From an uncultured Eubacteriales bacterium (GTDB lineage Bacteria; Bacillota; Clostridia; Christensenellales; CAG-138), in the NCBI GenBank assembly GCA_902802575.1, contig CADCMN010000014.1, positions 1 through 64,000 of the forward strand: 64,000 nt of DNA. The letters are read 5' to 3'. The notes under the pieces were generated by a model that had not been told where the DNA came from, did no database searches, and saw only the letters and a program-made list of their open reading frames with translations. Positions within the stretch are counted from its first letter, which is position 1. Each line of letters opens with the position of its first letter. This document shows positions 1-64,000 of the stretch, piece after piece. The translations under genes and the position numbers were made by a program.

Positions 1-564
1 CACATACTTGTGGGAGGTGCCGTGGAAGCCGTAGCGGCGGACGCCGTACTGCTTGTAGAGCTCATAGGGCAGAGCGTACATGAAGTGGGAGGGCTCCATT
101 CCCTGGCCCCAGGCGGTGTCAAACACGCCCACCATGGGGGTGTCGGGCAGGGCGGCCTGGCAGCCGGCGATGCCCATCAAATTGGCGGGATTGTGCAGCG
201 GCCCCAGGGGGATGCACTCCTTCATGGCCTCGATGACCGCGTCGTCGATGCGGACGGATCCGGAGAACTTCTCTCCGCCATGGACCATGCGGTGACCGAC
301 GGCGGCGATCTCGGACATGTCCTTGATGACGCCCACCTTGGCGTCGGTCAGGATGTCGAGGACCATCTTGATGGCCACTTCGTGGTTGGGCATATCCTTC
401 TGGATCTCCACCTTGTCACCCTTGGCGGGTTTGTAGGTGAGCATGCTGCCGTCGATGCCGATGCGCTCGCAAAGACCCTTGGCGATGACGGTCTCGGTGT
501 CGATGTCGATGAGCTGATACTTGAGGGAGGAGCTGCCGGCGTTGATGACAAGGATGTTCTTCAT
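1..564 (-). CDS. ackA: Acetate kinase, N-terminal part (cut by window edge)
   Basis: Acetate kinase makes ATP and acetate from acetyl phosphate and ADP in the cytoplasm, the second step of the Pta-AckA pathway. Only the first 188 codons lie in the window. The protein opens with the kinase phosphate-binding motif NAGSSSLK and also shows HRMVHGGE and, near the edge, [10 protein letters not shown], all typical of the family. It starts at 564, 13 bp after the pta stop, with a GGAGAAG ribosome site, so it is co-transcribed as the second gene of a pta-ackA operon. About half of a usual 400-residue protein is missing beyond position 1. Confidence 0.96.
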
Positions 565-577
565 GGCGTCTTCTCCT

Positions 578-1591
578 TTATGCCTGCTTCATGCCCTGGG
601 CCTGGACGGCGGTGATGGCCACCAACGACACGATGTCCTCGATGGAGCAGCCGCGGGAAAGGTCGTTGATGGGAGCGGCAAAGCCCTGGCTCACGGGGCC
701 GATGGCCTCGGCGCCGCCCAGCCGCTGGACCAGCTTATAGCCGATGTTGCCGGACTGCAGATCGGGGAAGATGAGGATGTTGGCTTTGCCGGCCACGGGG
801 CTGCCGGGGCACTTCAAATTGCCCACCTTGGCCACCAGAGCGGCGTCGGCCTGCATCTCGCCGTCCACCATGAGATCCGGATTCAGCTCCTTCACCTTGG
901 CGGTGGCGGCGGCGACCTTGTCCACGTTCTCGTGCTTGGCGGAACCCTTGGTAGAGAAGCTCAGCATGGCGACACGGGGCTCCTTGAAGTCCAGCAGGAC
1001 CTTGGCGTTCTCCGCGGTGCAGAGGGCGATCTCGGCCAGCTGATCGGCATCGGGATTGATGTTGATGGCGCAGTCGCCAAAGAGGATGGTGCCGTCCTCG
1101 CCGTAGGACTTATCCTTCACCTGCATGATGAAGAAGCTGGAGATGGTCTTGATGCCGGGGCGCATCTTCACGATCTGGAGGCCCGGACGGAGGGTGTTGC
1201 CGGTGGTGTTGATGGCGCCGGAGACGAAGCCGTCCGCCTTCTTGTCCTTCACCATCATGGCGGCGAAGAACAGGGGGTCCTTCATGGTGACGGCGGCCTT
1301 CTCGGGGGTCACGCCCTTCAGCTTACGCATCTCATAGAACTTTTCCACATAGGCGGGATAGAGCTCATGGTTCTCAGGATCGATGATGTCGATGCCGGCG
1401 ATATCCGCGTTGTACTGGGCGGCGATGGCGGCGATCTTTTCGGGCTTGCCAAACAGAGTGACATCGGCAAGGCCCTGCTCCTTGATGATGGCGGCGGCCT
1501 GGACGGTGCGCTCCTCTTCTCCCTCAGGAAGAAGAATGTGCTGCTTGTTGGCTTTGGCTTTGGCTTTGATGCCTTCGATCAATGATGACAT
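578..1591 (-). CDS. pta: Phosphate acetyltransferase
   Basis: Converts acetyl-CoA and phosphate to acetyl phosphate, feeding acetate kinase encoded just downstream. The 337-residue length is that of the short, single-domain class of Pta. Recognisable family stretches are [10 protein letters not shown] near the N-terminus, [17 protein letters not shown] (about 120-136), [13 protein letters not shown] and [11 protein letters not shown] in the middle, and [25 protein letters not shown] toward the C-terminus. A GGAGGG ribosome site lies 5-10 bp before the ATG. Together with ackA it indicates fermentative acetate production or acetate assimilation. Confidence 0.96.
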
Positions 1592-1624
1592 GTCGTTTAA
1601 CCCTCCAAAATAAATTTCTATTCG

Positions 1625-1633
1625 ATTCTACCA
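1625..1633 (-). promoter_or_regulatory. Possible extended -10 promoter for pta-ackA
   Basis: On the minus strand TGGTAGAAT reads as an extended -10 (TG-N-TAGAAT), placed about 35 bp before the pta start. No good -35 is seen, which is common for extended -10 promoters. Position supports it; sequence support is moderate. Confidence 0.35.
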
Positions 1634-1651
1634 CAAACGAAAGAATAATGG

Positions 1652-1657
1652 TATACT
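1652..1657 (+). promoter_or_regulatory. Possible -10 element for tmcAL
   Basis: TATACT lies 54 bp before the tmcAL start in the divergent pta/tmcAL spacer. The -35 position is poor, so this is a weak call. Confidence 0.3.
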
Positions 1658-1711
1658 TATTTTCAGAAAATGAGCCATATATTTCTTTTGGCGGCAAAGG
1701 AGCGTGCAACC

Positions 1712-2914
1712 ATGCGTGTCGTAGGCGTTATCGCGGAATACAATCCCCTGCACAACGGGCATATCTATCATCTGGAGCAGGCGAAGCGGAAGACCGGCGC
1801 TTCCTACTGCATCGTCGTTATGTCGGGCAACTTCGTCCAGCGGGGGGAGCCCGCCTGCACGGACAAGTTCACTCGGGCGGAATGGGCCCTGCAGGCGGGG
1901 GCGGATCTGGTGATCGAGCTGCCCAGCGTGTTTGCCGTCGCCTCGGCGGAGCGGTTTGCGGAAGGGGCCGTGCGGCTGTTGCACGCCACGGGCTTGGTGA
2001 CGGACCTGGCCTTCGGCGCGGAACAGGGCGATATCGGAAAGCTCAGCCAGCTGGCGGAGTACCTGGCCGAGGAGCCGCCGGAATTCAAATCCTACCTGCA
2101 ATACCATCTGAAGATGGGCGAGAGCTTCCCTCGGGCTCGCTACGAGGCTTTGCAGGACATGGGCGCCGACGCGGAGCTCCTGGCAGAGTTGGTCAAGCCC
2201 AACAATATCCTGGCCATGGAATATCTGCGTTCCCTCCACAAGTATGCGCCGGAGATCTGCCCCGTGCCCATCGAGCGCATCGGCGGCGGCTACAACGATG
2301 ATTTCCTCACAGGGGAATACTCCTCCGCCACCGCCATCCGCGCCGCCATCCGGGAGGGCAACACCCAGGTCTTATCCACCATGCCTCTGTTCGTCTCCGG
2401 GGCCATGCAGTTCGACCCTCAGTTCCCCGTGACCGTCAACGACGTGGGGGACATGATGCTCTACAAGCTCCGGCTCATGAAGGCGGAGGACGTGCAGCGG
2501 CTCCCCGACGTGCGGGAGGGCTTCGAGCAAAACCTGCTGAAGGCGGCACGGACCGCCGTGGACGCCGACAGCTTCTTTGAGACGGTGAAAACCAAACGGT
2601 ACACCATGGCCCGGGTCAAGCGCATCGGCATGAGCGCTCTACTGGACATGAGCGATGATCTGGCGGAGGATATGTCCGCCGATGATCGGAACCTCTACTT
2701 CCGGGTCCTGGGCATGCGCCGGGACGCCCGGTCCCTCCTGTCCGCCATCGCCAGCCTCAGCAAAATGCCGCTCATCATGCGCAACGCCGACATCGGCAAG
2801 TGCACGGACGTCGCCCGGGAATCCCTGCGGGTGGACGCCCTCTCCACGGACATCCTCTCCTACGCATTGAGAAAGCCGCTCCACCGGGACAGCGAAGCGG
2901 CCATACTGGTCTGA
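1712..2914 (+). CDS. tmcAL: tRNA(Met) cytidine acetate ligase (YlbM family)
   Basis: TmcAL uses ATP and acetate to form N4-acetylcytidine at the wobble base of elongator tRNA(Met). The 400-residue protein has the nucleotidyltransferase signature EYNPLHNGH (about 9-17), VVMSGNFVQRGEPA and a later KPNNILAMEYL segment, all typical of YlbM. I chose the ATG at 1712 because AAAGGAG sits 8 bp upstream; an in-frame ATG at 1670 would add 14 residues outside the family start and has no ribosome site. Its substrate acetate is the product of the adjacent pta-ackA operon, a plausible but unproven link. ylbM lies close to ylbK and ylbJ in Bacillus, as here. Confidence 0.93.
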   Translation: MRVVGVIAEYNPLHNGHIYHLEQAKRKTGASYCIVVMSGNFVQRGEPACTDKFTRAEWALQAGADLVIELPSVFAVASAERFAEGAVRLLHATGLVTDLAFGAEQGDIGKLSQLAEYLAEEPPEFKSYLQYHLKMGESFPRARYEALQDMGADAELLAELVKPNNILAMEYLRSLHKYAPEICPVPIERIGGGYNDDFLTGEYSSATAIRAAIREGNTQVLSTMPLFVSGAMQFDPQFPVTVNDVGDMMLYKLRLMKAEDVQRLPDVREGFEQNLLKAARTAVDADSFFETVKTKRYTMARVKRIGMSALLDMSDDLAEDMSADDRNLYFRVLGMRRDARSLLSAIASLSKMPLIMRNADIGKCTDVARESLRVDALSTDILSYALRKPLHRDSEAAILV

Positions 2915-2932
2915 TTTTATTCAGGAGTTCCA

Positions 2933-2956
2933 GCCTCCTTTACGGGAGGCTTTTTT
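2933..2956 (+). terminator. Intrinsic terminator of tmcAL
   Basis: A GCCTCC/GGAGGC stem with a 6-nt loop is followed by six T, 18 bp after the tmcAL stop. It overlaps the last codons of the converging patatin gene. Confidence 0.8.
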
Positions 2957-3755
2957 GTTCCGATACGTGGGCGTCCATGCCCAACAATTCCCGGATCCGG
3001 GGCAGGGCTTCCGTGGCTTTCTGACGCCCGGCGGCCACGCTCTCCTCATAGCCGTTGATCTTGAGGAGGCCCATAAAGGAGGCGTCGGGACGGATGACCA
3101 CGTCCCCCTTGTCCGCCTGGCGGACGGTCATGTGCGCCTGCATGATGTCGGTGGACCGGCGCAGGATGTCCACCGGCGAAGGATGCTCGGGATCGAAGAA
3201 ATTTCGCTTGATGCCCAGATCCGAGGTGATGACCACGTCCGCGCCCCGCTGCCGCAGCACGTCCACCGGCAGTTCCTCGATGACGCCCCCGTCCACATAG
3301 TAATGGCCGTCAATACAGGCCGGCGTGAACACTCCCGGCACCGCCATGCTGGCCCGGACCGCTCGATGGAGCTTTCCCTCCTCGAACACCTTCATCTCGC
3401 CGGATATGAGATCGGCAGCAATACAGACAAAGGGGATCCTTGTCTCTCCGAAGGACAGATTGTGGGTCAGGGTCATAACCACCTCTTCGATCTTGTCGCC
3501 GCTGAGAAACCCGCCCTGGATGGGGATGCCCAGGTCGATGATGGTCTTGGCGTCCACCGTACCCAGATATCGCTCCAGCATTCTGAGATTGGTCCCCGCG
3601 GCATAGATGGCGCCGAAAATGGCTCCCGCACTGCAGCCGGAGATAAGGTCGGGCACGATGCCGTTCTCCTCCAGCACCTGCAGCACGCCCACGTGAGCGA
3701 GGCCCCTGGCCCCGCCGGAACCCAGGCAAAGGCCCACTTTCTTTCCGTGTATCAT
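2940..3755 (-). CDS. Patatin-like phospholipase (YlbK/RssA family)
   Basis: A 271-residue cytoplasmic or membrane-associated serine esterase of the patatin/NTE fold. Visible are the oxyanion-hole loop GSGGARG (12-18), the nucleophile elbow GCSAG with Ser42, and the partner Asp155 in VDGGV, so the Ser-Asp dyad is intact. The natural substrate is unknown. In Bacillus the equivalent ylbK lies between ylbJ and ylbM in one direction; here it lies between them but on the opposite strand. The last residues are encoded inside the terminator of the converging tmcAL gene. Confidence 0.9.
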   Translation of the reverse strand: MIHGKKVGLCLGSGGARGLAHVGVLQVLEENGIVPDLISGCSAGAIFGAIYAAGTNLRMLERYLGTVDAKTIIDLGIPIQGGFLSGDKIEEVVMTLTHNLSFGETRIPFVCIAADLISGEMKVFEEGKLHRAVRASMAVPGVFTPACIDGHYYVDGGVIEELPVDVLRQRGADVVITSDLGIKRNFFDPEHPSPVDILRRSTDIMQAHMTVRQADKGDVVIRPDASFMGLLKINGYEESVAAGRQKATEALPRIRELLGMDAHVSEQKSLP

Positions 3756-3784
3756 GAATTCTTACGCTCCTTCGTCCATACAGT
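3756..3784 (+). promoter_or_regulatory. Putative sporulation sigma-E promoter for ylbJ
   Basis: CATACAGT at 3777-3784 matches the Bacillus sigma-E -10 consensus CATACAnT exactly. A looser -35-like GAATTC lies 15 bp upstream at 3756-3761. Only five bases separate the -10 from the ylbJ ATG at 3790. Based on consensus matching only. Confidence 0.45.
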
Positions 3785-3789
3785 AAACC

Positions 3790-4830
3790 ATGAAACGCCT
3801 GACGCCCTTTGTGCCGCTGCTGCTCCTCGGCGCTTTGCTGCTCTTCCCCGGCGCCGCCCTTGCCGGGGCGAAACGGGGACTCGATATCTGGTGGGGCAGC
3901 GTTTTTTCAGCCCTGCTGCCCTGTCTGATCGCGGTGAGATCGGCTCAGGCGCTGGGGATTCTGGGCCTGGCCGCCCGTCATCCCCGGGGCAAACTGGCCG
4001 CCGTGCTCAGCTTCTCCCTGCTTTCCGGGGCCCCCAACGGCGCGAAGCTCCTGCACGCCCTTGTGGAGGACGGCAGCCTTTCCCCATGGGAGGGGCAGCG
4101 GCTGGCGCCCTTTGTCAACAGCGTCAGTCCGGCGTTTCTGCTCTCCATCATAGCATCGGAGCTGCTGAAAAACAAGGCCCTGTTCGGACCCATGGCCGCA
4201 GGCTTCTACGGTTGTATCCTGTGCTGCCTTGTCCCTGCGGTATTTCGTCGGCACGATCCCTCTTCGCCCATCCATCCCCCGCAGGCAAAGGCAATTCCGT
4301 TTTCAGACGCCATCTCCTCGGCCATAGAGGGCAGCATGCTGGATATGCTGCGCATCGGCGGCTGCATCGTCTTCTCCTGCACTCTGCTCTCCCTCATTCA
4401 GCCGTTTGCGGCCCGGGAATCCCTGTTCGCCGTCTTTTCGGGTCTTATTGAGGTGAGTACCGGCACCTCGACCATCGCCGCCCTGGCGTTGCCCCTGCGT
4501 CTTAAAGTCAGCCTTCTGACGAGCGCTGCCGCCTTCGGGGGGATGTCCCTGGCTTTGCAGACAGCATGCTGCTATCCTGCGCTGAAGCTTGGCCCCTATC
4601 TCTTGGGGAAGCTGGCCTTGGGCGTCCTGTCTGGCGCCGCCTGCTATCTTCTGTTCCCCCTGTTCCCCAGCGTATCAGCGGCCTTTGCCAGCCGTCAGAC
4701 GGTGATCTCCCGAAGCCTGTCTCTCAGCGCTTTGCTCCTTTCCTCCGCTCTCTCCGTCGCCTTCGTGGGCGTCCTGGGGCTGATGATGAGTGCAAAAAAC
4801 AGAAAAATGCAGATTGTTGCAAAAGAATGA
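3790..4830 (+). CDS. ylbJ: Sporulation integral membrane protein YlbJ
   Basis: A 346-residue polytopic membrane protein with about eight hydrophobic segments, starting with a Leu-rich segment at 8-28. The stretch [23 protein letters not shown] followed by [14 protein letters not shown] (about 77-120) matches the nucleoside-recognition-like core of YlbJ. In Bacillus subtilis YlbJ is made in the mother cell under sigma-E and is needed for heat-resistant spores; the molecular role is not known. No Shine-Dalgarno precedes the ATG and a sigma-E-like -10 ends five bases before it, so the transcript may be leaderless. Confidence 0.88.
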
Positions 4831-4859
4831 TTGCCTTTTTTTCGGATATCGGGTATACT
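4831..4859 (+). promoter_or_regulatory. Sigma-A promoter for guaB
   Basis: TTGCCT (4831-4836), a 17-bp spacer and TATACT (4854-4859) lie 27 bp before the guaB start and directly after the ylbJ stop. Confidence 0.75.
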
Positions 4860-4886
4860 TGGGCAAATCATTTTGAGGAGGGCAAC

Positions 4887-6392
4887 ATGGCTTATTACTT
4901 CAGCGAACCGTCTCATACCTTCTCCGAGTATCTGCTCGTTCCCGGTTATTCTTCCTCGGCCTGCACGCCTCAGAACGTGTCTTTGGTCACTCCCCTGTGC
5001 AAGTTCAAGATGAATGAGGCCCCGGCCCTGACCATGAACATCCCCCTGGTCTCCGCCGTGATGCAGTCCGTGTCCGGCGAAAAGCTGGCGGCGGCCCTGG
5101 CAAGGGAAGGCGGCGTGTCCTTCATCTTCGTGTCCCAGACCATCGAGAGCCAGGCGGCCATGGTCCGGGCGGTGAAGAAGTGCAAGTCCGGCTTCGTTCG
5201 CAGCGATTCCAACGTGACCCCCGAATCCACGCTGAGCGATGTGATCGCCCTCAAGGAGCGCACGGGCCACTCCACCATCGCCGTCACCGCTGACGGCACC
5301 CCCGATGGGAAGCTGTTGGGCATGGTCACCAGCCGGGACTATCGCGTGAGCCGCATGAGCCCGGATACCCCCGTCCGGGAGTTCATGACCCCCTTCTCCT
5401 CCCTGGTATACGCCTATGAGGGCGTGAGCCTTCGGGAGGCCAACGACATCATCTGGGAGCACAAGCTCAACACCCTGCCCGTCATCACCCGGGACGGCTG
5501 CATGTCCTCCTTTGTGTTCCGCAAGGACTACGACGCCCACAAGGACAACCCCCTGGAGCTGCTGGACGACCACAAGCGGTACGTGGTGGGCGCAGGCGTC
5601 AATACCCGTGACTATGAAAAGCGCATCCCCGCCCTCATCGAAGCCGGAGCAGACATCCTCTGTATCGACTCCTCCGAGGGTTTCACCGAGTGGCAGCAGC
5701 GCACTATCGACTTCGTCCGCCGGAACTACGGCGATTCCGTGAAGATCGGCGCGGGCAACGTGGTGGACGGAGACGGGTTCCGCTTTCTGGCGGAGGCCGG
5801 CGCCGACTTTGTGAAGGTGGGCATCGGCGGCGGCAGCATCTGCATCACCCGGGAGACCAAGGGCATCGGCCGCGGCCAGGCCACTGCCGTGCAGGACGTG
5901 GCGGCCGCCCGGGACGAGTATCTGAAGAAGACCGGCGTCTACGTGCCGGTGTGCGCCGACGGCGGCATCGTTCAGGATTACCATGTGACGCTGGCCCTGG
6001 CCATGGGCGCGGATTTCTGCATGCTGGGCCGATACTTCGCCCGGTTCGACGAGAGCCCCACCAACAAGGTCCTTATCAACGGCAGCTACATGAAGGAATA
6101 CTGGGGCGAAGGCAGCGCCCGTGCCCGGAACTGGCAGCGGTACGACAACGGCGGCGACAAGAAGCTGACCTTCGAGGAGGGCGTGGATTCCTATGTGCCC
6201 TACGCCGGCCCTCTGCACAACAACGTGGAGACCACTCTCCACAAGGTCCGGTCCACCATGTGCAACTGCGGCGCCACCACTATCGCCGAACTTCGGGAAA
6301 AGGCTCGCCTCACCCTGGTCTCCCCCGCCTCCATGGTGGAGGGCGGCGCCCACGACGTGCTCCAGAAGGACAGCCGGTACTTCGCGAACTAA
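4887..6392 (+). CDS. guaB: IMP dehydrogenase
   Basis: Oxidises IMP to XMP with NAD, the committed step of GMP synthesis. The 501-residue protein has the catalytic barrel split by a CBS pair (about 95-215), the conserved DSSEG, and the active-site loop GGGSICITR with catalytic Cys319. The flap region reads [15 protein letters not shown] with the expected Arg-Tyr pair, and differs from the common YRGMGS form, as do GGGS (usually GPGS) and CITR (usually CTTR). These variants occur together, pointing to a divergent IMPDH clade rather than GMP reductase, since CBS domains and flap Arg are kept. The start at 4887 has GAGGAGGG upstream. Confidence 0.93.
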
Positions 6393-6416
6393 ACAAAAAT
6401 TTCTCTGAAAAAATCC

Positions 6417-6444
6417 TTGCTTTTTTCTCTCGGATGTGTATAAT
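6417..6444 (+). promoter_or_regulatory. Promoter of tRNA-Ala
   Basis: TTGCTT (6417-6422), a 16-bp spacer and a perfect TATAAT (6439-6444) end 19 bp before the mature tRNA 5' end. Confidence 0.75.
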
Positions 6445-6463
6445 ACTTATTGCGTTCATTCGA

Positions 6464-6539
6464 GGGGCATTAGCACAGTTGGTAGCGCGCAACGTTCGCA
6501 ATGTTGAGGTCAGGGGTTCGAATCCCCTATGCTCCACCA
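6464..6539 (+). tRNA. tRNA-Ala (anticodon CGC)
   Basis: A 76-nt cloverleaf with genomically encoded CCA. Acceptor stem GGGGCAT pairs with ATGCTCC (one G-T). The 7-nt anticodon loop TTCGCAA gives anticodon CGC, reading the alanine codon GCG. The T arm is AGGGG-TTCGAAT-CCCCT. It follows guaB with its own promoter. Its 3' 16-20 bases are repeated twice in the 300 bp downstream. Confidence 0.95.
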
Positions 6540-6542
6540 AAA

Positions 6543-6569
6543 AACAGCCCATCCGGGTGGTTGTTTTTT
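6543..6569 (+). terminator. Intrinsic terminator of tRNA-Ala
   Basis: AACAGCC pairs imperfectly with GGTTGTT around a GC-rich loop and runs into six T, starting four bases after the tRNA CCA. It lies before the repeat block, so the repeat would need separate transcription or read-through. Confidence 0.65.
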
Positions 6570-6583
6570 GCTGTCTCATTTCT

Positions 6584-6680
6584 GGGGATTCGAACGGGTC
6601 CGGTAGTGAATCAGGCCACAGTGTGGCCTGAGAGCCGGACCCCGACCAAGCCCGCAGGCGCGAATTCGAATCCCCTATGC
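6584..6680. repeat. tRNA-linked palindromic repeat, unit A
   Basis: A non-coding nested hairpin. Outer stem: GGGGATTCGAA (6584-6594) pairs perfectly with TTCGAATCCCC (6665-6675). Middle stem: GGGTCCGG (6596-6603) with CCGGACCC (6635-6642). Apical hairpin: 9 bp from TCAGGCCAC (6611-6619), loop AGT, GTGGCCTGA (6623-6631). An unpaired 3' segment (6643-6664) ends in GCAGGCGCGAA. The outer 3' arm is a copy of the tRNA-Ala T arm, running to 6680. I do not recognise a named family; it may be an unclassified structured RNA or a small non-autonomous mobile element. Confidence 0.75.
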
Positions 6681-6842
6681 CTTGATTCGAACGGGCGCAG
6701 AAGTGAATGAAGCCCCAGTGGGGCTTCAGAGCCTCCCCTGGGCTTCGCCCGGCCTTGCTGAAAAAGCCGCGCTGTGGCGTTTTCCTGGCGCTCGGCCCCC
6801 CTCCCAAGCCCACAGGCGCGAATTCGAATCCCCTATGCTCCA
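6681..6842. repeat. tRNA-linked palindromic repeat, unit B
   Basis: A second, longer copy of the unit, in tandem. It keeps GATTCGAACGGG (6684-6695), the AGTGAATGA lead-in, a 9-bp apical hairpin with the same AGT loop (6708-6728), and the 3' block AAGCCCACAGGCGCGAA followed by a tRNA 3'-end copy (6823-6842). GGGCGC (6693-6698) can pair with GCGCTC (6788-6793). Relative to unit A there are about 65 extra bases holding a further small hairpin (GGGCTTCGCCC). The last bases overlap the stop codon of the minus-strand acetyltransferase gene. Confidence 0.7.
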
Positions 6843-7291
6843 TACCTTTCCATTATTATAAATAACTCATCCGTGTCATCCACCCGCTGCCGATGCTCCG
6901 TCATGCAGAAGCCGTGGCGCTCATAAAGGCGGATGGCGCCGGGATTCTTCTCGAGAACAAGCAGACGCCTGGCCCGGGTGTGCCGGAGAGCATGCTCCAG
7001 CAAAGCGCTGCCAACGCCCTTGTTATGAAAAACGGGTTCCACAAACAGCTTTTCGATCTCGTCCCCGTTGATCCGAATGAAACCCTTCACCACACCGTCG
7101 TCAAAGACATAGGTGTGTTCGATCTTATCCGGCTGATCCAGATATTCCCGCATCAAAACAGGCACGTTCAGCTCCGAGAAAAAATAAGCGTCGTTTCGAA
7201 ACAGCGGATAGAAGTGAAGACGGTAGTTAACTATTTCTATCTCCGCAAGGCGGCAACTGTCGCCCGGGACGGCTTTACGGATGCAGGACAT
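6833..7291 (-). CDS. GNAT family N-acetyltransferase
   Basis: A 152-residue acetyl-CoA-dependent N-acetyltransferase; the acceptor is unknown. It shows the GNAT core: an IRKAVPGD start, beta-strand FIRINGDEIEKLFVEPVFHNKGVGSALLEHAL with the acetyl-CoA pyrophosphate loop (about 85-115), and AIRLYERHGF near 128. AAGGAG lies 6 bp before the ATG. The final codons (Tyr-Gly-Ala-stop) are encoded inside the downstream copy of the tRNA-Ala 3' end, so the C-terminus may have been altered by that element. It is monocistronic. Confidence 0.87.
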   Translation of the reverse strand: MSCIRKAVPGDSCRLAEIEIVNYRLHFYPLFRNDAYFFSELNVPVLMREYLDQPDKIEHTYVFDDGVVKGFIRINGDEIEKLFVEPVFHNKGVGSALLEHALRHTRARRLLVLEKNPGAIRLYERHGFCMTEHRQRVDDTDELFIIMERYGA

Positions 7292-7321
7292 GGTCGTGGC
7301 TCCTTATATTGTACTGTCTAT

Positions 7322-7350
7322 ACTGTAACGCAACCGGTCGTCATTTGCAA
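7322..7350 (-). promoter_or_regulatory. Promoter of the GNAT gene
   Basis: On the minus strand TTGCAA (7345-7350), 17 bp, TACAGT (7322-7327), about 30 bp before the start at 7291. Confidence 0.6.
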
Positions 7351-7467
7351 ACGGTTTTCCCTCGCCCCCCCTCTTTGAACGATTCGCGCGATCGCCATTT
7401 CGCGCCGCCCAATTCAAAATAGCACGGTATTTCAATATGTTTTACTTTTTTTTAGCAAAGGATTCTA

Positions 7468-7496
7468 TTGTCAAATCCTCTTTTTTTTGATATAGT
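7468..7496 (+). promoter_or_regulatory. Promoter of the DUF4364-pcrA-ligA operon
   Basis: TTGTCA (7468-7473), a 17-bp T-rich spacer and TATAGT (7491-7496), 26 bp before the DUF4364 start. The preceding 7352-7467 stretch is AT/GC mosaic with no feature I can name. Confidence 0.75.
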
Positions 7497-7522
7497 GTTC
7501 AATAATAGGGGGAAAAAAGGGT

Positions 7523-8056
7523 ATGCCGAATTTCTTGGAGGGTCTTCCCAAGGAGAAAGTGCAGCTGCTGTACATCCTGAAAGCCGCCCGGACGGAGCTG
7601 ACGGAGCAGCAGTTCTATCAGTGCGCCTATGAGTGCGCGGGCATGACATGGTTTTCCTTCCACGATGTGGTGGGCGATCTGGAGCAAAACGGGGACATCG
7701 TCTATGAGCGCCGCCCTTTCGGCGCCTGCGCCTATTTGACGGAACAGGGAAAAATGACCCTGGCCATGTTTGAAAAGGGCCTTACGTACTCCCTTAGGGA
7801 AAGCATCGACGCGTATATGAAGCGGGCCGCCTCCCAGTTTCGCCAGGAGCGGGAGCTGGTCTCCCAGGATGAACCGCTTCCCGGCGGCGGCATACTGGTC
7901 CGTCTCAAAGCTCTGGAGGGAGATCGGGTGCTGCTGGAGATCGACATGACAGTAGCCTCTCTGGAGGAATCGCTGACCATACGAAAGAACTGGCAGCAGC
8001 AGAGCATGCAGCTGTACGATACCATTTACGACGCACTGACGAACAAGGAAGAGTAG
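7523..8056 (+). CDS. DUF4364 family protein, winged-helix-like
   Basis: A 177-residue cytoplasmic protein matching the DUF4364 family of Clostridia. The N-terminal 80 residues (LLYILKAARTELTEQQFYQC... FHDVVGDLEQNGDIVYE... YLTEQGK) look like a winged helix with a wing ending in a Thr-Glu-Gln-Gly turn; the C-terminal part contains a beta-rich segment and an acidic tail. A DNA-binding or regulatory role is inferred from fold only. It opens the operon with pcrA, 8 bp upstream of that gene, so a link with DNA repair is possible. Confidence 0.85.
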   Translation: MPNFLEGLPKEKVQLLYILKAARTELTEQQFYQCAYECAGMTWFSFHDVVGDLEQNGDIVYERRPFGACAYLTEQGKMTLAMFEKGLTYSLRESIDAYMKRAASQFRQERELVSQDEPLPGGGILVRLKALEGDRVLLEIDMTVASLEESLTIRKNWQQQSMQLYDTIYDALTNKEE

Positions 8057-8064
8057 GGATCGAA

Positions 8065-13215
<5,151 letters not shown>

Positions 13216-13224
13216 GATTGGTAC

Positions 13225-13254
13225 TTGCACAGATAAGCGTTTCTATGCTATAAT
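13225..13254 (+). promoter_or_regulatory. Promoter of yicC-gmk-rpoZ
   Basis: TTGCAC (13225-13230), an 18-bp spacer and a perfect TATAAT (13249-13254), 23 bp before the yicC start. Confidence 0.75.
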
Positions 13255-13277
13255 GATATAGTTTTGGGAGGTAGCTT

Positions 13278-14153
13278 ATGTACAGCATGACCGGATACGG
13301 ACGCGGTATGGCGTCCAAAGAGGGCCGCGAGCTCACCATTGAGCTCAAAAGCGTCAATAACCGGTTCTTGGATATCGGCATGAAACTGCCCCGCCAGCTT
13401 TCCTTTTTGGAGGACAGCCTGCGCAAGCTCCTCAACGACGCCCTGAGCCGAGGCCACGTGGATGTGTTCGTCAACTACCGGAACCTTCGGAGCGACGCAA
13501 AGACCGTTCGGGTGGACGAAGCCCTGCTCAAGGCCTATCTTGCCTCCGCCCGGGAGAGCGCCCAAGACCTGGGTCTGACGGACGATCTCACCCTGTCTCG
13601 AGTCCTGACTCTGCCCGATGTGACCACCATCCTGCCCGCCGACGAGGATCAGCAGGCTTTGGCGGATCTGGGCCGGGAAGCCATGACCATGGCCATCGAA
13701 AACCTGAAGGCCATGCGTCTTAAGGAGGGCGAACGGCTGAAGCTGGATCTGTCTGCCCGCATGGACGCCATGACCGGCTTTGCCGCCGCCATCGAGAAAC
13801 GGGCTCCCGCCGTTGCGGAGGAATACCGGACGAAGCTCACCGCCCGCATCGAGGAAATGCTCGGCGAGACCGAGGTGGACCGGTCCCGTCTCGCCACAGA
13901 GGTGGCAATTTTCGCTGATCGGGCTGCCATCGACGAGGAGATCGTGCGGCTCAACACCCACCTGATCCACTTCAGGGAGCTGCTGGCAGCCGGCGAGCCC
14001 GTGGGCCGGAAAATGGATTTTTTGGTCCAGGAGATGAATCGGGAGTGCAACACCATCGGATCGAAGGCCAACGACGCGGAGCTCACCAGCATCGTGCTGC
14101 TCTGCAAGGCTGAGATCGAAAAGCTGCGGGAGCAGATCCAAAATATCGAATGA
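13278..14153 (+). CDS. yicC: YicC family endoribonuclease
   Basis: A 291-residue protein of the YicC/YloC family, whose members have endoribonuclease activity. The hallmark start is MYSMTGYGRG; the N-terminal half continues with ELKSVNNRFLDI and the C-terminal half (about 205-291) holds RLATEVAIFADRAAIDEEIVRLNTHL and KMDFLVQEMNRECNTIGSKAND, the conserved DUF1732 part. It leads the conserved yicC-gmk-rpoZ order of Firmicutes. A GGGAGG ribosome site lies 7 bp before the ATG. Confidence 0.93.
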   Translation: MYSMTGYGRGMASKEGRELTIELKSVNNRFLDIGMKLPRQLSFLEDSLRKLLNDALSRGHVDVFVNYRNLRSDAKTVRVDEALLKAYLASARESAQDLGLTDDLTLSRVLTLPDVTTILPADEDQQALADLGREAMTMAIENLKAMRLKEGERLKLDLSARMDAMTGFAAAIEKRAPAVAEEYRTKLTARIEEMLGETEVDRSRLATEVAIFADRAAIDEEIVRLNTHLIHFRELLAAGEPVGRKMDFLVQEMNRECNTIGSKANDAELTSIVLLCKAEIEKLREQIQNIE

Positions 14154-14167
14154 GAGAGGGGAATCCC

Positions 14168-14791
14168 ATGAAAGAGCAGAGAAACGGGTTACTATTGGTT
14201 GTTTCCGGGCCTTCCGGTGTGGGCAAAGGGACGCTGGTCAAGGCCCTCATGGAGCGCAACAGCCGGATCAAAACGTCCGTGTCCGCCACCACCCGCGCGC
14301 CCCGTCCCGGAGAGATCGACGGCATCCACTACTTCTTCAAAACGGAGGAGGAGTTCAAAGGCATGGTGGATCGGGGCGAGTTTCTGGAATATATCCACGT
14401 GTTCGGCAGCAAGTACTATGGCACCCCCCGTACCTTTGTGGAACAGCAGCTCTCGGAAGGGTACGACGTGATTTTGGAGATCGACGTCCAGGGCGCCATG
14501 AAGGTGAAGCAGGCCTTCCCCGACGCGGTGCTGATCTTCATCACCGCCCCCAGCATGAGCGAGATCAAATCCCGTCTCATCGGCCGGGGCACGGAGACCA
14601 TGGAACAGGTGGAGAAACGTTTTGCCACCGCCTTTGAGGAGATCAAGATGATCCCTCATTACGACTATGTGGTGGTCAACGACATGATCGACAAGGCCGT
14701 TCACCACCTGGAGGCCATTTTGGAAGCGGAACGGTGTCGCACCGGCCGCAGCGCATATTTGACGGAAGCAATCGAGGAAATTGGGAGGTAA
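14168..14791 (+). CDS. gmk: Guanylate kinase
   Basis: Phosphorylates GMP to GDP, downstream of guaB in guanine nucleotide supply. The 207-residue protein has the P-loop GPSGVGKGTL, SATTRAPRPGEIDGIHYFF for GMP binding, and DVILEIDVQGAMKVK. I start at 14168 because GAGAGGGG lies 7 bp upstream; an earlier in-frame ATG at 14150 overlaps the yicC stop as ATGA but adds six non-family residues. Confidence 0.96.
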   Translation: MKEQRNGLLLVVSGPSGVGKGTLVKALMERNSRIKTSVSATTRAPRPGEIDGIHYFFKTEEEFKGMVDRGEFLEYIHVFGSKYYGTPRTFVEQQLSEGYDVILEIDVQGAMKVKQAFPDAVLIFITAPSMSEIKSRLIGRGTETMEQVEKRFATAFEEIKMIPHYDYVVVNDMIDKAVHHLEAILEAERCRTGRSAYLTEAIEEIGR

Positions 14792-14797
14792 ACCATT

Positions 14798-14992
14798 ATG
14801 ATGAATCGTCCGCCGGTCATGGAATTGGCTCAGAAAGCCGGTTCCCGTTATCAGTTGGTGACCGCTGTCGCCAACCGGGCCCGTCAACTGCAGGATGATC
14901 CTGACACCCTGGGGAACAACAAGCCCCTGTCCATGGCTGTGGAAGAGCTGTATGAGGATAAGCTCATCGTCATTCCCTCCAAGGAGGCGTAA
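14798..14992 (+). CDS. rpoZ: RNA polymerase omega subunit
   Basis: A 64-residue omega subunit that assists assembly of the beta' subunit. It shows the family core SRYQLVTAVANRARQL followed by NNKPLSMAVEELYEDKL. GGGAGG lies 10 bp before the first ATG; the next codon is also ATG, so the start could be 3 bp later. It closes the yicC-gmk-rpoZ group; in Bacillus coaBC follows, but here priA comes next. Confidence 0.93.
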   Translation: MMNRPPVMELAQKAGSRYQLVTAVANRARQLQDDPDTLGNNKPLSMAVEELYEDKLIVIPSKEA

Positions 14993-15012
14993 GGAGATCC
15001 TACACTGACCTG

Positions 15013-15048
15013 GCCCGCTTCGCACCAAGTTACGAAGCGGGCATTCTT
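15013..15048 (+). terminator. Hairpin between rpoZ and priA
   Basis: GCCCGCTTCG (15013-15022) pairs perfectly with CGAAGCGGGC (15033-15042) around a 10-nt loop and is followed by ATTCTTT. The stem is strong but the T-run is weak, so this may be a leaky terminator or attenuator, leaving priA partly linked to rpoZ. Confidence 0.6.
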
Positions 15049-15084
15049 TACATGAGTGAAACGCACGCCGAAAGGAGGGATCGG

Positions 15085-17304
15085 ATGTTTGCCAAGGTGA
15101 TCGTGGATATCGCTCACGCGGCGGTGGATCGGGCATTCACCTATCGCATCCCCGAGGGGTTGGAGGTCCTCCCCGGCCATCATGTGCTCCTTCCTTTTGG
15201 GCAGGGCAACCATGTGAAGGAAGGTTTTGTCCTGTCCGTCTCGGAAAAAAGCGGACTGGGAGAGGATGTGTCCGTCAAGGACGTGCTCTCCTGCCTGGAG
15301 CCCTACACGGTGCTGCTGCAGTCGCAGATCGCTCTGGCCGAATGGATGCAGGAGGCCTACCACTGTCTGCTGGTGGACGCCCTTCGGCTCATGATCCCGG
15401 CCCAGCTTCGGGGCAGCCGCATCCATGAAAAGCGGGAGCGGATCGTGTATCTTGCCGATCCTGCCGCCGACTTTGCATCCAGATCCCATCTGCAGACGGA
15501 AGTGGTGGCCCTGCTCAAAAAAACCGGCCAACCCATGTCTGTGCGGGACATCCAGGCGTTTGTGCCCGGCGCCTCGGCGGCCATCACCGCTCTGCTCAAA
15601 AAACGGGTGCTGTCGGAGAGCAGCTTCACTGTGTTCCGCCGTCCGGAGTACGGCGCGCAGCAGGTAAACATCCCTGAGCTCACCCCGGAACAGGATCAAG
15701 CCCTGACCGATGTGGAATCCCTCTCTTCCGGCCAGACAGCCCTGCTGTACGGCGTCACGGGCAGCGGCAAGACGGAGGTGTATCTGCGGTGCATCGAAGC
15801 GTGTCTGCAAAGAGGCCAGGGCGCCATCGTGCTGGTACCGGAGATCGCTCTGACGCCCCAGACCGTAGGCCGGTTTGCCGCCCGCTTTGGGGACAGGATC
15901 GCGGTGCTCCACAGCCGCCTGTCCGCCGGGGAGCGGTTCGACGAATGGCGGCGCATCCGCCTGGGCAAAGCCTCCATCGTCATCGGCGCCCGCAGCGCCG
16001 TGTTCGCGCCCGTGGAAAACCTGGGCCTCATCATCATCGACGAGGAGCACGAATCGAGCTATCAAAGCGAGATCACGCCCCGGTATCATGCGTTGGACAT
16101 CGCCCGGCGGCGGGTCAAGATGAGCCAAGGCAGGCTCCTGCTGGGCAGCGCCACGCCCTCGTTGCTGAGCTATTACCGTGCTCTGAACGGCAGCTATAAG
16201 CTCATAGAGCTGAAGCATCGGGTGGGGGGACGGCCCCTGCCCACGGTGACCATCGCTGATATGCGGGCTGAGTTTTTGAACGGCAACAACGGCATCTTTT
16301 CCTCCTTGCTGCTTTCAAAGCTGGGAGAATGCCTAAGGCAGGGGCACCAGGCCATGCTGTTCCTCAATCGGCGGGGATACTCCACCTTCGTCTCCTGCAG
16401 AGCCTGCGGCTATGTGTTGACCTGCGACAACTGCGACATCTCTATGACCTACCATAAAGCGCAGAACGCGGTCCGCTGCCACTACTGCGGAGCTCGAAAA
16501 CCGCTGCCGTCCGTCTGCCCCAACTGCGGCAAGCCCTTCATCAAATACTTTGGTATCGGTACGGAACAGGTGGAGGAACAGATACAGAAATGGTTCCCCG
16601 GCACGCGCACGGCCCGCATGGATGCGGATACGGTGGCCCATCGGGACGCCTATGAACAGATCCTGTCCGCTTTCGGACGGGGAGATGCTCAGATCCTCAT
16701 CGGCACGCAGATGATCGCCAAAGGCCACGACTTCCCCAACGTGACGCTGGTGGGCGTGATCGCCGCCGACACCACGCTGAACTTCCCCGATTACCGCAGC
16801 GGCGAACGGACCTTCCAGCTCCTGACCCAGGTTTCCGGTCGGGCGGGGCGGGACAGGAGCCCGGGACAGGTGGTCATGCAAACCTATGTGCCCGATCACC
16901 CCGTGCTCCAATTTGCCCGGGTCCAGGATTACGCAGGGTTCTACCAGTATGAGATCGCTCAGCGAAAAAAATGCCTCTACCCTCCCTTCTCCCTGTTCAT
17001 CCGGCTGCTGCTCTCCGGTGAAAACGAGGACGCCCTGATCGAACGAGGGAAGGAATACGCCAAGGTGCTGGAGGCGGACATAAAAACAGCCCTCGGCGCA
17101 GACGGACAGGGCGACCTGCTGCTGTTGCTCGCCGCCCCCGCTCCCATTGCCCGTATCGCCGGGCAGAACCGGTATCAGATATTGGTGAAGCTCCTCCGGA
17201 CCAAGCGGCTTCCCCAGGCTCTTCACGCCGTGTATGACTTTGAGACCTCCCACCGGGAGGATGGTTTTTTGAAGATCGAGATCAATCCACAGGATATGTT
17301 TTAG
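15085..17304 (+). CDS. priA: Primosomal protein N' (replication restart helicase PriA)
   Basis: A 739-residue 3'-5' helicase that recognises stalled forks and reloads the replisome. The N-terminal 3'-DNA-binding domain begins AKVIVDIAHAAVDRAFTY; Walker A is GVTGSGKTE (about 222-230); motif II is DEEH; eight cysteines in CxxC pairs (about 438-485) form the zinc module; the helicase C domain follows with TQMIAKGHDFPNV. The start at 15085 has AAAGGAGGG 5 bp upstream; an ATG at 15052 has none. Confidence 0.96.
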   Translation: MFAKVIVDIAHAAVDRAFTYRIPEGLEVLPGHHVLLPFGQGNHVKEGFVLSVSEKSGLGEDVSVKDVLSCLEPYTVLLQSQIALAEWMQEAYHCLLVDALRLMIPAQLRGSRIHEKRERIVYLADPAADFASRSHLQTEVVALLKKTGQPMSVRDIQAFVPGASAAITALLKKRVLSESSFTVFRRPEYGAQQVNIPELTPEQDQALTDVESLSSGQTALLYGVTGSGKTEVYLRCIEACLQRGQGAIVLVPEIALTPQTVGRFAARFGDRIAVLHSRLSAGERFDEWRRIRLGKASIVIGARSAVFAPVENLGLIIIDEEHESSYQSEITPRYHALDIARRRVKMSQGRLLLGSATPSLLSYYRALNGSYKLIELKHRVGGRPLPTVTIADMRAEFLNGNNGIFSSLLLSKLGECLRQGHQAMLFLNRRGYSTFVSCRACGYVLTCDNCDISMTYHKAQNAVRCHYCGARKPLPSVCPNCGKPFIKYFGIGTEQVEEQIQKWFPGTRTARMDADTVAHRDAYEQILSAFGRGDAQILIGTQMIAKGHDFPNVTLVGVIAADTTLNFPDYRSGERTFQLLTQVSGRAGRDRSPGQVVMQTYVPDHPVLQFARVQDYAGFYQYEIAQRKKCLYPPFSLFIRLLLSGENEDALIERGKEYAKVLEADIKTALGADGQGDLLLLLAAPAPIARIAGQNRYQILVKLLRTKRLPQALHAVYDFETSHREDGFLKIEINPQDMF

Positions 17305-17320
17305 ATAATTGAGGTATAGA

Positions 17321-19144
17321 ATGGAACAAACACCGAAGATAAAAAAGCGATCCCCCTGGCGCCTGTTCTTTCGGGTACTGCGCCCCTACTGGGGATATCT
17401 GATATTGTCCGCCCTGTTCGTGCTGCTGGCGACCATCTGCGTGTATCTCGCGCCGTTCGTGACCAGCTTCACGCTGGACTATGTGATCCGGGGCGTGGAT
17501 CCCCATATCCCTGAACCCATCTTCCGGCTGGTGGAACGGCTGGGCGGGCGGGAATATTTCGCCGAACACCTGATTCTCTGCGGCGCTGCCTACCTGCTTT
17601 TTACCGTGCTGAACGGGCTTTTCACGTACCTTCGGCGCAGGTCCACGGCGTACGCTTCCGAAGGCATGGCCAAAAACCTCCGAGACGAGCTGTACGCGCA
17701 CATCAACGCCGTGCCCTATGACTACCATAAGCATGTGTCCACCGGCGATCTGGTCCAGCGATGCACCTCCGACGTGGAGACGGTGCGGCGGTTTCTGAGC
17801 GTCCAGATGATGGACATCCTGCGGACGGCGGTCATGTTCTTCACGGCCCTTGTGATCCTTCTGCGCATCCATGTGACCATGGCTCTCATCTCCATGGTCA
17901 CGCTGCCCTTTTTGGTCGTGTCCTCCTTCGTCTACTTCCGCTATGTGCAGAAGTATTTCAAGGACGCGGACGAGGCGGAGGGCCAGCTGTCCGCCGCCCT
18001 GCAGGAGAATCTGACGGGGGTGCGCATCGTCCGAGCGTTTGGGCAGGAGCGAGCGGAGTATGAGAAGCTGACGAAGCTGAACGCCAAGACCCGGGACGCC
18101 AACATCCGGCTCAATCGGCTGTTGGGCTACTACTGGGGCATGTCAGACGCCGTAGGCTTTGCGCAGATCGGCATCTCCCTGGCGGCTGGCGTCTATTTCT
18201 GCGCCAAGGGCACCATGACGCTGGGCCTCGTGACCCTCTTCTCCACCTACACCACCATGCTCACCTGGCCCGCGCGACAGCTGGGCCGCATCTTATCCGA
18301 CATGGGCAAGGCCTCCGTGTCCCTCAAGCGGCTCACTGAGATCATGGATGCCGCGCCGGAGACGGAGCCAGGCAAGGCCCTTACAGTGGACATGACCGGG
18401 GACATCCGCTTCGACCACGTATGCTTCGGCTACGATGCCCCGGACGACGTGCTGAAGGACATCTCCTTCACCGTGAAGCCCGGCGAGACGGTGGCCATCC
18501 TGGGCGCTACGGGCTCCGGCAAGAGCAGCCTGGTGCAGCTTTTGCAGCGACTCTACACCTGCACACGGGGTAAGATTACCATCGGCGACGTGGACATCAA
18601 CGACATCGACCACGCCTGCCTTCGCCGGAACATCGGGATAGTGCTCCAGGAGCCCTTCCTCTACTCCCGCTCCATACGGGATAACATCCGCATCGTGAAC
18701 CCCACTGCCACCGACACCGAGGTAGAAGAGGCGGCCCGCATCGCCGCCGTCCACGACGTGATCATGGGCTTTGAGAAGGGATACGACACCCTGGTGGGCG
18801 AGCGGGGCGTGACCCTCTCCGGCGGCCAGCTCCAGCGGGTAGCCATCGCCCGGACCCTGATGCAGAAGGCGCCCATCCTGATCTTCGATGATTCCATGAG
18901 CGCCGTGGACACGGAGACCGACGCCAAGATCCGGGACGCCCTCTACGGCATGAAGCGGGACGGCATCCTCTTTATCATCTCCCACCGCATCACCACCCTC
19001 TGCGAGGCCGACAAGATCCTGGTCCTGGAGGGCGGTCGGTTGGTGGACATGGGCACCCATGAGGAACTGATTCAGAAACCCGGGCTCTATCGGCGCATCG
19101 CCGAGATCCAGGACGCCCTGCCGAAAGGAGGTGACGCGGCGTGA
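17321..19144 (+). CDS. ABC exporter half-transporter A (degenerate ATPase site)
   Basis: A 607-residue permease-ATPase fusion: six membrane helices (about 15-310) then the nucleotide-binding domain with GATGSGKSS (about 395), signature LSGGQ, and H-loop ISHR. The Walker B reads LIFDDSMSAVD, with Asp where the catalytic Glu is expected. Such a substitution marks the non-hydrolysing site of heterodimeric exporters (TM287/288, LmrCD, BmrCD types). The partner overlaps it by 4 bp. Substrate unknown; drug or lipid-like molecules are usual. It begins 16 bp after priA and is probably read from the same strand unit. Confidence 0.9.
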   Translation: MEQTPKIKKRSPWRLFFRVLRPYWGYLILSALFVLLATICVYLAPFVTSFTLDYVIRGVDPHIPEPIFRLVERLGGREYFAEHLILCGAAYLLFTVLNGLFTYLRRRSTAYASEGMAKNLRDELYAHINAVPYDYHKHVSTGDLVQRCTSDVETVRRFLSVQMMDILRTAVMFFTALVILLRIHVTMALISMVTLPFLVVSSFVYFRYVQKYFKDADEAEGQLSAALQENLTGVRIVRAFGQERAEYEKLTKLNAKTRDANIRLNRLLGYYWGMSDAVGFAQIGISLAAGVYFCAKGTMTLGLVTLFSTYTTMLTWPARQLGRILSDMGKASVSLKRLTEIMDAAPETEPGKALTVDMTGDIRFDHVCFGYDAPDDVLKDISFTVKPGETVAILGATGSGKSSLVQLLQRLYTCTRGKITIGDVDINDIDHACLRRNIGIVLQEPFLYSRSIRDNIRIVNPTATDTEVEEAARIAAVHDVIMGFEKGYDTLVGERGVTLSGGQLQRVAIARTLMQKAPILIFDDSMSAVDTETDAKIRDALYGMKRDGILFIISHRITTLCEADKILVLEGGRLVDMGTHEELIQKPGLYRRIAEIQDALPKGGDAA

Positions 19145-20943
19145 GTTATCAGGAAGAACAGGATTTTACAAACGAACGGGTGGACCCCAAGCTGTGGAAA
19201 CGGCTCTACGCCTACGCCTGGCGCAATAAGAAGACCTTCATCATGACCATTGTCTGCCTGCTCTACGTGGCGCTGGCAGACTCCCTCTACCCCTTGCTGA
19301 CCAACTACGCCGTGGACCGGTTCATCATCCCCGGTAAGAGCGACGGCACCTGGCTGTTTTTGCTGATCTATATCGCTCTGGCCTTCAGCCAGGGCTTCGG
19401 CACGCTGGGATTCATTACCCGCTGCGGCCGGATGGAGATGAACATCTCCTACGACATCCGGCAGGACGGATTTCTGAAGCTGCAAAACCAGTCCTTCTCC
19501 TATTTTGACAAGACGGCCGTGGGGTATCTCATGGCCCGGATGGTCAGCGACGTGAGCCGGCTCTCCGAGATGGTGGCCTGGAGCATGGTGGACCTCCTCT
19601 GGTCCTCCTGCTACGCGCTCCTGTGCCTCATCATCATGCTCATCGCCTTCTTTATGGAGCGGGCGATCCTCAAGTATCAGCGAGAGGCGCGCAAGCACAA
19701 CAGCCGGATCACGGGCGCCTTCAACGAGGGCATCATGGGCGCCATGACCACCAAGACGCTGGTCTATGAGGAGGAAAACGCCCGAGAGTTCCGGGAGATC
19801 ACCCAAAGCATGCGCAAGGCCTCTATCAAAGCGGCCCTGATCAACGCCGTCTTCTTCCCCCTGGTTATCTCCCTCGGCGCAGTCGGCACCAGTCTTGCTC
19901 TGTATCTTGGCGGCAAGGGCGTCCTGGACCCGGGCCACGCCTTCATAGGCGAGATCTCCGCCGGTACCCTGGTGGCCTTCATCACCTACGCGGCCAGCCT
20001 CTTCGATCCCATCCAGCAGTTCGCCTCTATCTTTGCGGACTTTCAGAGCGCCCAAGCCTCGGCAGAGCGGGTCGTTGGGTTAATCGACGCCCCCATCCAG
20101 GTCCAGGACGCTCCCGAAGTGGTGGAGAAGTACGGCGATGTGATCCATCCCAAGCGGGAGAACTGGGAGCCCATCTTGGGCCATATCCGCTTTGAGCATG
20201 TAAACTTTGCCTATAATCCGGAGGAGCCTGTGCTCACGGACTTCAACCTGGATATCCAAGCGGGACAAACCATCGCCCTGGTGGGCGAGACCGGCGCCGG
20301 CAAGAGCACCATTGTCAATCTGATCTGCCGGTTCTATGAGCCCACGGCAGGCGCCATCTACATCGACGGCAAGGACTATCGGACCCGGTCCCAGCTCTGG
20401 CTCCAGAGCAGCCTGGGGTACGTGCTTCAGTCCCCCCATCTGTTCTCCGGCACCATTGCGGACAACATCCGCTACGGCCGGCCCGACGCCACCTTGGAAG
20501 AGGTGAAGGAAGCCGCCCGTCTGGTCCACGCGGAGAATTTCATCCTGGAACAGGCCAAGGGGTATGACACGGAGGTGGGCGAAGGCGGCATCCGCCTGTC
20601 CACGGGCCAGAAGCAGCTCATCTGCTTCGCCCGGGTCATACTGGCCGACCCCCGCATCTTCGTGCTGGACGAGGCCACCAGCTCCATCGATACGGAGACG
20701 GAGCAGCTCATCCAGGAAGCCATCACCACCGTCCTGAAGGGACGGACCAGCCTGGTGGTGGCTCACCGGCTCTCCACCATCCGCAACGCTGACCGCATTC
20801 TCGTCATCCGTGGCGGGAAGATCCAGGAGAGCGGCACCCACGAGGAGCTGATTGCCCTGGGCGGCTACTACCACGATCTCTACGAACACCAGTTCCGGGA
20901 GGAACGGCTCCACAGCGCCATGAAGGACGCGGGGATGGAGTAA
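19141..20943 (+). CDS. ABC exporter half-transporter B (catalytic ATPase site)
   Basis: A 600-residue permease-ATPase with GTG start overlapping the upstream stop as GTGA. The membrane part (about 30-315) is followed by GETGAGKSTI, a variant signature LSTGQKQL, Walker B FVLDEATSSID with catalytic Glu, and H-loop VAHRLST. It is the complement of the upstream protein: this one has the good Glu and a poor signature, the other has a poor Walker B and canonical LSGGQ, giving one consensus and one degenerate composite site. Transcription ends at the hairpin downstream. Confidence 0.92.
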   Translation: MSYQEEQDFTNERVDPKLWKRLYAYAWRNKKTFIMTIVCLLYVALADSLYPLLTNYAVDRFIIPGKSDGTWLFLLIYIALAFSQGFGTLGFITRCGRMEMNISYDIRQDGFLKLQNQSFSYFDKTAVGYLMARMVSDVSRLSEMVAWSMVDLLWSSCYALLCLIIMLIAFFMERAILKYQREARKHNSRITGAFNEGIMGAMTTKTLVYEEENAREFREITQSMRKASIKAALINAVFFPLVISLGAVGTSLALYLGGKGVLDPGHAFIGEISAGTLVAFITYAASLFDPIQQFASIFADFQSAQASAERVVGLIDAPIQVQDAPEVVEKYGDVIHPKRENWEPILGHIRFEHVNFAYNPEEPVLTDFNLDIQAGQTIALVGETGAGKSTIVNLICRFYEPTAGAIYIDGKDYRTRSQLWLQSSLGYVLQSPHLFSGTIADNIRYGRPDATLEEVKEAARLVHAENFILEQAKGYDTEVGEGGIRLSTGQKQLICFARVILADPRIFVLDEATSSIDTETEQLIQEAITTVLKGRTSLVVAHRLSTIRNADRILVIRGGKIQESGTHEELIALGGYYHDLYEHQFREERLHSAMKDAGME

Positions 20944-20960
20944 ATCGAACCACATAAAAA

Positions 20961-20987
20961 AGGAGCGAGGATCCCTCGCTCCTTTTG
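20961..20987. terminator. Bidirectional terminator, ABC exporter / XRE gene
   Basis: AGGAGCGAG (20961-20969) pairs with CTCGCTCCT (20975-20983), flanked by A-run upstream and T-run downstream, so it can act on both converging units. Confidence 0.85.
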
Positions 20988-20998
20988 CTTATATGGCG

Positions 20999-22000
20999 TC
21001 AGACGTATTCCACCTCGATCTTGCCGAAGGACACATCCCCGGTGATCCGGATTTGGATCTCAGCGGCAGGGTTCCCCGGCGGGCACTCGCACCCGCCAAA
21101 GGCGGCCTTGCACATGGCCTTGGCGCCTACCGCGGCCGGGAGCCGAACGGTGAGAGAGCCGAAGGAGATGTCCGCGTCGATCTGGGCGCCGTTTTGGATC
21201 TCCGCCTCAGTGAGGTCCAGAACCAGGCTGCCGAAGGAGGAATCCACCTTGGCGCCGGTGAAGGGATTTCCGGGCTGGACCCGCTTGGTCTGGCTGGAGA
21301 AAGCCGAATCAATGTGGATGAAGCCGCCCTCGTCCGTGCAGTCGAAGACCGGGTCGCCCTTCTCCACCTCGAAGAGGCCGCTGTCCTTCTTGTCCCGCTT
21401 GGGCAGGAGGAAGTGCAGGAGGATGGTGATGCCGATGAGGATCAGCGCCACCGGCCAGGCCATGGCCCAGGTGAGCCGATACTGGGCCGGGATGATGTGC
21501 AGATTGAACAGGAGCATGTATGCGCCAAACAGGAACAGGCCGATGCTGACCGGGTTCAGCTCCGAACGGCAGGCCAGGATGCCCATGCAGGCCACCAGGA
21601 AGGGCCAAAGCACGCTCCAGAATGTGATGCCCTCCCCCAGTTGGATCACATGAAGCGCATTCAGCAGGAAGACCACGCCGATAGCCATGAGCAGCAGGGC
21701 AAAGATCACTTTCTCCGCCTTGTTCAGCTTCAGGCGGACGGACACATGGTGCTTTCCGCCGGCTTTAGCCTCTGCCTCATATGGTTGTATAGGCGCCCGG
21801 CCCAGCAGCTCGTCCGTGGTGACGCCCAAAGCCTCCGCCAGCTGGGGCAGTATAGAGATGTCGGGGCAGGAGAGATCGTTCTCCCACTTGCTCACCGCCT
21901 GGGCCGTGACGCCTACCTGCTGTGCCAGCTGCTCCTGGGTCATGCCCTTGCTCTTGCGCAGATCGCTGATCCGCTTTCCCATGGTCTCCTTGTATTCCAT
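20999..22000 (-). CDS. XRE-type regulator with membrane and LiaF-like domains
   Basis: A 333-residue single-chain protein. Residues about 8-65 form a Cro/C1 helix-turn-helix (GMTQEQLAQQVGVTAQAVSKWEN). A linker leads to four hydrophobic helices (about 95-200), then a soluble C-terminal domain (about 235-333) rich in SSFGSLVLDL/ISFGSLTVRLP repeats, like the LiaF/DUF2154 cell-wall-stress domain. It looks like a membrane-anchored DNA-binding protein sensing the envelope, an inference from domain order. GGGAGGT lies 5 bp before the ATG. It converges on the ABC exporter and diverges from def, and could regulate either. Confidence 0.82.
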   Translation of the reverse strand: MEYKETMGKRISDLRKSKGMTQEQLAQQVGVTAQAVSKWENDLSCPDISILPQLAEALGVTTDELLGRAPIQPYEAEAKAGGKHHVSVRLKLNKAEKVIFALLLMAIGVVFLLNALHVIQLGEGITFWSVLWPFLVACMGILACRSELNPVSIGLFLFGAYMLLFNLHIIPAQYRLTWAMAWPVALILIGITILLHFLLPKRDKKDSGLFEVEKGDPVFDCTDEGGFIHIDSAFSSQTKRVQPGNPFTGAKVDSSFGSLVLDLTEAEIQNGAQIDADISFGSLTVRLPAAVGAKAMCKAAFGGCECPPGNPAAEIQIRITGDVSFGKIEVEYV

Positions 22001-22097
22001 AGCGACCTCCCGTGTTTTTTGTTGGCTTCATCATACCACAAAAGATGCGGTTGGGGTATCATCCGATGAGATAATTTGTATTTTTTCGTATCAACCA

Positions 22098-22120
22098 GCG
22101 GTTGAGTGCCGCTCAACCGC
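22098..22120. promoter_or_regulatory. Perfect inverted repeat, candidate operator
   Basis: GCGGTTGAG (22098-22106) and CTCAACCGC (22112-22120) form a 9-bp inverted repeat with a 5-bp spacer. It lies about 100 bp before the XRE gene and 20 bp upstream of the def -35. It has no T-run in either direction, so a binding site is more likely than a terminator. Confidence 0.45.
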
Positions 22121-22139
22121 ACAAAAATGGCGTGATTTC

Positions 22140-22168
22140 TTTACAAAAGGCCCGGGGCAAGGTATAAT
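22140..22168 (+). promoter_or_regulatory. Promoter of the def-fmt-...-rpe operon
   Basis: TTTACA (22140-22145), a 17-bp spacer and a perfect TATAAT (22163-22168), 28 bp before the def start. Confidence 0.8.
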
Positions 22169-22196
22169 AACATGATGTATATAGGAGGAGTATGCC

Positions 22197-22679
22197 ATGG
22201 CGATCAGGACCATTCGCAAGGAGAAGGATCCTTGCCTGTATAAGAAGTGCCGGGAAGTCACCGCCTTTGATGAACGGCTGTCCCAGTTGATCGACGATAT
22301 GTTCGATACCATGTACGACGCGGACGGCGTGGGCCTGGCCGGGCCCCAGGTGGGGGTGCTGCGCCGGGTGGTGGTCATTGACGTGGGCGGTCCTGAAGGG
22401 GAGAACGCTCCGGTAGAAATGGTGAACCCCCGTATCCTGGAATCCTCCGGCCTCCAGGGGGGTATGGAGGGCTGTCTCTCCTTCCCCGGTCAAAGCGGTT
22501 ACGTGGAGCGTCCGAACTATGTGAAGGTGGAAGCATACGACCGCCATGGCGATCTGTATGAATATGAGGGCGAGGGGCTCTTCGCCCGGGCCGTTTTCCA
22601 TGAATGCGACCATCTGGACGGAAAGGTGTACCTGCCCCTGGTGAAGGAACCGCCTGCTGATTTCAAGGGAGAGGAATAG
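22197..22679 (+). CDS. def: Peptide deformylase
   Basis: Removes the N-formyl group from new proteins. The 160-residue metalloenzyme has the three family motifs: GVGLAGPQVG (motif 1, with Gly in place of the usual second Ala), EGCLSFPG (motif 2 with the metal Cys) and FHECDHLDG (motif 3, HExxH variant HECDH that keeps both His and the Glu). AGGAGG lies 9 bp before the ATG. It pairs with fmt 3 bp downstream, the gene that adds the formyl group. Confidence 0.95.
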   Translation: MAIRTIRKEKDPCLYKKCREVTAFDERLSQLIDDMFDTMYDADGVGLAGPQVGVLRRVVVIDVGGPEGENAPVEMVNPRILESSGLQGGMEGCLSFPGQSGYVERPNYVKVEAYDRHGDLYEYEGEGLFARAVFHECDHLDGKVYLPLVKEPPADFKGEE

Positions 22680-22682
22680 CTC

Positions 22683-23612
22683 ATGCGCATCGCTTTTTTC
22701 GGCACCCCGGAATTCGCTGTACCCACGCTGCAGGCTTTGGCGAGAACAGACCACACGCTGGCCGTGTTCACCCAGCCGGATCGCCCCGTGGGACGCAAGG
22801 CCATCCTGACGCCGCCGCCGGTGAAGGCTGCAGCGCTGGAACTGGGGCTGCCGGTGTATCAGTTTGAAAAGATTCGAAGCGCTGAGGGCTGCGCCGCCAT
22901 CCGCGCCTTTGGGCCCGATCTCTACGCCGTGGTGGCTTTCGGCCAGCTGTTCAGCGAGGAGAACCTGTCCATCCCGCCCCTCGGGGCCATCAACGTCCAC
23001 GGCTCCCTTCTGCCCCTGTATCGGGGCGCCTCTCCCATGCAGCAAAGCGTCATCGACGGGCAGGCCGTGGTGGGCGTGTCCACCATGCAGCTGGTGAAGC
23101 GCATGGACGCCGGGGATGTGCTGATGACGGCCGAGACGCCCCTGGGCGAGAACGAGACCTATGGTGAGCTGTCCGTCCGTTTGGCGGAGCTGGGCGCTTC
23201 GCTGTTTCTCAAGACCCTGGATGCTTTGGAGCGCGGCGATCTGACGCCTCAACCTCAGGACGAGGCAAAGGCCACCTACTGTAGGATGCTGACCCGGGAC
23301 AGCGGGAAGATCGACCTTGCCGCCTCAAGACAGGTCATACACAATCTGATCCGAGGCACCAACCCCTGGCCCGGAGCCTATGCTCTGCTGGGTGAGGAGA
23401 AGCTGAAGCTGTGGCGCACCGTGCTTTCGGATGCGGAAGCTCCCTCCGGGCTGCCCGTGGGCGGGCTCTTCGGGGACGCCAGAAAGGGGCTGTTCCTCCA
23501 CTGTGCGGACGGAGCCCTGGAAATCACCGAATTGCAGGCCCCCGGCGGCAGGAAGCTGGACGGGAAAGCCTTCCTGCGGGGGAAGAACATCGTCGGGAGC
23601 GTGCTTTCATGA
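22683..23612 (+). CDS. fmt: Methionyl-tRNA formyltransferase
   Basis: Formylates initiator Met-tRNA using 10-formyltetrahydrofolate. The 309-residue protein starts MRIAFFGTPEFAVPTLQAL and has the catalytic segment INVHGSLLPLYRGASPMQQSVIDG (about 101-124) and MDAGDVL with the catalytic Asp near 143; the C-terminal domain (about 205-309) is the tRNA-binding barrel. It is coupled to rsmB by an ATGA overlap at its 3' end. Confidence 0.96.
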   Translation: MRIAFFGTPEFAVPTLQALARTDHTLAVFTQPDRPVGRKAILTPPPVKAAALELGLPVYQFEKIRSAEGCAAIRAFGPDLYAVVAFGQLFSEENLSIPPLGAINVHGSLLPLYRGASPMQQSVIDGQAVVGVSTMQLVKRMDAGDVLMTAETPLGENETYGELSVRLAELGASLFLKTLDALERGDLTPQPQDEAKATYCRMLTRDSGKIDLAASRQVIHNLIRGTNPWPGAYALLGEEKLKLWRTVLSDAEAPSGLPVGGLFGDARKGLFLHCADGALEITELQAPGGRKLDGKAFLRGKNIVGSVLS

Positions 23613-24850
23613 ACAGCCCTCGCAGGGATGCCCTGCAGGTCTTCATGGACGTGGTGGAGGACGGCGCTTACGCCAACCTTCGGCTGAAGGATATCCGCCG
23701 CTCACCCGAGGAGCAAGCCTACGTGAGCTCCCTGGTGTACACCGCATTGGAGCATGTGAAGTGGGCGGACTACATGCTCTCCTTCTATGTGAAGCCCCAG
23801 AAGAAAGCGGTCCGAAACATCCTGCGCCTGGCCGTGGCGGAGCTGTTCTTCATGGATACCCCGGACTACGCCGTAGTGAACGGGGCCATACAGCTGTGCA
23901 AGGAGTGCGGCAAGGGCGCCTTGTCCGGGCTGGTGAACGCTGTCATGCGGCGGATGCTGCGGGAGAGGGACAGCCTCCCTCCCCTGCCGGACGATCCGAT
24001 CGCCCGGTTGTCCATCCAGTTTGGATGCCCTGAGTGGATCGTGAAGGAATGGCTGAACCGGTTCGGGGAACCGGACACGGTCAAGCTGCTTTCCCAGGAA
24101 CCGCCCGCCATGGAGGTCCGGGCTCAGTGGCCCTTCACCAGTGAGGAGCTGGCAGCTCAGCTGCCCATCCCCTATGACCGGGGCCGGGTGGACGACAACT
24201 GCTTCCGGCTGAGCGAGAGCCTCCCCGTCGCCTCCCTGCCTTTGTTCCGGGAGGGAAAGATCGCCGTCCAGGGCGAGGGCGCCATGGTCATCTGCCGATT
24301 CATGGGCGACATGCGGGGCAAGAAGGTGCTGGACGCCTGCGCCGCGCCCGGTGGCAAGTCCGCCTACCTCTGGTCCCTGACGGAGGGTGACATCGACCTC
24401 ACGTGCTTCGAGCTCCATCCCCATCGGGTGGAGCTCATGGCGCGGACCTTCGCCCGGCTCCATGTGACGGCGAAATGCGAAGCGAAGGACGCTACCCAAA
24501 TACCCGCAGACGCCGTTCCCTCCTTCGACGCGGTGCTGCTGGACGTGCCCTGCTCCGGGCTAGGCCTCATTCGGGAGAAGCCGGACGTAGCATTGCACCG
24601 GGAGGAACAGGCTATCGACGCCCTATGTCAGACCCAGGCGGCGCTGCTCGCCGGCTGTTCCCGGCTGGTACGCCCCGGCGGGACACTATGTTACAGCACC
24701 TGCACCATCTCCCTGCGGGAGAACGAGCAGCAGGTGTCGGCCTTTTTGAAGGCTCATCCGGATTTTGCGCTGGACGACCAACGTCAGCTCCTGCCCCAGC
24801 GGGATGGGACCGGCGGATTCTATATGGCAAGGATGAAACGATGTATCTGA
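23609..24850 (+). CDS. rsmB: 16S rRNA m5C967 methyltransferase RsmB
   Basis: A 413-residue SAM-dependent cytosine-C5 methyltransferase of small-subunit rRNA. The N-terminal 140 residues resemble the NusB fold; the catalytic part has CAAPGGKS (about 244-251), DVPCSGLG (about 312) and the nucleophile region LCYSTCTI (about 360). The start overlaps fmt by 4 bp (ATGA). Its stop overlaps the start of rlmN by 10 bp. Confidence 0.95.
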   Translation: MNSPRRDALQVFMDVVEDGAYANLRLKDIRRSPEEQAYVSSLVYTALEHVKWADYMLSFYVKPQKKAVRNILRLAVAELFFMDTPDYAVVNGAIQLCKECGKGALSGLVNAVMRRMLRERDSLPPLPDDPIARLSIQFGCPEWIVKEWLNRFGEPDTVKLLSQEPPAMEVRAQWPFTSEELAAQLPIPYDRGRVDDNCFRLSESLPVASLPLFREGKIAVQGEGAMVICRFMGDMRGKKVLDACAAPGGKSAYLWSLTEGDIDLTCFELHPHRVELMARTFARLHVTAKCEAKDATQIPADAVPSFDAVLLDVPCSGLGLIREKPDVALHREEQAIDALCQTQAALLAGCSRLVRPGGTLCYSTCTISLRENEQQVSAFLKAHPDFALDDQRQLLPQRDGTGGFYMARMKRCI

Positions 24851-25881
24851 CTGACTTGGACAAAGCCGGCATCGCCGCCCTTATAACGGAATGGAACCAG
24901 CCTCGTTTTCGCACCGATCAGGTGATGGCGTGGCTCAATAAGGGCGCTCGTCCGGAAGAGATGACCAACCTGCCCAAAGCCCTGCGGGAGAAGCTGTCCT
25001 CCCTTCCCTACGGCGGCAGCGTCATCGAGCGGAAGCTCATCTCCCCCAAGGATGGGACGGTCAAATACCTGTTTCTGCTGGAGGACGGGAACCTGGTGGA
25101 GGGGGTGCTGATGCACTACAACTACGGGAACACCGCCTGCATCTCCACCCAGGTGGGCTGCCGCATGGGCTGCAAGTTCTGTGCCTCCACGTTGGAAGGC
25201 TGCGTGCGGGACCTGCGCCCCGGCGAAATGCTGAGCTTTCTCAAGCTCATGGAGCAGGACGAACCGCCCCGGGAGGGCTGGAGCCGATCCGTGACCAACA
25301 TCGTGCTCATGGGCAGCGGCGAGCCGTTGGACAACTATGACAACGTGGTGACCTTCCTCAAGCGCGTGACCAGTCCCGACGAGTTGAACATCAGCCCTCG
25401 GAACATCTCCCTGTCCACCTGTGGGTTGGTGCCGAAGATATACCGATTCATGGAGGATGCGCCCCACGTGACCCTGTCCATCTCTCTCCACGCCCATTCC
25501 GACGAGGTGCGGAGGACCATGATGCCCATCGCCAACGTGTACCCCATCGGGGATCTGATCGAGGCGGCGCGGGTCTATGCGGAAAAGACGGGCCGCCGAG
25601 TGGTGTTTGAATACGCTCTGGTGGAGGGTGTGAATGATTCCCGACAGGACGCCGCGGCATTGGCTAAGCTCCTCAGAGGCATGATCTGCCATGTGAATCT
25701 GATCCCCCTCAACAGCGTGAAGGAGCGGTCGCTCCTGGGGGTGACCCGAGCCCATGCGGAGGCGTTTGCCGGATGGCTGGAAAAGGAGCATGTTTCCGCC
25801 ACCGTGAGAAGGGAGATGGGCGCCGATATCGACGGTGCTTGCGGACAGTTGAGAAGGAGGGTGATCCATGAGATACAGTAG
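24841..25881 (+). CDS. rlmN: Dual-specificity rRNA/tRNA adenine-C2 methyltransferase RlmN
   Basis: A radical-SAM enzyme that methylates A2503 of 23S rRNA and A37 of some tRNAs. The 346-residue protein has the 4Fe-4S motif CRMGCKFC (Cys107, 111, 114), SVTNIVLMGSGEPL (one Ser in place of the common Met of GMGEPL) and the C-terminal catalytic Cys in DIDGACGQL (about 334). It overlaps rsmB by 10 bp and the phosphatase gene by 14 bp, tight coupling as in Bacillus yloM-yloN-prpC. Confidence 0.95.
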   Translation: MYLTDLDKAGIAALITEWNQPRFRTDQVMAWLNKGARPEEMTNLPKALREKLSSLPYGGSVIERKLISPKDGTVKYLFLLEDGNLVEGVLMHYNYGNTACISTQVGCRMGCKFCASTLEGCVRDLRPGEMLSFLKLMEQDEPPREGWSRSVTNIVLMGSGEPLDNYDNVVTFLKRVTSPDELNISPRNISLSTCGLVPKIYRFMEDAPHVTLSISLHAHSDEVRRTMMPIANVYPIGDLIEAARVYAEKTGRRVVFEYALVEGVNDSRQDAAALAKLLRGMICHVNLIPLNSVKERSLLGVTRAHAEAFAGWLEKEHVSATVRREMGADIDGACGQLRRRVIHEIQ

Positions 25882-26596
25882 CCTTTCGGAAAAGGGACGT
25901 CGTCCCAACAACGAGGATGTGGTGTTCACTCGCTTTGATCCCCGATATCCTTTGCTCGCCGCCGTTTCCGACGGCATGGGCGGCCACGCGGCGGGAGAAA
26001 TCGCCAGCCGCATGTCCATCGAAGCCCTGGACACCTGGACCAGGGAGCTCTGCGACGCGCCCCAAAATGTGCTGGTGGACGCCTTCTTCAATGCCAACGC
26101 CCAGGTCATCTCCGCTGCCGAAGCGGATCGAAAGCTGCGGGGCATGGGCGCCACGATGGTGGCCGCCATCTTCTATCACGATCATTTTATCACCGCCAAT
26201 ATCGGCGATTCCCGGCTGTATCTGGTGTCATCGGGGGAGATCCGGCAGGTCACCTTTGACCATTCCTATGTGCAAGAGCTGGTGCGCCGGGGCTTTCTCA
26301 CCGCGGAGGAGGCCCGGAACCACCCCAGAAAGAATGTGATCACCCGCTGTATCGGCAGCGAAGCATCCTTTGAGCCGGATGTGTTCTATACCCGTTGGAA
26401 CCCGAAGGATTTGGTCATCCTTTGCTCTGACGGTCTCTGCGATGCGCTTCGGGACGAGGACATCCTCGCCCTGGTGCAGCAGCAAAGCGATTTGGATTCC
26501 CTTTGCCGGGCTCTGGCGGACGCCGCCTATGAAAAGGGCAGCGCCGATAATATCTCCCTCATCCTTGTGTGCAACGAAGGGGGTGTGTCGCTGTGA
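25868..26596 (+). CDS. prpC: Stp/PrpC PP2C-type serine/threonine phosphatase
   Basis: A 242-residue metal-dependent phosphatase that reverses phosphorylation by the adjacent PASTA kinase. Motifs: RPNNEDVV with metal Asp, SDGMGGHAAGE (about 38-48), GMGATMV, NIGDSRLYL, VQELVRRGFLTAEEA (flap), CSDGLCDAL and GSADNISLILV with the last metal Asp. GAAGGAGG is found before the ATG. It starts inside rlmN and ends on the first base of prkC. Confidence 0.95.
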   Translation: MRYSSLSEKGRRPNNEDVVFTRFDPRYPLLAAVSDGMGGHAAGEIASRMSIEALDTWTRELCDAPQNVLVDAFFNANAQVISAAEADRKLRGMGATMVAAIFYHDHFITANIGDSRLYLVSSGEIRQVTFDHSYVQELVRRGFLTAEEARNHPRKNVITRCIGSEASFEPDVFYTRWNPKDLVILCSDGLCDALRDEDILALVQQQSDLDSLCRALADAAYEKGSADNISLILVCNEGGVSL

Positions 26597-28140
26597 TGCC
26601 GGATATCATCGACGGCAAATACCGGGTCATTCGGGAGATTGGCAGCGGCGGTATGGCCCACGTCTACCGGGCCATCAACATGTCCTCCCGGAAAGTCGTT
26701 GCTGTGAAGATGCTGCGGGAAGAGTATCTGAACGATCAGGAGTTCCTGCGCCGCTTTGAACGGGAAGCCAAGGCCAGCCTGGCTCTGTCCCATGAAAACA
26801 TCGTTCGCGCCTATGGTGTGGGGGATGACAACGGCGTCCCCTATATCGTTCTTGAATACGTGGAGGGCAAGACCCTCAAGGATCTGATACGGGAAAGCCC
26901 CGGCGGCCATCTGTCCGTACAGCAGTCCATCGGCATCTGCAGCCAGATCCTGGACGCCCTCTCCTATGCCCATGCCCACGGGATCATCCATCGGGACGTC
27001 AAGCCCCAGAACGTGATCGTAACCAATCGGGGCCGGGCCAAACTGGCTGACTTCGGCATCGCCCGGGAGGTCACCGCCAGCACCGTGACCTTTGCCGGCA
27101 AAAACGTGATCGGCTCCGTGCACTACATCTCTCCCGAACAGGCCAAGGGCTTGCCCGCCACGGAGGAGAGTGATATCTACTCCGCCGGCATCTCCCTATA
27201 CGAGATGCTCACCGGCACCGTCCCCTTCATCGGCGACACCACGGTTGCCACGGCGCTGATGCACCTGTCCGCAAAGCCTGTTCCGCCTCGGGAACTGAAC
27301 CCATCCGTGCCTCCGGCCCTCAACGATATCGTGCTCCGCGCCATCGAAAAGGAACCCGGCCTGCGCTATTCCAGCGCCAAGCTCATGCGCTCGGACTTGA
27401 TCCGGTCTCTGTCCCATCCCGACGGCACCTTCGCCCGGGACAGAGAGTCCACCGAATCCAAGACCCCCGGACGTCGGATGTCCCTGTCCGTGTACGCCTG
27501 GATATCCATATCCGTGTTCACGCCCATTCTGGTGATCTTCCTGGCCTATCTCGGCTTCGTCAATCACTGGTGCGCGCCCAAGGAGGAAACGGCGGCCGTC
27601 GATCTGACGGAAGCGACCTCTCAGGCCACCATGGCCAACGTCACCGTAACGGCGCTGCCATCCGCGTCCCCGGCGGGCAAGCGCATGCCCACCGTCATGG
27701 GGCAGCGGCTGGATGACGCGCTGAAGTCTCTTCACGACGTGGGATTTACGGATATCTATGTCTCCACGGAGTATGTCGAGAACGATCCCCGTGCCGGTAC
27801 CATCGTCCAACAGAGCCAGATGGCGAACACCGTCCCCAACACGGCGGAGCCGGTGTACATCACGCTCCTTTTGGAAAAACGCGGCAAGTATAAGGCGGAC
27901 GTCGCCTTTATGCTGGACATTCCCGAGAACGATTCCCGCGTACAGATCGTGTACAGGACCAGCAGCACGAACAACATCGACTATTCAGTGATCCTCTATG
28001 AGACGGTGCGCACCAAGGAGAACATGGTGTCCATCAGCGCCACTCTCTACAGCAACGATCCGGCCACCCGCACGCTGTATCTTCTGGTGAACGGGGCGGA
28101 AGTTCGCACCCAGGACGTGAAGTTTACGATCGTGGAGTAA
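26596..28140 (+). CDS. prkC: PASTA-type serine/threonine protein kinase
   Basis: A 514-residue membrane kinase related to PrkC/Stk1, which senses cell-wall fragments and controls growth and germination in relatives. The kinase domain has GSGGMAHV, Lys38 in VAVK, HRDVKPQN with Asp134, ADFGIA with Asp152 and SVHYISPEQ. One transmembrane helix lies at about 297-320. Outside there is a single PASTA domain (about 362-427: RMPTVMGQRLDDALKSLHDVGF...) where Bacillus has three, then an unassigned beta-rich C-terminal 85 residues. The ATG shares one base with the phosphatase stop. Low PASTA number may alter ligand sensing. Confidence 0.93.
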   Translation: MPDIIDGKYRVIREIGSGGMAHVYRAINMSSRKVVAVKMLREEYLNDQEFLRRFEREAKASLALSHENIVRAYGVGDDNGVPYIVLEYVEGKTLKDLIRESPGGHLSVQQSIGICSQILDALSYAHAHGIIHRDVKPQNVIVTNRGRAKLADFGIAREVTASTVTFAGKNVIGSVHYISPEQAKGLPATEESDIYSAGISLYEMLTGTVPFIGDTTVATALMHLSAKPVPPRELNPSVPPALNDIVLRAIEKEPGLRYSSAKLMRSDLIRSLSHPDGTFARDRESTESKTPGRRMSLSVYAWISISVFTPILVIFLAYLGFVNHWCAPKEETAAVDLTEATSQATMANVTVTALPSASPAGKRMPTVMGQRLDDALKSLHDVGFTDIYVSTEYVENDPRAGTIVQQSQMANTVPNTAEPVYITLLLEKRGKYKADVAFMLDIPENDSRVQIVYRTSSTNNIDYSVILYETVRTKENMVSISATLYSNDPATRTLYLLVNGAEVRTQDVKFTIVE

Positions 28141-28146
28141 AATGCC

Positions 28147-29013
28147 ATGGAAGGGTCTATCATAAAAGGTGTGGGCGGGTTCTACTACGTTTCCACCGAT
28201 CAGGGCGTCGTCACGTGCAAAGCGAAGGGCTCTTTTCGCCGGGAAGGGCTTACGCCGGTAGTGGGGGATCGAGTCCGCATCACGGCGCACGCCTCCGGAT
28301 ATGCCCAGATCGACCAGATCCTGCCGCGCCGCAATCTGCTGATCCGCCCGGCCGTGGCCAACATCGACCGGCTGCTCATCGTCCTCTCCGGCCATCTTCC
28401 CGAGCCGGATTGGCTTTTGGCCGACAAGCTGATCGTTCAGGCCGCGCTGAACCGGATCGAGCCGGTGATGGTCCTCAACAAAGCGGACGAAGCGACGGCA
28501 CCCATTCGGGAAGCCTTCGATCAGGACTATCGGCTGTTCCCCCGGATCATCGTGTCCGCCTTGTCGGGAGAGGGGCTGCAGGATCTTAAGGACGCCATCG
28601 CCGGCAAGATCTGCTGTTTTGCAGGGCAATCTGCCGTTGGGAAATCGTCGCTTATGAACGCTTTGCTGCCGGAGCTGAACCTCCCCGTGGGAGAATTGGC
28701 CCGCAAGACGGATCGGGGCAGGCACACCACCCGGCATGCCCAGCTCTGGCCCTGCTTCGGCGGCGCTTTGCTGGACACCCCCGGCTTCTCCCTGTATGAG
28801 CCGGAGAGTTTCGATGAGAAGCTGTTGCAGGGCTGTTATCCGGAGTTCGCTCAGGCGACCCCCTGCCGTTTTCCCGGATGCATGCACGTCAGCGAACCCG
28901 GCTGCGGCGTGAAGCTGCTGCTCGCCGACGGACGCCTGTCCCCGGCCCGATATGAACGGTATGTCCAGATCGCTCAAGACTTTACCTTCAGGAGGAAACA
29001 TCAATATGATTAA
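28147..29013 (+). CDS. rsgA: Ribosome small-subunit GTPase RsgA
   Basis: A circularly permuted GTPase that checks late 30S assembly. The 288-residue protein has an OB-fold N-terminus (about 1-65), G4 motif NKAD before G1 GQSAVGKSSL (about 160-169), G3 DTPGF, and a zinc knuckle C-terminus CRFPGCMHVSEPGC (about 240-253) with the Cys/His ligands intact. It overlaps rpe by 8 bp. Confidence 0.96.
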   Translation: MEGSIIKGVGGFYYVSTDQGVVTCKAKGSFRREGLTPVVGDRVRITAHASGYAQIDQILPRRNLLIRPAVANIDRLLIVLSGHLPEPDWLLADKLIVQAALNRIEPVMVLNKADEATAPIREAFDQDYRLFPRIIVSALSGEGLQDLKDAIAGKICCFAGQSAVGKSSLMNALLPELNLPVGELARKTDRGRHTTRHAQLWPCFGGALLDTPGFSLYEPESFDEKLLQGCYPEFAQATPCRFPGCMHVSEPGCGVKLLLADGRLSPARYERYVQIAQDFTFRRKHQYD

Positions 29014-29650
29014 GATCGCCCCCTCTATCCTTTCCGCCGACTTTGCCCGCATGGGCGAGGACGTACAGATGCTGGAAAAGCGCGGCGCCGATTGGATCCA
29101 CTTTGACGTGATGGACGGCCATTTCGTCCCCAATCTGACCTTCGGTCCACCCATGTGCAAAGCCCTGCGGCCGCTGACCAAGCTTCCGCTGGACGTGCAC
29201 CTCATGGTGGATCGGCCCGCCGATTGGGTGAACCCTTTTCGGGACGCGGGGGCTGACCTGGTCACCTTCCATGTGGAGGCGGAGAAGCATATCCATCGGG
29301 CGCTCCAGGCCATCCATACGGCGGGCATGAAGGCGGGTGTGGTGCTGAATCCGGCCACGCCGGTGTGCCTGTGCGAAGAGGTCCTGGAGGACTGCGATAT
29401 GGTCCTGCTCATGAGCGTGAATCCGGGCTTCGGTGGACAGAAGTTCATCCCCCAGGTCTTGCACAAGATCAAAGCCTTGGCCGCTCTGAAGGCGGCGCGG
29501 GGGCTCTCCTTCGAAATAGAAGTGGACGGCGGTGTGAACGAGATCACCGCGCCGCTTTGCCGTCAGGCCGGCGCCACCGTGCTGGTGGCGGGCAGCGCCG
29601 TGTTCAACGCTCCCGACCCCGGGGAAATGATCCTGCGGCTGCGTGGCTGA
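29006..29650 (+). CDS. rpe: Ribulose-phosphate 3-epimerase
   Basis: Interconverts ribulose-5-phosphate and xylulose-5-phosphate in the pentose phosphate pathway. The 214-residue TIM barrel has PSILSADFARMGE, the metal-site segments WIHFDVMDGHFVPNLTFGP and DVHLMV, SVNPGFGGQKFIP, and IEVDGGVN. The start at 29006 has AGGAGG 10 bp upstream. Confidence 0.96.
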   Translation: MIKIAPSILSADFARMGEDVQMLEKRGADWIHFDVMDGHFVPNLTFGPPMCKALRPLTKLPLDVHLMVDRPADWVNPFRDAGADLVTFHVEAEKHIHRALQAIHTAGMKAGVVLNPATPVCLCEEVLEDCDMVLLMSVNPGFGGQKFIPQVLHKIKALAALKAARGLSFEIEVDGGVNEITAPLCRQAGATVLVAGSAVFNAPDPGEMILRLRG

Positions 29651-30473
29651 GCTTCGACGCCGATTCAACCGAGTAAAAATCTTTGCCGATGCGCTGAGCC
29701 GTCGTGGGTTGGTGACCTGTGCGGCTTCCTGCGCATTTTATTCGTTTCTGTCCCTGTTTCCCCTGGCCGCTTTAGCCGCTTCGTTGGTGCCCTGCGTGGG
29801 CATCGATCAAAGAGTTCTATTCCGCTTTTTGGACCGTATTGCCCCTGTCGCCGTAGCGGCGCTGTTGAAAACGATCCTGTCCAACGTCTATGAAAATGTT
29901 TTCCCCGCCCTGCCCATTTCCCTGCTGGTTCTGCTCTGGTCCGCCGCCCAGGCATTTTCGGAGCTGTTGAAGGGGATGGCGGCCATGGCGGTGCCTTGCT
30001 GTCAAACCGGTTATCTGAAGCGGCGGCTCAGAGCCATCCTGATGACAGCAGCGCTGCTGACGACCTTGCTCCTGTCCCTGGCTATGTTGATCTTCGGAGC
30101 GCGGATCGCGCTGTTGCTGGGGATCATCTATCCTGGGCTTGCCGGCCTGCTGCGGCTCGTTCTGTGGCTTCGTTACCTCGTCATGGCAGCGCTGCTGTGG
30201 CTTCTGTTCGTTTTTCTCTATCGCTCCATCCCCGGACAACGCCTTTCCTTCCAGGAGGTGCGTTGGGGCGCCGCCCTGGCGGCGGCGGCATGGATCGTCT
30301 TTTCCGCCCTGTTCTCCCTGTACGCCGGCCGCTTATTCGATCTCACCCTGTATGGGAGCATGGCCGCCATGGCCCTCACCATGCTATGGCTCTTCTACTG
30401 CCAATATATCCTTCTGGTGGGAGCGGGACTATGCGCCTGGAAGCGCACAAAAAAGGAAGCCGTCCCTTCCTGA
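29643..30473 (+). CDS. YihY/BrkB family membrane protein
   Basis: A 276-residue integral membrane protein with six hydrophobic helices and the YihY/virulence-factor-BrkB family pattern: GLVTCAASCAFYSFLSLFPLA near the N-terminus (usually GxxxxAAaLAFytLLSLfPLL), LLVLLWSAAQAFSELLKGM, and a C-terminal YGSMAAMALTMLWLFYCQYILLVGA. Function is not established for the family. The GTG start overlaps the rpe stop (8 bp), making it the last gene of the operon; it replaces the yloS position of Bacillus. It meets mutS2 tail to tail. Confidence 0.85.
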   Translation: MAELRRRFNRVKIFADALSRRGLVTCAASCAFYSFLSLFPLAALAASLVPCVGIDQRVLFRFLDRIAPVAVAALLKTILSNVYENVFPALPISLLVLLWSAAQAFSELLKGMAAMAVPCCQTGYLKRRLRAILMTAALLTTLLLSLAMLIFGARIALLLGIIYPGLAGLLRLVLWLRYLVMAALLWLLFVFLYRSIPGQRLSFQEVRWGAALAAAAWIVFSALFSLYAGRLFDLTLYGSMAAMALTMLWLFYCQYILLVGAGLCAWKRTKKEAVPS

Positions 30474-30483
30474 AACAGCTTCC
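30449..30483 (-). terminator. Terminator of the mutS2 operon
   Basis: On the minus strand GGAAGC (30478-30483) pairs with GCTTCC (30455-30460) and is followed by six T. It overlaps the end of the converging yihY gene. Confidence 0.65.
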
Positions 30484-30498
30484 TGACGGTAAACCGTG

Positions 30499-32862
30499 TT
30501 ATTTCAGCGTGACTACCGTCACGCCCGCGTCCCCTTCCCCATAGGCGCCGATGCGATAGGACTTGACCCGAGGATGATTCTTCAGGTACGCCTGGATCCC
30601 CGCACGCAGAGCGCCGGTGCCTTTGCCGTGGATGACGTTGAATTCCTTCCGCCCGTTCCTGGCGCACAGGTCGATATATCGATCCACCTCCAACATGCCG
30701 TCGTCCACAGTCATGCCCCTGAGGTCCAAATCCATTTTCACCTCCTGGATGTCCTGCAATATGGGCTTGCCCGTCACGACCGTCCGTTTCTTCTGCGTTT
30801 TGGGCAGCGGACGCAAGTCGGACAGGGGCACATTCATCTTGATGACCCCGGCCTGGATCTGCACCATGCCCCGGGCATCGGGGGCCTTCAGGACGGTGGC
30901 GGTGTTATGGATGCTCAGGACGTGATAGCTTTCCCCGGCTCTCACCGTTTTGGGCGCCTCGCCCAGATCCTCCTCCGGCAAAGCCGCGTCCGCCAAATCG
31001 CTCTCTGAGGCTCGCATGGCATCCCGGGATTGCTGGATGGCTCGTTCCAGAGCTTTGTAGTCGATGTTTTTGACATTTCTGAGCTCCGTGATGAGCCGTT
31101 CCATCTCCCGCCGAGTTTGGCGGACGATATCCCGGGCGTCCTCGCGGGCCTTGTTCCTCAGCGCAGCCTTTTCTTCCTCCAGCTTGCGCTTCTCCTTTTC
31201 ATAGTCGCTGCGCAGCTTCTCCGCTTCCCACAACGCCAATTGGGCGTCGTGACGGGCTTGCTCGGCGATACGGCGCTGTTCCTCCGCCCCGCTCAGCACG
31301 TCCTCAAAAGCCACGTCCTCCTTCTTCAAAAACTGGCGCGCCCGGTCGATGACCTCCTGAGAGAGGCCCAACCGCCGGCTGATCTCGAAGGCATTGGACT
31401 TGCCGGGGATCCCGATATACAGCTTATAGGTGGGGCACAGCCGATCCACATCGAATTCCATGGAGGCGTTCTGCATGCCCTCCCGGGCTAAGGCGAAGGC
31501 TTTGATCTCGCTGTAGTGGGTGGTGGCCATGGTCCGGCAGCCCTGCCCCTGCAGCCGCTCCAAAATGGCCTGCGCCAGGGCCGCGCCTTCCAGGGGGTCC
31601 GTGCCTGCCCCCAGCTCGTCAAGGAGCACCAAGGTATGGTCGTCCGCCTGCTCTATGATGGATACCAGATTGGTCATGTGGGCGCTGAAGGTGGACAGGC
31701 TCTGCTCAATGGATTGTTCGTCGCCGATATCCGCAAAGACCTGATCGAAAACGGAAACCTCGCTTCCTTCCTCCGCCGGCAGGAACAATCCGCACATGGC
31801 CATGAGGGTGAAGAGACCCACGGTCTTCAAGGTGACCGTCTTTCCGCCGGTATTGGGACCGGTGATGATAAGGGTGTCAAACTCCTCCCCCAGCCACAGG
31901 GTAACCGGGACCACCTTCTCCCGATCGATCAAAGGATGGCGGGCGTTCTTCAGCCGGATGCGGCCCTCTTCATTGAGCTTGGGACGGATGCCGCCGTATT
32001 CCCGGGCCAGGATAGCTTTGGCGAAGATGCAGTCAAGCCGTCCAAGGAGCAAAAGGCTGTCGTACAGCTCGTTGGCGTACGGCTGCAGCAGGGCAGTGAG
32101 CCCGGCCCGGATCCGCTCCATCTCCTTCTTTTCGTCCAGCAGCAGCTTCTTATATTCGTTCCCCAGCTCCACTACCGCCGCCGGCTCGATGAACAGGGTT
32201 TGTCCCGTCCCGCTTTGATCATGAATGAGGCCCGGGATCTGCCGCCGGTGCTCCGCCTTCACCGGGATGGTGTAGCGCCCGTTGCGCATGGTGATGATGG
32301 GATCCTGCAGATACTTTTGGTCGCCGGCGCTGCGGATGATGCTGTTGAGCTTGTCCCGCACCTTCTCCGTGGTCAGCTTCATCTGCCGTCGGATGCGGGC
32401 CAGCTCGGGGGAAGCGTTGTCCGCCATCTCCTCCTCGGAGAGGATGCAGCGGGCGATCTCACTTTCAATGGCAGGCTGGGCTGTCAGACGATTGGCCAAC
32501 AGGCACAGGATCCCGTCCCCGCCCTGCTCCTTGCCGCCCATGATGGCTTCCCGGGTCCGACGAGAGACCTTCAGGCATTGTTCCGCCGCCAACAGCTCGC
32601 CCATGGACAGAGCCAGCACGGCGCTCATACGCCGCAGGGAGGGACGAATGTCGGGAAAGAGATCCAGGGGCGTATGTCCCAGACGCCAGAAGATGGTCTC
32701 CGCTTCCGTGGTCTCCTGCAGCAGTCGCTCCGCCTCGGGCAGGGACGCGGCAGGCGACAGCGAGTCCACCGTAGCCTTGCCCAGATCGGACACAGCGAAC
32801 TCTCGCAGCAGGGCCTGCACCTTATTGAGTTCAAGAGTGTGTATGGTTCTTTCCGAAATCAT
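30499..32862 (-). CDS. mutS2: Endonuclease MutS2
   Basis: A 787-residue MutS-family ATPase with a C-terminal Smr nuclease domain, acting on recombination intermediates and, in Bacillus, on collided ribosomes. Seen are the MutS core and clamp, Walker A ITGPNTGGKTVTLK (about 330-343), Walker B LVLLDELGAGTDPLEG, a coiled-coil stretch rich in Glu/Arg/Lys (about 520-620) and the Smr domain (about 708-787) with MDLRG and HGKGTGALR. It follows htrA by 6 bp as last gene of the minus-strand unit. Confidence 0.96.
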   Translation of the reverse strand: MISERTIHTLELNKVQALLREFAVSDLGKATVDSLSPAASLPEAERLLQETTEAETIFWRLGHTPLDLFPDIRPSLRRMSAVLALSMGELLAAEQCLKVSRRTREAIMGGKEQGGDGILCLLANRLTAQPAIESEIARCILSEEEMADNASPELARIRRQMKLTTEKVRDKLNSIIRSAGDQKYLQDPIITMRNGRYTIPVKAEHRRQIPGLIHDQSGTGQTLFIEPAAVVELGNEYKKLLLDEKKEMERIRAGLTALLQPYANELYDSLLLLGRLDCIFAKAILAREYGGIRPKLNEEGRIRLKNARHPLIDREKVVPVTLWLGEEFDTLIITGPNTGGKTVTLKTVGLFTLMAMCGLFLPAEEGSEVSVFDQVFADIGDEQSIEQSLSTFSAHMTNLVSIIEQADDHTLVLLDELGAGTDPLEGAALAQAILERLQGQGCRTMATTHYSEIKAFALAREGMQNASMEFDVDRLCPTYKLYIGIPGKSNAFEISRRLGLSQEVIDRARQFLKKEDVAFEDVLSGAEEQRRIAEQARHDAQLALWEAEKLRSDYEKEKRKLEEEKAALRNKAREDARDIVRQTRREMERLITELRNVKNIDYKALERAIQQSRDAMRASESDLADAALPEEDLGEAPKTVRAGESYHVLSIHNTATVLKAPDARGMVQIQAGVIKMNVPLSDLRPLPKTQKKRTVVTGKPILQDIQEVKMDLDLRGMTVDDGMLEVDRYIDLCARNGRKEFNVIHGKGTGALRAGIQAYLKNHPRVKSYRIGAYGEGDAGVTVVTLK

Positions 32863-32868
32863 GGGGCC

Positions 32869-34155
32869 TCATTTGTTGAATTGGTTCATATCCCCCACGG
32901 TCACGCGGATCGTGAGATAATTGCCGTCACGGTACACCGTGAAGAGGACTGTGTCGCCCACCTGCAGGGAGCGTACGTAGTTCACCACATCGTCGTTGGT
33001 GGTCACGGTGATATCATCCGCCTTGACGATAATGTCGCCCACCTGCAAGCCGGCCTTCTCCGCAGGCGCTCCTGCGGTGAGCTCCTCCACACGGCAGCCC
33101 ACGGGCACATTGTTCTCTGAGGCGGTTTCCTCGTCCACGGTCCGGATCTGCACGCCGATCCCCGGCCGGACCACGCTGCCGCCCTGCAGGATCATGTTGG
33201 CGATCTCGATCACATTCTGAATGGGCAGCGCAAAGCCGATGCCCTCGGCAGAGATGGCATTACCTCGGGAATCATATCCCGCCGTGATGGATTTGGCCGT
33301 GTTCATGCCGATGACCTGACCGGCCATGTTGATCAGCGGGCCGCCGCTGTTGCCGAAGTTGATGGCAGCGTCGGTCTGCAGATAGGTGTTCACAAAACCA
33401 TCGATGTTGATCTCGCGGGCCGTAGCGCTGATGATGCCGAAGGTGACCGTTCCGTACAGCTCATAGGCGCTGAGGGGATTGCCGATGGCGATAACGTACT
33501 CGCCTACCCGAAGGGAGGTGGAATCGCCGATGGGCAGCGCAGGATAATTGTCCCCCGCCACTTTCAGCACCGCAATATCCGTGGTCACGTCCGCGCCGAC
33601 CACCAGAGCCGTGATCTTGGTCCCGTCACTGAACAGCACGTCAACCTGCTCCGCTCCGTTGACCACATGGGCGTTCGTCAACACATAGCCATTCTCAGAA
33701 ACGATGAACCCTGAGCCGCTGGCATACTCCTCCAGCTTGCCGTTTCGAGCGCTGCGTTGGTACTGAATGACGCCCACCACGGAACCGGAGGCAGCCTCCA
33801 CCACGTCGGGTATGGTGGAAAACAGCTGAATGTCGCCCGGAGACTGCGTGTTCAGCTCCATCTGCGGCAGATCTGCCGGCGGAAGGAGGGTCGGCGTGGG
33901 CAAGAGAGACTGTTCCGCTGTGCCGACGGAAGGCTGATCGACGCCCTGGGAAGGCGGCGTGGGGGTGGCCTCCCCCACGGATCGTTCCTCTGCCGGCATG
34001 GGAGACACGGCGGCCTGGGTCCGCATGACCCGCAAGAAGCCGACGCCTACCACCACGCATGCGATGAACATCATGCACAGCAAGATGGCCAAACACCAAA
34101 TCAGCGCGGATGTGCCTTTCTCGTGTTTGCTATGATTGAGTGTTTCAGGTTCCAT
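32869..34155 (-). CDS. HtrA-like membrane-anchored serine protease with PDZ domain
   Basis: A 428-residue envelope quality-control protease. One helix at about 18-40 anchors it with the catalytic part outside, followed by a Pro/Thr/Ser-rich linker (about 50-105). The trypsin-like triad is complete: His163 in TNAHVV, Asp193 in TTDIAVLK, Ser270 in FGNSGGPL. A PDZ domain spans about 330-420 (VGCRVEELTAGAPAEKAGLQVGDIIVKADD). The start overlaps the histidine kinase gene by 11 bp. The linked two-component pair suggests control by secretion or envelope stress, as with Bacillus CssRS and HtrA. Confidence 0.94.
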   Translation of the reverse strand: MEPETLNHSKHEKGTSALIWCLAILLCMMFIACVVVGVGFLRVMRTQAAVSPMPAEERSVGEATPTPPSQGVDQPSVGTAEQSLLPTPTLLPPADLPQMELNTQSPGDIQLFSTIPDVVEAASGSVVGVIQYQRSARNGKLEEYASGSGFIVSENGYVLTNAHVVNGAEQVDVLFSDGTKITALVVGADVTTDIAVLKVAGDNYPALPIGDSTSLRVGEYVIAIGNPLSAYELYGTVTFGIISATAREINIDGFVNTYLQTDAAINFGNSGGPLINMAGQVIGMNTAKSITAGYDSRGNAISAEGIGFALPIQNVIEIANMILQGGSVVRPGIGVQIRTVDEETASENNVPVGCRVEELTAGAPAEKAGLQVGDIIVKADDITVTTNDDVVNYVRSLQVGDTVLFTVYRDGNYLTIRVTVGDMNQFNK

Positions 34156-35593
34156 TTTTTCTGCCTCCGTCTGTCACGCGCTTGAGCGTGTTTGCTTTTT
34201 CCAATGTGAACGTGAATTGAGTCCCCTTGCCCCGGGCGCTTTTCACCGTGATAGACTGGCCATGGGCCTCGATGATCTTCTTCACGATGGCCAATCCAAG
34301 CCCGGACCCCACCTGCGGGGAAGGCGTATGGGCCTTCTCCACCTTATAGAAGCGGTCGAAGATGTGGGGGACATCCTCTGCCGGAATGCCCACGCCCGTG
34401 TCGCGGATGGTGACATACACCTCTTTGCGCAAGGCGTAGGTAGAAACCAGTAGAGTTCGTCCTTCGGGCGAATACTTGATCGCATTGTCGATCAAGTTCC
34501 GAAGGACCTGGGAAATTTGGTTGCTGTCTGCGTACACGAAGGTCTGCTCCGTGGCGAAGCGAACGTCCAGTTCCATCCGCTTCTCCGAGATCCGCGCCTC
34601 AAAGGTGATGAGCGTGCGCCGGATCAGTTCGTTGATGTCGAAAACCTCATAGTTGACGGTGATGATCCCGCTCTCGATCCGAGCGAGATCCAGCAGATCG
34701 TTGACCATGGCCGTCATGCGGCGCGTCTCCGATAGCACGATCTCAATATAGTGCTCGTGCTCCTCAGGCGGGATGGTCCCATCCATCATCGCCTCCAGAA
34801 ATCCCTTCATGCTGGTCAAAGGCGACCGAAGCTCATGGGACACGTTGGCCACGAAGCTCTGGCGTGTGACCTCCAGATTCTTCAGCTGATCGGCCATCTC
34901 GTTGAAGCTGCGCCCCAGCTGCGATGCCTCGTCCTTTCCCTGCACGGGGATGCGCTGGGAGAAATCGCCCTTGGAATAGCACTGCACGATGTGGTTCATG
35001 TCCACGAAGGGATTGATGATCCGCTTGGCAATGAAGTAGGAGGAGAACAACACCACAAATGCGGCTGTGACACAGATGGCCAGCGTCCAGAGCGCCAGCT
35101 GCCGAAAAGCTTCGTTCCAGCGGGAAATGTCGCTGTGGATCAGCAGCACCCCGGTCCGACCGTCCTCCTCTACCCGGGCATAGATCGTATACACGGGAAA
35201 TTTCGCGCCGGAGAAGTATCTCTCCATGGCTTCCGGCGTCGATCCGCTGCGCCGCAGGGCGTCCTCCGCACGGGTTTTCTCCGAGGGCAAGGCCGCCAAC
35301 GGCGCCCATTTTTCATCTGTGTATACGGATAAGGTCTTGTGGGGATAAAGCACCTGGATGAGGAGCCTCTGCTCTTCGGTCAGGGGTTTCAGGTCCTCCA
35401 AAGGGTCGCCCGCCGCCAGCCGCTCCGCCACCTGCTGTCCTTTCCTGGTGAGCTCGTCCTTCTCCATGCTCAAGCCCTGCATACGGGAAACATATCCGAT
35501 CCCCACGCCTAAAAGCAACAACAGAGAAAGGACCGTCACGCATTGCAGAAACAGCATGCGGCCAAATATGGATTTGAAACGGATTTTCGCCAT
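34145..35593 (-). CDS. Sensor histidine kinase
   Basis: A 482-residue membrane kinase: helix 1 at about 12-34, an extracytoplasmic sensor of about 130 residues, helix 2 at about 166-190, HAMP (about 190-242), HisKA with phospho-acceptor His253 in FVANVSHELRSPLTS, and an HATPase domain with NLIDNAIKYSP, DTGVGIP and GSGLGLAIVKKI. It has no PAS domain, unlike WalK. Partner is the response regulator 15 bp upstream; the protease gene overlaps its 3' end. Confidence 0.94.
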   Translation of the reverse strand: MAKIRFKSIFGRMLFLQCVTVLSLLLLLGVGIGYVSRMQGLSMEKDELTRKGQQVAERLAAGDPLEDLKPLTEEQRLLIQVLYPHKTLSVYTDEKWAPLAALPSEKTRAEDALRRSGSTPEAMERYFSGAKFPVYTIYARVEEDGRTGVLLIHSDISRWNEAFRQLALWTLAICVTAAFVVLFSSYFIAKRIINPFVDMNHIVQCYSKGDFSQRIPVQGKDEASQLGRSFNEMADQLKNLEVTRQSFVANVSHELRSPLTSMKGFLEAMMDGTIPPEEHEHYIEIVLSETRRMTAMVNDLLDLARIESGIITVNYEVFDINELIRRTLITFEARISEKRMELDVRFATEQTFVYADSNQISQVLRNLIDNAIKYSPEGRTLLVSTYALRKEVYVTIRDTGVGIPAEDVPHIFDRFYKVEKAHTPSPQVGSGLGLAIVKKIIEAHGQSITVKSARGKGTQFTFTLEKANTLKRVTDGGRKNGT

Positions 35594-35608
35594 GACGAGA
35601 TAAGGTCG

Positions 35609-36292
35609 TCAGGAATGGATCTCGAACTTATAGCCCACGCCCCACACGGTCTTCAACTGCCAGCTTTGACGTTCGCCCAGTTTTTCACGGATACGCTTTA
35701 CATGGACATCCACCGTCCGGGAGTCGCCGAAGAAATCGAAGCCCCATACCTGCTCCAACAGCTGCTCCCGAGTGAACACCTTTCCCGCGTGGGAAGCCAG
35801 AAAATACAGCAGCTCGATCTCTTTGGGCGGCATTTCCAGCTGGATGCCGTCTAAAACCACGGAGTAGTTCTCCAGCGAGATGGACAGATCCGGCAGCACG
35901 ATGGCCTTTTCCTGATCGGCGGCCGGCACGCTGCGACGCAGGACCGCTTTGATCCGAGCGATGAGCTCGTTGCTGTCAAAGGGCTTGGCGATATAGTCGT
36001 CGGCGCCCAGCTCCAGGCCGCGGACCCGTTCGCCCGTATCGCCCTTGGCGGTGAGCATGATGACCGGCGTGGGGGACTCCTGACGGATGTCGTTGAGAAT
36101 GGACCAGCCATCCCGCCCGGGCAGCATCACATCCAGCACCACCAGCGTGGGCTTCACGCTGCGGAAAACGGACAACGCTTCGTATCCTGTGGCGCAGGTG
36201 GCCACGTTGAACCCGGCCTTTTTCAAATAAAGATCGATGATGGAGAGAATGTTCCTGTCGTCATCGATCACAAGAATGGTGTTGTTATCCAT
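35609..36292 (-). CDS. OmpR-family response regulator
   Basis: A 227-residue DNA-binding regulator. The receiver domain has the acidic pair in VIDDDRN, phospho-acceptor Asp54 in LVVLDVMLPGRDG, Thr in MLTAKG and Lys in YIAKPFDS; the C-terminal winged helix (about 130-225) has ELLYFLASHAGKVFTREQLLEQVWG and SRTVDVHVKRIREKL. GGAGGT lies 5 bp before the ATG. It heads the kinase and protease genes, so it may regulate its own operon. Confidence 0.95.
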   Translation of the reverse strand: MDNNTILVIDDDRNILSIIDLYLKKAGFNVATCATGYEALSVFRSVKPTLVVLDVMLPGRDGWSILNDIRQESPTPVIMLTAKGDTGERVRGLELGADDYIAKPFDSNELIARIKAVLRRSVPAADQEKAIVLPDLSISLENYSVVLDGIQLEMPPKEIELLYFLASHAGKVFTREQLLEQVWGFDFFGDSRTVDVHVKRIREKLGERQSWQLKTVWGVGYKFEIHS

Positions 36293-36303
36293 AGGACCTC
36301 CTG

Positions 36304-36711
36304 TTACTCTATACCGATCACCTGTATTCCGTTTTCCGCCAGCAGCTGTGCGGTGATCCCGCTGCCCTGCACCAGCTTTCGGGAAAACGTTCCGTCATAT
36401 ATCCATCCCAAGCCACAGGATGGGCTTCTGTTTTGAAGCAGGGCTTCCGTCGCTCCATAGGCCTGGACCGCGGCCAAAACCGCTTCCGCGCCGCGGCGAA
36501 ACGCTTCCGTTTGATCCGCCCCGTCACGATCCATCACCCGGCCGGCCCGTATCTCGCAGGGCGGGCGCGGGGTCGGCAAGCCGCCCAGCTGCTCCGGACA
36601 AAGAGGAATGGCCTTTCCCGACCGGACCAGCTCCATGACTTCGGCGCAAGGCTTGGCCTTGCCATCGTAGCGGCAGGGAAGGCCGGCCAAACAAGCACTG
36701 ACGATCATCAT
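36304..36711 (-). CDS. DUF523 family protein
   Basis: A 135-residue cysteine-containing protein of the DUF523 family, of unknown function. Conserved motifs are CLAGLPCRYDG (7-17), CPEQLGGLPTPRPPCEI (about 38-54) and NRSPSCGLG (about 94-102); the clustered Cys suggest metal or cluster binding, not shown. It is the first gene of the unit leading into the response regulator, 11 bp upstream of it. The start could be the first or second ATG codon (36711 or 36708); TAGGTGG precedes both. Confidence 0.88.
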   Translation of the reverse strand: MMIVSACLAGLPCRYDGKAKPCAEVMELVRSGKAIPLCPEQLGGLPTPRPPCEIRAGRVMDRDGADQTEAFRRGAEAVLAAVQAYGATEALLQNRSPSCGLGWIYDGTFSRKLVQGSGITAQLLAENGIQVIGIE

Positions 36712-36741
36712 GGCATACTACCACCTATTTATAGTCATTGC

Positions 36742-36770
36742 ATTGTACCATATAATCTTATTTTTGTCCA
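36742..36770 (-). promoter_or_regulatory. Promoter of the DUF523-RR-HK-htrA-mutS2 unit
   Basis: On the minus strand TGGACA (36765-36770), a 17-bp spacer and TACAAT (36742-36747), about 30 bp before the DUF523 start. Confidence 0.7.
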
Positions 36771-36895
36771 GTATGTGAACAGGCCGCCTTGAAATATTAC
36801 ATTTTTGTGGGGAAAATGCAGTTTTTTCCTGTAATAAATCTCGGCTGACGGGGAAAAGTAATCGCGAAAAGCAAAGCAAAGGAGGTGAAACGTAA

Positions 36896-37087
36896 ATGGC
36901 ACGCAACAGCTCTATGGTTCCTGAAAACCAGGACAAGCTCGGCAACTTCAAGTCTGAGGTGGCTTCTTCCCTGAACATCAACCTCAAGCAGGGTTACAAC
37001 GGCGATCTGACCTCTCGTGAGGCCGGCAGCATCGGCGGCGAGATGGTGAAGCGCATGATCGAGTACGCTGAGAAGAACATGCACTAA
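36896..37087 (+). CDS. Alpha/beta-type small acid-soluble spore protein
   Basis: A 63-residue DNA-coating protein of the dormant spore that protects DNA from UV and heat. It has the GPR protease cleavage region NFKSEVASSL (about 20-29) and the two DNA-binding helices ending in the hallmark SREAGSIGGEMVKRMIEYAE. A very strong AAAGGAGGTG ribosome site lies 8 bp before the ATG, fitting bulk synthesis in the forespore. I found no convincing sigma-G promoter in the 36772-36880 stretch, so the promoter is left open. It is the clearest sign that the organism sporulates. Confidence 0.96.
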   Translation: MARNSSMVPENQDKLGNFKSEVASSLNINLKQGYNGDLTSREAGSIGGEMVKRMIEYAEKNMH

Positions 37088-37109
37088 CTCGTACTACACG
37101 CAAGAGTCC

Positions 37110-37129
37110 TGCGTATGAACCCATACGCA
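37110..37129. repeat. Perfect hairpin in the spore-protein 3' region
   Basis: TGCGTATG pairs with CATACGCA around AACC, 22 bp after the stop. No T-run follows, so it is not an intrinsic terminator; it could protect the mRNA 3' end. Confidence 0.5.
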
Positions 37130-37184
37130 AACAACAACACGGCTGCTCGACCGGCGCTGTGATAAGGATACAGGCAAGAGAAAG

Positions 37185-37212
37185 GCCCTCCCGGTTCGGA
37201 AGGGCTTTTTTC
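37185..37212 (+). terminator. Terminator of the spore-protein gene
   Basis: GCCCTCCCG pairs (one mismatch) with CGGAAGGGC around GTT, followed by six T. Confidence 0.8.
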
Positions 37213-37228
37213 GTTTGATGCGCTGCCA

Positions 37229-39229
37229 TTAATTCAGCGCGATCTTTTCCATATGCCGATACCGACCCCGGGCGGCTTCCAGCAGTTGATCGTTCTCCAG
37301 GGAAGGAATGCCGTACACCTCCCCCGCATCCGCGGACGCGGCCTCCAGCAACGGCAGGGGGCAATCCTTCAAAAACCCGTTCTCCCGTTCCTCCCCCGCC
37401 TGGCGAATGCCCATGAGATCCCCCGCACCGCGCAGCTCCAGATCGCGTTCGGCGATCCTGAATCCGTCGGTGGTATCCAGCATGGCCTGCAGCCGATCCA
37501 TGGCGGTTTTCTTCTGCTCATAGACCACCAAATAGCAGTGGGCCTGCTGTTCTCCCCGGCCCACCCGGCCCCGCAGCTGGTGCATGGCGGACAGGCCGAA
37601 GCGTTCGGCGCCTTCGATGACCATGTGGGCGGCCTGGGGCACATGCACCCCCACCTCTATGACCGTGGTGGAGATGAGAATGGGTGTTTCCCCGGCGTGA
37701 AACCTGGCCATGATAGTTTGCTTCTCCACCTCGCTCATGCGGCCGTGAAGCTTGGCCACGGGCACTTGCTCCTCCAGGATCCCCCTCACTTCGTCGTACA
37801 CCTCCTCCACGGAGAGTCCCTCCAGCCCTTCCGTCTTTTCGATAAGGGGACAGACCACATAGCTCTGCTCCCCCTCCTTCGCCCGGGCAGCCAGATACCG
37901 ATACATATCCTTTCGCTTGGCTGGCCCCACCAGATGGGTCTTGATGGGCTTGCGGCCAGCGGGAAGCTCGTCGATGACGGACAGATCCAGATCCCCGTAC
38001 AGGATCAGGGCCAGCGTCCGGGGGATGGGCGTGGCGCTCATGACCAGCACGTCGGGCCGAATCCCCTTCTGCTCCATGGCATAGCGCTGCGAAACGCCGA
38101 AGCGATGCTGTTCATCGCAGATCACCACGCCCAGACTATGGAAGTGTACGCTTGGAGAAAACAGGGCGTGGGTGCCTGTGACTGCTTTCCATGCGCCGCT
38201 TTCGATCTTTTGCAAAGCCTCCCGCTTCTCCCGCGCGCTCTCGCTGCCCAGCAGAAGCCCGCATCGGTCCCCAAACAGGGGCTTCAGCGCTTCATAATGC
38301 TGGCGGGCCAGAATCTCCGTGGGCGCCAGCAGCGCCCCCTGATAGCCGTCCCGAGCGGCAGCATACAACGCAAACAGGGCGATGCTGGTCTTGCCGGAGC
38401 CCACGTCGCCTTCGATCATTCGGTTCATCGGCACGGCGGCGGCCATATCCCGGGCCACCTCGGAAAGGACCCGCATCTGGGCATGGGTGGGCGTGAAGGG
38501 CAGGGTCCTCAGATATTCCGGCAAAGTCTCCAGCGCGGAGAAGGATATGCCGTTTTTGCGCTTTCGCTCCTCCTTCAGCTCCTGAGAGGCCAGAAAATAG
38601 TAGAGCGCGTCCTCATAGGCGCGGCGTCGGCGGGCGGCGGCCAGCTTGCCCTGATCGACGGGAAAATGAAGCTCCCGCAAGGCCTCCCCCCTTCCGGGGA
38701 GCAAACGCTTCGCCCGCAGGGCAGCCGGCAGGGTTTCTTCGATGACAGCGCCTTCCAAGGCGGCACGGATGCCATCCCTGAGGTTGGTTTGCGTCAAGCC
38801 CTTGACGGTATCATACACGGGGACGATCCCCCTTAGCTCCTTGGCCAGCGATGGGTTGAGCAGGGCCGGGGCGCCTTTCTCCCCCATATGGACCCTGCCG
38901 GAAGCGATGTAGGTTTGCCCCGTTTCCAAGCTCCTGGCCCGATAGGGCTGATTGAAATACCGCAGGGCCAGGCGCTTCCCCGCCTGGTCCCGTCCATAGA
39001 CCGTGACGGTGGTGAGCCCCTTGCGAGAATACCAGGAGGGCGCGGAAGTCAGCGTGACCCGGACGGAAGCGAAGGTCCCGTCTTCCAGCTCGCTGACAGG
39101 TGTGCAGGCTGAATAATCGAGATAGCTGCTGGGATAGTACGTCAACAGATCGCCGAGGTTTTCGATCCCCAGCTGGCGCAGCAGCTCTATACGCTTCGGG
39201 CCGATGCCCTTGATGTCCGCAAGCTTCAT
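37229..39229 (-). CDS. recG: ATP-dependent DNA helicase RecG
   Basis: A 666-residue branch-migrating helicase that regresses stalled forks and processes recombination intermediates. It begins with IKGIGPKRIELLRQLGI, then the OB-fold wedge domain (about 45-150), helicase motif I GDVGSGKT, motif II DEQHRFG, SATPIPRTL (III), and VGRGEQQAHCYLV in the C-terminal helicase lobe. In Bacillus it is the end of the yloU-yloV-sdaA-recG group; here asp23-fakA-recG lie together without sdaA. A terminator separates it from fakA. Confidence 0.96.
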   Translation of the reverse strand: MKLADIKGIGPKRIELLRQLGIENLGDLLTYYPSSYLDYSACTPVSELEDGTFASVRVTLTSAPSWYSRKGLTTVTVYGRDQAGKRLALRYFNQPYRARSLETGQTYIASGRVHMGEKGAPALLNPSLAKELRGIVPVYDTVKGLTQTNLRDGIRAALEGAVIEETLPAALRAKRLLPGRGEALRELHFPVDQGKLAAARRRRAYEDALYYFLASQELKEERKRKNGISFSALETLPEYLRTLPFTPTHAQMRVLSEVARDMAAAVPMNRMIEGDVGSGKTSIALFALYAAARDGYQGALLAPTEILARQHYEALKPLFGDRCGLLLGSESAREKREALQKIESGAWKAVTGTHALFSPSVHFHSLGVVICDEQHRFGVSQRYAMEQKGIRPDVLVMSATPIPRTLALILYGDLDLSVIDELPAGRKPIKTHLVGPAKRKDMYRYLAARAKEGEQSYVVCPLIEKTEGLEGLSVEEVYDEVRGILEEQVPVAKLHGRMSEVEKQTIMARFHAGETPILISTTVIEVGVHVPQAAHMVIEGAERFGLSAMHQLRGRVGRGEQQAHCYLVVYEQKKTAMDRLQAMLDTTDGFRIAERDLELRGAGDLMGIRQAGEERENGFLKDCPLPLLEAASADAGEVYGIPSLENDQLLEAARGRYRHMEKIALN

Positions 39230-39234
39230 GATTC

Positions 39235-39257
39235 AAAAAAGCCGCCGTTCGGCGGCT
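39235..39257 (-). terminator. Hairpin terminator between fakA and recG
   Basis: On the minus strand AGCCGCC-GAAC-GGCGGCT followed by six T lies after the fakA stop and six bases before the recG ATG. It should reduce recG expression from the upstream promoter. Confidence 0.75.
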
Positions 39258-39268
39258 CAAGGTGTTTC

Positions 39269-40924
39269 TTAGATCACTGAGAAGTAGTAGCTGTATAAGG
39301 GTTGTCCGCCATTGCGGCTCATGAACTCGGACTCGGGATACTTCTCCGCCAATCGAGCGACGAGGGCGTCCGCTCGTTCCTCGTCCACATCCGCGCCGTA
39401 ATACACGGTAACGGAGCATTCGTCATCCCCCAGCTTCTCGATCATGTTCTGCACCAGCTCATAGGCGGCTTCGTCCGCCTCGGGGCTCACCGTGTTCAGA
39501 TCCCCATCCAGCATGCCGATAAAATCGCCCTGATGTATGACCTTGCCATTGAGCTGGGTCTCCCGCACCGCGAAGGTGACGGAGCCGGAGATGACCTCCT
39601 GGAACGCCTCGGTCATGTTGCTCACATTGGTCTCCAAAGACTCATCGGGGTTGAAGGCCATGGCCGCGGCGATGCCCTGGGGAATGGTCTTGGTGGGCAG
39701 CACCTCCACATGGCAGTTGCACAGCACGGAGGCCTGGTTGGCCGCCAGGATGATGTTGCTGTTGTTGGGCAGTATGAACACGTTTCGAGCGTTCACCTGA
39801 TGCACCGCGTTCACGATGCTGTCGATGCTGGGGTTCATGGTCTGGCCGCCGGAGATGATATGATCCGTGGACAGGGCCTTGAACACCTCGTCCACGCCTG
39901 CGCCGGAGCTGACGGAAATGAGGGCGAATTCCTTCTCGTTCTTCTTGCGGTTGGCCGCCAGCTGCCGATTCTGTTCCCGCATGTTCTCGATCTTGATGCG
40001 GTCCAGCTCGCCGTAGCGCATGGCCATCTGCAGGACCTTGCCGGGGCAGTTGGAATGGACGTGGATCTTCACCGTGTCGTTGTCGCAGGCGCATACCACG
40101 GAGTCTCCCACCCGCTCGAGATGCTTGCGGAACTGATCGAGATCCTTCTCCTCAAACCCATCATAGAGATGGATGATGAAGAACTCGGTGCAGTAGCCAA
40201 ACTGGATATCTTCAGCACTGAACTGGTCGAAGTTGGCCGTTTCGCTGGTCTCCCTCTGCTCGGGCTTCTCTTCCGCAGGCAGCTCATCCAGGTTCACCTC
40301 GCCGTTCATGGCCATCAAAAAGCCATGGTAGATGAACAACAAGCCTTTGCCGCCGGAGTCCACCACGCCCGCCTCCTTTAGCACGGGCAGCAGATCCGGG
40401 GTCATTTTCAAGGCTTCCTCACCCTTCTGGAGGCACAAGATCATCAGGGCCTGACAGCCCATCTGGTGGTCCTCCTCCACCGCCCTCACGACCTCGTCGG
40501 AGATCATGCGGGAAACGGTGAGGATGGTCCCTTCCTTGGGCTTCATGACGGCCTTGTAGGCCGCTTTGGTCCCCTCCGCCATGGCGGCGGCAAAGCTGTC
40601 GCTGTCCAGCTCCTCGTGGCCTTTGGCGGCTTTATAGAAACCGCGGAACAGCTGAGAAAGGATGACGCCGGAGTTTCCCCGAGCGCTGCGCAAAGCGCCG
40701 GAGGAAACCTTGGCCATCACTTCTTCCACGGTGGCAGTCTCGGGCAGATTCCGGAGGTCCTTGACGGCCCCCTGCATGGTCATGGACATATTGGTGCCCG
40801 TATCCCCGTCAGGAACGGGGAACACGTTCAAAGAGTCCACCAACGCCCGGTTCTTTTCAAGCAGCGACGCGCCGGAAAGAAACATGTCCCGGAGCAGTGC
40901 GCCGTCTATCGTATCTTTAATCAA
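39269..40924 (-). CDS. fakA: Fatty acid kinase catalytic subunit FakA-like (YloV, DhaL/Dak2)
   Basis: A 551-residue cytosolic protein matching YloV/FakA, which phosphorylates FakB-bound fatty acids with ATP for phospholipid synthesis. The N-terminal DhaL domain (about 1-200) has LNVFPVPDGDTGTNMSMTM, RGNSGVILSQLFRG and VDSGGKGLL; the rest is the Fak middle and C-terminal domains. The start codon is TTG at 40924, eight bases after GGGAGG; the next ATG would remove 13 family-conserved residues. It follows the asp23 gene by 21 bp. No fakB (DegV) gene is seen in the window. Confidence 0.9.
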   Translation of the reverse strand: MIKDTIDGALLRDMFLSGASLLEKNRALVDSLNVFPVPDGDTGTNMSMTMQGAVKDLRNLPETATVEEVMAKVSSGALRSARGNSGVILSQLFRGFYKAAKGHEELDSDSFAAAMAEGTKAAYKAVMKPKEGTILTVSRMISDEVVRAVEEDHQMGCQALMILCLQKGEEALKMTPDLLPVLKEAGVVDSGGKGLLFIYHGFLMAMNGEVNLDELPAEEKPEQRETSETANFDQFSAEDIQFGYCTEFFIIHLYDGFEEKDLDQFRKHLERVGDSVVCACDNDTVKIHVHSNCPGKVLQMAMRYGELDRIKIENMREQNRQLAANRKKNEKEFALISVSSGAGVDEVFKALSTDHIISGGQTMNPSIDSIVNAVHQVNARNVFILPNNSNIILAANQASVLCNCHVEVLPTKTIPQGIAAAMAFNPDESLETNVSNMTEAFQEVISGSVTFAVRETQLNGKVIHQGDFIGMLDGDLNTVSPEADEAAYELVQNMIEKLGDDECSVTVYYGADVDEERADALVARLAEKYPESEFMSRNGGQPLYSYYFSVI

Positions 40925-40945
40925 CTTCGTATCCTCCCGCGCCGA

Positions 40946-41302
40946 TTATACCACGCGGATCCCTTCTACATGAATGTTCACGCTGTTCACGTTGACGCCG
41001 GTGAATTCCTCCACCCGGTACTTCACGTTGCTCTTGCAATTGGAAGCCACAGCCGGCAGAGAAACGCCGTACTGTAAGATGACATACAGATCGATGTCCA
41101 CCAGGTTCTCTCCCACGGTGGTCACTTTGATCCCTTTCTTCAGGCTGTCCCTGCCCAGCAGCTCCGCCAGCGTGTCGCCGGTGCGCTTCGAGCACATGCC
41201 GACGATCCCATAATTCTCCACGGCGGCATAGCCCGCCACCACGGAGACCAAGTCCTCCGCCACAGAGATTTTGCCATATTCATTCCTGACTTCAATCGTC
41301 AT
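40946..41302 (-). CDS. Asp23/Gls24 family envelope stress protein (YloU)
   Basis: A 118-residue Asp23/Gls24 protein. It shows EYGKISVAEDLVSVVAGYAAVENYGIVGM, VTTVGENLVDIDLYVILQYGVSL and a C-terminal VEEFTGVNVNSVNIHVEGIRV, all typical of the family. These proteins lie near the membrane and are induced by alkaline or wall stress in relatives. Placement directly before the fakA gene matches Bacillus yloU-yloV. GAAAGGAGA lies before the ATG. Confidence 0.93.
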   Translation of the reverse strand: MTIEVRNEYGKISVAEDLVSVVAGYAAVENYGIVGMCSKRTGDTLAELLGRDSLKKGIKVTTVGENLVDIDLYVILQYGVSLPAVASNCKSNVKYRVEEFTGVNVNSVNIHVEGIRVV

Positions 41303-41368
41303 GCTGCGTCTCCTTTCCGTATTCCCTTTATGTGAGCTTACGCATGCCGGATAGCCGGTTATGCCTGC

Positions 41369-42115
41369 TTACTCCTCTTCCTCTTCGGGCAGGTTGCCGT
41401 TGTGATAGACCTCCTGCACGTCGTCGTTGTCCTCCAGGTTTTCCAGGAAGCGATTCACCTTCTCCACCGTCTCGGGGTCGCTGATGTCCACGGTGTTCTG
41501 GGGGATCATGGCCACTTCTGCGCTGAGAAAGGTATACCCCTTGTTTTCGAGGGCTTCCCGTACCGCAGAGAAATCAGCCGGCGCGGTATATACCTCAAAG
41601 ACGTCGTCCTGAGGCACAAAGTCCTCGGCGCCCGCGTCCAGAGCTTCCATCATGACCTCGTCCTCGTCCATGAGGGCGGTGCGCTCGATGATGATCTGGC
41701 CCTTCTTGTCGAACATCCAGGCCACGGAACCGGTGGCGCCCAGGTTGCCGCCCGCCTTGGAGAAGATATGGCGCATCTCCGCCGCGATGCGGTTGCGGTT
41801 ATCGGTGACGATCTCCACATAGACGGCCAGATTGCCGGGGCCATAGCCCTCATAGGTGATCTCCTCGTAGTTGACGGAGCCAGCCTCGCCGGCCGCCTTC
41901 TTGATGGAACGATTGATGTTGTCGTTGGGCATGTTGGCTGCCTTGGCCTTGGCGATCACGTCGCGCAGCTTGCTGTTATTGGCAGGATCGGGACCGCCGC
42001 CCTCTTTGACGGCGATGACGATCTCACGACCGATCTTGGTGAAAATCTTGCCGCGGGCGGCGTCGGTCTTTTCCTTCTTGTTCTTGATGTTTGCCCATTT
42101 GGAATGTCCGGACAT
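41369..42115 (-). CDS. YebC/PmpR family regulatory protein
   Basis: A 248-residue protein with the family start [56 protein letters not shown], and [14 protein letters not shown]; the C-terminus is acidic. Members are described either as transcription regulators or, more recently, as translation factors acting at proline stretches; the sequence alone cannot decide. AGGAGG lies 5 bp before the ATG. It is followed on the same strand, after 66 bp, by the asp23 gene. Confidence 0.93.
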
Positions 42116-42138
42116 AGTAACCTCCTGAAAGTGAAAAA

Positions 42139-42810
42139 TTATCCCAACAGAGATGCGGCTTCCTCATCCAAAAGGAAGGTGACAGCCGCATGCAATTGCA
42201 GCATACTGGCGGGCAGACTGGAATTCACCGCCCCCCGAATGACGCTCTGCGCCGTTTCGGCCATTCCCTGGCCGGTCATAAGGACGATAAGCTTTTTGGC
42301 GGACATCAAGGTGGACAACCCTGCCGTCACGATCTTATCCCCGTGGTAAAGCTCCACATGAGTGGTAGGCGCGATTTCCCCGTCCGGAGCGTTGAACAGC
42401 AGTGAGCCGTCTGTACCCACGGTCAGCAGCGCCACATCCAGACCGCCCGCCTGCAGGATGGCTTCCTCAAAGCCGTGACAGCTGCTGGCCCAGTCGTCGG
42501 AAGCGTTGTCGGGCGCGACCACCTGCTCCGGTCTAAGGGACAGTTCCCGCAGCATGGCGTCGTCCAGAAAGTCGCGCAAAGCCGGTTTCCCCTCCTCACG
42601 GACCCGCTCGGAAAGCTGGTAGACGGTAACCTTCCCCCAGCTCAAAAGGCCATTGGCCGTCATGGCTGAGAGAGAATGGTAGGCGGGCGTCAGGGCAGCC
42701 GCGCAATCCAATCCCATCACCAGGGACGGTTTTTCGATGAGCTGACCTCCCAGAAGCGTGGCCGCTGCGGCCGCCGCCGTCTGGGCATCCGAAAAGACCA
42801 GAACGCTCAT
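42139..42810 (-). CDS. NagB/6-phosphogluconolactonase family protein, divergent
   Basis: A 223-residue protein with the overall pattern of glucosamine-6-phosphate deaminase: [19 protein letters not shown], a middle [19 protein letters not shown] and [26 protein letters not shown]. Key active-site pieces differ: the usual LDEY position reads YQLSER, and DGHIAFN is replaced by DGSLLFN so the catalytic His is missing. Sugar-phosphate binding may be kept without deaminase activity. Its start overlaps the stop of the hydrolase gene upstream (ATGA), so the two are co-translated. Confidence 0.75.
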
Positions 42811-43748
42811 TCCCGCTCCCCTCCTGCCGCCACAGCCTCCAGGAACAGAAGCACATCGGCGTAGACTTCCTGCCGATTGGTCTCGTTCAGGATCTCATGA
42901 CGGGCGCCGGGATAGAGCTTGAAGGTCACATGGGTGTGACCGGAATTCTCCAGGAATCGGTCGACTTTCCTCACGCCCTTGCCCATGCCGCCCACGGGGT
43001 CCATGTCGCCGGAAATCAGCAGGATCGGCATGTTGGGCACCTTGGCGGCCCACTTGGCGTTGGCGATATGGCCCATAGCGCCCATGAGATCAGCATACCC
43101 ATAGGGCGTGAAGGGGAAGCCGCACAGGGGATCGTCCATGTACGCCTTCACGTTCTCCTCGTCCCGGGAGAGCCAGTCAAAGGGGGTCTTGGCATTGGGG
43201 ATCTTCTTGGCGAAGCCGCCGAAGCAAAGCTTATCCAGCTTGGGGCTGGGCGCCATGCCCCGTCCCGCCTTGATCTCCCGGCCGCAAAGGAATTTTCCGA
43301 TGGCCGCCATGGGGTTAGGCCCGGAGGTGCCGCAAAGGACCACCGCGTCAAAGTCGTTGGTGTAGCGAGAAACATAATCCTGGCTCAGCAGCGAGCCCAT
43401 GGAATGGCCGTATAACGTGACGGAAACCTGGGGATTCTCCCTGCGCACCGTGGCGCAGATGGTGCGGATATCCAGCAGGGTTTTGCCCCAGCCATCCTCT
43501 GTGCCGAAGTAGCCCCGGGGCATTCCTTCCTTCCAGCTTTTGCCATGGGAGGGCAGATCGAGTCCGGATACCAGAAAACCGTTTTCCGCCAGGTACCTGG
43601 CAAAGGCGTCATAGCGGGCGATATGCTCCGACATGCCATGCACCAGCACCACCGCGCCTCGGATCTCCTCCGGGATCCACTGCCGATAGATGATGTCACA
43701 CAGCCCCGTTGCGGACGGAAATTTGCGTTCCTTTTGTGTGATGCTCAT
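42807..43748 (-). CDS. Alpha/beta hydrolase, monoacylglycerol-lipase-like
   Basis: A 313-residue serine hydrolase of the lysophospholipase/monoglyceride lipase type. It has VVLVHGMSEH for the oxyanion region, GLDLPSHGKS, the nucleophile elbow YGHSMGS, catalytic Asp in SGDMDPVGG and His in GARHEILNE. The start at 43748 has GGAGG 9 bp upstream; an upstream TTG start is unlikely because it includes the ribosome site. Substrate unknown. It is the first gene of a pair with the NagB-like gene. Confidence 0.88.
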   Translation of the reverse strand: MSITQKERKFPSATGLCDIIYRQWIPEEIRGAVVLVHGMSEHIARYDAFARYLAENGFLVSGLDLPSHGKSWKEGMPRGYFGTEDGWGKTLLDIRTICATVRRENPQVSVTLYGHSMGSLLSQDYVSRYTNDFDAVVLCGTSGPNPMAAIGKFLCGREIKAGRGMAPSPKLDKLCFGGFAKKIPNAKTPFDWLSRDEENVKAYMDDPLCGFPFTPYGYADLMGAMGHIANAKWAAKVPNMPILLISGDMDPVGGMGKGVRKVDRFLENSGHTHVTFKLYPGARHEILNETNRQEVYADVLLFLEAVAAGGERE

Positions 43749-43824
43749 CCCTATGAACCTCCACAATACACAAGATAAAGTATTTTAGCACATTGTCACA
43801 AAAATATCAAGAGATTGAAATCAT

Positions 43825-44013
43825 TCATTCGGATAACAGCAAGATTATGTCCTGTTCCTGCAAAATCCGGCCCTCTCCGCTCAGCTTGTAGAGCAAGGCG
43901 GCCAGCTTTCCCACGCTGACGCCCAGTTCCTTTGCGAGAGCTTTTCGATCTTCTATGCGGCAAGCGCCCCGATAGGCGCGTGCCCGGAGCGCTTCCAACA
44001 GTTTTTCTTCCAT
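43825..44013 (-). CDS. Small winged-helix-like hypothetical protein
   Basis: A 62-residue protein I cannot assign to a named family. Residues about 17-55 (IEDRKALAKELGVSVGKLAALLYKLSGEGRILQEQD) have the helix-turn-helix and short wing spacing of a small DNA-binding domain. GGAGGAG lies 5 bp before the ATG, which supports translation. It is divergent from exoA with about 77 bp between the starts. Confidence 0.6.
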   Translation of the reverse strand: MEEKLLEALRARAYRGACRIEDRKALAKELGVSVGKLAALLYKLSGEGRILQEQDIILLLSE

Positions 44014-44055
44014 AGTCTCCTCCGCTTTTTTGTATCTTATTGCTTTTGTCCGTTC

Positions 44056-44084
44056 TTGTCAACAAAGGCGTCAGATGATATAAT
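44056..44084 (+). promoter_or_regulatory. Promoter of exoA-maf-uvrC-trpS, giving a leaderless mRNA
   Basis: TTGTCA (44056-44061), a 17-bp spacer and a perfect TATAAT (44079-44084). Only six bases separate the -10 from the exoA ATG (44091), so transcription should begin at or next to the start codon. Confidence 0.75.
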
Positions 44085-44090
44085 GCTTCC

Positions 44091-44849
44091 ATGAAACTGA
44101 TCTCATGGAATGTAAACGGCCTTCGGGCCTGTCTCACCAAGGGTTTCCTGGATTTCGTTCAGGCGGAACAGCCCGACATCATCGGGCTTCAGGAGACCAA
44201 GATGCAGCCTGAGCAGGTCAATTTTGATCTGCCCGGCTATACGATGTACTTCAACAGCGCTGAGAAAAAGGGTTACTCCGGCACCGCCGTCTTCGTGAAG
44301 GAGACGCCGCTGGCCGTGACCTTCGGCATGGGCGTGGAGGAGCACGACCACGAGGGACGCGTTATCACCCTGGAGTACCCGGAGTTCTACTTCGTCACCG
44401 TGTATACGCCCAATTCCCAGGATGGGCTCAAGCGTCTTGGCTATCGGATGACGTGGGAGGACGCATTTTTGGCGTATCTGAAGGAGCTGGATGCGAAAAA
44501 GCCCGTGATCGTCTGCGGGGACCTGAATGTGGCGCACCAGGAGATCGACATCAAAAACCCCAAATCCAACCGCATGAACGCCGGATTCACCGACGAGGAG
44601 CGGCAAAAGATGACCGTGCTGCTTTCGAGCGGCTTTGCGGACACCTTCCGCCGCCTGTACCCCGACGCCCGGGACCGGTACTCCTGGTGGAGCTATCGCT
44701 TCCATGCCCGGGAGAACAACGCCGGCTGGCGTATCGACTACTTTTTGGTCAGCGAACGGCTCATGGATAAAGTCAAGGACAGCCTGATCCTCAGCGACGT
44801 ATACGGCAGCGACCACTGCCCCGTGGAGCTGCTTCTGGAGGCCCTATGA
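44091..44849 (+). CDS. exoA: Exodeoxyribonuclease III / AP endonuclease
   Basis: Cleaves abasic sites and 3'-blocked ends in base excision repair. The 252-residue protein has MKLISWNVNGLRA with the metal Asn, LQETKMQ with metal Glu (about 35), YTPNSQ, CGDLNVAHQEID (about 143-154), WWSYRF and the C-terminal SDHCPVELLL with catalytic His. No Shine-Dalgarno precedes the ATG, consistent with leaderless translation. It overlaps maf by 4 bp and starts an operon of DNA/nucleotide-quality genes. Confidence 0.95.
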   Translation: MKLISWNVNGLRACLTKGFLDFVQAEQPDIIGLQETKMQPEQVNFDLPGYTMYFNSAEKKGYSGTAVFVKETPLAVTFGMGVEEHDHEGRVITLEYPEFYFVTVYTPNSQDGLKRLGYRMTWEDAFLAYLKELDAKKPVIVCGDLNVAHQEIDIKNPKSNRMNAGFTDEERQKMTVLLSSGFADTFRRLYPDARDRYSWWSYRFHARENNAGWRIDYFLVSERLMDKVKDSLILSDVYGSDHCPVELLLEAL

Positions 44850-45427
44850 AGATCATTTTAGCCTCCCAATCCCCCCGTCGGCGGGAGATACTGCAGCTCA
44901 TGGACATCCCCTTTGAAGTGATCGAAAGCCACGTGAAGGAGATCCCCCCCGCGGGCGCCACACCTGAGGCGCTGGTGAAAGCCCTGGCCGAGCAGAAGGC
45001 ACGGGCCGTATTCGCCCTGCATCCGGAGGACTGCGTCATCGGTGCGGACACGGTGGTGGACCTGGACGGCCGGGTCCTTGGCAAGCCCCACACTCCCGAG
45101 CGGGCCAAGGAGTATCTGCATCTGCTGCAGGGGCGGAGCCACATCGTGTACACCGGCGTCTGCGTGCTGACCCCGGGCCATGCGGATATCCGCTCCGCCC
45201 GGACGGACGTGACCTTCCGGCCCATGAGCGACGCGGAGATCGACTGGTACGTGGACACCGGGGACCCCCTGGACAAAGCGGGTTCCTACGGGGTCCAGGG
45301 GCCGGCCAGCCTGTTCGTGGACCACTTGGAGGGGAACTACTTCAACATCATCGGCATGCCCGCCCCCACCCTTTATGAGATGCTGCTCCAGGCCCACGTG
45401 ATCGACGAGCATCACCGGGTCCTATGA
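44846..45427 (+). CDS. maf: Maf family nucleotide pyrophosphatase
   Basis: A 193-residue house-cleaning enzyme that hydrolyses dTTP/UTP or modified nucleotides. It shows the N-terminal SQSPRRREILQ, the catalytic Asp region VIGADTVVDLDGRVLGKP, and DKAGSYGVQGPASLFVDHLEGNYFNIIGMP near the C-terminus. It overlaps exoA and uvrC by 4 bp each (ATGA), indicating coupled translation. Confidence 0.94.
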   Translation: MKIILASQSPRRREILQLMDIPFEVIESHVKEIPPAGATPEALVKALAEQKARAVFALHPEDCVIGADTVVDLDGRVLGKPHTPERAKEYLHLLQGRSHIVYTGVCVLTPGHADIRSARTDVTFRPMSDAEIDWYVDTGDPLDKAGSYGVQGPASLFVDHLEGNYFNIIGMPAPTLYEMLLQAHVIDEHHRVL

Positions 45428-47274
45428 ACCAGATCATCGCCGACAAGCTGAAGCTGTTGCCCGACACCCCCGGCGTCTACAAGATGCTGGACGATACGGG
45501 AACGGTCATCTACGTGGGCAAGGCCGTCAGCCTGAAGAACCGGGTCAGCCAGTACTTTCAGGCGGGCAAGGACCACACGCCCAAGGTCCGGGCCATGGTC
45601 AGCCACATCGAGGACTTTGAGACCATCGGCGTGAACAACGAGATGGAGGCCCTCTCCCTGGAGAGCAACCTCATCAAGGAGTTCATGCCCAAATATAACA
45701 TCCTGCTGAAGGACGACAAGCACTTTCCCTATGTGCGGATCGACCTGAAGCAGGACTTCCCCCGGGTGGAGGTGGTGCGCCGCATCCGCTCGGACGGGGC
45801 CACCTACCTGGGCCCCTATCTCTCGGCCATCGTCCTTCGGGAGCAGGTGGCCGTCATCCGGGCTCACTTCCCCATCCGACCCTGCCGGAAGGACATGGCC
45901 CGGGCCATCGCCCGGCGGGAGCGGCCCTGCCTCATGTACCACATCGGCAAATGCTGCGCCCCCTGCTCCGGCCAGGTGAGCCGGGAGACCTACCACGAGT
46001 ACGTGAAGGAGGTCATCTCCTTTTTGGAGGGGCGCACGGAGAAGGTGCTCTCGGACCTGAAGGAACAGATGGAAGCCGCGGCCGCGAACCTGGAGTTCGA
46101 GCGGGCCGCCCGGCTCCGGGACCAGATCCGGTCCATCGAGGGGCTCAACGAGAAGCAGGTGGCCATCTTCCCCAAGGAGGCCGAAGCGGACGTCTTCGCT
46201 CCCGTGAAGCTGGAGGATAAGGCCATGGTGTTCGCCCTGTTCCTCAGGCAGGGGAAGATCGTGGGGACGGAGCATTTCGCCCTGACCGCCGTCAGCGAGG
46301 ACGACCCGGCGGACATCCTCTCGGCCTTCCTCCTGCAGTTTTACGACCGGGACGGCATCCTGCCCCCCAGGGAGGTGCTCCTCTCCTGCCCCGTACCCAA
46401 CGCCGACGCCGTCGAAGGGATGCTGTCAGGCCGGGCCGGGCGGAAGGTGAAGCTGACCGTGCCCCAGCGGGGCGATAAGAAGAAACTGACGGAGCTGGCC
46501 GAAAAGAACGGCCAAGAGCTTTTGGAGAAGGAGAAAGCCCTGCGGGAGAAGGCCTGGGATCGGGACGAGGGAGCCGCGGTGCAGCTTTCCGGGCTGTTGG
46601 GCCTCGACGAATTCCCCACCCGCATGGAGTGCTTCGACAATTCCCACATCATGGGCACGGACACGGTGTCGTCCATGGTGGTGTTCACCGACGGGAAGCC
46701 GGACAAAGACGCCTACCGACGGTTCCGCATCCGGGCCGAGGCGGGCGGCGACGATCTTGTCGCCATGGAGGAGGTGCTGACGAGGCGGTTCAAGAAGGGG
46801 CCGCCCTGGCCGGACCTTATCATCATCGACGGCGGCAAGACCCAGCTCCAGGTGGCGGAGAAGGTGCTGAACGAGGCGGGGCTCCCCTACCTCAACGTGA
46901 TCGCCCTGGCGGAGAGCCAGGAAGCCATCTACACCCCGGACGGAGACGAGCCCATTTTGCTGCCCCGAAGCAGCCCGGTGCTCCACCTGCTGCAGCGGAT
47001 CCGGGACGAAGCCCACCGCTTCGCCATCTCCTACCACCGATCGCTGCACCAGCGCAACGCGCTATTATCGGTACTGGACGGCATTGAGGGCATCGGCGAC
47101 ACCCGCAAGCGGGCCCTGTTCGACGCCTTCATCACCCGGGACGCCATCGCCGGCGCCGCGGTGGAAGACTTAGCGAAGGTCAAGGGCATGAGCCGACCGG
47201 CGGCGGAGGCGGTGTACCGCTTCTTCCACCCGGCAGACGATACAAACGATTCAGAAGATAAAAAGGAAGGGTAA
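45424..47274 (+). CDS. uvrC: Excinuclease ABC subunit C
   Basis: Makes both incisions in nucleotide excision repair. The 616-residue protein has the GIY-YIG nuclease (about 10-95: GVYKMLDDTGTVIYVGKA), a cysteine cluster in RPCLMYHIGKCCAPCSG, a UvrB-binding UVR motif (about 200-235), the RNase-H-like nuclease starting FDNSHIMGTDTV (about 400), and C-terminal helix-hairpin-helix (IEGIGDTRKRALFDAF ... KVKGMSRPAAEAVY). It overlaps maf and lies 3 bp before trpS. Confidence 0.96.
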   Translation: MNQIIADKLKLLPDTPGVYKMLDDTGTVIYVGKAVSLKNRVSQYFQAGKDHTPKVRAMVSHIEDFETIGVNNEMEALSLESNLIKEFMPKYNILLKDDKHFPYVRIDLKQDFPRVEVVRRIRSDGATYLGPYLSAIVLREQVAVIRAHFPIRPCRKDMARAIARRERPCLMYHIGKCCAPCSGQVSRETYHEYVKEVISFLEGRTEKVLSDLKEQMEAAAANLEFERAARLRDQIRSIEGLNEKQVAIFPKEAEADVFAPVKLEDKAMVFALFLRQGKIVGTEHFALTAVSEDDPADILSAFLLQFYDRDGILPPREVLLSCPVPNADAVEGMLSGRAGRKVKLTVPQRGDKKKLTELAEKNGQELLEKEKALREKAWDRDEGAAVQLSGLLGLDEFPTRMECFDNSHIMGTDTVSSMVVFTDGKPDKDAYRRFRIRAEAGGDDLVAMEEVLTRRFKKGPPWPDLIIIDGGKTQLQVAEKVLNEAGLPYLNVIALAESQEAIYTPDGDEPILLPRSSPVLHLLQRIRDEAHRFAISYHRSLHQRNALLSVLDGIEGIGDTRKRALFDAFITRDAIAGAAVEDLAKVKGMSRPAAEAVYRFFHPADDTNDSEDKKEG

Positions 47275-47277
47275 ACC

Positions 47278-48393
47278 ATGGAAAACAAGGCACAGAAACA
47301 GATCATCCTCACCGGCGACCGGCCCACGGGGCGGCTCCATCTCGGTCACTTTGTGGGCTCCCTGCGGCGGCGGGTGGAGCTGCAGAACTCCGGGAAGTTC
47401 GACGCCATCAACATCCTCATCGCCGACGACCAGGCTCTGACCGATAATGCGGATAATCCCGGAAAGATCCGGGAGAACATCGTGAACGTGGCGTTGGACT
47501 ACCTGTCCTCCGGCCTGGACCCGGATAAGTCCACCATCTGCATCCAGTCCGGGCTTCCGGCTCTCCACGCCCTGACCTTCTACTATATGAACCTGGTGAC
47601 CACCGCCCGGCTCTCCCGGAACCCCACGGTCAAAGCGGAGATGCAGATGCGGGGCTTTGCGGACGAGGGGCTCCCCGCCGGATTCTTCTGCTACCCCGTG
47701 TCCCAGGCGGCGGACATCACCGCCTTCGACGCCACGGTGGTGCCCGTGGGCGAGGACCAGCTGCCCATGATCGAGCAGACAAGGGAGATCGTGGAGAAGT
47801 TCAACCGGACCTATGGGGAAACGCTGGTCATGCCTCGGGCCATGATCCCGGAAAACGAGACCCAGCGGCGGCTTCCCGGCGTGGACGGCAAGGCCAAGAT
47901 GAGCAAATCCCTGGGCAACTGCATCTACCTGTCCGACGACGCCAAGACCGTGAAGAAGCAGGTGAACGGGAAGATGTTCACGGACCCCCAGCACCTTCGC
48001 ATCGAGGACCCGGGCCATCTCGAGGGGAACGTGGTGTTCACATACCTGGACGCCTTCTCCACGGACGACCATTTCAAGGAGTTCCTGCCCCAGTACGCCA
48101 ATCTGGACGAGATGAAGGCCCACTACCAGCGGGGCGGTCTCGGCGACGGGACCTGCAAAAAGTTCCTGATCCAGGTTTTGGAGGAGACCCTCTCCCCCAT
48201 TCGGGCAGAGCGGGCCAAGTGGGAGGCGGACCTCGGCACGGTCTACGACATCCTGGCGGCGGGCACCGCCAAGGCCCGGGAGACCACCAACGCCACGCTG
48301 GAGCGGGTGCGGGCGGCCATGCGCATCGACTACTTTGCCGACCGGCGCATCGTGAAGGAATGGGAGAAGCAGCTCAAGGCGGCGAAGCTGTAA
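47278..48393 (+). CDS. trpS: Tryptophan-tRNA ligase
   Basis: A 371-residue class I synthetase that charges tRNA(Trp). The HIGH-type motif is HLGH (about 20-23) after TGDRPTGR, and the KMSKS motif is AKMSKSLGN (about 206). AAAGGAAGGG precedes the ATG. The last 59 bp recur with four differences at 49077-49135, where they read in frame as the same C-terminus ([19 protein letters not shown]), so the gene's own 3' end or a second allele was duplicated around the following acetyltransferase. Confidence 0.95.
48335..48393 (+). repeat. Direct repeat, copy 1 (trpS 3' end)
   Basis: A 59-bp segment ending exactly at the trpS stop; 55 of 59 bases match copy 2 at 49077-49135. Confidence 0.9.
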
Positions 48394-48494
48394 GAGCGTC
48401 TGCCGCCGGAGGCCGCATGGGGAAAGAGGGCTTTTGAGGCGGCTTGTCAAAAGGGCATCTTGGCGTTCCCGCATCCTCCATTTTCGGAAAGTAC

Positions 48495-48524
48495 AGCGCA
48501 GTTGCTTTCGTCAACTGCGCTTTG
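48495..48524 (+). terminator. Terminator after trpS copy 1
   Basis: AGCGCAGTTG (48495-48504) pairs with CAACTGCGCT (48512-48521) and a short T-rich stretch follows. The rest of 48394-48609 has no gene; a possible extended -10 (TGTTACAAT, ending 48576) precedes the broken acetyltransferase. Confidence 0.6.
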
Positions 48525-48609
48525 CTTCAACCGGGTCATAAATGATTATGGTCGATCATATGTTTTCTGTTACAATTATTGTCAAAGCAAAGTTTGAGGA
48601 GAAGACGCA

Positions 48610-49097
48610 ATGGAATACCTGTTTGAAACAGAACGCCTGAGAGTACGGAGATTCGAGGCAGAGGACGCCGCGGCGCTGTACAGGATCCACCTTGATGAGG
48701 AAGTCAAAAAGTGGATACCCGATGAGAGCTATTCGGATCTGGAGGAAGCGCTCAAAGCTGCGGCGTTCTACGCCGACCGTGTGGTGCGGCAAAGGTTGCC
48801 GTACGTGCTGGCCGTAGAAACCCGGAGGAAGTGGAAATCGGGTTTGTGATCCGCCAGGAATCCCGGGGAAAAGGATACGCAACCGAAGTGCTGCAAGCGA
48901 TGACGGCATACGCGATCAGGACGTTCCATGTCAGCGTCCTATACGGACGTGTCATGAAGGGGAACGACGCTTCTGTCAGAGTCCTCGAAAAGAGCGGCTA
49001 CAGCTTTGTCACAGAGGAGATCGGCGCCGAGGACGACCCGTACGGCAACGGTATGCTGGTATACAGATATGCCTGTTCGCCGACCGCCGCATCGTGA
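48610..49097 (+). pseudogene. GNAT acetyltransferase, broken by internal deletion and frameshift
   Basis: The N-terminal half (TERLRVRRFEAEDAAALYRIHLDEEVKKWIP, 48610-48849) reads in one frame to LAVETRRKWKSGL-stop. The C-terminal half, with the acetyl-CoA loop VEIGFVIRQESRGKGYATEVLQAM and VRVLEKSGYSF, is in another frame from about 48816. The join lacks the usual 15-25-residue strand between them, so both a deletion and a frameshift occurred. Its 3' end runs out of frame into the second trpS 3' copy, giving an artificial tail CSPTAAS. Confidence 0.8.
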
Positions 49098-49135
49098 AGG
49101 AATGGGCCAAGCAGCTCAAGGCGGCGAAGCTGTAA
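49077..49135 (+). repeat. Direct repeat, copy 2 (orphan trpS 3' end)
   Basis: A 59-bp near-copy of the trpS end, in frame for the TrpS C-terminus and ending at a TAA, but with no trpS body attached. Four mismatches to copy 1 (one changes Glu to Ala) suggest two alleles rather than a fresh duplication. Confidence 0.9.
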
Positions 49136-49154
49136 TCCTCAAATATGTATGCAC

Positions 49155-49186
49155 AAACCGGAGGACGAACGCCCTCCGGTTTCTTT
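49155..49186 (+). terminator. Terminator after trpS copy 2
   Basis: AAACCGGAGG (49155-49164) pairs with CCTCCGGTTT (49173-49182), then CTTT. Probably the original end of the trpS operon. Confidence 0.75.
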
Positions 49187-49199
49187 GCGCGTCAATGCA

Positions 49200-50777
49200 T
49201 CAGAAAATGATTCCTCCGGTGACGGGGTCCAGGATGAACCAGAAGCCCTCCTTCTTCACGATGGAGACGCCGTCGGATGCCAGGCCGATGGAATCGAACT
49301 CCGGCTCCCGCACGACAACGCCGTTCCAGTCGATCAGGCCGAACCGGTCGCCCTGCTTTACCTTCAGCAGCATGGTCTCATCTCCCAGCAGGGTGATCCC
49401 GTCCCAGGTTGGGCCGAAGACGATCTCCCCGTCCGCTGTCATTAGGCCCCTCGGCCCGCCCTTGGTTTCGCTGAAGCTGAAATGGGTCCCCAGCCTGGTG
49501 ATCCCAGGATAGGTCTTGTCGAGCACAGGGACGCCTGTGGCGTCAATGACGGTACAATCCCAGTCATCGCCGTTCTTCTTGCCCACGATGGCCCGCCCAT
49601 CCGTGAAGCTGCCGGCGGAATCCCACTGGGCCGGGATGACCATGTTGCCAGTCCTGTCAATATAGCCCTGCTTCCCGTCCTTATGAACGATTGCCAGGTC
49701 CTCGCTGAACATATACAGCCGCTCAAAGGAGAGCGGGATCACCAGTTCGCCCGCTGTGTCAATGGCGCCGTACAGCCCGTCCCGGGAGACGATGGCGATG
49801 CCGTCCTTGAAACGGCTCGCCGTATCCCAGGCCAGAGGGATCACAACCTTCCCCTCGGTATCCACATACCCCCATTTGAGCACGCCCTTGACGTCGTATT
49901 TGGCAACGGCGGCCAACCCTTCGCTGAAGTCGCCGGCGTTGTCATAGTTGTTTTTCTCCACGCGGGACCCATCCCGGCGGATGTGATAGAACGCTGTCGC
50001 CACGTCGGAAGATTGGTTTCCGATAAAGGTGGTGAATTTCATATAGGGGGGATCCACGTTGGCGCCGTTCGTCAGGAACATGGTTTTATTGGGCTTCTTG
50101 CCGATGCCCACCTTGGCGATACCGTCCATGAAGCCGCCCACATAATAGAACTTGTCCTTCGTCAGCAGCTTCCCATCCGCCACCAAATAGTTGTAGCCTT
50201 CATGATCGATGCTCTGATATTTATTGTTTTTGATGGTTGCCCGGTAGATCTCCACCGCTGGGAAGACGTCCCGATCAAAGACGTCATTATAATCAACGTA
50301 CACAGACCCGCTGTCCATGTTGCGGAAGACGGTCTGGCCGTTTTTGTCGATCAGCACATCGTGGACCGCACCCCGTTCGGAATAGGAGGCCACCGCAAGT
50401 CCGTTCCGGAACAGGCCGGCAAACCTGTATTGGGCGGGGATGACCACCTGCCCGGCGGTGTCGATAAACCCATAGTTGCCGGCAGCGTCCTTGAACCACG
50501 CCAGCCCTTCGCTGAACTTTTCGGCCACCGATCCCTTGGCCGTGCCGCTGGTCCTCACCGTCGGCAGCGGAGACGGCGTTGCCGTGGGCGCCGGCGTGGG
50601 CTCAGGCGTGGGCTCCGGGGTGGGAACGGGCGTGGAGCTGGCGGTGGTCGCCTGGGCTTCCATCTCCGCTTCAGCCTTGAACGTACCCGACGTATCGGCC
50701 TTCCTCTCGCCGGATGCGCAGGCAAACAGCGCGCTGACCATCAGGATCAGCAGCAATATGGATATGGTTTTCTTCAT
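49200..50777 (-). CDS. WG-repeat lipoprotein
   Basis: A 525-residue exported lipoprotein. The signal peptide ends in a lipobox SALFAC with lipidated Cys20, followed by a Thr/Pro/Glu-rich linker (about 48-72, PEPTPEPTP-type) and then WG (KWG) beta repeats: units such as FSEGLAWFKDAAGNYGFIDTAGQVVIPAQY and FKDGIAIVSRDGLYGAIDTAGELVIPLSF recur about eight times. WG repeats are thought to mediate binding; the ligand is unknown. It sits alone between the trpS operon (converging) and the EF-G paralogue. Confidence 0.88.
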   Translation of the reverse strand: MKKTISILLLILMVSALFACASGERKADTSGTFKAEAEMEAQATTASSTPVPTPEPTPEPTPAPTATPSPLPTVRTSGTAKGSVAEKFSEGLAWFKDAAGNYGFIDTAGQVVIPAQYRFAGLFRNGLAVASYSERGAVHDVLIDKNGQTVFRNMDSGSVYVDYNDVFDRDVFPAVEIYRATIKNNKYQSIDHEGYNYLVADGKLLTKDKFYYVGGFMDGIAKVGIGKKPNKTMFLTNGANVDPPYMKFTTFIGNQSSDVATAFYHIRRDGSRVEKNNYDNAGDFSEGLAAVAKYDVKGVLKWGYVDTEGKVVIPLAWDTASRFKDGIAIVSRDGLYGAIDTAGELVIPLSFERLYMFSEDLAIVHKDGKQGYIDRTGNMVIPAQWDSAGSFTDGRAIVGKKNGDDWDCTVIDATGVPVLDKTYPGITRLGTHFSFSETKGGPRGLMTADGEIVFGPTWDGITLLGDETMLLKVKQGDRFGLIDWNGVVVREPEFDSIGLASDGVSIVKKEGFWFILDPVTGGIIF

Positions 50778-50812
50778 CTCTTCTCTCCCCTTCCGTTATC
50801 TCCCAGAAACAG

Positions 50813-50840
50813 AAAACAGGAGGGGGTTTCCTCCCTCCTG
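50813..50840 (-). terminator. Terminator of the EF-G-like gene
   Basis: On the minus strand CAGGAGGG and CCCTCCTG pair around an 8-nt loop and are followed by TTTTC, 13 bp after the stop. Confidence 0.7.
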
Positions 50841-50853
50841 ACAGATAGAGTGC

Positions 50854-52956
50854 TTACTCGTCCTCTTCGTCCTCGATCTTGGCCGCCTCGATGATCTTCT
50901 TGCCCTTGTCGCCCGGCACGTCCTCGTAGCGGACGAACTCGCTCTTGAAGGAGCCGCGGGCCTGGGTCATGGCCAGCAGGTCGGTGGCGTACTTGGTCAT
51001 TTCCGCGAGAGGCGCTTCGGCCACCACCTCGGTGAGGCCGCCGTCCACGGGGTTCATGCCGAGCATCCGGCCCCGACGACGGTTCAGATCGCCGATGATG
51101 TCGCCCACGTTGTCGTTGGGCACCAGGATGTCATAGCGATAGATGGGCTCGATGAGGGCGGGAGACGCCTTCACGCAGGCCGCCTTATAGGCAAGACGGG
51201 CCGCGGACTTGAAGGCCACTTCCTTGGAATCCACGGGATGGTACTTGCCGAAGAACAGGGTCGCCTTGACGCCGATCATGGGATAGCCGGCCAGGACGCC
51301 GTGCTGCATGGCCTCGCGCAGGCCCTTGCCGTGCTGCATGGCCTCGCGCAGGCCCTTGTCCACGGCGGGGATGAACTCGCGAGGGACCACGCCGCCCACG
51401 ATGGCATCCACGAACTCGTAGTCCACGCCTTCGTCGGCGGGCTCGAACTTGATGTTGACCACGCCGAACTGGCCGCTGCCGCCGGTCTGCTTCTTATGCT
51501 TGCCTTCGGCCTCCGCGGTGGAGCGGATGGTCTCACGGTAGGGGATGCGCTGCTCGTTCAGAGTGGCTTCCACGTTGAACTTGTTCTTGAGCTTGCTGCA
51601 CACCACGTCGATGTGCTTCTCGCCCAGACCGCACAGGAGCACGTCACCGGTCTCGATGTTCTTCTCGATGGTGATGGTGGGATCCTCCTCACGGATGCGG
51701 TTGAGGCCGGCGATGACCTTGTCGTCCTCGCCCTTGTTCTTGGCCGCGATGGCCAGCGCGATGCAGGCCTTGGGGAAGTCGATGGGCTCGACCTTCACGA
51801 TGTCGCTCTGCTCACAGAGGGTATCGTTGGTGGCGGTGAACTGGAGCTTGGCCAGGGCGCCGATGTCGCCGGCGTTCAGCTTATCCACGGCGATGGCCTT
51901 CTTGCCCCGCATGATCACGGGGGCGGTGGGCTTCTCCGCCTTCTCGCTGGTCACGTTGTAGGGCGCCACGTTGATGTCCAGGGTGCCGCGATGGACCTTC
52001 ACGATGGAGTACTTGCCGAACTGGTCGTTGATGGTCTTGGCCACGGTGGCGACCATCTTGCCGTCCCGGGTGAGCTCCACGGCGTTGCCGCCAAGATCGG
52101 TGGCGGCGGGGAGCTTGGCGTCGGCGGCGGAGGGCAGGTAGTGGACGATGTTGTCCAGCAGGGTGAACACGCCGGCGTTATTGAGAGCGGAGGTGCAGAC
52201 CACGGGGGTGACCGTGCCTTCCTTCACACCCTTGCTGAGACCGAAGAGGATGTCCTCCTTGGGCAGCTCCATCTCCTCGAAGTACTTCTCCATGAGCTCC
52301 TCATCCGCCTCGGCAGCGGCCTCGGTCAGCTTCTCATAGAGGGTCTGCGCTTCGTCGCTCAGGTTCCCAGGGATGGCCACTTCCTTCAGGTTCTTGCCGT
52401 CGAACATGTACGCGGTCATGTTGATGATGTCCACGAAGCCCTTGAAGGCGCCGCCCTGCATGATGGGCAGCTGGATGGGGACCACGTTGGGGCCGAACTT
52501 CTCGTTGACCGCAGCCATGACCTTCTCAAAGGAAGCGTTCTCACGGTCCATCTGGTTGATGACCATCATCCGGGGCATGGCCTGGGCCTGGCACATGGCC
52601 ATGGCCTTCTCGGCGCCTACCACGGGGCCGGAGACGGCGCCCACCACGATAAGGGCACTGTCGGCCAGGAACGCGGCGGAAGCCACGTCACCGTAGAAGT
52701 CGTAGCCGCCCGGGGCGTCGATAAAGTTGATCTTGGTGTTCTTCCACTCCACGGGCTCCACGGACATATTGATGGAGCAGCCGCGCTTGGCTTCTTCGGG
52801 ATCGAAGTCGGAGACGGTGGTGCCGTTCTCCACCTTGCCGATACGGTCGACGAGGCCGGTATCGAACAAAATGGTCTCTACGAGAGTGGTTTTTCCTTCG
52901 CCGGCATGGCCGAACACGCCCACGTTGCGAATGGATTCAGCGGTATAGTTTTTCAT
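50854..52956 (-). CDS. Elongation factor G paralogue (EF-G2-like)
   Basis: A 700-residue translational GTPase with the five-domain EF-G layout. P-loop GHAGEGKTTL, switch I RGCSINMS and NQMDRE are present, but the G3 motif reads DAPGGYDF, lacking the catalytic His of DTPGH; this places it with FusA2-type paralogues, whose role is less clear than that of the main EF-G. Domain IV carries KGLREAMQHG twice in a row (about residues 533-552) where relatives have it once, caused by a perfect 30-bp tandem duplication. Expression has its own TTGACA promoter and a 5' leader of about 80 nt with a hairpin. Confidence 0.88.
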   Translation of the reverse strand: MKNYTAESIRNVGVFGHAGEGKTTLVETILFDTGLVDRIGKVENGTTVSDFDPEEAKRGCSINMSVEPVEWKNTKINFIDAPGGYDFYGDVASAAFLADSALIVVGAVSGPVVGAEKAMAMCQAQAMPRMMVINQMDRENASFEKVMAAVNEKFGPNVVPIQLPIMQGGAFKGFVDIINMTAYMFDGKNLKEVAIPGNLSDEAQTLYEKLTEAAAEADEELMEKYFEEMELPKEDILFGLSKGVKEGTVTPVVCTSALNNAGVFTLLDNIVHYLPSAADAKLPAATDLGGNAVELTRDGKMVATVAKTINDQFGKYSIVKVHRGTLDINVAPYNVTSEKAEKPTAPVIMRGKKAIAVDKLNAGDIGALAKLQFTATNDTLCEQSDIVKVEPIDFPKACIALAIAAKNKGEDDKVIAGLNRIREEDPTITIEKNIETGDVLLCGLGEKHIDVVCSKLKNKFNVEATLNEQRIPYRETIRSTAEAEGKHKKQTGGSGQFGVVNIKFEPADEGVDYEFVDAIVGGVVPREFIPAVDKGLREAMQHGKGLREAMQHGVLAGYPMIGVKATLFFGKYHPVDSKEVAFKSAARLAYKAACVKASPALIEPIYRYDILVPNDNVGDIIGDLNRRRGRMLGMNPVDGGLTEVVAEAPLAEMTKYATDLLAMTQARGSFKSEFVRYEDVPGDKGKKIIEAAKIEDEEDE
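51299..51358. repeat. Perfect 30-bp tandem duplication inside the EF-G paralogue
   Basis: Two identical 30-bp units (51299-51328 and 51329-51358), in frame, each encoding ten residues of domain IV just before VLAGYP. Confidence 0.95.
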
Positions 52957-52999
52957 CCTGTTTCCCCCTGTTGGTTTGTTTCTCTAATGTATATCTTCT

Positions 53000-53019
53000 G
53001 TGGAGAAAGAAATCTCCAC
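53000..53019 (-). promoter_or_regulatory. Hairpin in the 5' leader of the EF-G paralogue
   Basis: GTGGAGA (53000-53006) and TCTCCAC (53013-53019) form a 7-bp stem about 45 bp before the ATG. No T-run follows. It may affect mRNA stability or translation. Confidence 0.4.
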
Positions 53020-53045
53020 GCAAATACCCATTTTAGCTAAAGGGT

Positions 53046-53075
53046 ATAATAACACAGATACAACGTCTTTGTCAA
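53046..53075 (-). promoter_or_regulatory. Promoter of the EF-G paralogue
   Basis: On the minus strand a perfect TTGACA (53070-53075), an 18-bp spacer and TATTAT (53046-53051), right after the ahcY stop. Confidence 0.75.
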
Positions 53076-53078
53076 ATG

Positions 53079-54341
53079 TTAAACCCGCCAGCTTTGCAAA
53101 TATTCCGCCTGTATCGGGGTCAGGGCGTCGAGATGTACCCCCATGGCGGCAAGCTTCTTGCGGGCCACCTGCTCGTCGATGTCCTGCGGCACGGCATACA
53201 GCTTCTTTTCCAGCCGTTCGTGGTTCCGGGCGATGTGCCGGGCGGACAGGGCCTGGATGGCAAAGCTCATGTCCATGATCTCCGCCGGATGGCCGTCGCC
53301 GGAGGCCAGGTTCACCAGCCGCCCTTCCGCCAGCACATAGACCCAGCGGTCCTTGTCCAGCCGGAACCCCTCGATGTTGGGCTTCATCTCCCGGCGTTCG
53401 AGAGCGTTCTCCCGAAGCCATTTCACATCCACCTCCACGTCGAAGTGGCCGGCGTTGCAGAGGAGGGCGCCGTTCTTCATGTGCGCAAAGTGCTCTGCGG
53501 TGACCACGTCCCTGTCCCCGGTGACGGTGACGAACAGGTCCCCCACCCGGGCCGCTTCCGCCATGGGCATGACCGCGAACCCGTCCATGATGGCTTCGAT
53601 GGCCTTCACCGGGTCCACTTCGGTGACGATCACGTGGGCGCCCAGGCCCTTGGCGCGCATGGCCACGCCCTTGCCGCACCAGCCGTAGCCCGCCACCACG
53701 CAGGTCTTTCCGGCCACGATCAGATTGGTGGTCCGGTCGATCCCGTCGAAGACGGACTGACCCGTGCCGTACCGGTTGTCGAAGAGGTGCTTGCAGTCGG
53801 CGTCGTTCACGTCCATCATGGGGAAGGGCAGCACGCCGGCCTTTTCCATGGCCTTGAGGCGGATGACGCCGGTGGTGGTCTCCTCGCAGCCGCCCAGGAT
53901 ATGGTCCTTCAGCTCCGGATGCCGTTCCATGACGGCGGAGACCAGATCACTGCCGTCGTCGATGAGGATATCCGGCCTGTGGGAGAGGACCCGGTCGATG
54001 TTCTGCGCATATTCCTCGGCGGTGCAGCCATGGAGGGCGTACACGTGCATGGGCGCGCTCTCCCCGTTCCCGTGGGCGAGGGCCGCCGCCACGTCGTCCT
54101 GGGTGGACAGGGGGTTGCTGCCCGTGACGATCATATTGGCGCCGCCCGCCTGGAGCACCCGGCACAGGTAGGCGGTCTTGGCCTCCAGGTGCACCGACAG
54201 GCCCACCGTGAGGCCGGCGAAGGGCTGCTCCTTTTCAAAGTCGGCTCGGATGCCGTTCAGCAGCGGCATGTTCCGCCGGACCCATTCGATCTTGTTCTCC
54301 CCCGAGGGATAGAGGGAAATGTCTCGGATAACGCTGTCCAT
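53079..54341 (-). CDS. ahcY: Adenosylhomocysteinase
   Basis: Splits S-adenosylhomocysteine into adenosine and homocysteine, recycling the by-product of SAM methyltransferases. The 420-residue protein has GLSVHLEAKTAYL near residue 46, VTGSNPLSTQDDVAAAL, GGCEETTTGV, the NAD-binding VVAGYGWCGKGVAMRAKGLGA (about 208-228), GHFDVEVD and the C-terminal tail. The ATG at 54341 has AGGAGGA 5 bp upstream; the long upstream in-frame extension overlaps the hydrolase gene antisense-free frame and is not conserved. It follows that hydrolase by 11 bp. Confidence 0.95.
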   Translation of the reverse strand: MDSVIRDISLYPSGENKIEWVRRNMPLLNGIRADFEKEQPFAGLTVGLSVHLEAKTAYLCRVLQAGGANMIVTGSNPLSTQDDVAAALAHGNGESAPMHVYALHGCTAEEYAQNIDRVLSHRPDILIDDGSDLVSAVMERHPELKDHILGGCEETTTGVIRLKAMEKAGVLPFPMMDVNDADCKHLFDNRYGTGQSVFDGIDRTTNLIVAGKTCVVAGYGWCGKGVAMRAKGLGAHVIVTEVDPVKAIEAIMDGFAVMPMAEAARVGDLFVTVTGDRDVVTAEHFAHMKNGALLCNAGHFDVEVDVKWLRENALERREMKPNIEGFRLDKDRWVYVLAEGRLVNLASGDGHPAEIMDMSFAIQALSARHIARNHERLEKKLYAVPQDIDEQVARKKLAAMGVHLDALTPIQAEYLQSWRV

Positions 54342-54352
54342 GTGGTTCCTCC

Positions 54353-55006
54353 TTATTGGCAAAAATCCTGAATGATATAGGCGATCCTGTCGCTGTGGTT
54401 GATATAGCTGCCGTGGTCCTCCCCCGGCAGGATCAACATCTCCGCTCCGGGGATGGTCTCGGCGATGAAGCGGGTGTTCCGCTCCCGAATGATGTCCCGG
54501 CTCCCCGCCACCACCAGCGTCCGGGCTCGGATGGCGCGAAGGTCCTCGGCGGGGATGTGGGGCTCCGTGAGCAAAACGGTGTTGTAGATGTTGGGGTCCT
54601 GTTTGTGCTCCCAGCGGATCTCCATATAGGCCCGGCGCTTCAGGGCGCGCGGGCGGGTGTTGGCCCCGCAGACGATCAGATCCGTGACCCGGTCCGTCCA
54701 TGGCGCCGCCAGCAGGGCCACGATGCCCCCGTCGGAGTAGCCGCAGAGGACCGCGTCCCACAGGTCCAGCTCCTCCAGGAACGCCAGCAGATCCGAGGCC
54801 ATGTCCTCATAGTGGAGCTCGTCCACCATGTCGCTGTCCCCGTGACCCCGGCTGTCCAGGGCAAAGCAGGTGAAACGCTCCCCCAGCACCTCTACAGCTT
54901 CGTCGAAGATGGTATGGTCCTCCCCGTTGCCGTGGAGCAGCACCAGAGGCCGCCCCTCCCCGTATTGCTCGTACCAGAGCCGTATGTCGTTCACGAAAGC
55001 GTCCAT
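54353..55006 (-). CDS. Alpha/beta hydrolase
   Basis: A 217-residue serine hydrolase with LVLLHGNGED for the oxyanion hole, ALDSRGHGDSD, nucleophile elbow GYSDGG with Ser about 90, Asp in VVAGSRDIIRE and His in LPGEDHGSY. The substrate cannot be read from the sequence. GGAGGA lies 6 bp before the ATG. It is the first gene before ahcY and may share its transcript; a terminator separates it from the protease gene upstream. Confidence 0.85.
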   Translation of the reverse strand: MDAFVNDIRLWYEQYGEGRPLVLLHGNGEDHTIFDEAVEVLGERFTCFALDSRGHGDSDMVDELHYEDMASDLLAFLEELDLWDAVLCGYSDGGIVALLAAPWTDRVTDLIVCGANTRPRALKRRAYMEIRWEHKQDPNIYNTVLLTEPHIPAEDLRAIRARTLVVAGSRDIIRERNTRFIAETIPGAEMLILPGEDHGSYINHSDRIAYIIQDFCQ

Positions 55007-55015
55007 GGCTTCCTC

Positions 55016-55039
55016 CTAAAAAAGCCGCCCTGCGGCGGC
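55016..55039 (-). terminator. Terminator of the CtpA-type protease gene
   Basis: On the minus strand AGCCGCC-GCAG-GGCGGCT with a following run of six T, just after the protease stop and before the hydrolase start. Confidence 0.8.
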
Positions 55040-55053
55040 TGAATGTTGCAGCG

Positions 55054-56292
55054 TTACCGATCCAGGCCCCTGAGGTATTCCACCGCCGCCTGCAGCTGGG
55101 TGTCGCTCTCATAGGGGATGGACGGAATGGAGTAGTAGGTCACATCCTCGGGCAGCTCCACGATGTGATCCGGGGTGATGCCCGTGTCCTGGATGCATAC
55201 GTCGTTGGGCGTATAATAGGCGTCGGTGGTGAACTTGATGGTGCCGTCCCGGCCGAAGTTGATGTCGAAATAGGTCTGGACGATGCCCTTGCCGTAGGTG
55301 ACGGTGCCGAACAGCACCGCTACGCCGTTGTCCTTCAGGGCGCCGGAAAGGAGCTCGCTGGCGGAGGCGGAATAGCCGTTGACCAGCATGGCGACGGGCA
55401 GATCCAATCCGTCGGAATGGGTTTTGAAGACCGTCTCCTTATTGACGCGGCTCTTGACGGTGGTGATGACGCGGCCCTTGGGCAGGAAGAGATCGGCGAT
55501 GTCGCACACGTCGTTGAGGGAACCGCCCAGATCGTCCCGCACGTCCAGTACCAGGGCTTTCATGCCTTGGCCTTTGAGATCCTCCAAAGCGTCCTTCACC
55601 TCCCGGACCACCTGGCCGTGGAAGGCGGAGATGTAGATGTAGCCGATGGAGGAATCCAGCATCTTATAGGTGACATAGGGGGAATACACCTGGCGCATGA
55701 CGACGGTGAAGGTCAGCTCCTGGCCGTCCCGCAGCACCACCACGGTGTTCTCATCCCCTTCCTCGTGGGTGAGATAATTCAAAAACGTCTGCAGGTCTTT
55801 TCCTTCCGCCGATTCCCCGTTGGCTTGGATCAGCTGGTCGCCCACCTGGATGCCCGCCTCCTGGGCAGGCGTGTTGTCATAGACCGCGGTGATAATAAAG
55901 ACGCCCTCGCCTTGCTCGGACACCAGCACGCCCATGCCGATGAAGTTGCCGGAGTTGCTGGAAAGGAGGCTGTCGTATTCCTCTTTGGTGTAATACTCGG
56001 CATATTTATCCCCCATGTAGGAGGAAAGGCCCTTCAGAGCGCCGGTGACAATGCTCTGCTGGGTCTTGTCGTCGAAGAAGTAGTAATTCTTCTTCACCAG
56101 CTCAATGGCCTCTGACACGGGCTCTAGCTCGCTGAACCGACGCACATAGTACAGGGAGGTGAAGAGCACGGCAAACGTGGCCGACAAAACGGCGCACAGC
56201 AAACAGAGCCACAGGCTGACGCGGGCGACTCTCCTTTTCTTTTTTCTGGGTTCCGCAGAATAGGGTTCAAACGAAAAACTGGTCTCTTCCAT
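55054..56292 (-). CDS. S41 family C-terminal processing peptidase
   Basis: A 412-residue membrane-anchored protease of the CtpA/CtpB type. It has one helix at about 28-50, a PDZ domain (about 115-200: GVFIITAVYDNTPAQEAGIQVGDQLIQANGE), and the S41 catalytic domain with Ser310 in NGYSASASE and Lys335 in TYGKGIVQ, spaced 25 residues as in Bacillus CtpB (Ser309/Lys334). CtpB cleaves SpoIVFA in the sporulation cascade; whether this protein does so is not shown. It follows the small P-loop gene by 12 bp. Confidence 0.93.
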   Translation of the reverse strand: MEETSFSFEPYSAEPRKKKRRVARVSLWLCLLCAVLSATFAVLFTSLYYVRRFSELEPVSEAIELVKKNYYFFDDKTQQSIVTGALKGLSSYMGDKYAEYYTKEEYDSLLSSNSGNFIGMGVLVSEQGEGVFIITAVYDNTPAQEAGIQVGDQLIQANGESAEGKDLQTFLNYLTHEEGDENTVVVLRDGQELTFTVVMRQVYSPYVTYKMLDSSIGYIYISAFHGQVVREVKDALEDLKGQGMKALVLDVRDDLGGSLNDVCDIADLFLPKGRVITTVKSRVNKETVFKTHSDGLDLPVAMLVNGYSASASELLSGALKDNGVAVLFGTVTYGKGIVQTYFDINFGRDGTIKFTTDAYYTPNDVCIQDTGITPDHIVELPEDVTYYSIPSIPYESDTQLQAAVEYLRGLDR

Positions 56293-56304
56293 GAATACAA
56301 CAGG

Positions 56305-56718
56305 TCACGCCATTATAAATGGACGCATGAAATCCGGCAAAGAATCCTCACCCTTGCTGACAGAAAGGATGACATGGAGAGCATGCTGCTGGGAGAGGGC
56401 CTCCAGCTGCTCGAAGAAGGACCCCAGTTCAGAAAGATCCGCACGGATCACATTTTCAAACCGGTCCACAAACACATATTCCAAATCGAAATCCGACGCG
56501 CACAGGCCGCACAAAAAGCCCAGGAACATATCGGGATCGTTGAGCGCATAGTCCGTCACGTTGATGAAGCGGATGCTGTATCCCAAATCGTACATGTAGC
56601 TGTTGTCGTCGTCGATGAACACCATGCTGCCTTTTGCCTGATCGGAAATGCCGTTGGCCAGAGAGATGATCCTCTTGGTCTTTCCGGTTCCCTTTTCTCC
56701 ACAGATGATCTCGATCAA
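56305..56718 (-). CDS. Small P-loop protein of unknown function
   Basis: A 137-residue soluble protein with a Walker A GEKGTGKTK (7-15) at the N-terminus and a hydrophobic beta strand followed by acidic residues, LEYVFVDRFENV (about 80-91), that could serve as Walker B. Database entries of this size in Clostridia are often called PilT-like, which I do not think is informative. It probably binds ATP. It precedes the S41 protease on the same strand and may share its transcript. Confidence 0.65.
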   Translation of the reverse strand: MIEIICGEKGTGKTKRIISLANGISDQAKGSMVFIDDDNSYMYDLGYSIRFINVTDYALNDPDMFLGFLCGLCASDFDLEYVFVDRFENVIRADLSELGSFFEQLEALSQQHALHVILSVSKGEDSLPDFMRPFIMA

Positions 56719-56806
56719 TTCATACGCCTCCTTCGATGGTATAGTAGTATTGTACGCTGAAACGACTTTTTTTGCAAGCAGAGAAACGCTATCCTGCCAA
56801 AATGAT

Positions 56807-58366
56807 TCACTTCTTTGCTTCCTTCTGTTCGTGATAGCTCTGCTCCGTGTTCACTCGCCAGAGAGCGGCCTTGTCGCCGCCGCCCCGCTCCAGGATCTCC
56901 ACGGCGGCAAAAGCCGTGGCCATGGAATGATCCATGTTGTTATAGCGGTGCTGCCCGTTGCGGCCGATGCAGTACAGGTTTTCGAACCCGTCCAAAAAGC
57001 GGACGATCCTGTCCATATGGGCATAGCCGTCGAAATAGGCGGGATAGGCCTTCTTCACCCGCTCGACGTGGGCGTCCAGAATAGCATCGGCCCGAGCGAT
57101 GCCGATCCTTTCGATCTCCCCCTTGCCCAGTTCGATCAGCTCCCCCTCCGTCTTGGACCAGAGCCCATCGCCCTCGTCGCAGAAATATTCAAGGCCGATC
57201 CACACGGTGTTCTTCGGGTCCTTCACCATGTAGGGGGACCAGTTGTTGAAGATCTGGACCCGCCCCAGCTTCACGTCCTTGTCCTGGACATAGATCCAGC
57301 AGTCGGGGACCCGGTTATTCACGGTCCGGCGCTTGGTGTCGTTCTGTATCAGCAGATCCTTTGCCAGCAATCCCACGGTGATGAAGTCCCGATAGGGTAG
57401 GGTGTTTGCGGCTTCAAGCACGTCTGCGGGAACCACCGTCCCCACCAAGCCGCCGATGAGCTCCCGCACGGGCATGGCGGAAAGGACGGCGTCCGCTTCG
57501 AGGCGCTTCTCCTCCCCCCCTTCCCTATAGCGGACGGCGGCGATCCGGCCGTTCTCCGCTTCCAATGCGGTGACGGGGCAATTCATCTTGATCTCGCCGC
57601 CCAACGCCTTTACTTCCTCCGCCGCCAGTTCCCATAGCTGGCCGGGGCCCAGCTTGGGATAGTAAAACCGCTCGATGAGGGAGGTCTCCACCTCCCCCTT
57701 TGTCCCCAGGAGCTTGCGGAAGATGTCCTTCAGGATGGCGCGGATGGAGAGCCCCTTCACCCGCTGGGCGCCCCAATCCGCAGAGATCTTGGACGGGTGG
57801 CGGCCCCACACCTTCTCGGTGTAGCTCTCAAAGAACATGCTGTACAGCACCCGGCCGAAGCGGTTGATGTAAAAGTTTTCCAGCGAGGTCTCGGGGAGCT
57901 TATGGACGCAGGAGAAGAGATAGCTGAATCCCGCCTTCATGGTGGTGAAGAAGCCCATGCTGCGGATGGTGGACCACTTCATGGAGATGGGGTAATCGAA
58001 GAAATGATGCTGGAAGTAGATGCGGCTCACCCTGTCGCGGATCAGCATGACCCGGTCCGTCTCCTCCGGGTCCGGGCCGGCCGGAGCGTAGTCCTTCTCC
58101 GCGTTCAGGAGCCTGTCGTCCCAGGCCGGGGCGCCCTGCAGGGGCATACGCTCGGCCCACCACCGGTTCACCCGCTCGTCCTTGCTGAAAAACCGGTGGC
58201 CGCCGATGTCCATGCGGTTCCCCCGGTAGCGGACGGTCTGAGAGATGCCGCCGATACGGTCCGTGGCTTCCAGCACGGTGACGGTATGTCCCTTTTTCAA
58301 CAGCTCTATGGCGGCGGTGAGGCCCGCGGGACCGGCGCCGATGATGACGTTTTTCTTTGCTTCCAT
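56807..58366 (-). CDS. FAD-dependent oxidoreductase, UDP-galactopyranose-mutase/phytoene-desaturase-like
   Basis: A 519-residue flavoprotein. The FAD Rossmann motif [28 protein letters not shown] (about 7-34) is followed by [25 protein letters not shown], as in amine-oxidase-fold proteins related to UDP-galactopyranose mutase, and by a C-terminal FAD segment [31 protein letters not shown]. The latter half [21 protein letters not shown] also fits the protoporphyrinogen-oxidase-like sugar mutase group. The substrate is likely a nucleotide sugar or glycan, inferred from the family only. It is monocistronic. Confidence 0.8.
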
Positions 58367-58455
58367 GTTTGTATCATACCCGCAAAAAAACGGACCGTCA
58401 AGCGGCGCTCCGTTTCTTTACCGTTCGTTTGCTTTCTTGCCGAAATGCAGCGGTC

Positions 58456-59421
58456 TTAGGCCATCCCCAGGGCCTTGAGCTGGGCTTTGAGCATGGCCTC
58501 ATGCTCCGCCCGGGAGCGGGAGATGAACTCGAAGGTGAGATACTCCGGGTCGATCCATTCGATGAATTCACGAACGCCGGGACAGGTGAAGGGCAAGTGC
58601 CGGTCTGAGGCGAAGGCGTGGGTATAGACCTGTTCCATGCGCTTTTGGGGGTCTGCCGAGAGCACGGGCGGGCGGGCGGCCACCGACGCCATATAGTCGC
58701 CGGTCAGGGATTGGTGCAAGTGGATGCCCCGGATGGCTTTACGGACCTCCTCCCCCTGCTCTTGGATGCAGCGATACAGATACCCGAGGGCCTCCTCCTG
58801 GGTGCGCAGGGAAAGATCCGTATGCATGAGGTGCCCCGTGTCCAGCATGATCCCCTTGTTTTGGTAGCGAACGTCTGCCAAAAGTTGGCGCGTCACGGCC
58901 GGCTCTGTCAGCATGAGACCCGGATGCCAGAGGTTTTCCATGAGCAAAACCAGGTCCCCGTCTGGTTCGGGGAACAACGTATTCAGCAGGTCCGCGGCAG
59001 CCGCGGCCACCGCCTGGCTGGTATGGCGATAGCGCAGGGTGAACAGCTCCTCGTCCGCGCAGTCGGAGACGTGAAAGACCACATACTCCGCGCCCTCGAC
59101 CCTGGCTCTTTCAATGTCCCGGCGGTAGGCCTCTGCCAGGGCTTCCGGCGTGTCGCCGCCGTAGAGGGCGCGGACTGCGTCAAGGCCGCCCAGCTGTTTG
59201 CAGCAAGCGTCAAGATCGCCGGTGTAAAAATCGTACCAATAGGGAAAGAAACAGAGGTGCACGCCCACGATCTTCTCCGGGAGAACGACGCCGCGAACAT
59301 CCTCGCCGCAGTGCATGAGCTCCAGGCCGTCAAAGTCCCGAAGGGCGGACAGCAGATCGGCCCTATCCCGGTAGCGGTCCAGATCGTCGCTGTAGGTGGT
59401 CAAATTGAAGGTGCGCTTCAT
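58456..59421 (-). CDS. Xylose-isomerase-like TIM-barrel protein
   Basis: A 321-residue sugar-phosphate isomerase/epimerase (AP endonuclease 2 superfamily) protein. Candidate metal ligands are Glu in LLMENLW, Asp/His in IMLDTGHLMH, His in IRGIHLHQS and Glu in YLTFEFIS. The reaction is unknown. The start at 59421 overlaps the preceding phosphatase by 4 bp, tying it to the cobalamin operon as its last gene; members of this superfamily sometimes appear in cobalamin gene sets but its role here is only inferred from position. Confidence 0.78.
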   Translation of the reverse strand: MKRTFNLTTYSDDLDRYRDRADLLSALRDFDGLELMHCGEDVRGVVLPEKIVGVHLCFFPYWYDFYTGDLDACCKQLGGLDAVRALYGGDTPEALAEAYRRDIERARVEGAEYVVFHVSDCADEELFTLRYRHTSQAVAAAAADLLNTLFPEPDGDLVLLMENLWHPGLMLTEPAVTRQLLADVRYQNKGIMLDTGHLMHTDLSLRTQEEALGYLYRCIQEQGEEVRKAIRGIHLHQSLTGDYMASVAARPPVLSADPQKRMEQVYTHAFASDRHLPFTCPGVREFIEWIDPEYLTFEFISRSRAEHEAMLKAQLKALGMA

Positions 59422-60023
59422 GGGATCACGCGCTCCAGGTGGCGCACGTCGGTGAGGGTGAGGCCCTCCGCGTCCAGGCTCACCCGGCAGCAATAGCCAT
59501 GACAGTTCTGCAAAAGCCAGCTGTAGTAGGGGGCTTCGGGCCGGGCGAAGCGGTGCATGATGGACATGATGGCGCCGCCGTGGATGACAAAATACAGACG
59601 CTCCTGCCCCGCCGCCTGGGCCTGCTCCACCTCCCGCCCAAAGGCGGCGCACACCCGATGCTGGAAGACCATGGTGGCGTCCCCGTGAGGGCAGGGCCCC
59701 ATGCATTGGGTCTGCTCCACCCAATACCGATAGTCGGGATCGTCGGCCATCTCCTGGGCGGACCGGCCCTCGAAATCGCCGAAGGTCATCTCCCTTAGGC
59801 CGGTGCAGATGCGCTGTTCGGCCTTTGGGAACAGGATGGCGGCGGTCATCTGGGTGCGCCGAAGGGGCGATACCAAAACCTCCCGCACCGCAGGATCGCT
59901 GCCTGCGGCCCGGGCCGTCTCCATGCCCAGGGGACACAGGGGCTCATCGGTGCTGCCCACATACCGGCCGGCGGCATTGCGCGCCGTTTGGCCATGGCGA
60001 AAAAGATACACCAACATGCTCAC
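59418..60023 (-). CDS. cobC: Histidine phosphatase, CobC-like (alpha-ribazole phosphatase)
   Basis: A 201-residue phosphoglycerate-mutase-fold phosphatase. The catalytic FRHGQTARN is at 8-16, the second arginine in VSPLRRTQMTA, the Glu in REMTFGDFEG and the second His in VIHGGAIMSI. In the cobalamin pathway CobC removes phosphate from alpha-ribazole phosphate or adenosylcobalamin phosphate; the operon context supports this choice over other histidine phosphatases. It overlaps both neighbours by 4 bp. Confidence 0.85.
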   Translation of the reverse strand: MSMLVYLFRHGQTARNAAGRYVGSTDEPLCPLGMETARAAGSDPAVREVLVSPLRRTQMTAAILFPKAEQRICTGLREMTFGDFEGRSAQEMADDPDYRYWVEQTQCMGPCPHGDATMVFQHRVCAAFGREVEQAQAAGQERLYFVIHGGAIMSIMHRFARPEAPYYSWLLQNCHGYCCRVSLDAEGLTLTDVRHLERVIP

Positions 60024-60367
60024 TCACCCTTTATAACGATGGGGATGCCCGCCACCAGGCGGATCACCTTCTCCGAGCGAGCGGCCAGCTGGACGCACAG
60101 GCGGCCCGTGGCTTCCCGGGCCTGCCGCTGCTCATAGCGGATAGGGATGACGCCCGAGCCAACCTCACAGCAGGCCACGGCTTCCTTTTGCAGCAATTCC
60201 GGCAGCATGGATTGGACCCTCTCCGGGTCCGCCGCCACCAGCTTTTCCAGACCGTACAGGACCTTTCTGTCGTCCAGCACGCCGTCGGCAATATCCTCGG
60301 ACGCATAGCCCAGGGATTCGAGATAGGTTCGTTTTCCGGAGGCAGCGCCTCCCAGTATCAGGATCAT
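60020..60367 (-). CDS. Short CobU-like P-loop protein
   Basis: A 115-residue protein with Walker A GGAASGKRTY (6-15) and a C-terminal half CCEVGSGVIPIRYEQRQAREATGR...VIRLVAGIPIVIKG that matches the end of CobU, but without about 60 middle residues including the HxxxR/His region. The full-length CobU lies two genes upstream in the same operon, so this is a trimmed paralogue that could not by itself perform the GMP-transfer step. Start chosen at 60367, overlapping the cobS stop (ATGA). It may be a kinase-only form or a partner for CobU. Confidence 0.75.
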   Translation of the reverse strand: MILILGGAASGKRTYLESLGYASEDIADGVLDDRKVLYGLEKLVAADPERVQSMLPELLQKEAVACCEVGSGVIPIRYEQRQAREATGRLCVQLAARSEKVIRLVAGIPIVIKGE

Positions 60368-61131
60368 AAAACAGCCCCTATCCTTTCTGTCAATACCATG
60401 AGGGCCAGCATGACCAGCTCCGCCGCCTGCAGCTGGAACCCGGCGATATCCCCGGACATGCCCTCGAATTGCTTCATGGCCATGCGGCGCACCAGGAGCA
60501 GCATCAGGATCGCTCCCAGGGCCATGATACCGCCTATCAGCGGATCTATCGCCACGAGATACGCAGCGGACAGGACCACCCACAGGATGGCCATGATCCC
60601 GACTTTTTTGTCCGCCGCCTGGCGGAAGTAATTCAGCGTCCCCTCCCCCGGCCGCACGGGCAGCAGCGTCCCGGACACGGCGGAGAGGCTCCGGCTCATG
60701 ACGTGCATGGGGATCATGAACCTGAAGGCTGCGGGGCCAAGATTATACCACAGGCCAAAGTAGGCCAGCAGATAGCATCCGAGGCCGATGGCGGCGAAGG
60801 CGCCAACGTGGGGGTCCTTCAAAATGGCCCGTTTTTTCTCCGGCGACGCGTGGCTCTTGAGGGCATCCACCGTGTCCATGAAGCCGTCCAGATGAATGCC
60901 GCCGGTGAGCAGGATGGGGATCAGGGTGAAGCCTGCGGCTCTGAGGGCTTGGCCAAGTCCCAGCAGATCCACCAGCACTGCCCACAGCCATTCCGCCGCG
61001 CCGATGGCCACGCCCACGAAGGGCAGGCAAACCAGCATATAGCGGATCTTCTCCTTCTCCCAAGGCACCTGGGGCGCGGGAAGGGCGGAGAACATGGAGA
61101 AGGCGGCAAAGAGAGAGTAGATGAAGTTCAT
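60364..61131 (-). CDS. cobS: Adenosylcobinamide-GDP ribazoletransferase (cobalamin synthase)
   Basis: A 255-residue membrane enzyme that joins adenosylcobinamide-GDP to alpha-ribazole to make cobalamin. It shows MFSALPAPQVPW (family FSxIPxPxxxW), GGIHLDGFMDTVDALKSHASPEKKRAILKDPHVGAFAAIG with the DGxxDxxDgl metal motif (about 79-115), and several hydrophobic helices. It overlaps cobU and the short cobU-like gene by 4 bp each. Confidence 0.95.
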   Translation of the reverse strand: MNFIYSLFAAFSMFSALPAPQVPWEKEKIRYMLVCLPFVGVAIGAAEWLWAVLVDLLGLGQALRAAGFTLIPILLTGGIHLDGFMDTVDALKSHASPEKKRAILKDPHVGAFAAIGLGCYLLAYFGLWYNLGPAAFRFMIPMHVMSRSLSAVSGTLLPVRPGEGTLNYFRQAADKKVGIMAILWVVLSAAYLVAIDPLIGGIMALGAILMLLLVRRMAMKQFEGMSGDIAGFQLQAAELVMLALMVLTERIGAVL

Positions 61132-61652
61132 GCCGTATCTCCTTTCAAACAGAGGGGGATGCCCGCCACCAGCTCATAGACCCGGTCCGCCATGGCGGCC
61201 ACCCGAGCGTTGATCCGGCCCAGATATCGGATATAGGCGCGGGTCTCCTCAGAATAGTCTTCGTTGTCGCTGCCCACGTCGTTGGTGATGACGATCAGGG
61301 TGTCCGTCTGCCGCATGAGATTCTTCACCCCTGCCAACGCCTTTTCTACCGGATCCACGGGCATATCTGGATGTATATACATCTCATTGGCGGTGAGGTT
61401 GCATAAACATTCCAGCAGGGCCGTGCCGCCGGTCTCGGGCAGCTCCAAGGTGTCCACACCCGTATACCGCTCGACGGTCTCGAAGCCTTTACCCGCCCGA
61501 AGGTCCCTGTGGCGAGCGATCTTTTTCAGGCATTCCTCATCATAGGGCTGCATGGCGGCAATATAATATAGTGGTTTCGGCCCAGATACCGCCAGTTTTT
61601 CTCCGTATGAGCTTTTGCCGCAGGCGGAACCGCCGGTGAGCAGGATCAGCAT
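61128..61652 (-). CDS. cobU: Adenosylcobinamide kinase / guanylyltransferase
   Basis: A 174-residue bifunctional enzyme that phosphorylates adenosylcobinamide and then adds GMP. It has Walker A TGGSACGKSSYGE (6-18), YYIAAMQPYDEE, the catalytic His in IARHRDLRAG that carries GMP, ETGGTALLECL, ITNDVGSDNEDYSEETRAYIRYLGRINARVA and the C-terminal LVAGIPLCLKG. The start at 61652 overlaps the cobT stop by 7 bp. Confidence 0.94.
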   Translation of the reverse strand: MLILLTGGSACGKSSYGEKLAVSGPKPLYYIAAMQPYDEECLKKIARHRDLRAGKGFETVERYTGVDTLELPETGGTALLECLCNLTANEMYIHPDMPVDPVEKALAGVKNLMRQTDTLIVITNDVGSDNEDYSEETRAYIRYLGRINARVAAMADRVYELVAGIPLCLKGDTA

Positions 61653-62716
61653 CCCTTCCCTCCCTGGGGCGTGTAGGCGTCGATGCCCACCGCGTCGAAG
61701 GTGGCATGGCCCCCGTACACCGCCAGCGCCATATCCAGCATGGGCAACAGGCATACGCCGCCCGTTCCCTCGCCGAGACGCATATTAGCAAAAATAATCG
61801 GATATTTATTCAACACCATCAGCACGCGCTTGGCCGCCGGCTCGTCGGAACAATGGCTGGGCAGCATGGCGATATCGCATCCGGGACACAGCCGCTGGGC
61901 CATCATGGCCGCCACAGCGCTGATGAATCCATCGATGACGACGGGCACGCCGTGGACCGCGCCGCCGATGAACAGGCCGATCATGCCGCAGATGTCCAGC
62001 CCCCCCAACTTGCTGAGCACGTCCAAAGGATCCCGGGGATCGGGCTTGTTCACGGTGATGGCTCGCTCGATGGCCCAGATCTTCCGGTGCAGGCCGCTGT
62101 CGCTGAGGCCGGCGCCCCGGCCGGTGACCGTATCCGCCGGCAGATTCAGCATAGCCGCCACCAACGCGCTGGAGGTGGTGGTGTTGCCGATGCCCATCTC
62201 CCCGGACACCAGGAGCCGGTAGCCCTGCGTTTTCAATTCTTTGACCAGGTCCACGCCCGCTGATATGGCCTGCATGGCCTGTTCCCGGGTCATGGCGGGC
62301 CGACGGGCCATATCCTCTGTGCCGTCCATGACGCGCCTGTCCAGCACGCCCGCCACCCGCCGCGCCATGCCAAAGTCCACGGGGATCACGTCTGCATGGG
62401 CCGCCTTGGCCATCTTGCATACGGAGGAATTCATTTTGACCATTTCCTCGGCCATCCGCGCGGTAACTTCCTGGCCGGTCTGGGTCACTCCCTCCCGGAC
62501 CACGCCGTTGTCCGCACAGCAGACCGCCACCGCCCTTTTGGAGATATCCACAGCCGGATCCCCCGTCAGCGCGGCGATATCCATGACCATACGTTCAAGG
62601 GTGCCCAAGCTCCCCAAGGGCTTGGCAATGCTGTCCCATTGGCGTTGGGCTGCCGCCCGTGCCTCCAGATCAGGCGTATGCAGGCTGTTTTGCCATTGCT
62701 GCAACCGTTCTTCCAT
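61646..62716 (-). CDS. cobT: Nicotinate-nucleotide-dimethylbenzimidazole phosphoribosyltransferase
   Basis: A 356-residue enzyme that makes alpha-ribazole phosphate, activating the lower-ligand base of cobalamin. Recognisable are SIAKPLGSLGTLERM, CADNGVVREGVTQTGQEVTARM, MGIGNTTTSSAL, GRGAGLSDSGLHRK and GFISAVAAMMAQRL, ending with GEGTGGVCLLPMLDMAL that holds the catalytic Glu. AAGGAG lies 8 bp before the ATG at 62716; an ATG six codons upstream has none. It overlaps the cobU start. Confidence 0.95.
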   Translation of the reverse strand: MEERLQQWQNSLHTPDLEARAAAQRQWDSIAKPLGSLGTLERMVMDIAALTGDPAVDISKRAVAVCCADNGVVREGVTQTGQEVTARMAEEMVKMNSSVCKMAKAAHADVIPVDFGMARRVAGVLDRRVMDGTEDMARRPAMTREQAMQAISAGVDLVKELKTQGYRLLVSGEMGIGNTTTSSALVAAMLNLPADTVTGRGAGLSDSGLHRKIWAIERAITVNKPDPRDPLDVLSKLGGLDICGMIGLFIGGAVHGVPVVIDGFISAVAAMMAQRLCPGCDIAMLPSHCSDEPAAKRVLMVLNKYPIIFANMRLGEGTGGVCLLPMLDMALAVYGGHATFDAVGIDAYTPQGGKGC

Positions 62717-62718
62717 GG

Positions 62719-63477
62719 CTATGTCTCCTTCCATTGGGCCAACATTTGGGTCATCCAGTCCCGCACGTCCATATGGTACACCCGGTTCAGCACATCGTCG
62801 GAGAAGACCTTCGACATGGTCCCGTCAACCACCACCTGTCCTTTGTCCAGCAGCATGGCCCGGGTGCCGTAGGCCCGCGCCAATGACAGATCATGGACCA
62901 CAGAGATCACCGCCCGATCCTTTTGCTTCAGCCAATCCCGTATCAGCTCAAAGACCTGCTTCTGGTACACTAAGTCCAGATGGTTGGTGGGCTCGTCCAG
63001 CAGCAGGAGCTTGGGATCCTGGGCAAAGGTCTGCGCTAAAAAAGTCCGCTGCAGCTCGCCGCCGGACAGGGTCAGCACGCTCTGGCGCCGCTGTTCATAG
63101 AGGCCCGTCTTCTCCAGCGCCGCCCGCACCGCCTGTTCCTCCCCGCTGTGACGGGAGAAAATGGTGGGCGCATAGGCATAGCGGCCCAGGCGGACCACCT
63201 CCTCCACGGTGAACGCATAGCCCATATAGTGGCTTTGGGAAAGGACGCCGACGCCCCGGGACAGCTCGCGCGCTTTCATGGTCCGAACGTCCTTCCCCTC
63301 AAAGAATACGCGGCCCTTAGCGGCCACACTGCCGGTGATGGCGTTGATCAGAGTGGATTTTCCGGCTCCGTTAGGCCCAACGATCATGAGCCACTCCCCC
63401 GTCATGAGCTCGAAGGATACGTTGTTCAATATGGTCCGATCCCCATAGGAGACGGTCAACTGTTCCACTTTCAGCAT
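62719..63477 (-). CDS. btuD: ABC transporter ATP-binding protein, FecE/BtuD type
   Basis: A 252-residue ATPase for a metal-chelate or corrinoid importer. Walker A GPNGAGKSTL (about 33-42), Q-loop LSQSHYMGY, signature LSGGELQR, Walker B LLLLDEPTNHLD and H-loop VVHDLSLARAY are all intact. Placement between the FecCD permease and cobT argues for corrinoid rather than siderophore uptake; sequence alone cannot tell the two apart. Confidence 0.9.
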   Translation of the reverse strand: MLKVEQLTVSYGDRTILNNVSFELMTGEWLMIVGPNGAGKSTLINAITGSVAAKGRVFFEGKDVRTMKARELSRGVGVLSQSHYMGYAFTVEEVVRLGRYAYAPTIFSRHSGEEQAVRAALEKTGLYEQRRQSVLTLSGGELQRTFLAQTFAQDPKLLLLDEPTNHLDLVYQKQVFELIRDWLKQKDRAVISVVHDLSLARAYGTRAMLLDKGQVVVDGTMSKVFSDDVLNRVYHMDVRDWMTQMLAQWKET

Positions 63478-63481
63478 GTTA

Positions 63482-64000
63482 TCACCGTCCCTTTCGAGAG
63501 GACCCGTAGATGTACACGAAGGCAATCGCCCCGATGATGGAGGTGACCACGCCGATGGGCAGCTCCTTGGGATTCAGCAGCGTTCGGGCGATCAGATCGG
63601 AGAGCATCAGGAAGACGCCGCCGGCGAAGAGCGACGCCGGCAGCAGGCGCTTATGATTGGGGCCTACCAGCAGCCGCACCATGTGGGGCGTCACCAGCCC
63701 CACGAAGCCGATGGTCCCGCCGATGGACACGCACACCCCGATGAGACCGGAAACGGCGATGAGGAGGATGAGCTTCACGCGCCGCACGTTCACCCCCACA
63801 TGCCGGGCATTCTCCTCCCCCACGGCAAAGGCGTTGAGTTCTCGGGCGTGCCACAGTATCACGCCGCCGAAGAGGACCAGCGCGCCGAGCAGCACCAGCA
63901 CGTTTCGATAGTTGGTCCCCTGCAGGCTTCCCATGGTCCAGAAGGTGATGGATCGAAGCTTCTCCCCGGAAAAGGTGATGACGATGCTCATGATGCTGGA
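63482..64000 (-). CDS. btuC: FecCD/BtuC-family permease, C-terminal part (cut by window edge)
   Basis: The last 172 codons of a polytopic permease. Family stretches include WHARELNAFAVGEENARHVGVNVRRVK, the GxIGFVGLVTPHMVRLLVGPNHKRLLP coupling helix and DLIARTLLNPKELPIGVVTSIIGAIAFVYI. It precedes btuD by 4 bp. The N-terminal half and the operon promoter, where a cobalamin riboswitch might be found, lie beyond position 64000. Confidence 0.92.
   Translation of the reverse strand, partial: SSIMSIVITFSGEKLRSITFWTMGSLQGTNYRNVLVLLGALVLFGGVILWHARELNAFAVGEENARHVGVNVRRVKLILLIAVSGLIGVCVSIGGTIGFVGLVTPHMVRLLVGPNHKRLLPASLFAGGVFLMLSDLIARTLLNPKELPIGVVTSIIGAIAFVYIYGSSRKGR

Follow-up and report, generated by a model that had tools for sequence, protein, structure and literature searches.

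Directly downstream of a tRNA-Ala(CGC) gene, the genome of an uncultured Eubacteriales bacterium of the Clostridia carries two palindromic units, each of them closing with a copy of the 3' end of that same tRNA. Both lie in the window analysed here, a stretch of 64,000 nucleotides that opens contig CADCMN010000014.1. The preliminary description of this locus had left the choice between an unclassified structured RNA and a small mobile palindrome whose insertion at a tRNA 3' end leaves that end restored. The finding itself is real and beyond chance, and the layout, its recurrence, the fitted arms and the fold can be taken as established. With a confidence just better than even, we read the two units as representatives of a small mobile element of Clostridia that has no gene and inserts at tRNA 3' ends. 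Of the two original readings the mobile palindrome is the better supported, through matching arms at many tRNAs, empty- and filled-looking loci and an identical core shared between different sites, with movement as such supported but unproved.

As had been described, two units with a common layout lie 3' of the tRNA-Ala gene, at 6584-6680 and 6684-6842. The parts of the array, where S' stands for the antisense and S for the sense copy of the tRNA, are the following:

6464..6539, + strand: tRNA-Ala(CGC), source of the copied 3' end (ARAGORN; Rfam RF00005, 62.5 bits)
6535..6573, + strand: terminator-like palindrome just 3' of the tRNA CCA (inverted repeat 6535-6549 / 6559-6573, 87%)
6584-6680, + strand: unit A, whole
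6584..6595, + strand: S' of unit A, antisense tRNA-Ala T-arm end GGGGATTCGAAC, 100% complementary to 6516-6527
6596..6642, + strand: core of unit A, with an 8-bp stem, TAGTGAAT loop, AGT-loop hairpin, AGAG and closing stem
within 6596..6642, + strand: AGT-loop hairpin of unit A, 8 bp, or 9 if a flanking T-A is counted
6643..6664, + strand: small right-hand CGCA hairpin region of unit A, AAGCCCGCAGGCGCGAA, 5' of the sense copy (repeat D2, other copies compared)
6665..6680, + strand: S of unit A, sense tRNA-Ala 3' end TTCGAATCCCCTATGC, 16 nt (repeat D3)
6684-6842, + strand: unit B, whole, laid out as unit A
6684..6692, + strand: S' of unit B, antisense T-loop copy GATTCGAAC (repeat D1)
6693..6731, + strand: core of unit B, left part, with the covarying 9-bp AGT hairpin (repeat D1)
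6733..6797 (approximate, by eye), + strand: second dispersed repeat nested in unit B, shared with loci L002, L004 and L014
6798..6822, + strand: right-hand hairpin region of unit B (repeat D2)
6823..6842, + strand: S of unit B, sense tRNA-Ala 3' end, 20 nt, 100% identical to 6517-6536

The three stems reported for unit A are all there, with 11 bp (GGGGATTCGAA/TTCGAATCCCC), 8 bp (GGGTCCGG/CCGGACCC) and 9 bp (TCAGGCCAC-AGT-GTGGCCTGA), and the 9-bp hairpin of unit B does keep the same AGT loop with three compensated pair changes. Unit A folds far better than its dinucleotide shuffles, with z = -6.5 as DNA and -7.0 as RNA and 0 of 200 shuffles equal to it, and since its complement folds nearly as well (z = -6.0 as DNA), energy alone does not allow a choice of strand. 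The fold of unit B is weaker (z = -3.4 as DNA and -2.5 as RNA, 2 of 200 RNA shuffles equal). The second repeat, nested at about 6733-6797, breaks its middle stem, which thus lacks the form seen in A. This nested repeat, TGGGCTTCGCCCGG ... GCTTTTTCCTGGCGCTCG (6733-6797; L002, L004, L014), occurs inside several units and also sits within an unrelated GTCATCCTGAG/AGGATGACA repeat. On the minus strand, a 177-aa open reading frame at 6310-6843 (EHRGFEPLTST...) is no more than the tRNA and its repeats translated in reverse, and spurious protein annotations are likely to be expected from frames of this sort.

Are these two units a local curiosity? A DNA search of the assembly returned 36 places, many of them weak, and a covariance model made from eleven copies of this genome, hand-picked as complete, gave 22 matches at E <= 1, 19 of them at E < 1e-7, with unit B itself matched over 6679-6770 (E 3.3e-10). 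The units measure about 100 to 210 bp. The model also found matches in 17 of 61 relative genomes, including all 12 genomes of the genus with 5 to 24 each, and in 25 of 396 genomes sampled across the order, for which ten candidates per genome were scored. A scan of public genomes for the core pattern gave at least 118 stretches; nearly all of the 80 matches listed were named as Clostridia, Oscillospiraceae or members of these, and one as "uncultured bacterium". All the Clostridial data are draft assemblies, mostly metagenomic judged by their titles. A blastn comparison of unit A with phages and plasmids, at E up to 0.01, gave no match. Contigs classified as viral add 13 stretches with the core pattern (L199-L211), with no tRNA called alongside any of them, and these may be host stretches wrongly classed; one of them, L199, shows tRNA-like arms by eye, though no gene was called. 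The preliminary description had made its case depend on further copies in related genomes, on covariation and on an association with tRNAs, and had proposed a covariance-model search; the search yielded further copies, mostly behind tRNA or tmRNA genes, in which the stems covary.

In this genome, 17 of the 19 strong copies lie 3' of a tRNA as judged by eye and two do not, the 17 including two copies after a truncated tRNA-Leu and one after a tRNA-Lys split at a contig end. The preceding tRNAs are those for Ala, Gln, Arg, Glu, Ser, Leu, Trp and Lys. Over this genome and its relatives, 59 of 67 distinct contexts are tRNA-linked, a figure biased upward as many loci were fetched around tRNAs, and a few of them come from other genera. 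Among the matches listed for the loci fetched by pattern (L081-L198), 48 of 113 distinct contexts are linked to a tRNA of the same strand, 54 lack this link and 11 are contig starts; on the viral contigs the count is 0 of 14 contexts, 13 without a tRNA and 1 at a contig start. In the 72 adjacent cases of all sets the core begins 34-102 nt 3' of the gene, with at least 58 at 54-66 nt, and the gene is a tmRNA in 5 of the 72. In three cases a tRNA lies within 700 nt on the opposite strand.

The preliminary description had not remarked that the core is found at sites without a tRNA as well. In such places, among the matches listed for the pattern-fetched loci, it is often found within other palindromic repeats, in a context that reads CTTCCCC...GGGG - TAGCGAAGCGG - core - TGACCGAGCCGCAGCGAGAC - AGCTGTC. 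Given the many tRNA-free places, tRNA targeting is therefore not the sole habit of the core. For 44 of 75 tRNA-free cores, the 20 nt on the left include the motif GCGAAGC, an unusually stable DNA mini-hairpin, where shuffles expect 0.18, with the reservation that these 75 cores have a repeat in common and are hence not independent.

A second feature that had gone unremarked is the nature of the left arm of the unit, an antisense copy that matches the tRNA at each site. We followed it in 146 tRNAs of four genomes (this genome at fetched loci only), separating 77 terminal tRNAs, with no further tRNA start within 260 nt, from 69 non-terminal ones. The longest exact antisense run to the 3' end of the own tRNA, in the next 160 nt, has a mean of 10.1 nt, compared with 6.2 nt for the same measure against other tRNAs. 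Runs of at least 9 nt follow 49 of the 77 terminal tRNAs versus 2 of the 69 non-terminal ones, which means that an antisense copy of the own end accompanies most of the transcript-ending tRNAs examined in this genus, with loci varying by species. Both an antisense and a sense copy of at least 9 nt were present behind 41 of the 77 terminal tRNAs, and an AGTGAAT-type loop within 420 nt behind 40. By eye, the antisense arm spans nearly all the region from CCA to T-loop at Trp (L247), Arg(ACG) (L233), Ser(GGA) (L285) and Ser(GCT) (L265), and the sense copy reaches 24 nt at Arg(CCT), Asn and Pro(GGG).

We dropped the idea that the antisense arm always copies the T-arm: at Asn and Pro(GGG), which have other core types, it covers the anticodon or variable region at the start of S (for Pro(GGG) judged from the unit alone). 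Visual comparison suggests one common frame for at least four core types. Other structured cores were seen behind tRNA-Asn, Pro(GGG), Thr(GGT) and Ser(CGA) (L237, L276, L220, L282, L257, L266), some of them in units above 300 bp. The idea that S' always comes from a terminator palindrome extended over the tRNA end was abandoned as well, because many copies have a linker, for instance TGGAATGGAA, between terminator and S'.

If such units move, related genomes should be found with and without them at the same tRNA. The exact 23-nt end of tRNA-Arg(CCT) is present in 7 of the 12 genomes of the genus; there is no unit behind it in L231 (genome G006) and L307 (G003), and there is one in L277 (G011) and L304 (G008). 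In L297 (G004) a unit stands behind a partial copy of this tRNA, and the remaining Arg(CCT) copies shown have no unit in the next 220 nt. The order in L277 is tRNA, terminator-like palindrome, S', core, a 24-nt copy of the tRNA end and a terminator, the last one much like the terminator found directly 3' of the tRNA in L231; judging from L277, the palindrome at 6535..6573 may likewise belong to the inserted unit. Since terminators of the same type as the last one in L277 also follow partial tRNA copies in L296, L302 and L309, it is maybe part of a larger integrated stretch rather than of the ancestral site, which muddles the comparison at Arg(CCT). The Asn tRNA, found in 8 of the 12 genomes, has no unit in L312 and L326 and one of another core type in L315 and L316; Pro(GGG) has none in L263 and another core type in L220 and L282. 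Species thus differ in alleles that look empty or filled, in comparisons that involve drafts and leave the direction of the change unproved. Moreover, an identical 47-nt core is found behind a tRNA-Ala (L053, G007) and a tRNA-Leu (L055, G003) with different arms. At many other tRNAs, among them Ala(CGC), Arg(ACG) and Gln(CTG), none of the species compared lacks the unit, and for these sites inheritance fits as well as movement. Tyrosine recombinases were found in 12 of 12 genomes searched, five carriers and seven without a core match, a count that is uninformative as they occur in both groups. No enzyme moving the units was found, and neither excision nor circles nor transposition were observed.

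In the stems of eleven paralogous copies, 15 of 24 pairs have changed on both sides, compared with 9.4 in shuffles, and with the partner slid by 1 to 3 columns two-sided changes are seen at 1 to 4 pairs. The covariation claimed in the preliminary description thus holds across the eleven genome copies; it could not have been established from the two units alone. Pairing is seen in 100% and 98% of the cells of the two inner stems and in 61% of those of the outer stem, a poor value due partly to misalignment. A larger set of 168 distinct cores was collected by a rule that treats G-T and A-C alike, with the loop bases fixed, and the G-T, A-C and mismatch counts that follow cover the middle stem P2 and the hairpin P3 of the core. 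P3 is Watson-Crick in 1,314 of 1,344 cells. P2 is perfectly paired in just 76 of 170 distinct cores, with 77 different arms, and shows 25 tandem G-A/A-G mismatches at three positions (9 near a tRNA, 14 not, 2 at contig starts) and none of the C-T type. Selection on the stems purely as double-strand palindromes was dropped, because these tandem G-A mismatches are strand-specific.

These data bear first on an explanation with no mobile element at all, in which the tRNA 3' end and its terminator were tandemly duplicated and template switching in palindromes then made and kept the arms and stems. It draws strength from units that are often in tandem, from the near-perfect P3, from the long palindrome that terminator, S and S' can form together and from deletion between repeats, which could give the empty forms. 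We nevertheless hold it unlikely: the same core and loops recur at unrelated tRNAs and at tRNA-free sites of other assemblies, two different tRNAs are followed by the identical 47-nt core, and template switching gives no reason to prefer G-A over C-T, 25 tandems against 0.

A structured regulatory or processing RNA, made by read-through of the tRNA terminator in the manner of the E. coli repeats rrA, rrB and rrF, is a rather improbable account as well. The eleven copies do combine strong compensatory changes with invariant loop bases, the cores lie with few exceptions on the strand of the tRNA, and tandem G-A mismatches, which occur here, are typical of RNA too. The counterparts in the rRNA operons of E. 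coli are indeed transcribed and bind Hfq and CsrA (PMC8144298). An RNA helix would however be expected to tolerate G-U, and the 2,688 stem cells of the 168 cores contain 37 G-T and 37 A-C (30:23 in P2 and 7:14 in P3; 23:20 near tRNAs and 15:19 away from them). The controls show the G-T excess that the cores lack, with 32:7 in the acceptor and T stems of 55 distinct tRNAs, a set biased by being called with ARAGORN, and 12:2 in 54 terminator hairpins (Fisher p = 0.001 for the cores against the tRNAs and 0.018 against the terminators). As G-T is no commoner than A-C, the cores give no sign of G-U tolerance. In addition, the unit sits 3' of a terminator-like palindrome and many core sites have no tRNA. 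The comparison with Rfam that had been suggested brought no family other than tRNA on the stretches tested: positions 6300-7000 of the window, at E up to 5, gave the tRNA and five matches far below the gathering score, and ten related loci gave tRNAs only at the gathering score. Altogether, of the usual marks of a structured RNA the compensatory changes are present, while a match to a curated family and G-U tolerance are both absent, so the RNA reading of the preliminary description comes out weakened. With their strand-specific mismatches the stems agree with a single folded strand in this orientation, more readily as DNA than as RNA.

REP sequences, short extragenic palindromes with conserved unpaired bases, share that general aspect with our units, which have unpaired foot bases. 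Many of our copies have GGTAG before the hairpin and others GGGAG or GGTGG, where the REP motif has a GTAG-type foot. Unlike REP sequences, the Clostridial units have arms that follow the sequence of the tRNA. A Y1 transposase of the RAYT/IS200 type as the mover is highly improbable and was rejected on distribution, since Y1_Tnp (PF01797) is present in one of five sampled genomes of the genus (G006) and absent from four (G000, which is 77% complete, G001, G004 and G011), and the domain is about equally frequent in carriers (9 of 25) and in all genomes (123 of 396).

We return then to a mobile element, which most likely would move and fold as single-stranded DNA. A unit would usually consist of a terminator-like palindrome, S', the structured core and S, and it would insert at the 3' end of a tRNA or tmRNA gene, in the direction of the gene, leaving the tRNA intact. 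Differences in presence between loci would stem from such insertions, and arrays like the present one would arise by repeated insertion or tandem duplication. The unit would bring its own terminator and displace the old one downstream. Its acting form would be the folded single DNA strand, moved by an enzyme in trans, for which a tRNA-directed tyrosine recombinase is perhaps a candidate. As for the refitting of S' to a new tRNA, the simplest idea is that one arm of the palindrome could be copied from the other during replication. Movement in the form of folded single-stranded DNA, should it occur, would place the units among very small mobile elements with tRNA genes as their target. Integron attC sites, which IntI recombines as a folded bottom strand, offer an analogy in that the units too would act as a folded single DNA strand; no cassette gene accompanies the units and no sequence relation to attC has been shown.

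A class with a like layout, not mentioned in the preliminary description, is known in E. coli. The tRNA-linked repeats (TLRs) were first described in 1978, and K-12 has 22 of them at ten loci, each ending with 18-19 bp of the 3' end of the upstream gene (PMC8144298). A function is known for none of them, leaving aside the evidence on three copies in rRNA operons (PMC8144298; PMC9245011). The main text of the former does not contain "inverted", "mobile", "palindrom" or "Clostridi", and has "transpos" once, in the reference list; searches of an open-access library gave no paper that describes the present Clostridial repeats, antisense arms of TLRs or mobile TLRs. TLRs, including rtT/RttR behind tyrV (Rfam RtT, RF00391), stand directly 3' of tRNA or 5S genes, as the Clostridial units do behind tRNA-Ala, and their 18-19 bp of identity compare with 20 of 20 nt in unit B and 16 nt in unit A.

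At the fetched loci of K-12 we found 14 extra copies, defined by the exact last 15 nt, for 57 tRNA and 5S genes; the 5S repeats are not among them because the match at rrfB covers 13 nt and the rule demands 15. Five of the 14 units have an antisense arm (10 nt three times at tyrV, 8 at tyrT, 8 at argV), and proK has a weak one of 6 nt that chance could produce. By this exact-run test 8 of the 14 lack the arm. In 14 of 14 E. coli units the copy is preceded, at 3-6 nt, by a small hairpin with GA on either side (0.11 in shuffled sequence; the repeats are related and not independent), as it is at 12 of 48 Clostridial junctions (0.06 in shuffled sequence). The E. coli copies begin a few bases further into the T-loop than the Clostridial ones. 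In contrast with TLRs, the Clostridial core is also found away from tRNAs and serves many tRNA species per genome, and its sequence is unlike that of the E. coli repeats, with no RtT match in the window at E up to 5. With no RtT homology and only the short GA-hairpin-GA likeness, the units are a TLR-like variant and not a member of RtT, and they are best filed as a new TLR-like gene-less element of Clostridia.

The rtT core occurs in 4,692 of 5,426 E. coli genomes, at 1 to 10 places each, and closed E. coli genomes exist with and without a unit at one site (L294 and L293); such empty sites are explained equally well by deletion between direct repeats. A wider proposal, tentative and in our opinion doubtful, would see the TLRs of distant bacteria as one class of gene-less mobile elements, folding as single-stranded DNA, inserting at the 3' ends of tRNA genes and writing the sequence of their target tRNA, forward and reversed, into their own ends. 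With the fitted arms of this Clostridial genus and loci that vary among its species, the origin of TLRs becomes a question that can be answered from the comparison of closed genomes.

Finally, integrative elements in tRNA genes, with the attL and attR sites of tyrosine recombinases, resemble the units in giving direct repeats of the tRNA 3' end and leaving a whole tRNA. The Clostridial units differ from them in having no gene that we could see and a second, inverted copy of the tRNA end. Larger integrated stretches of this kind are present at tRNA-Arg(CCT), and the point where the repeats begin sets the two apart, as those of the core type described here start in the T-loop and the Arg(CCT) integrative repeats near the anticodon loop. 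The ends of tRNA-Arg(CCT) were seen 9-19 kb apart on one contig in four genomes (G000:C40, G001:C32, G006:C4 and G008:C13; L296-L310), with direct repeats that extend back towards the anticodon loop, like those of classical integrative elements.
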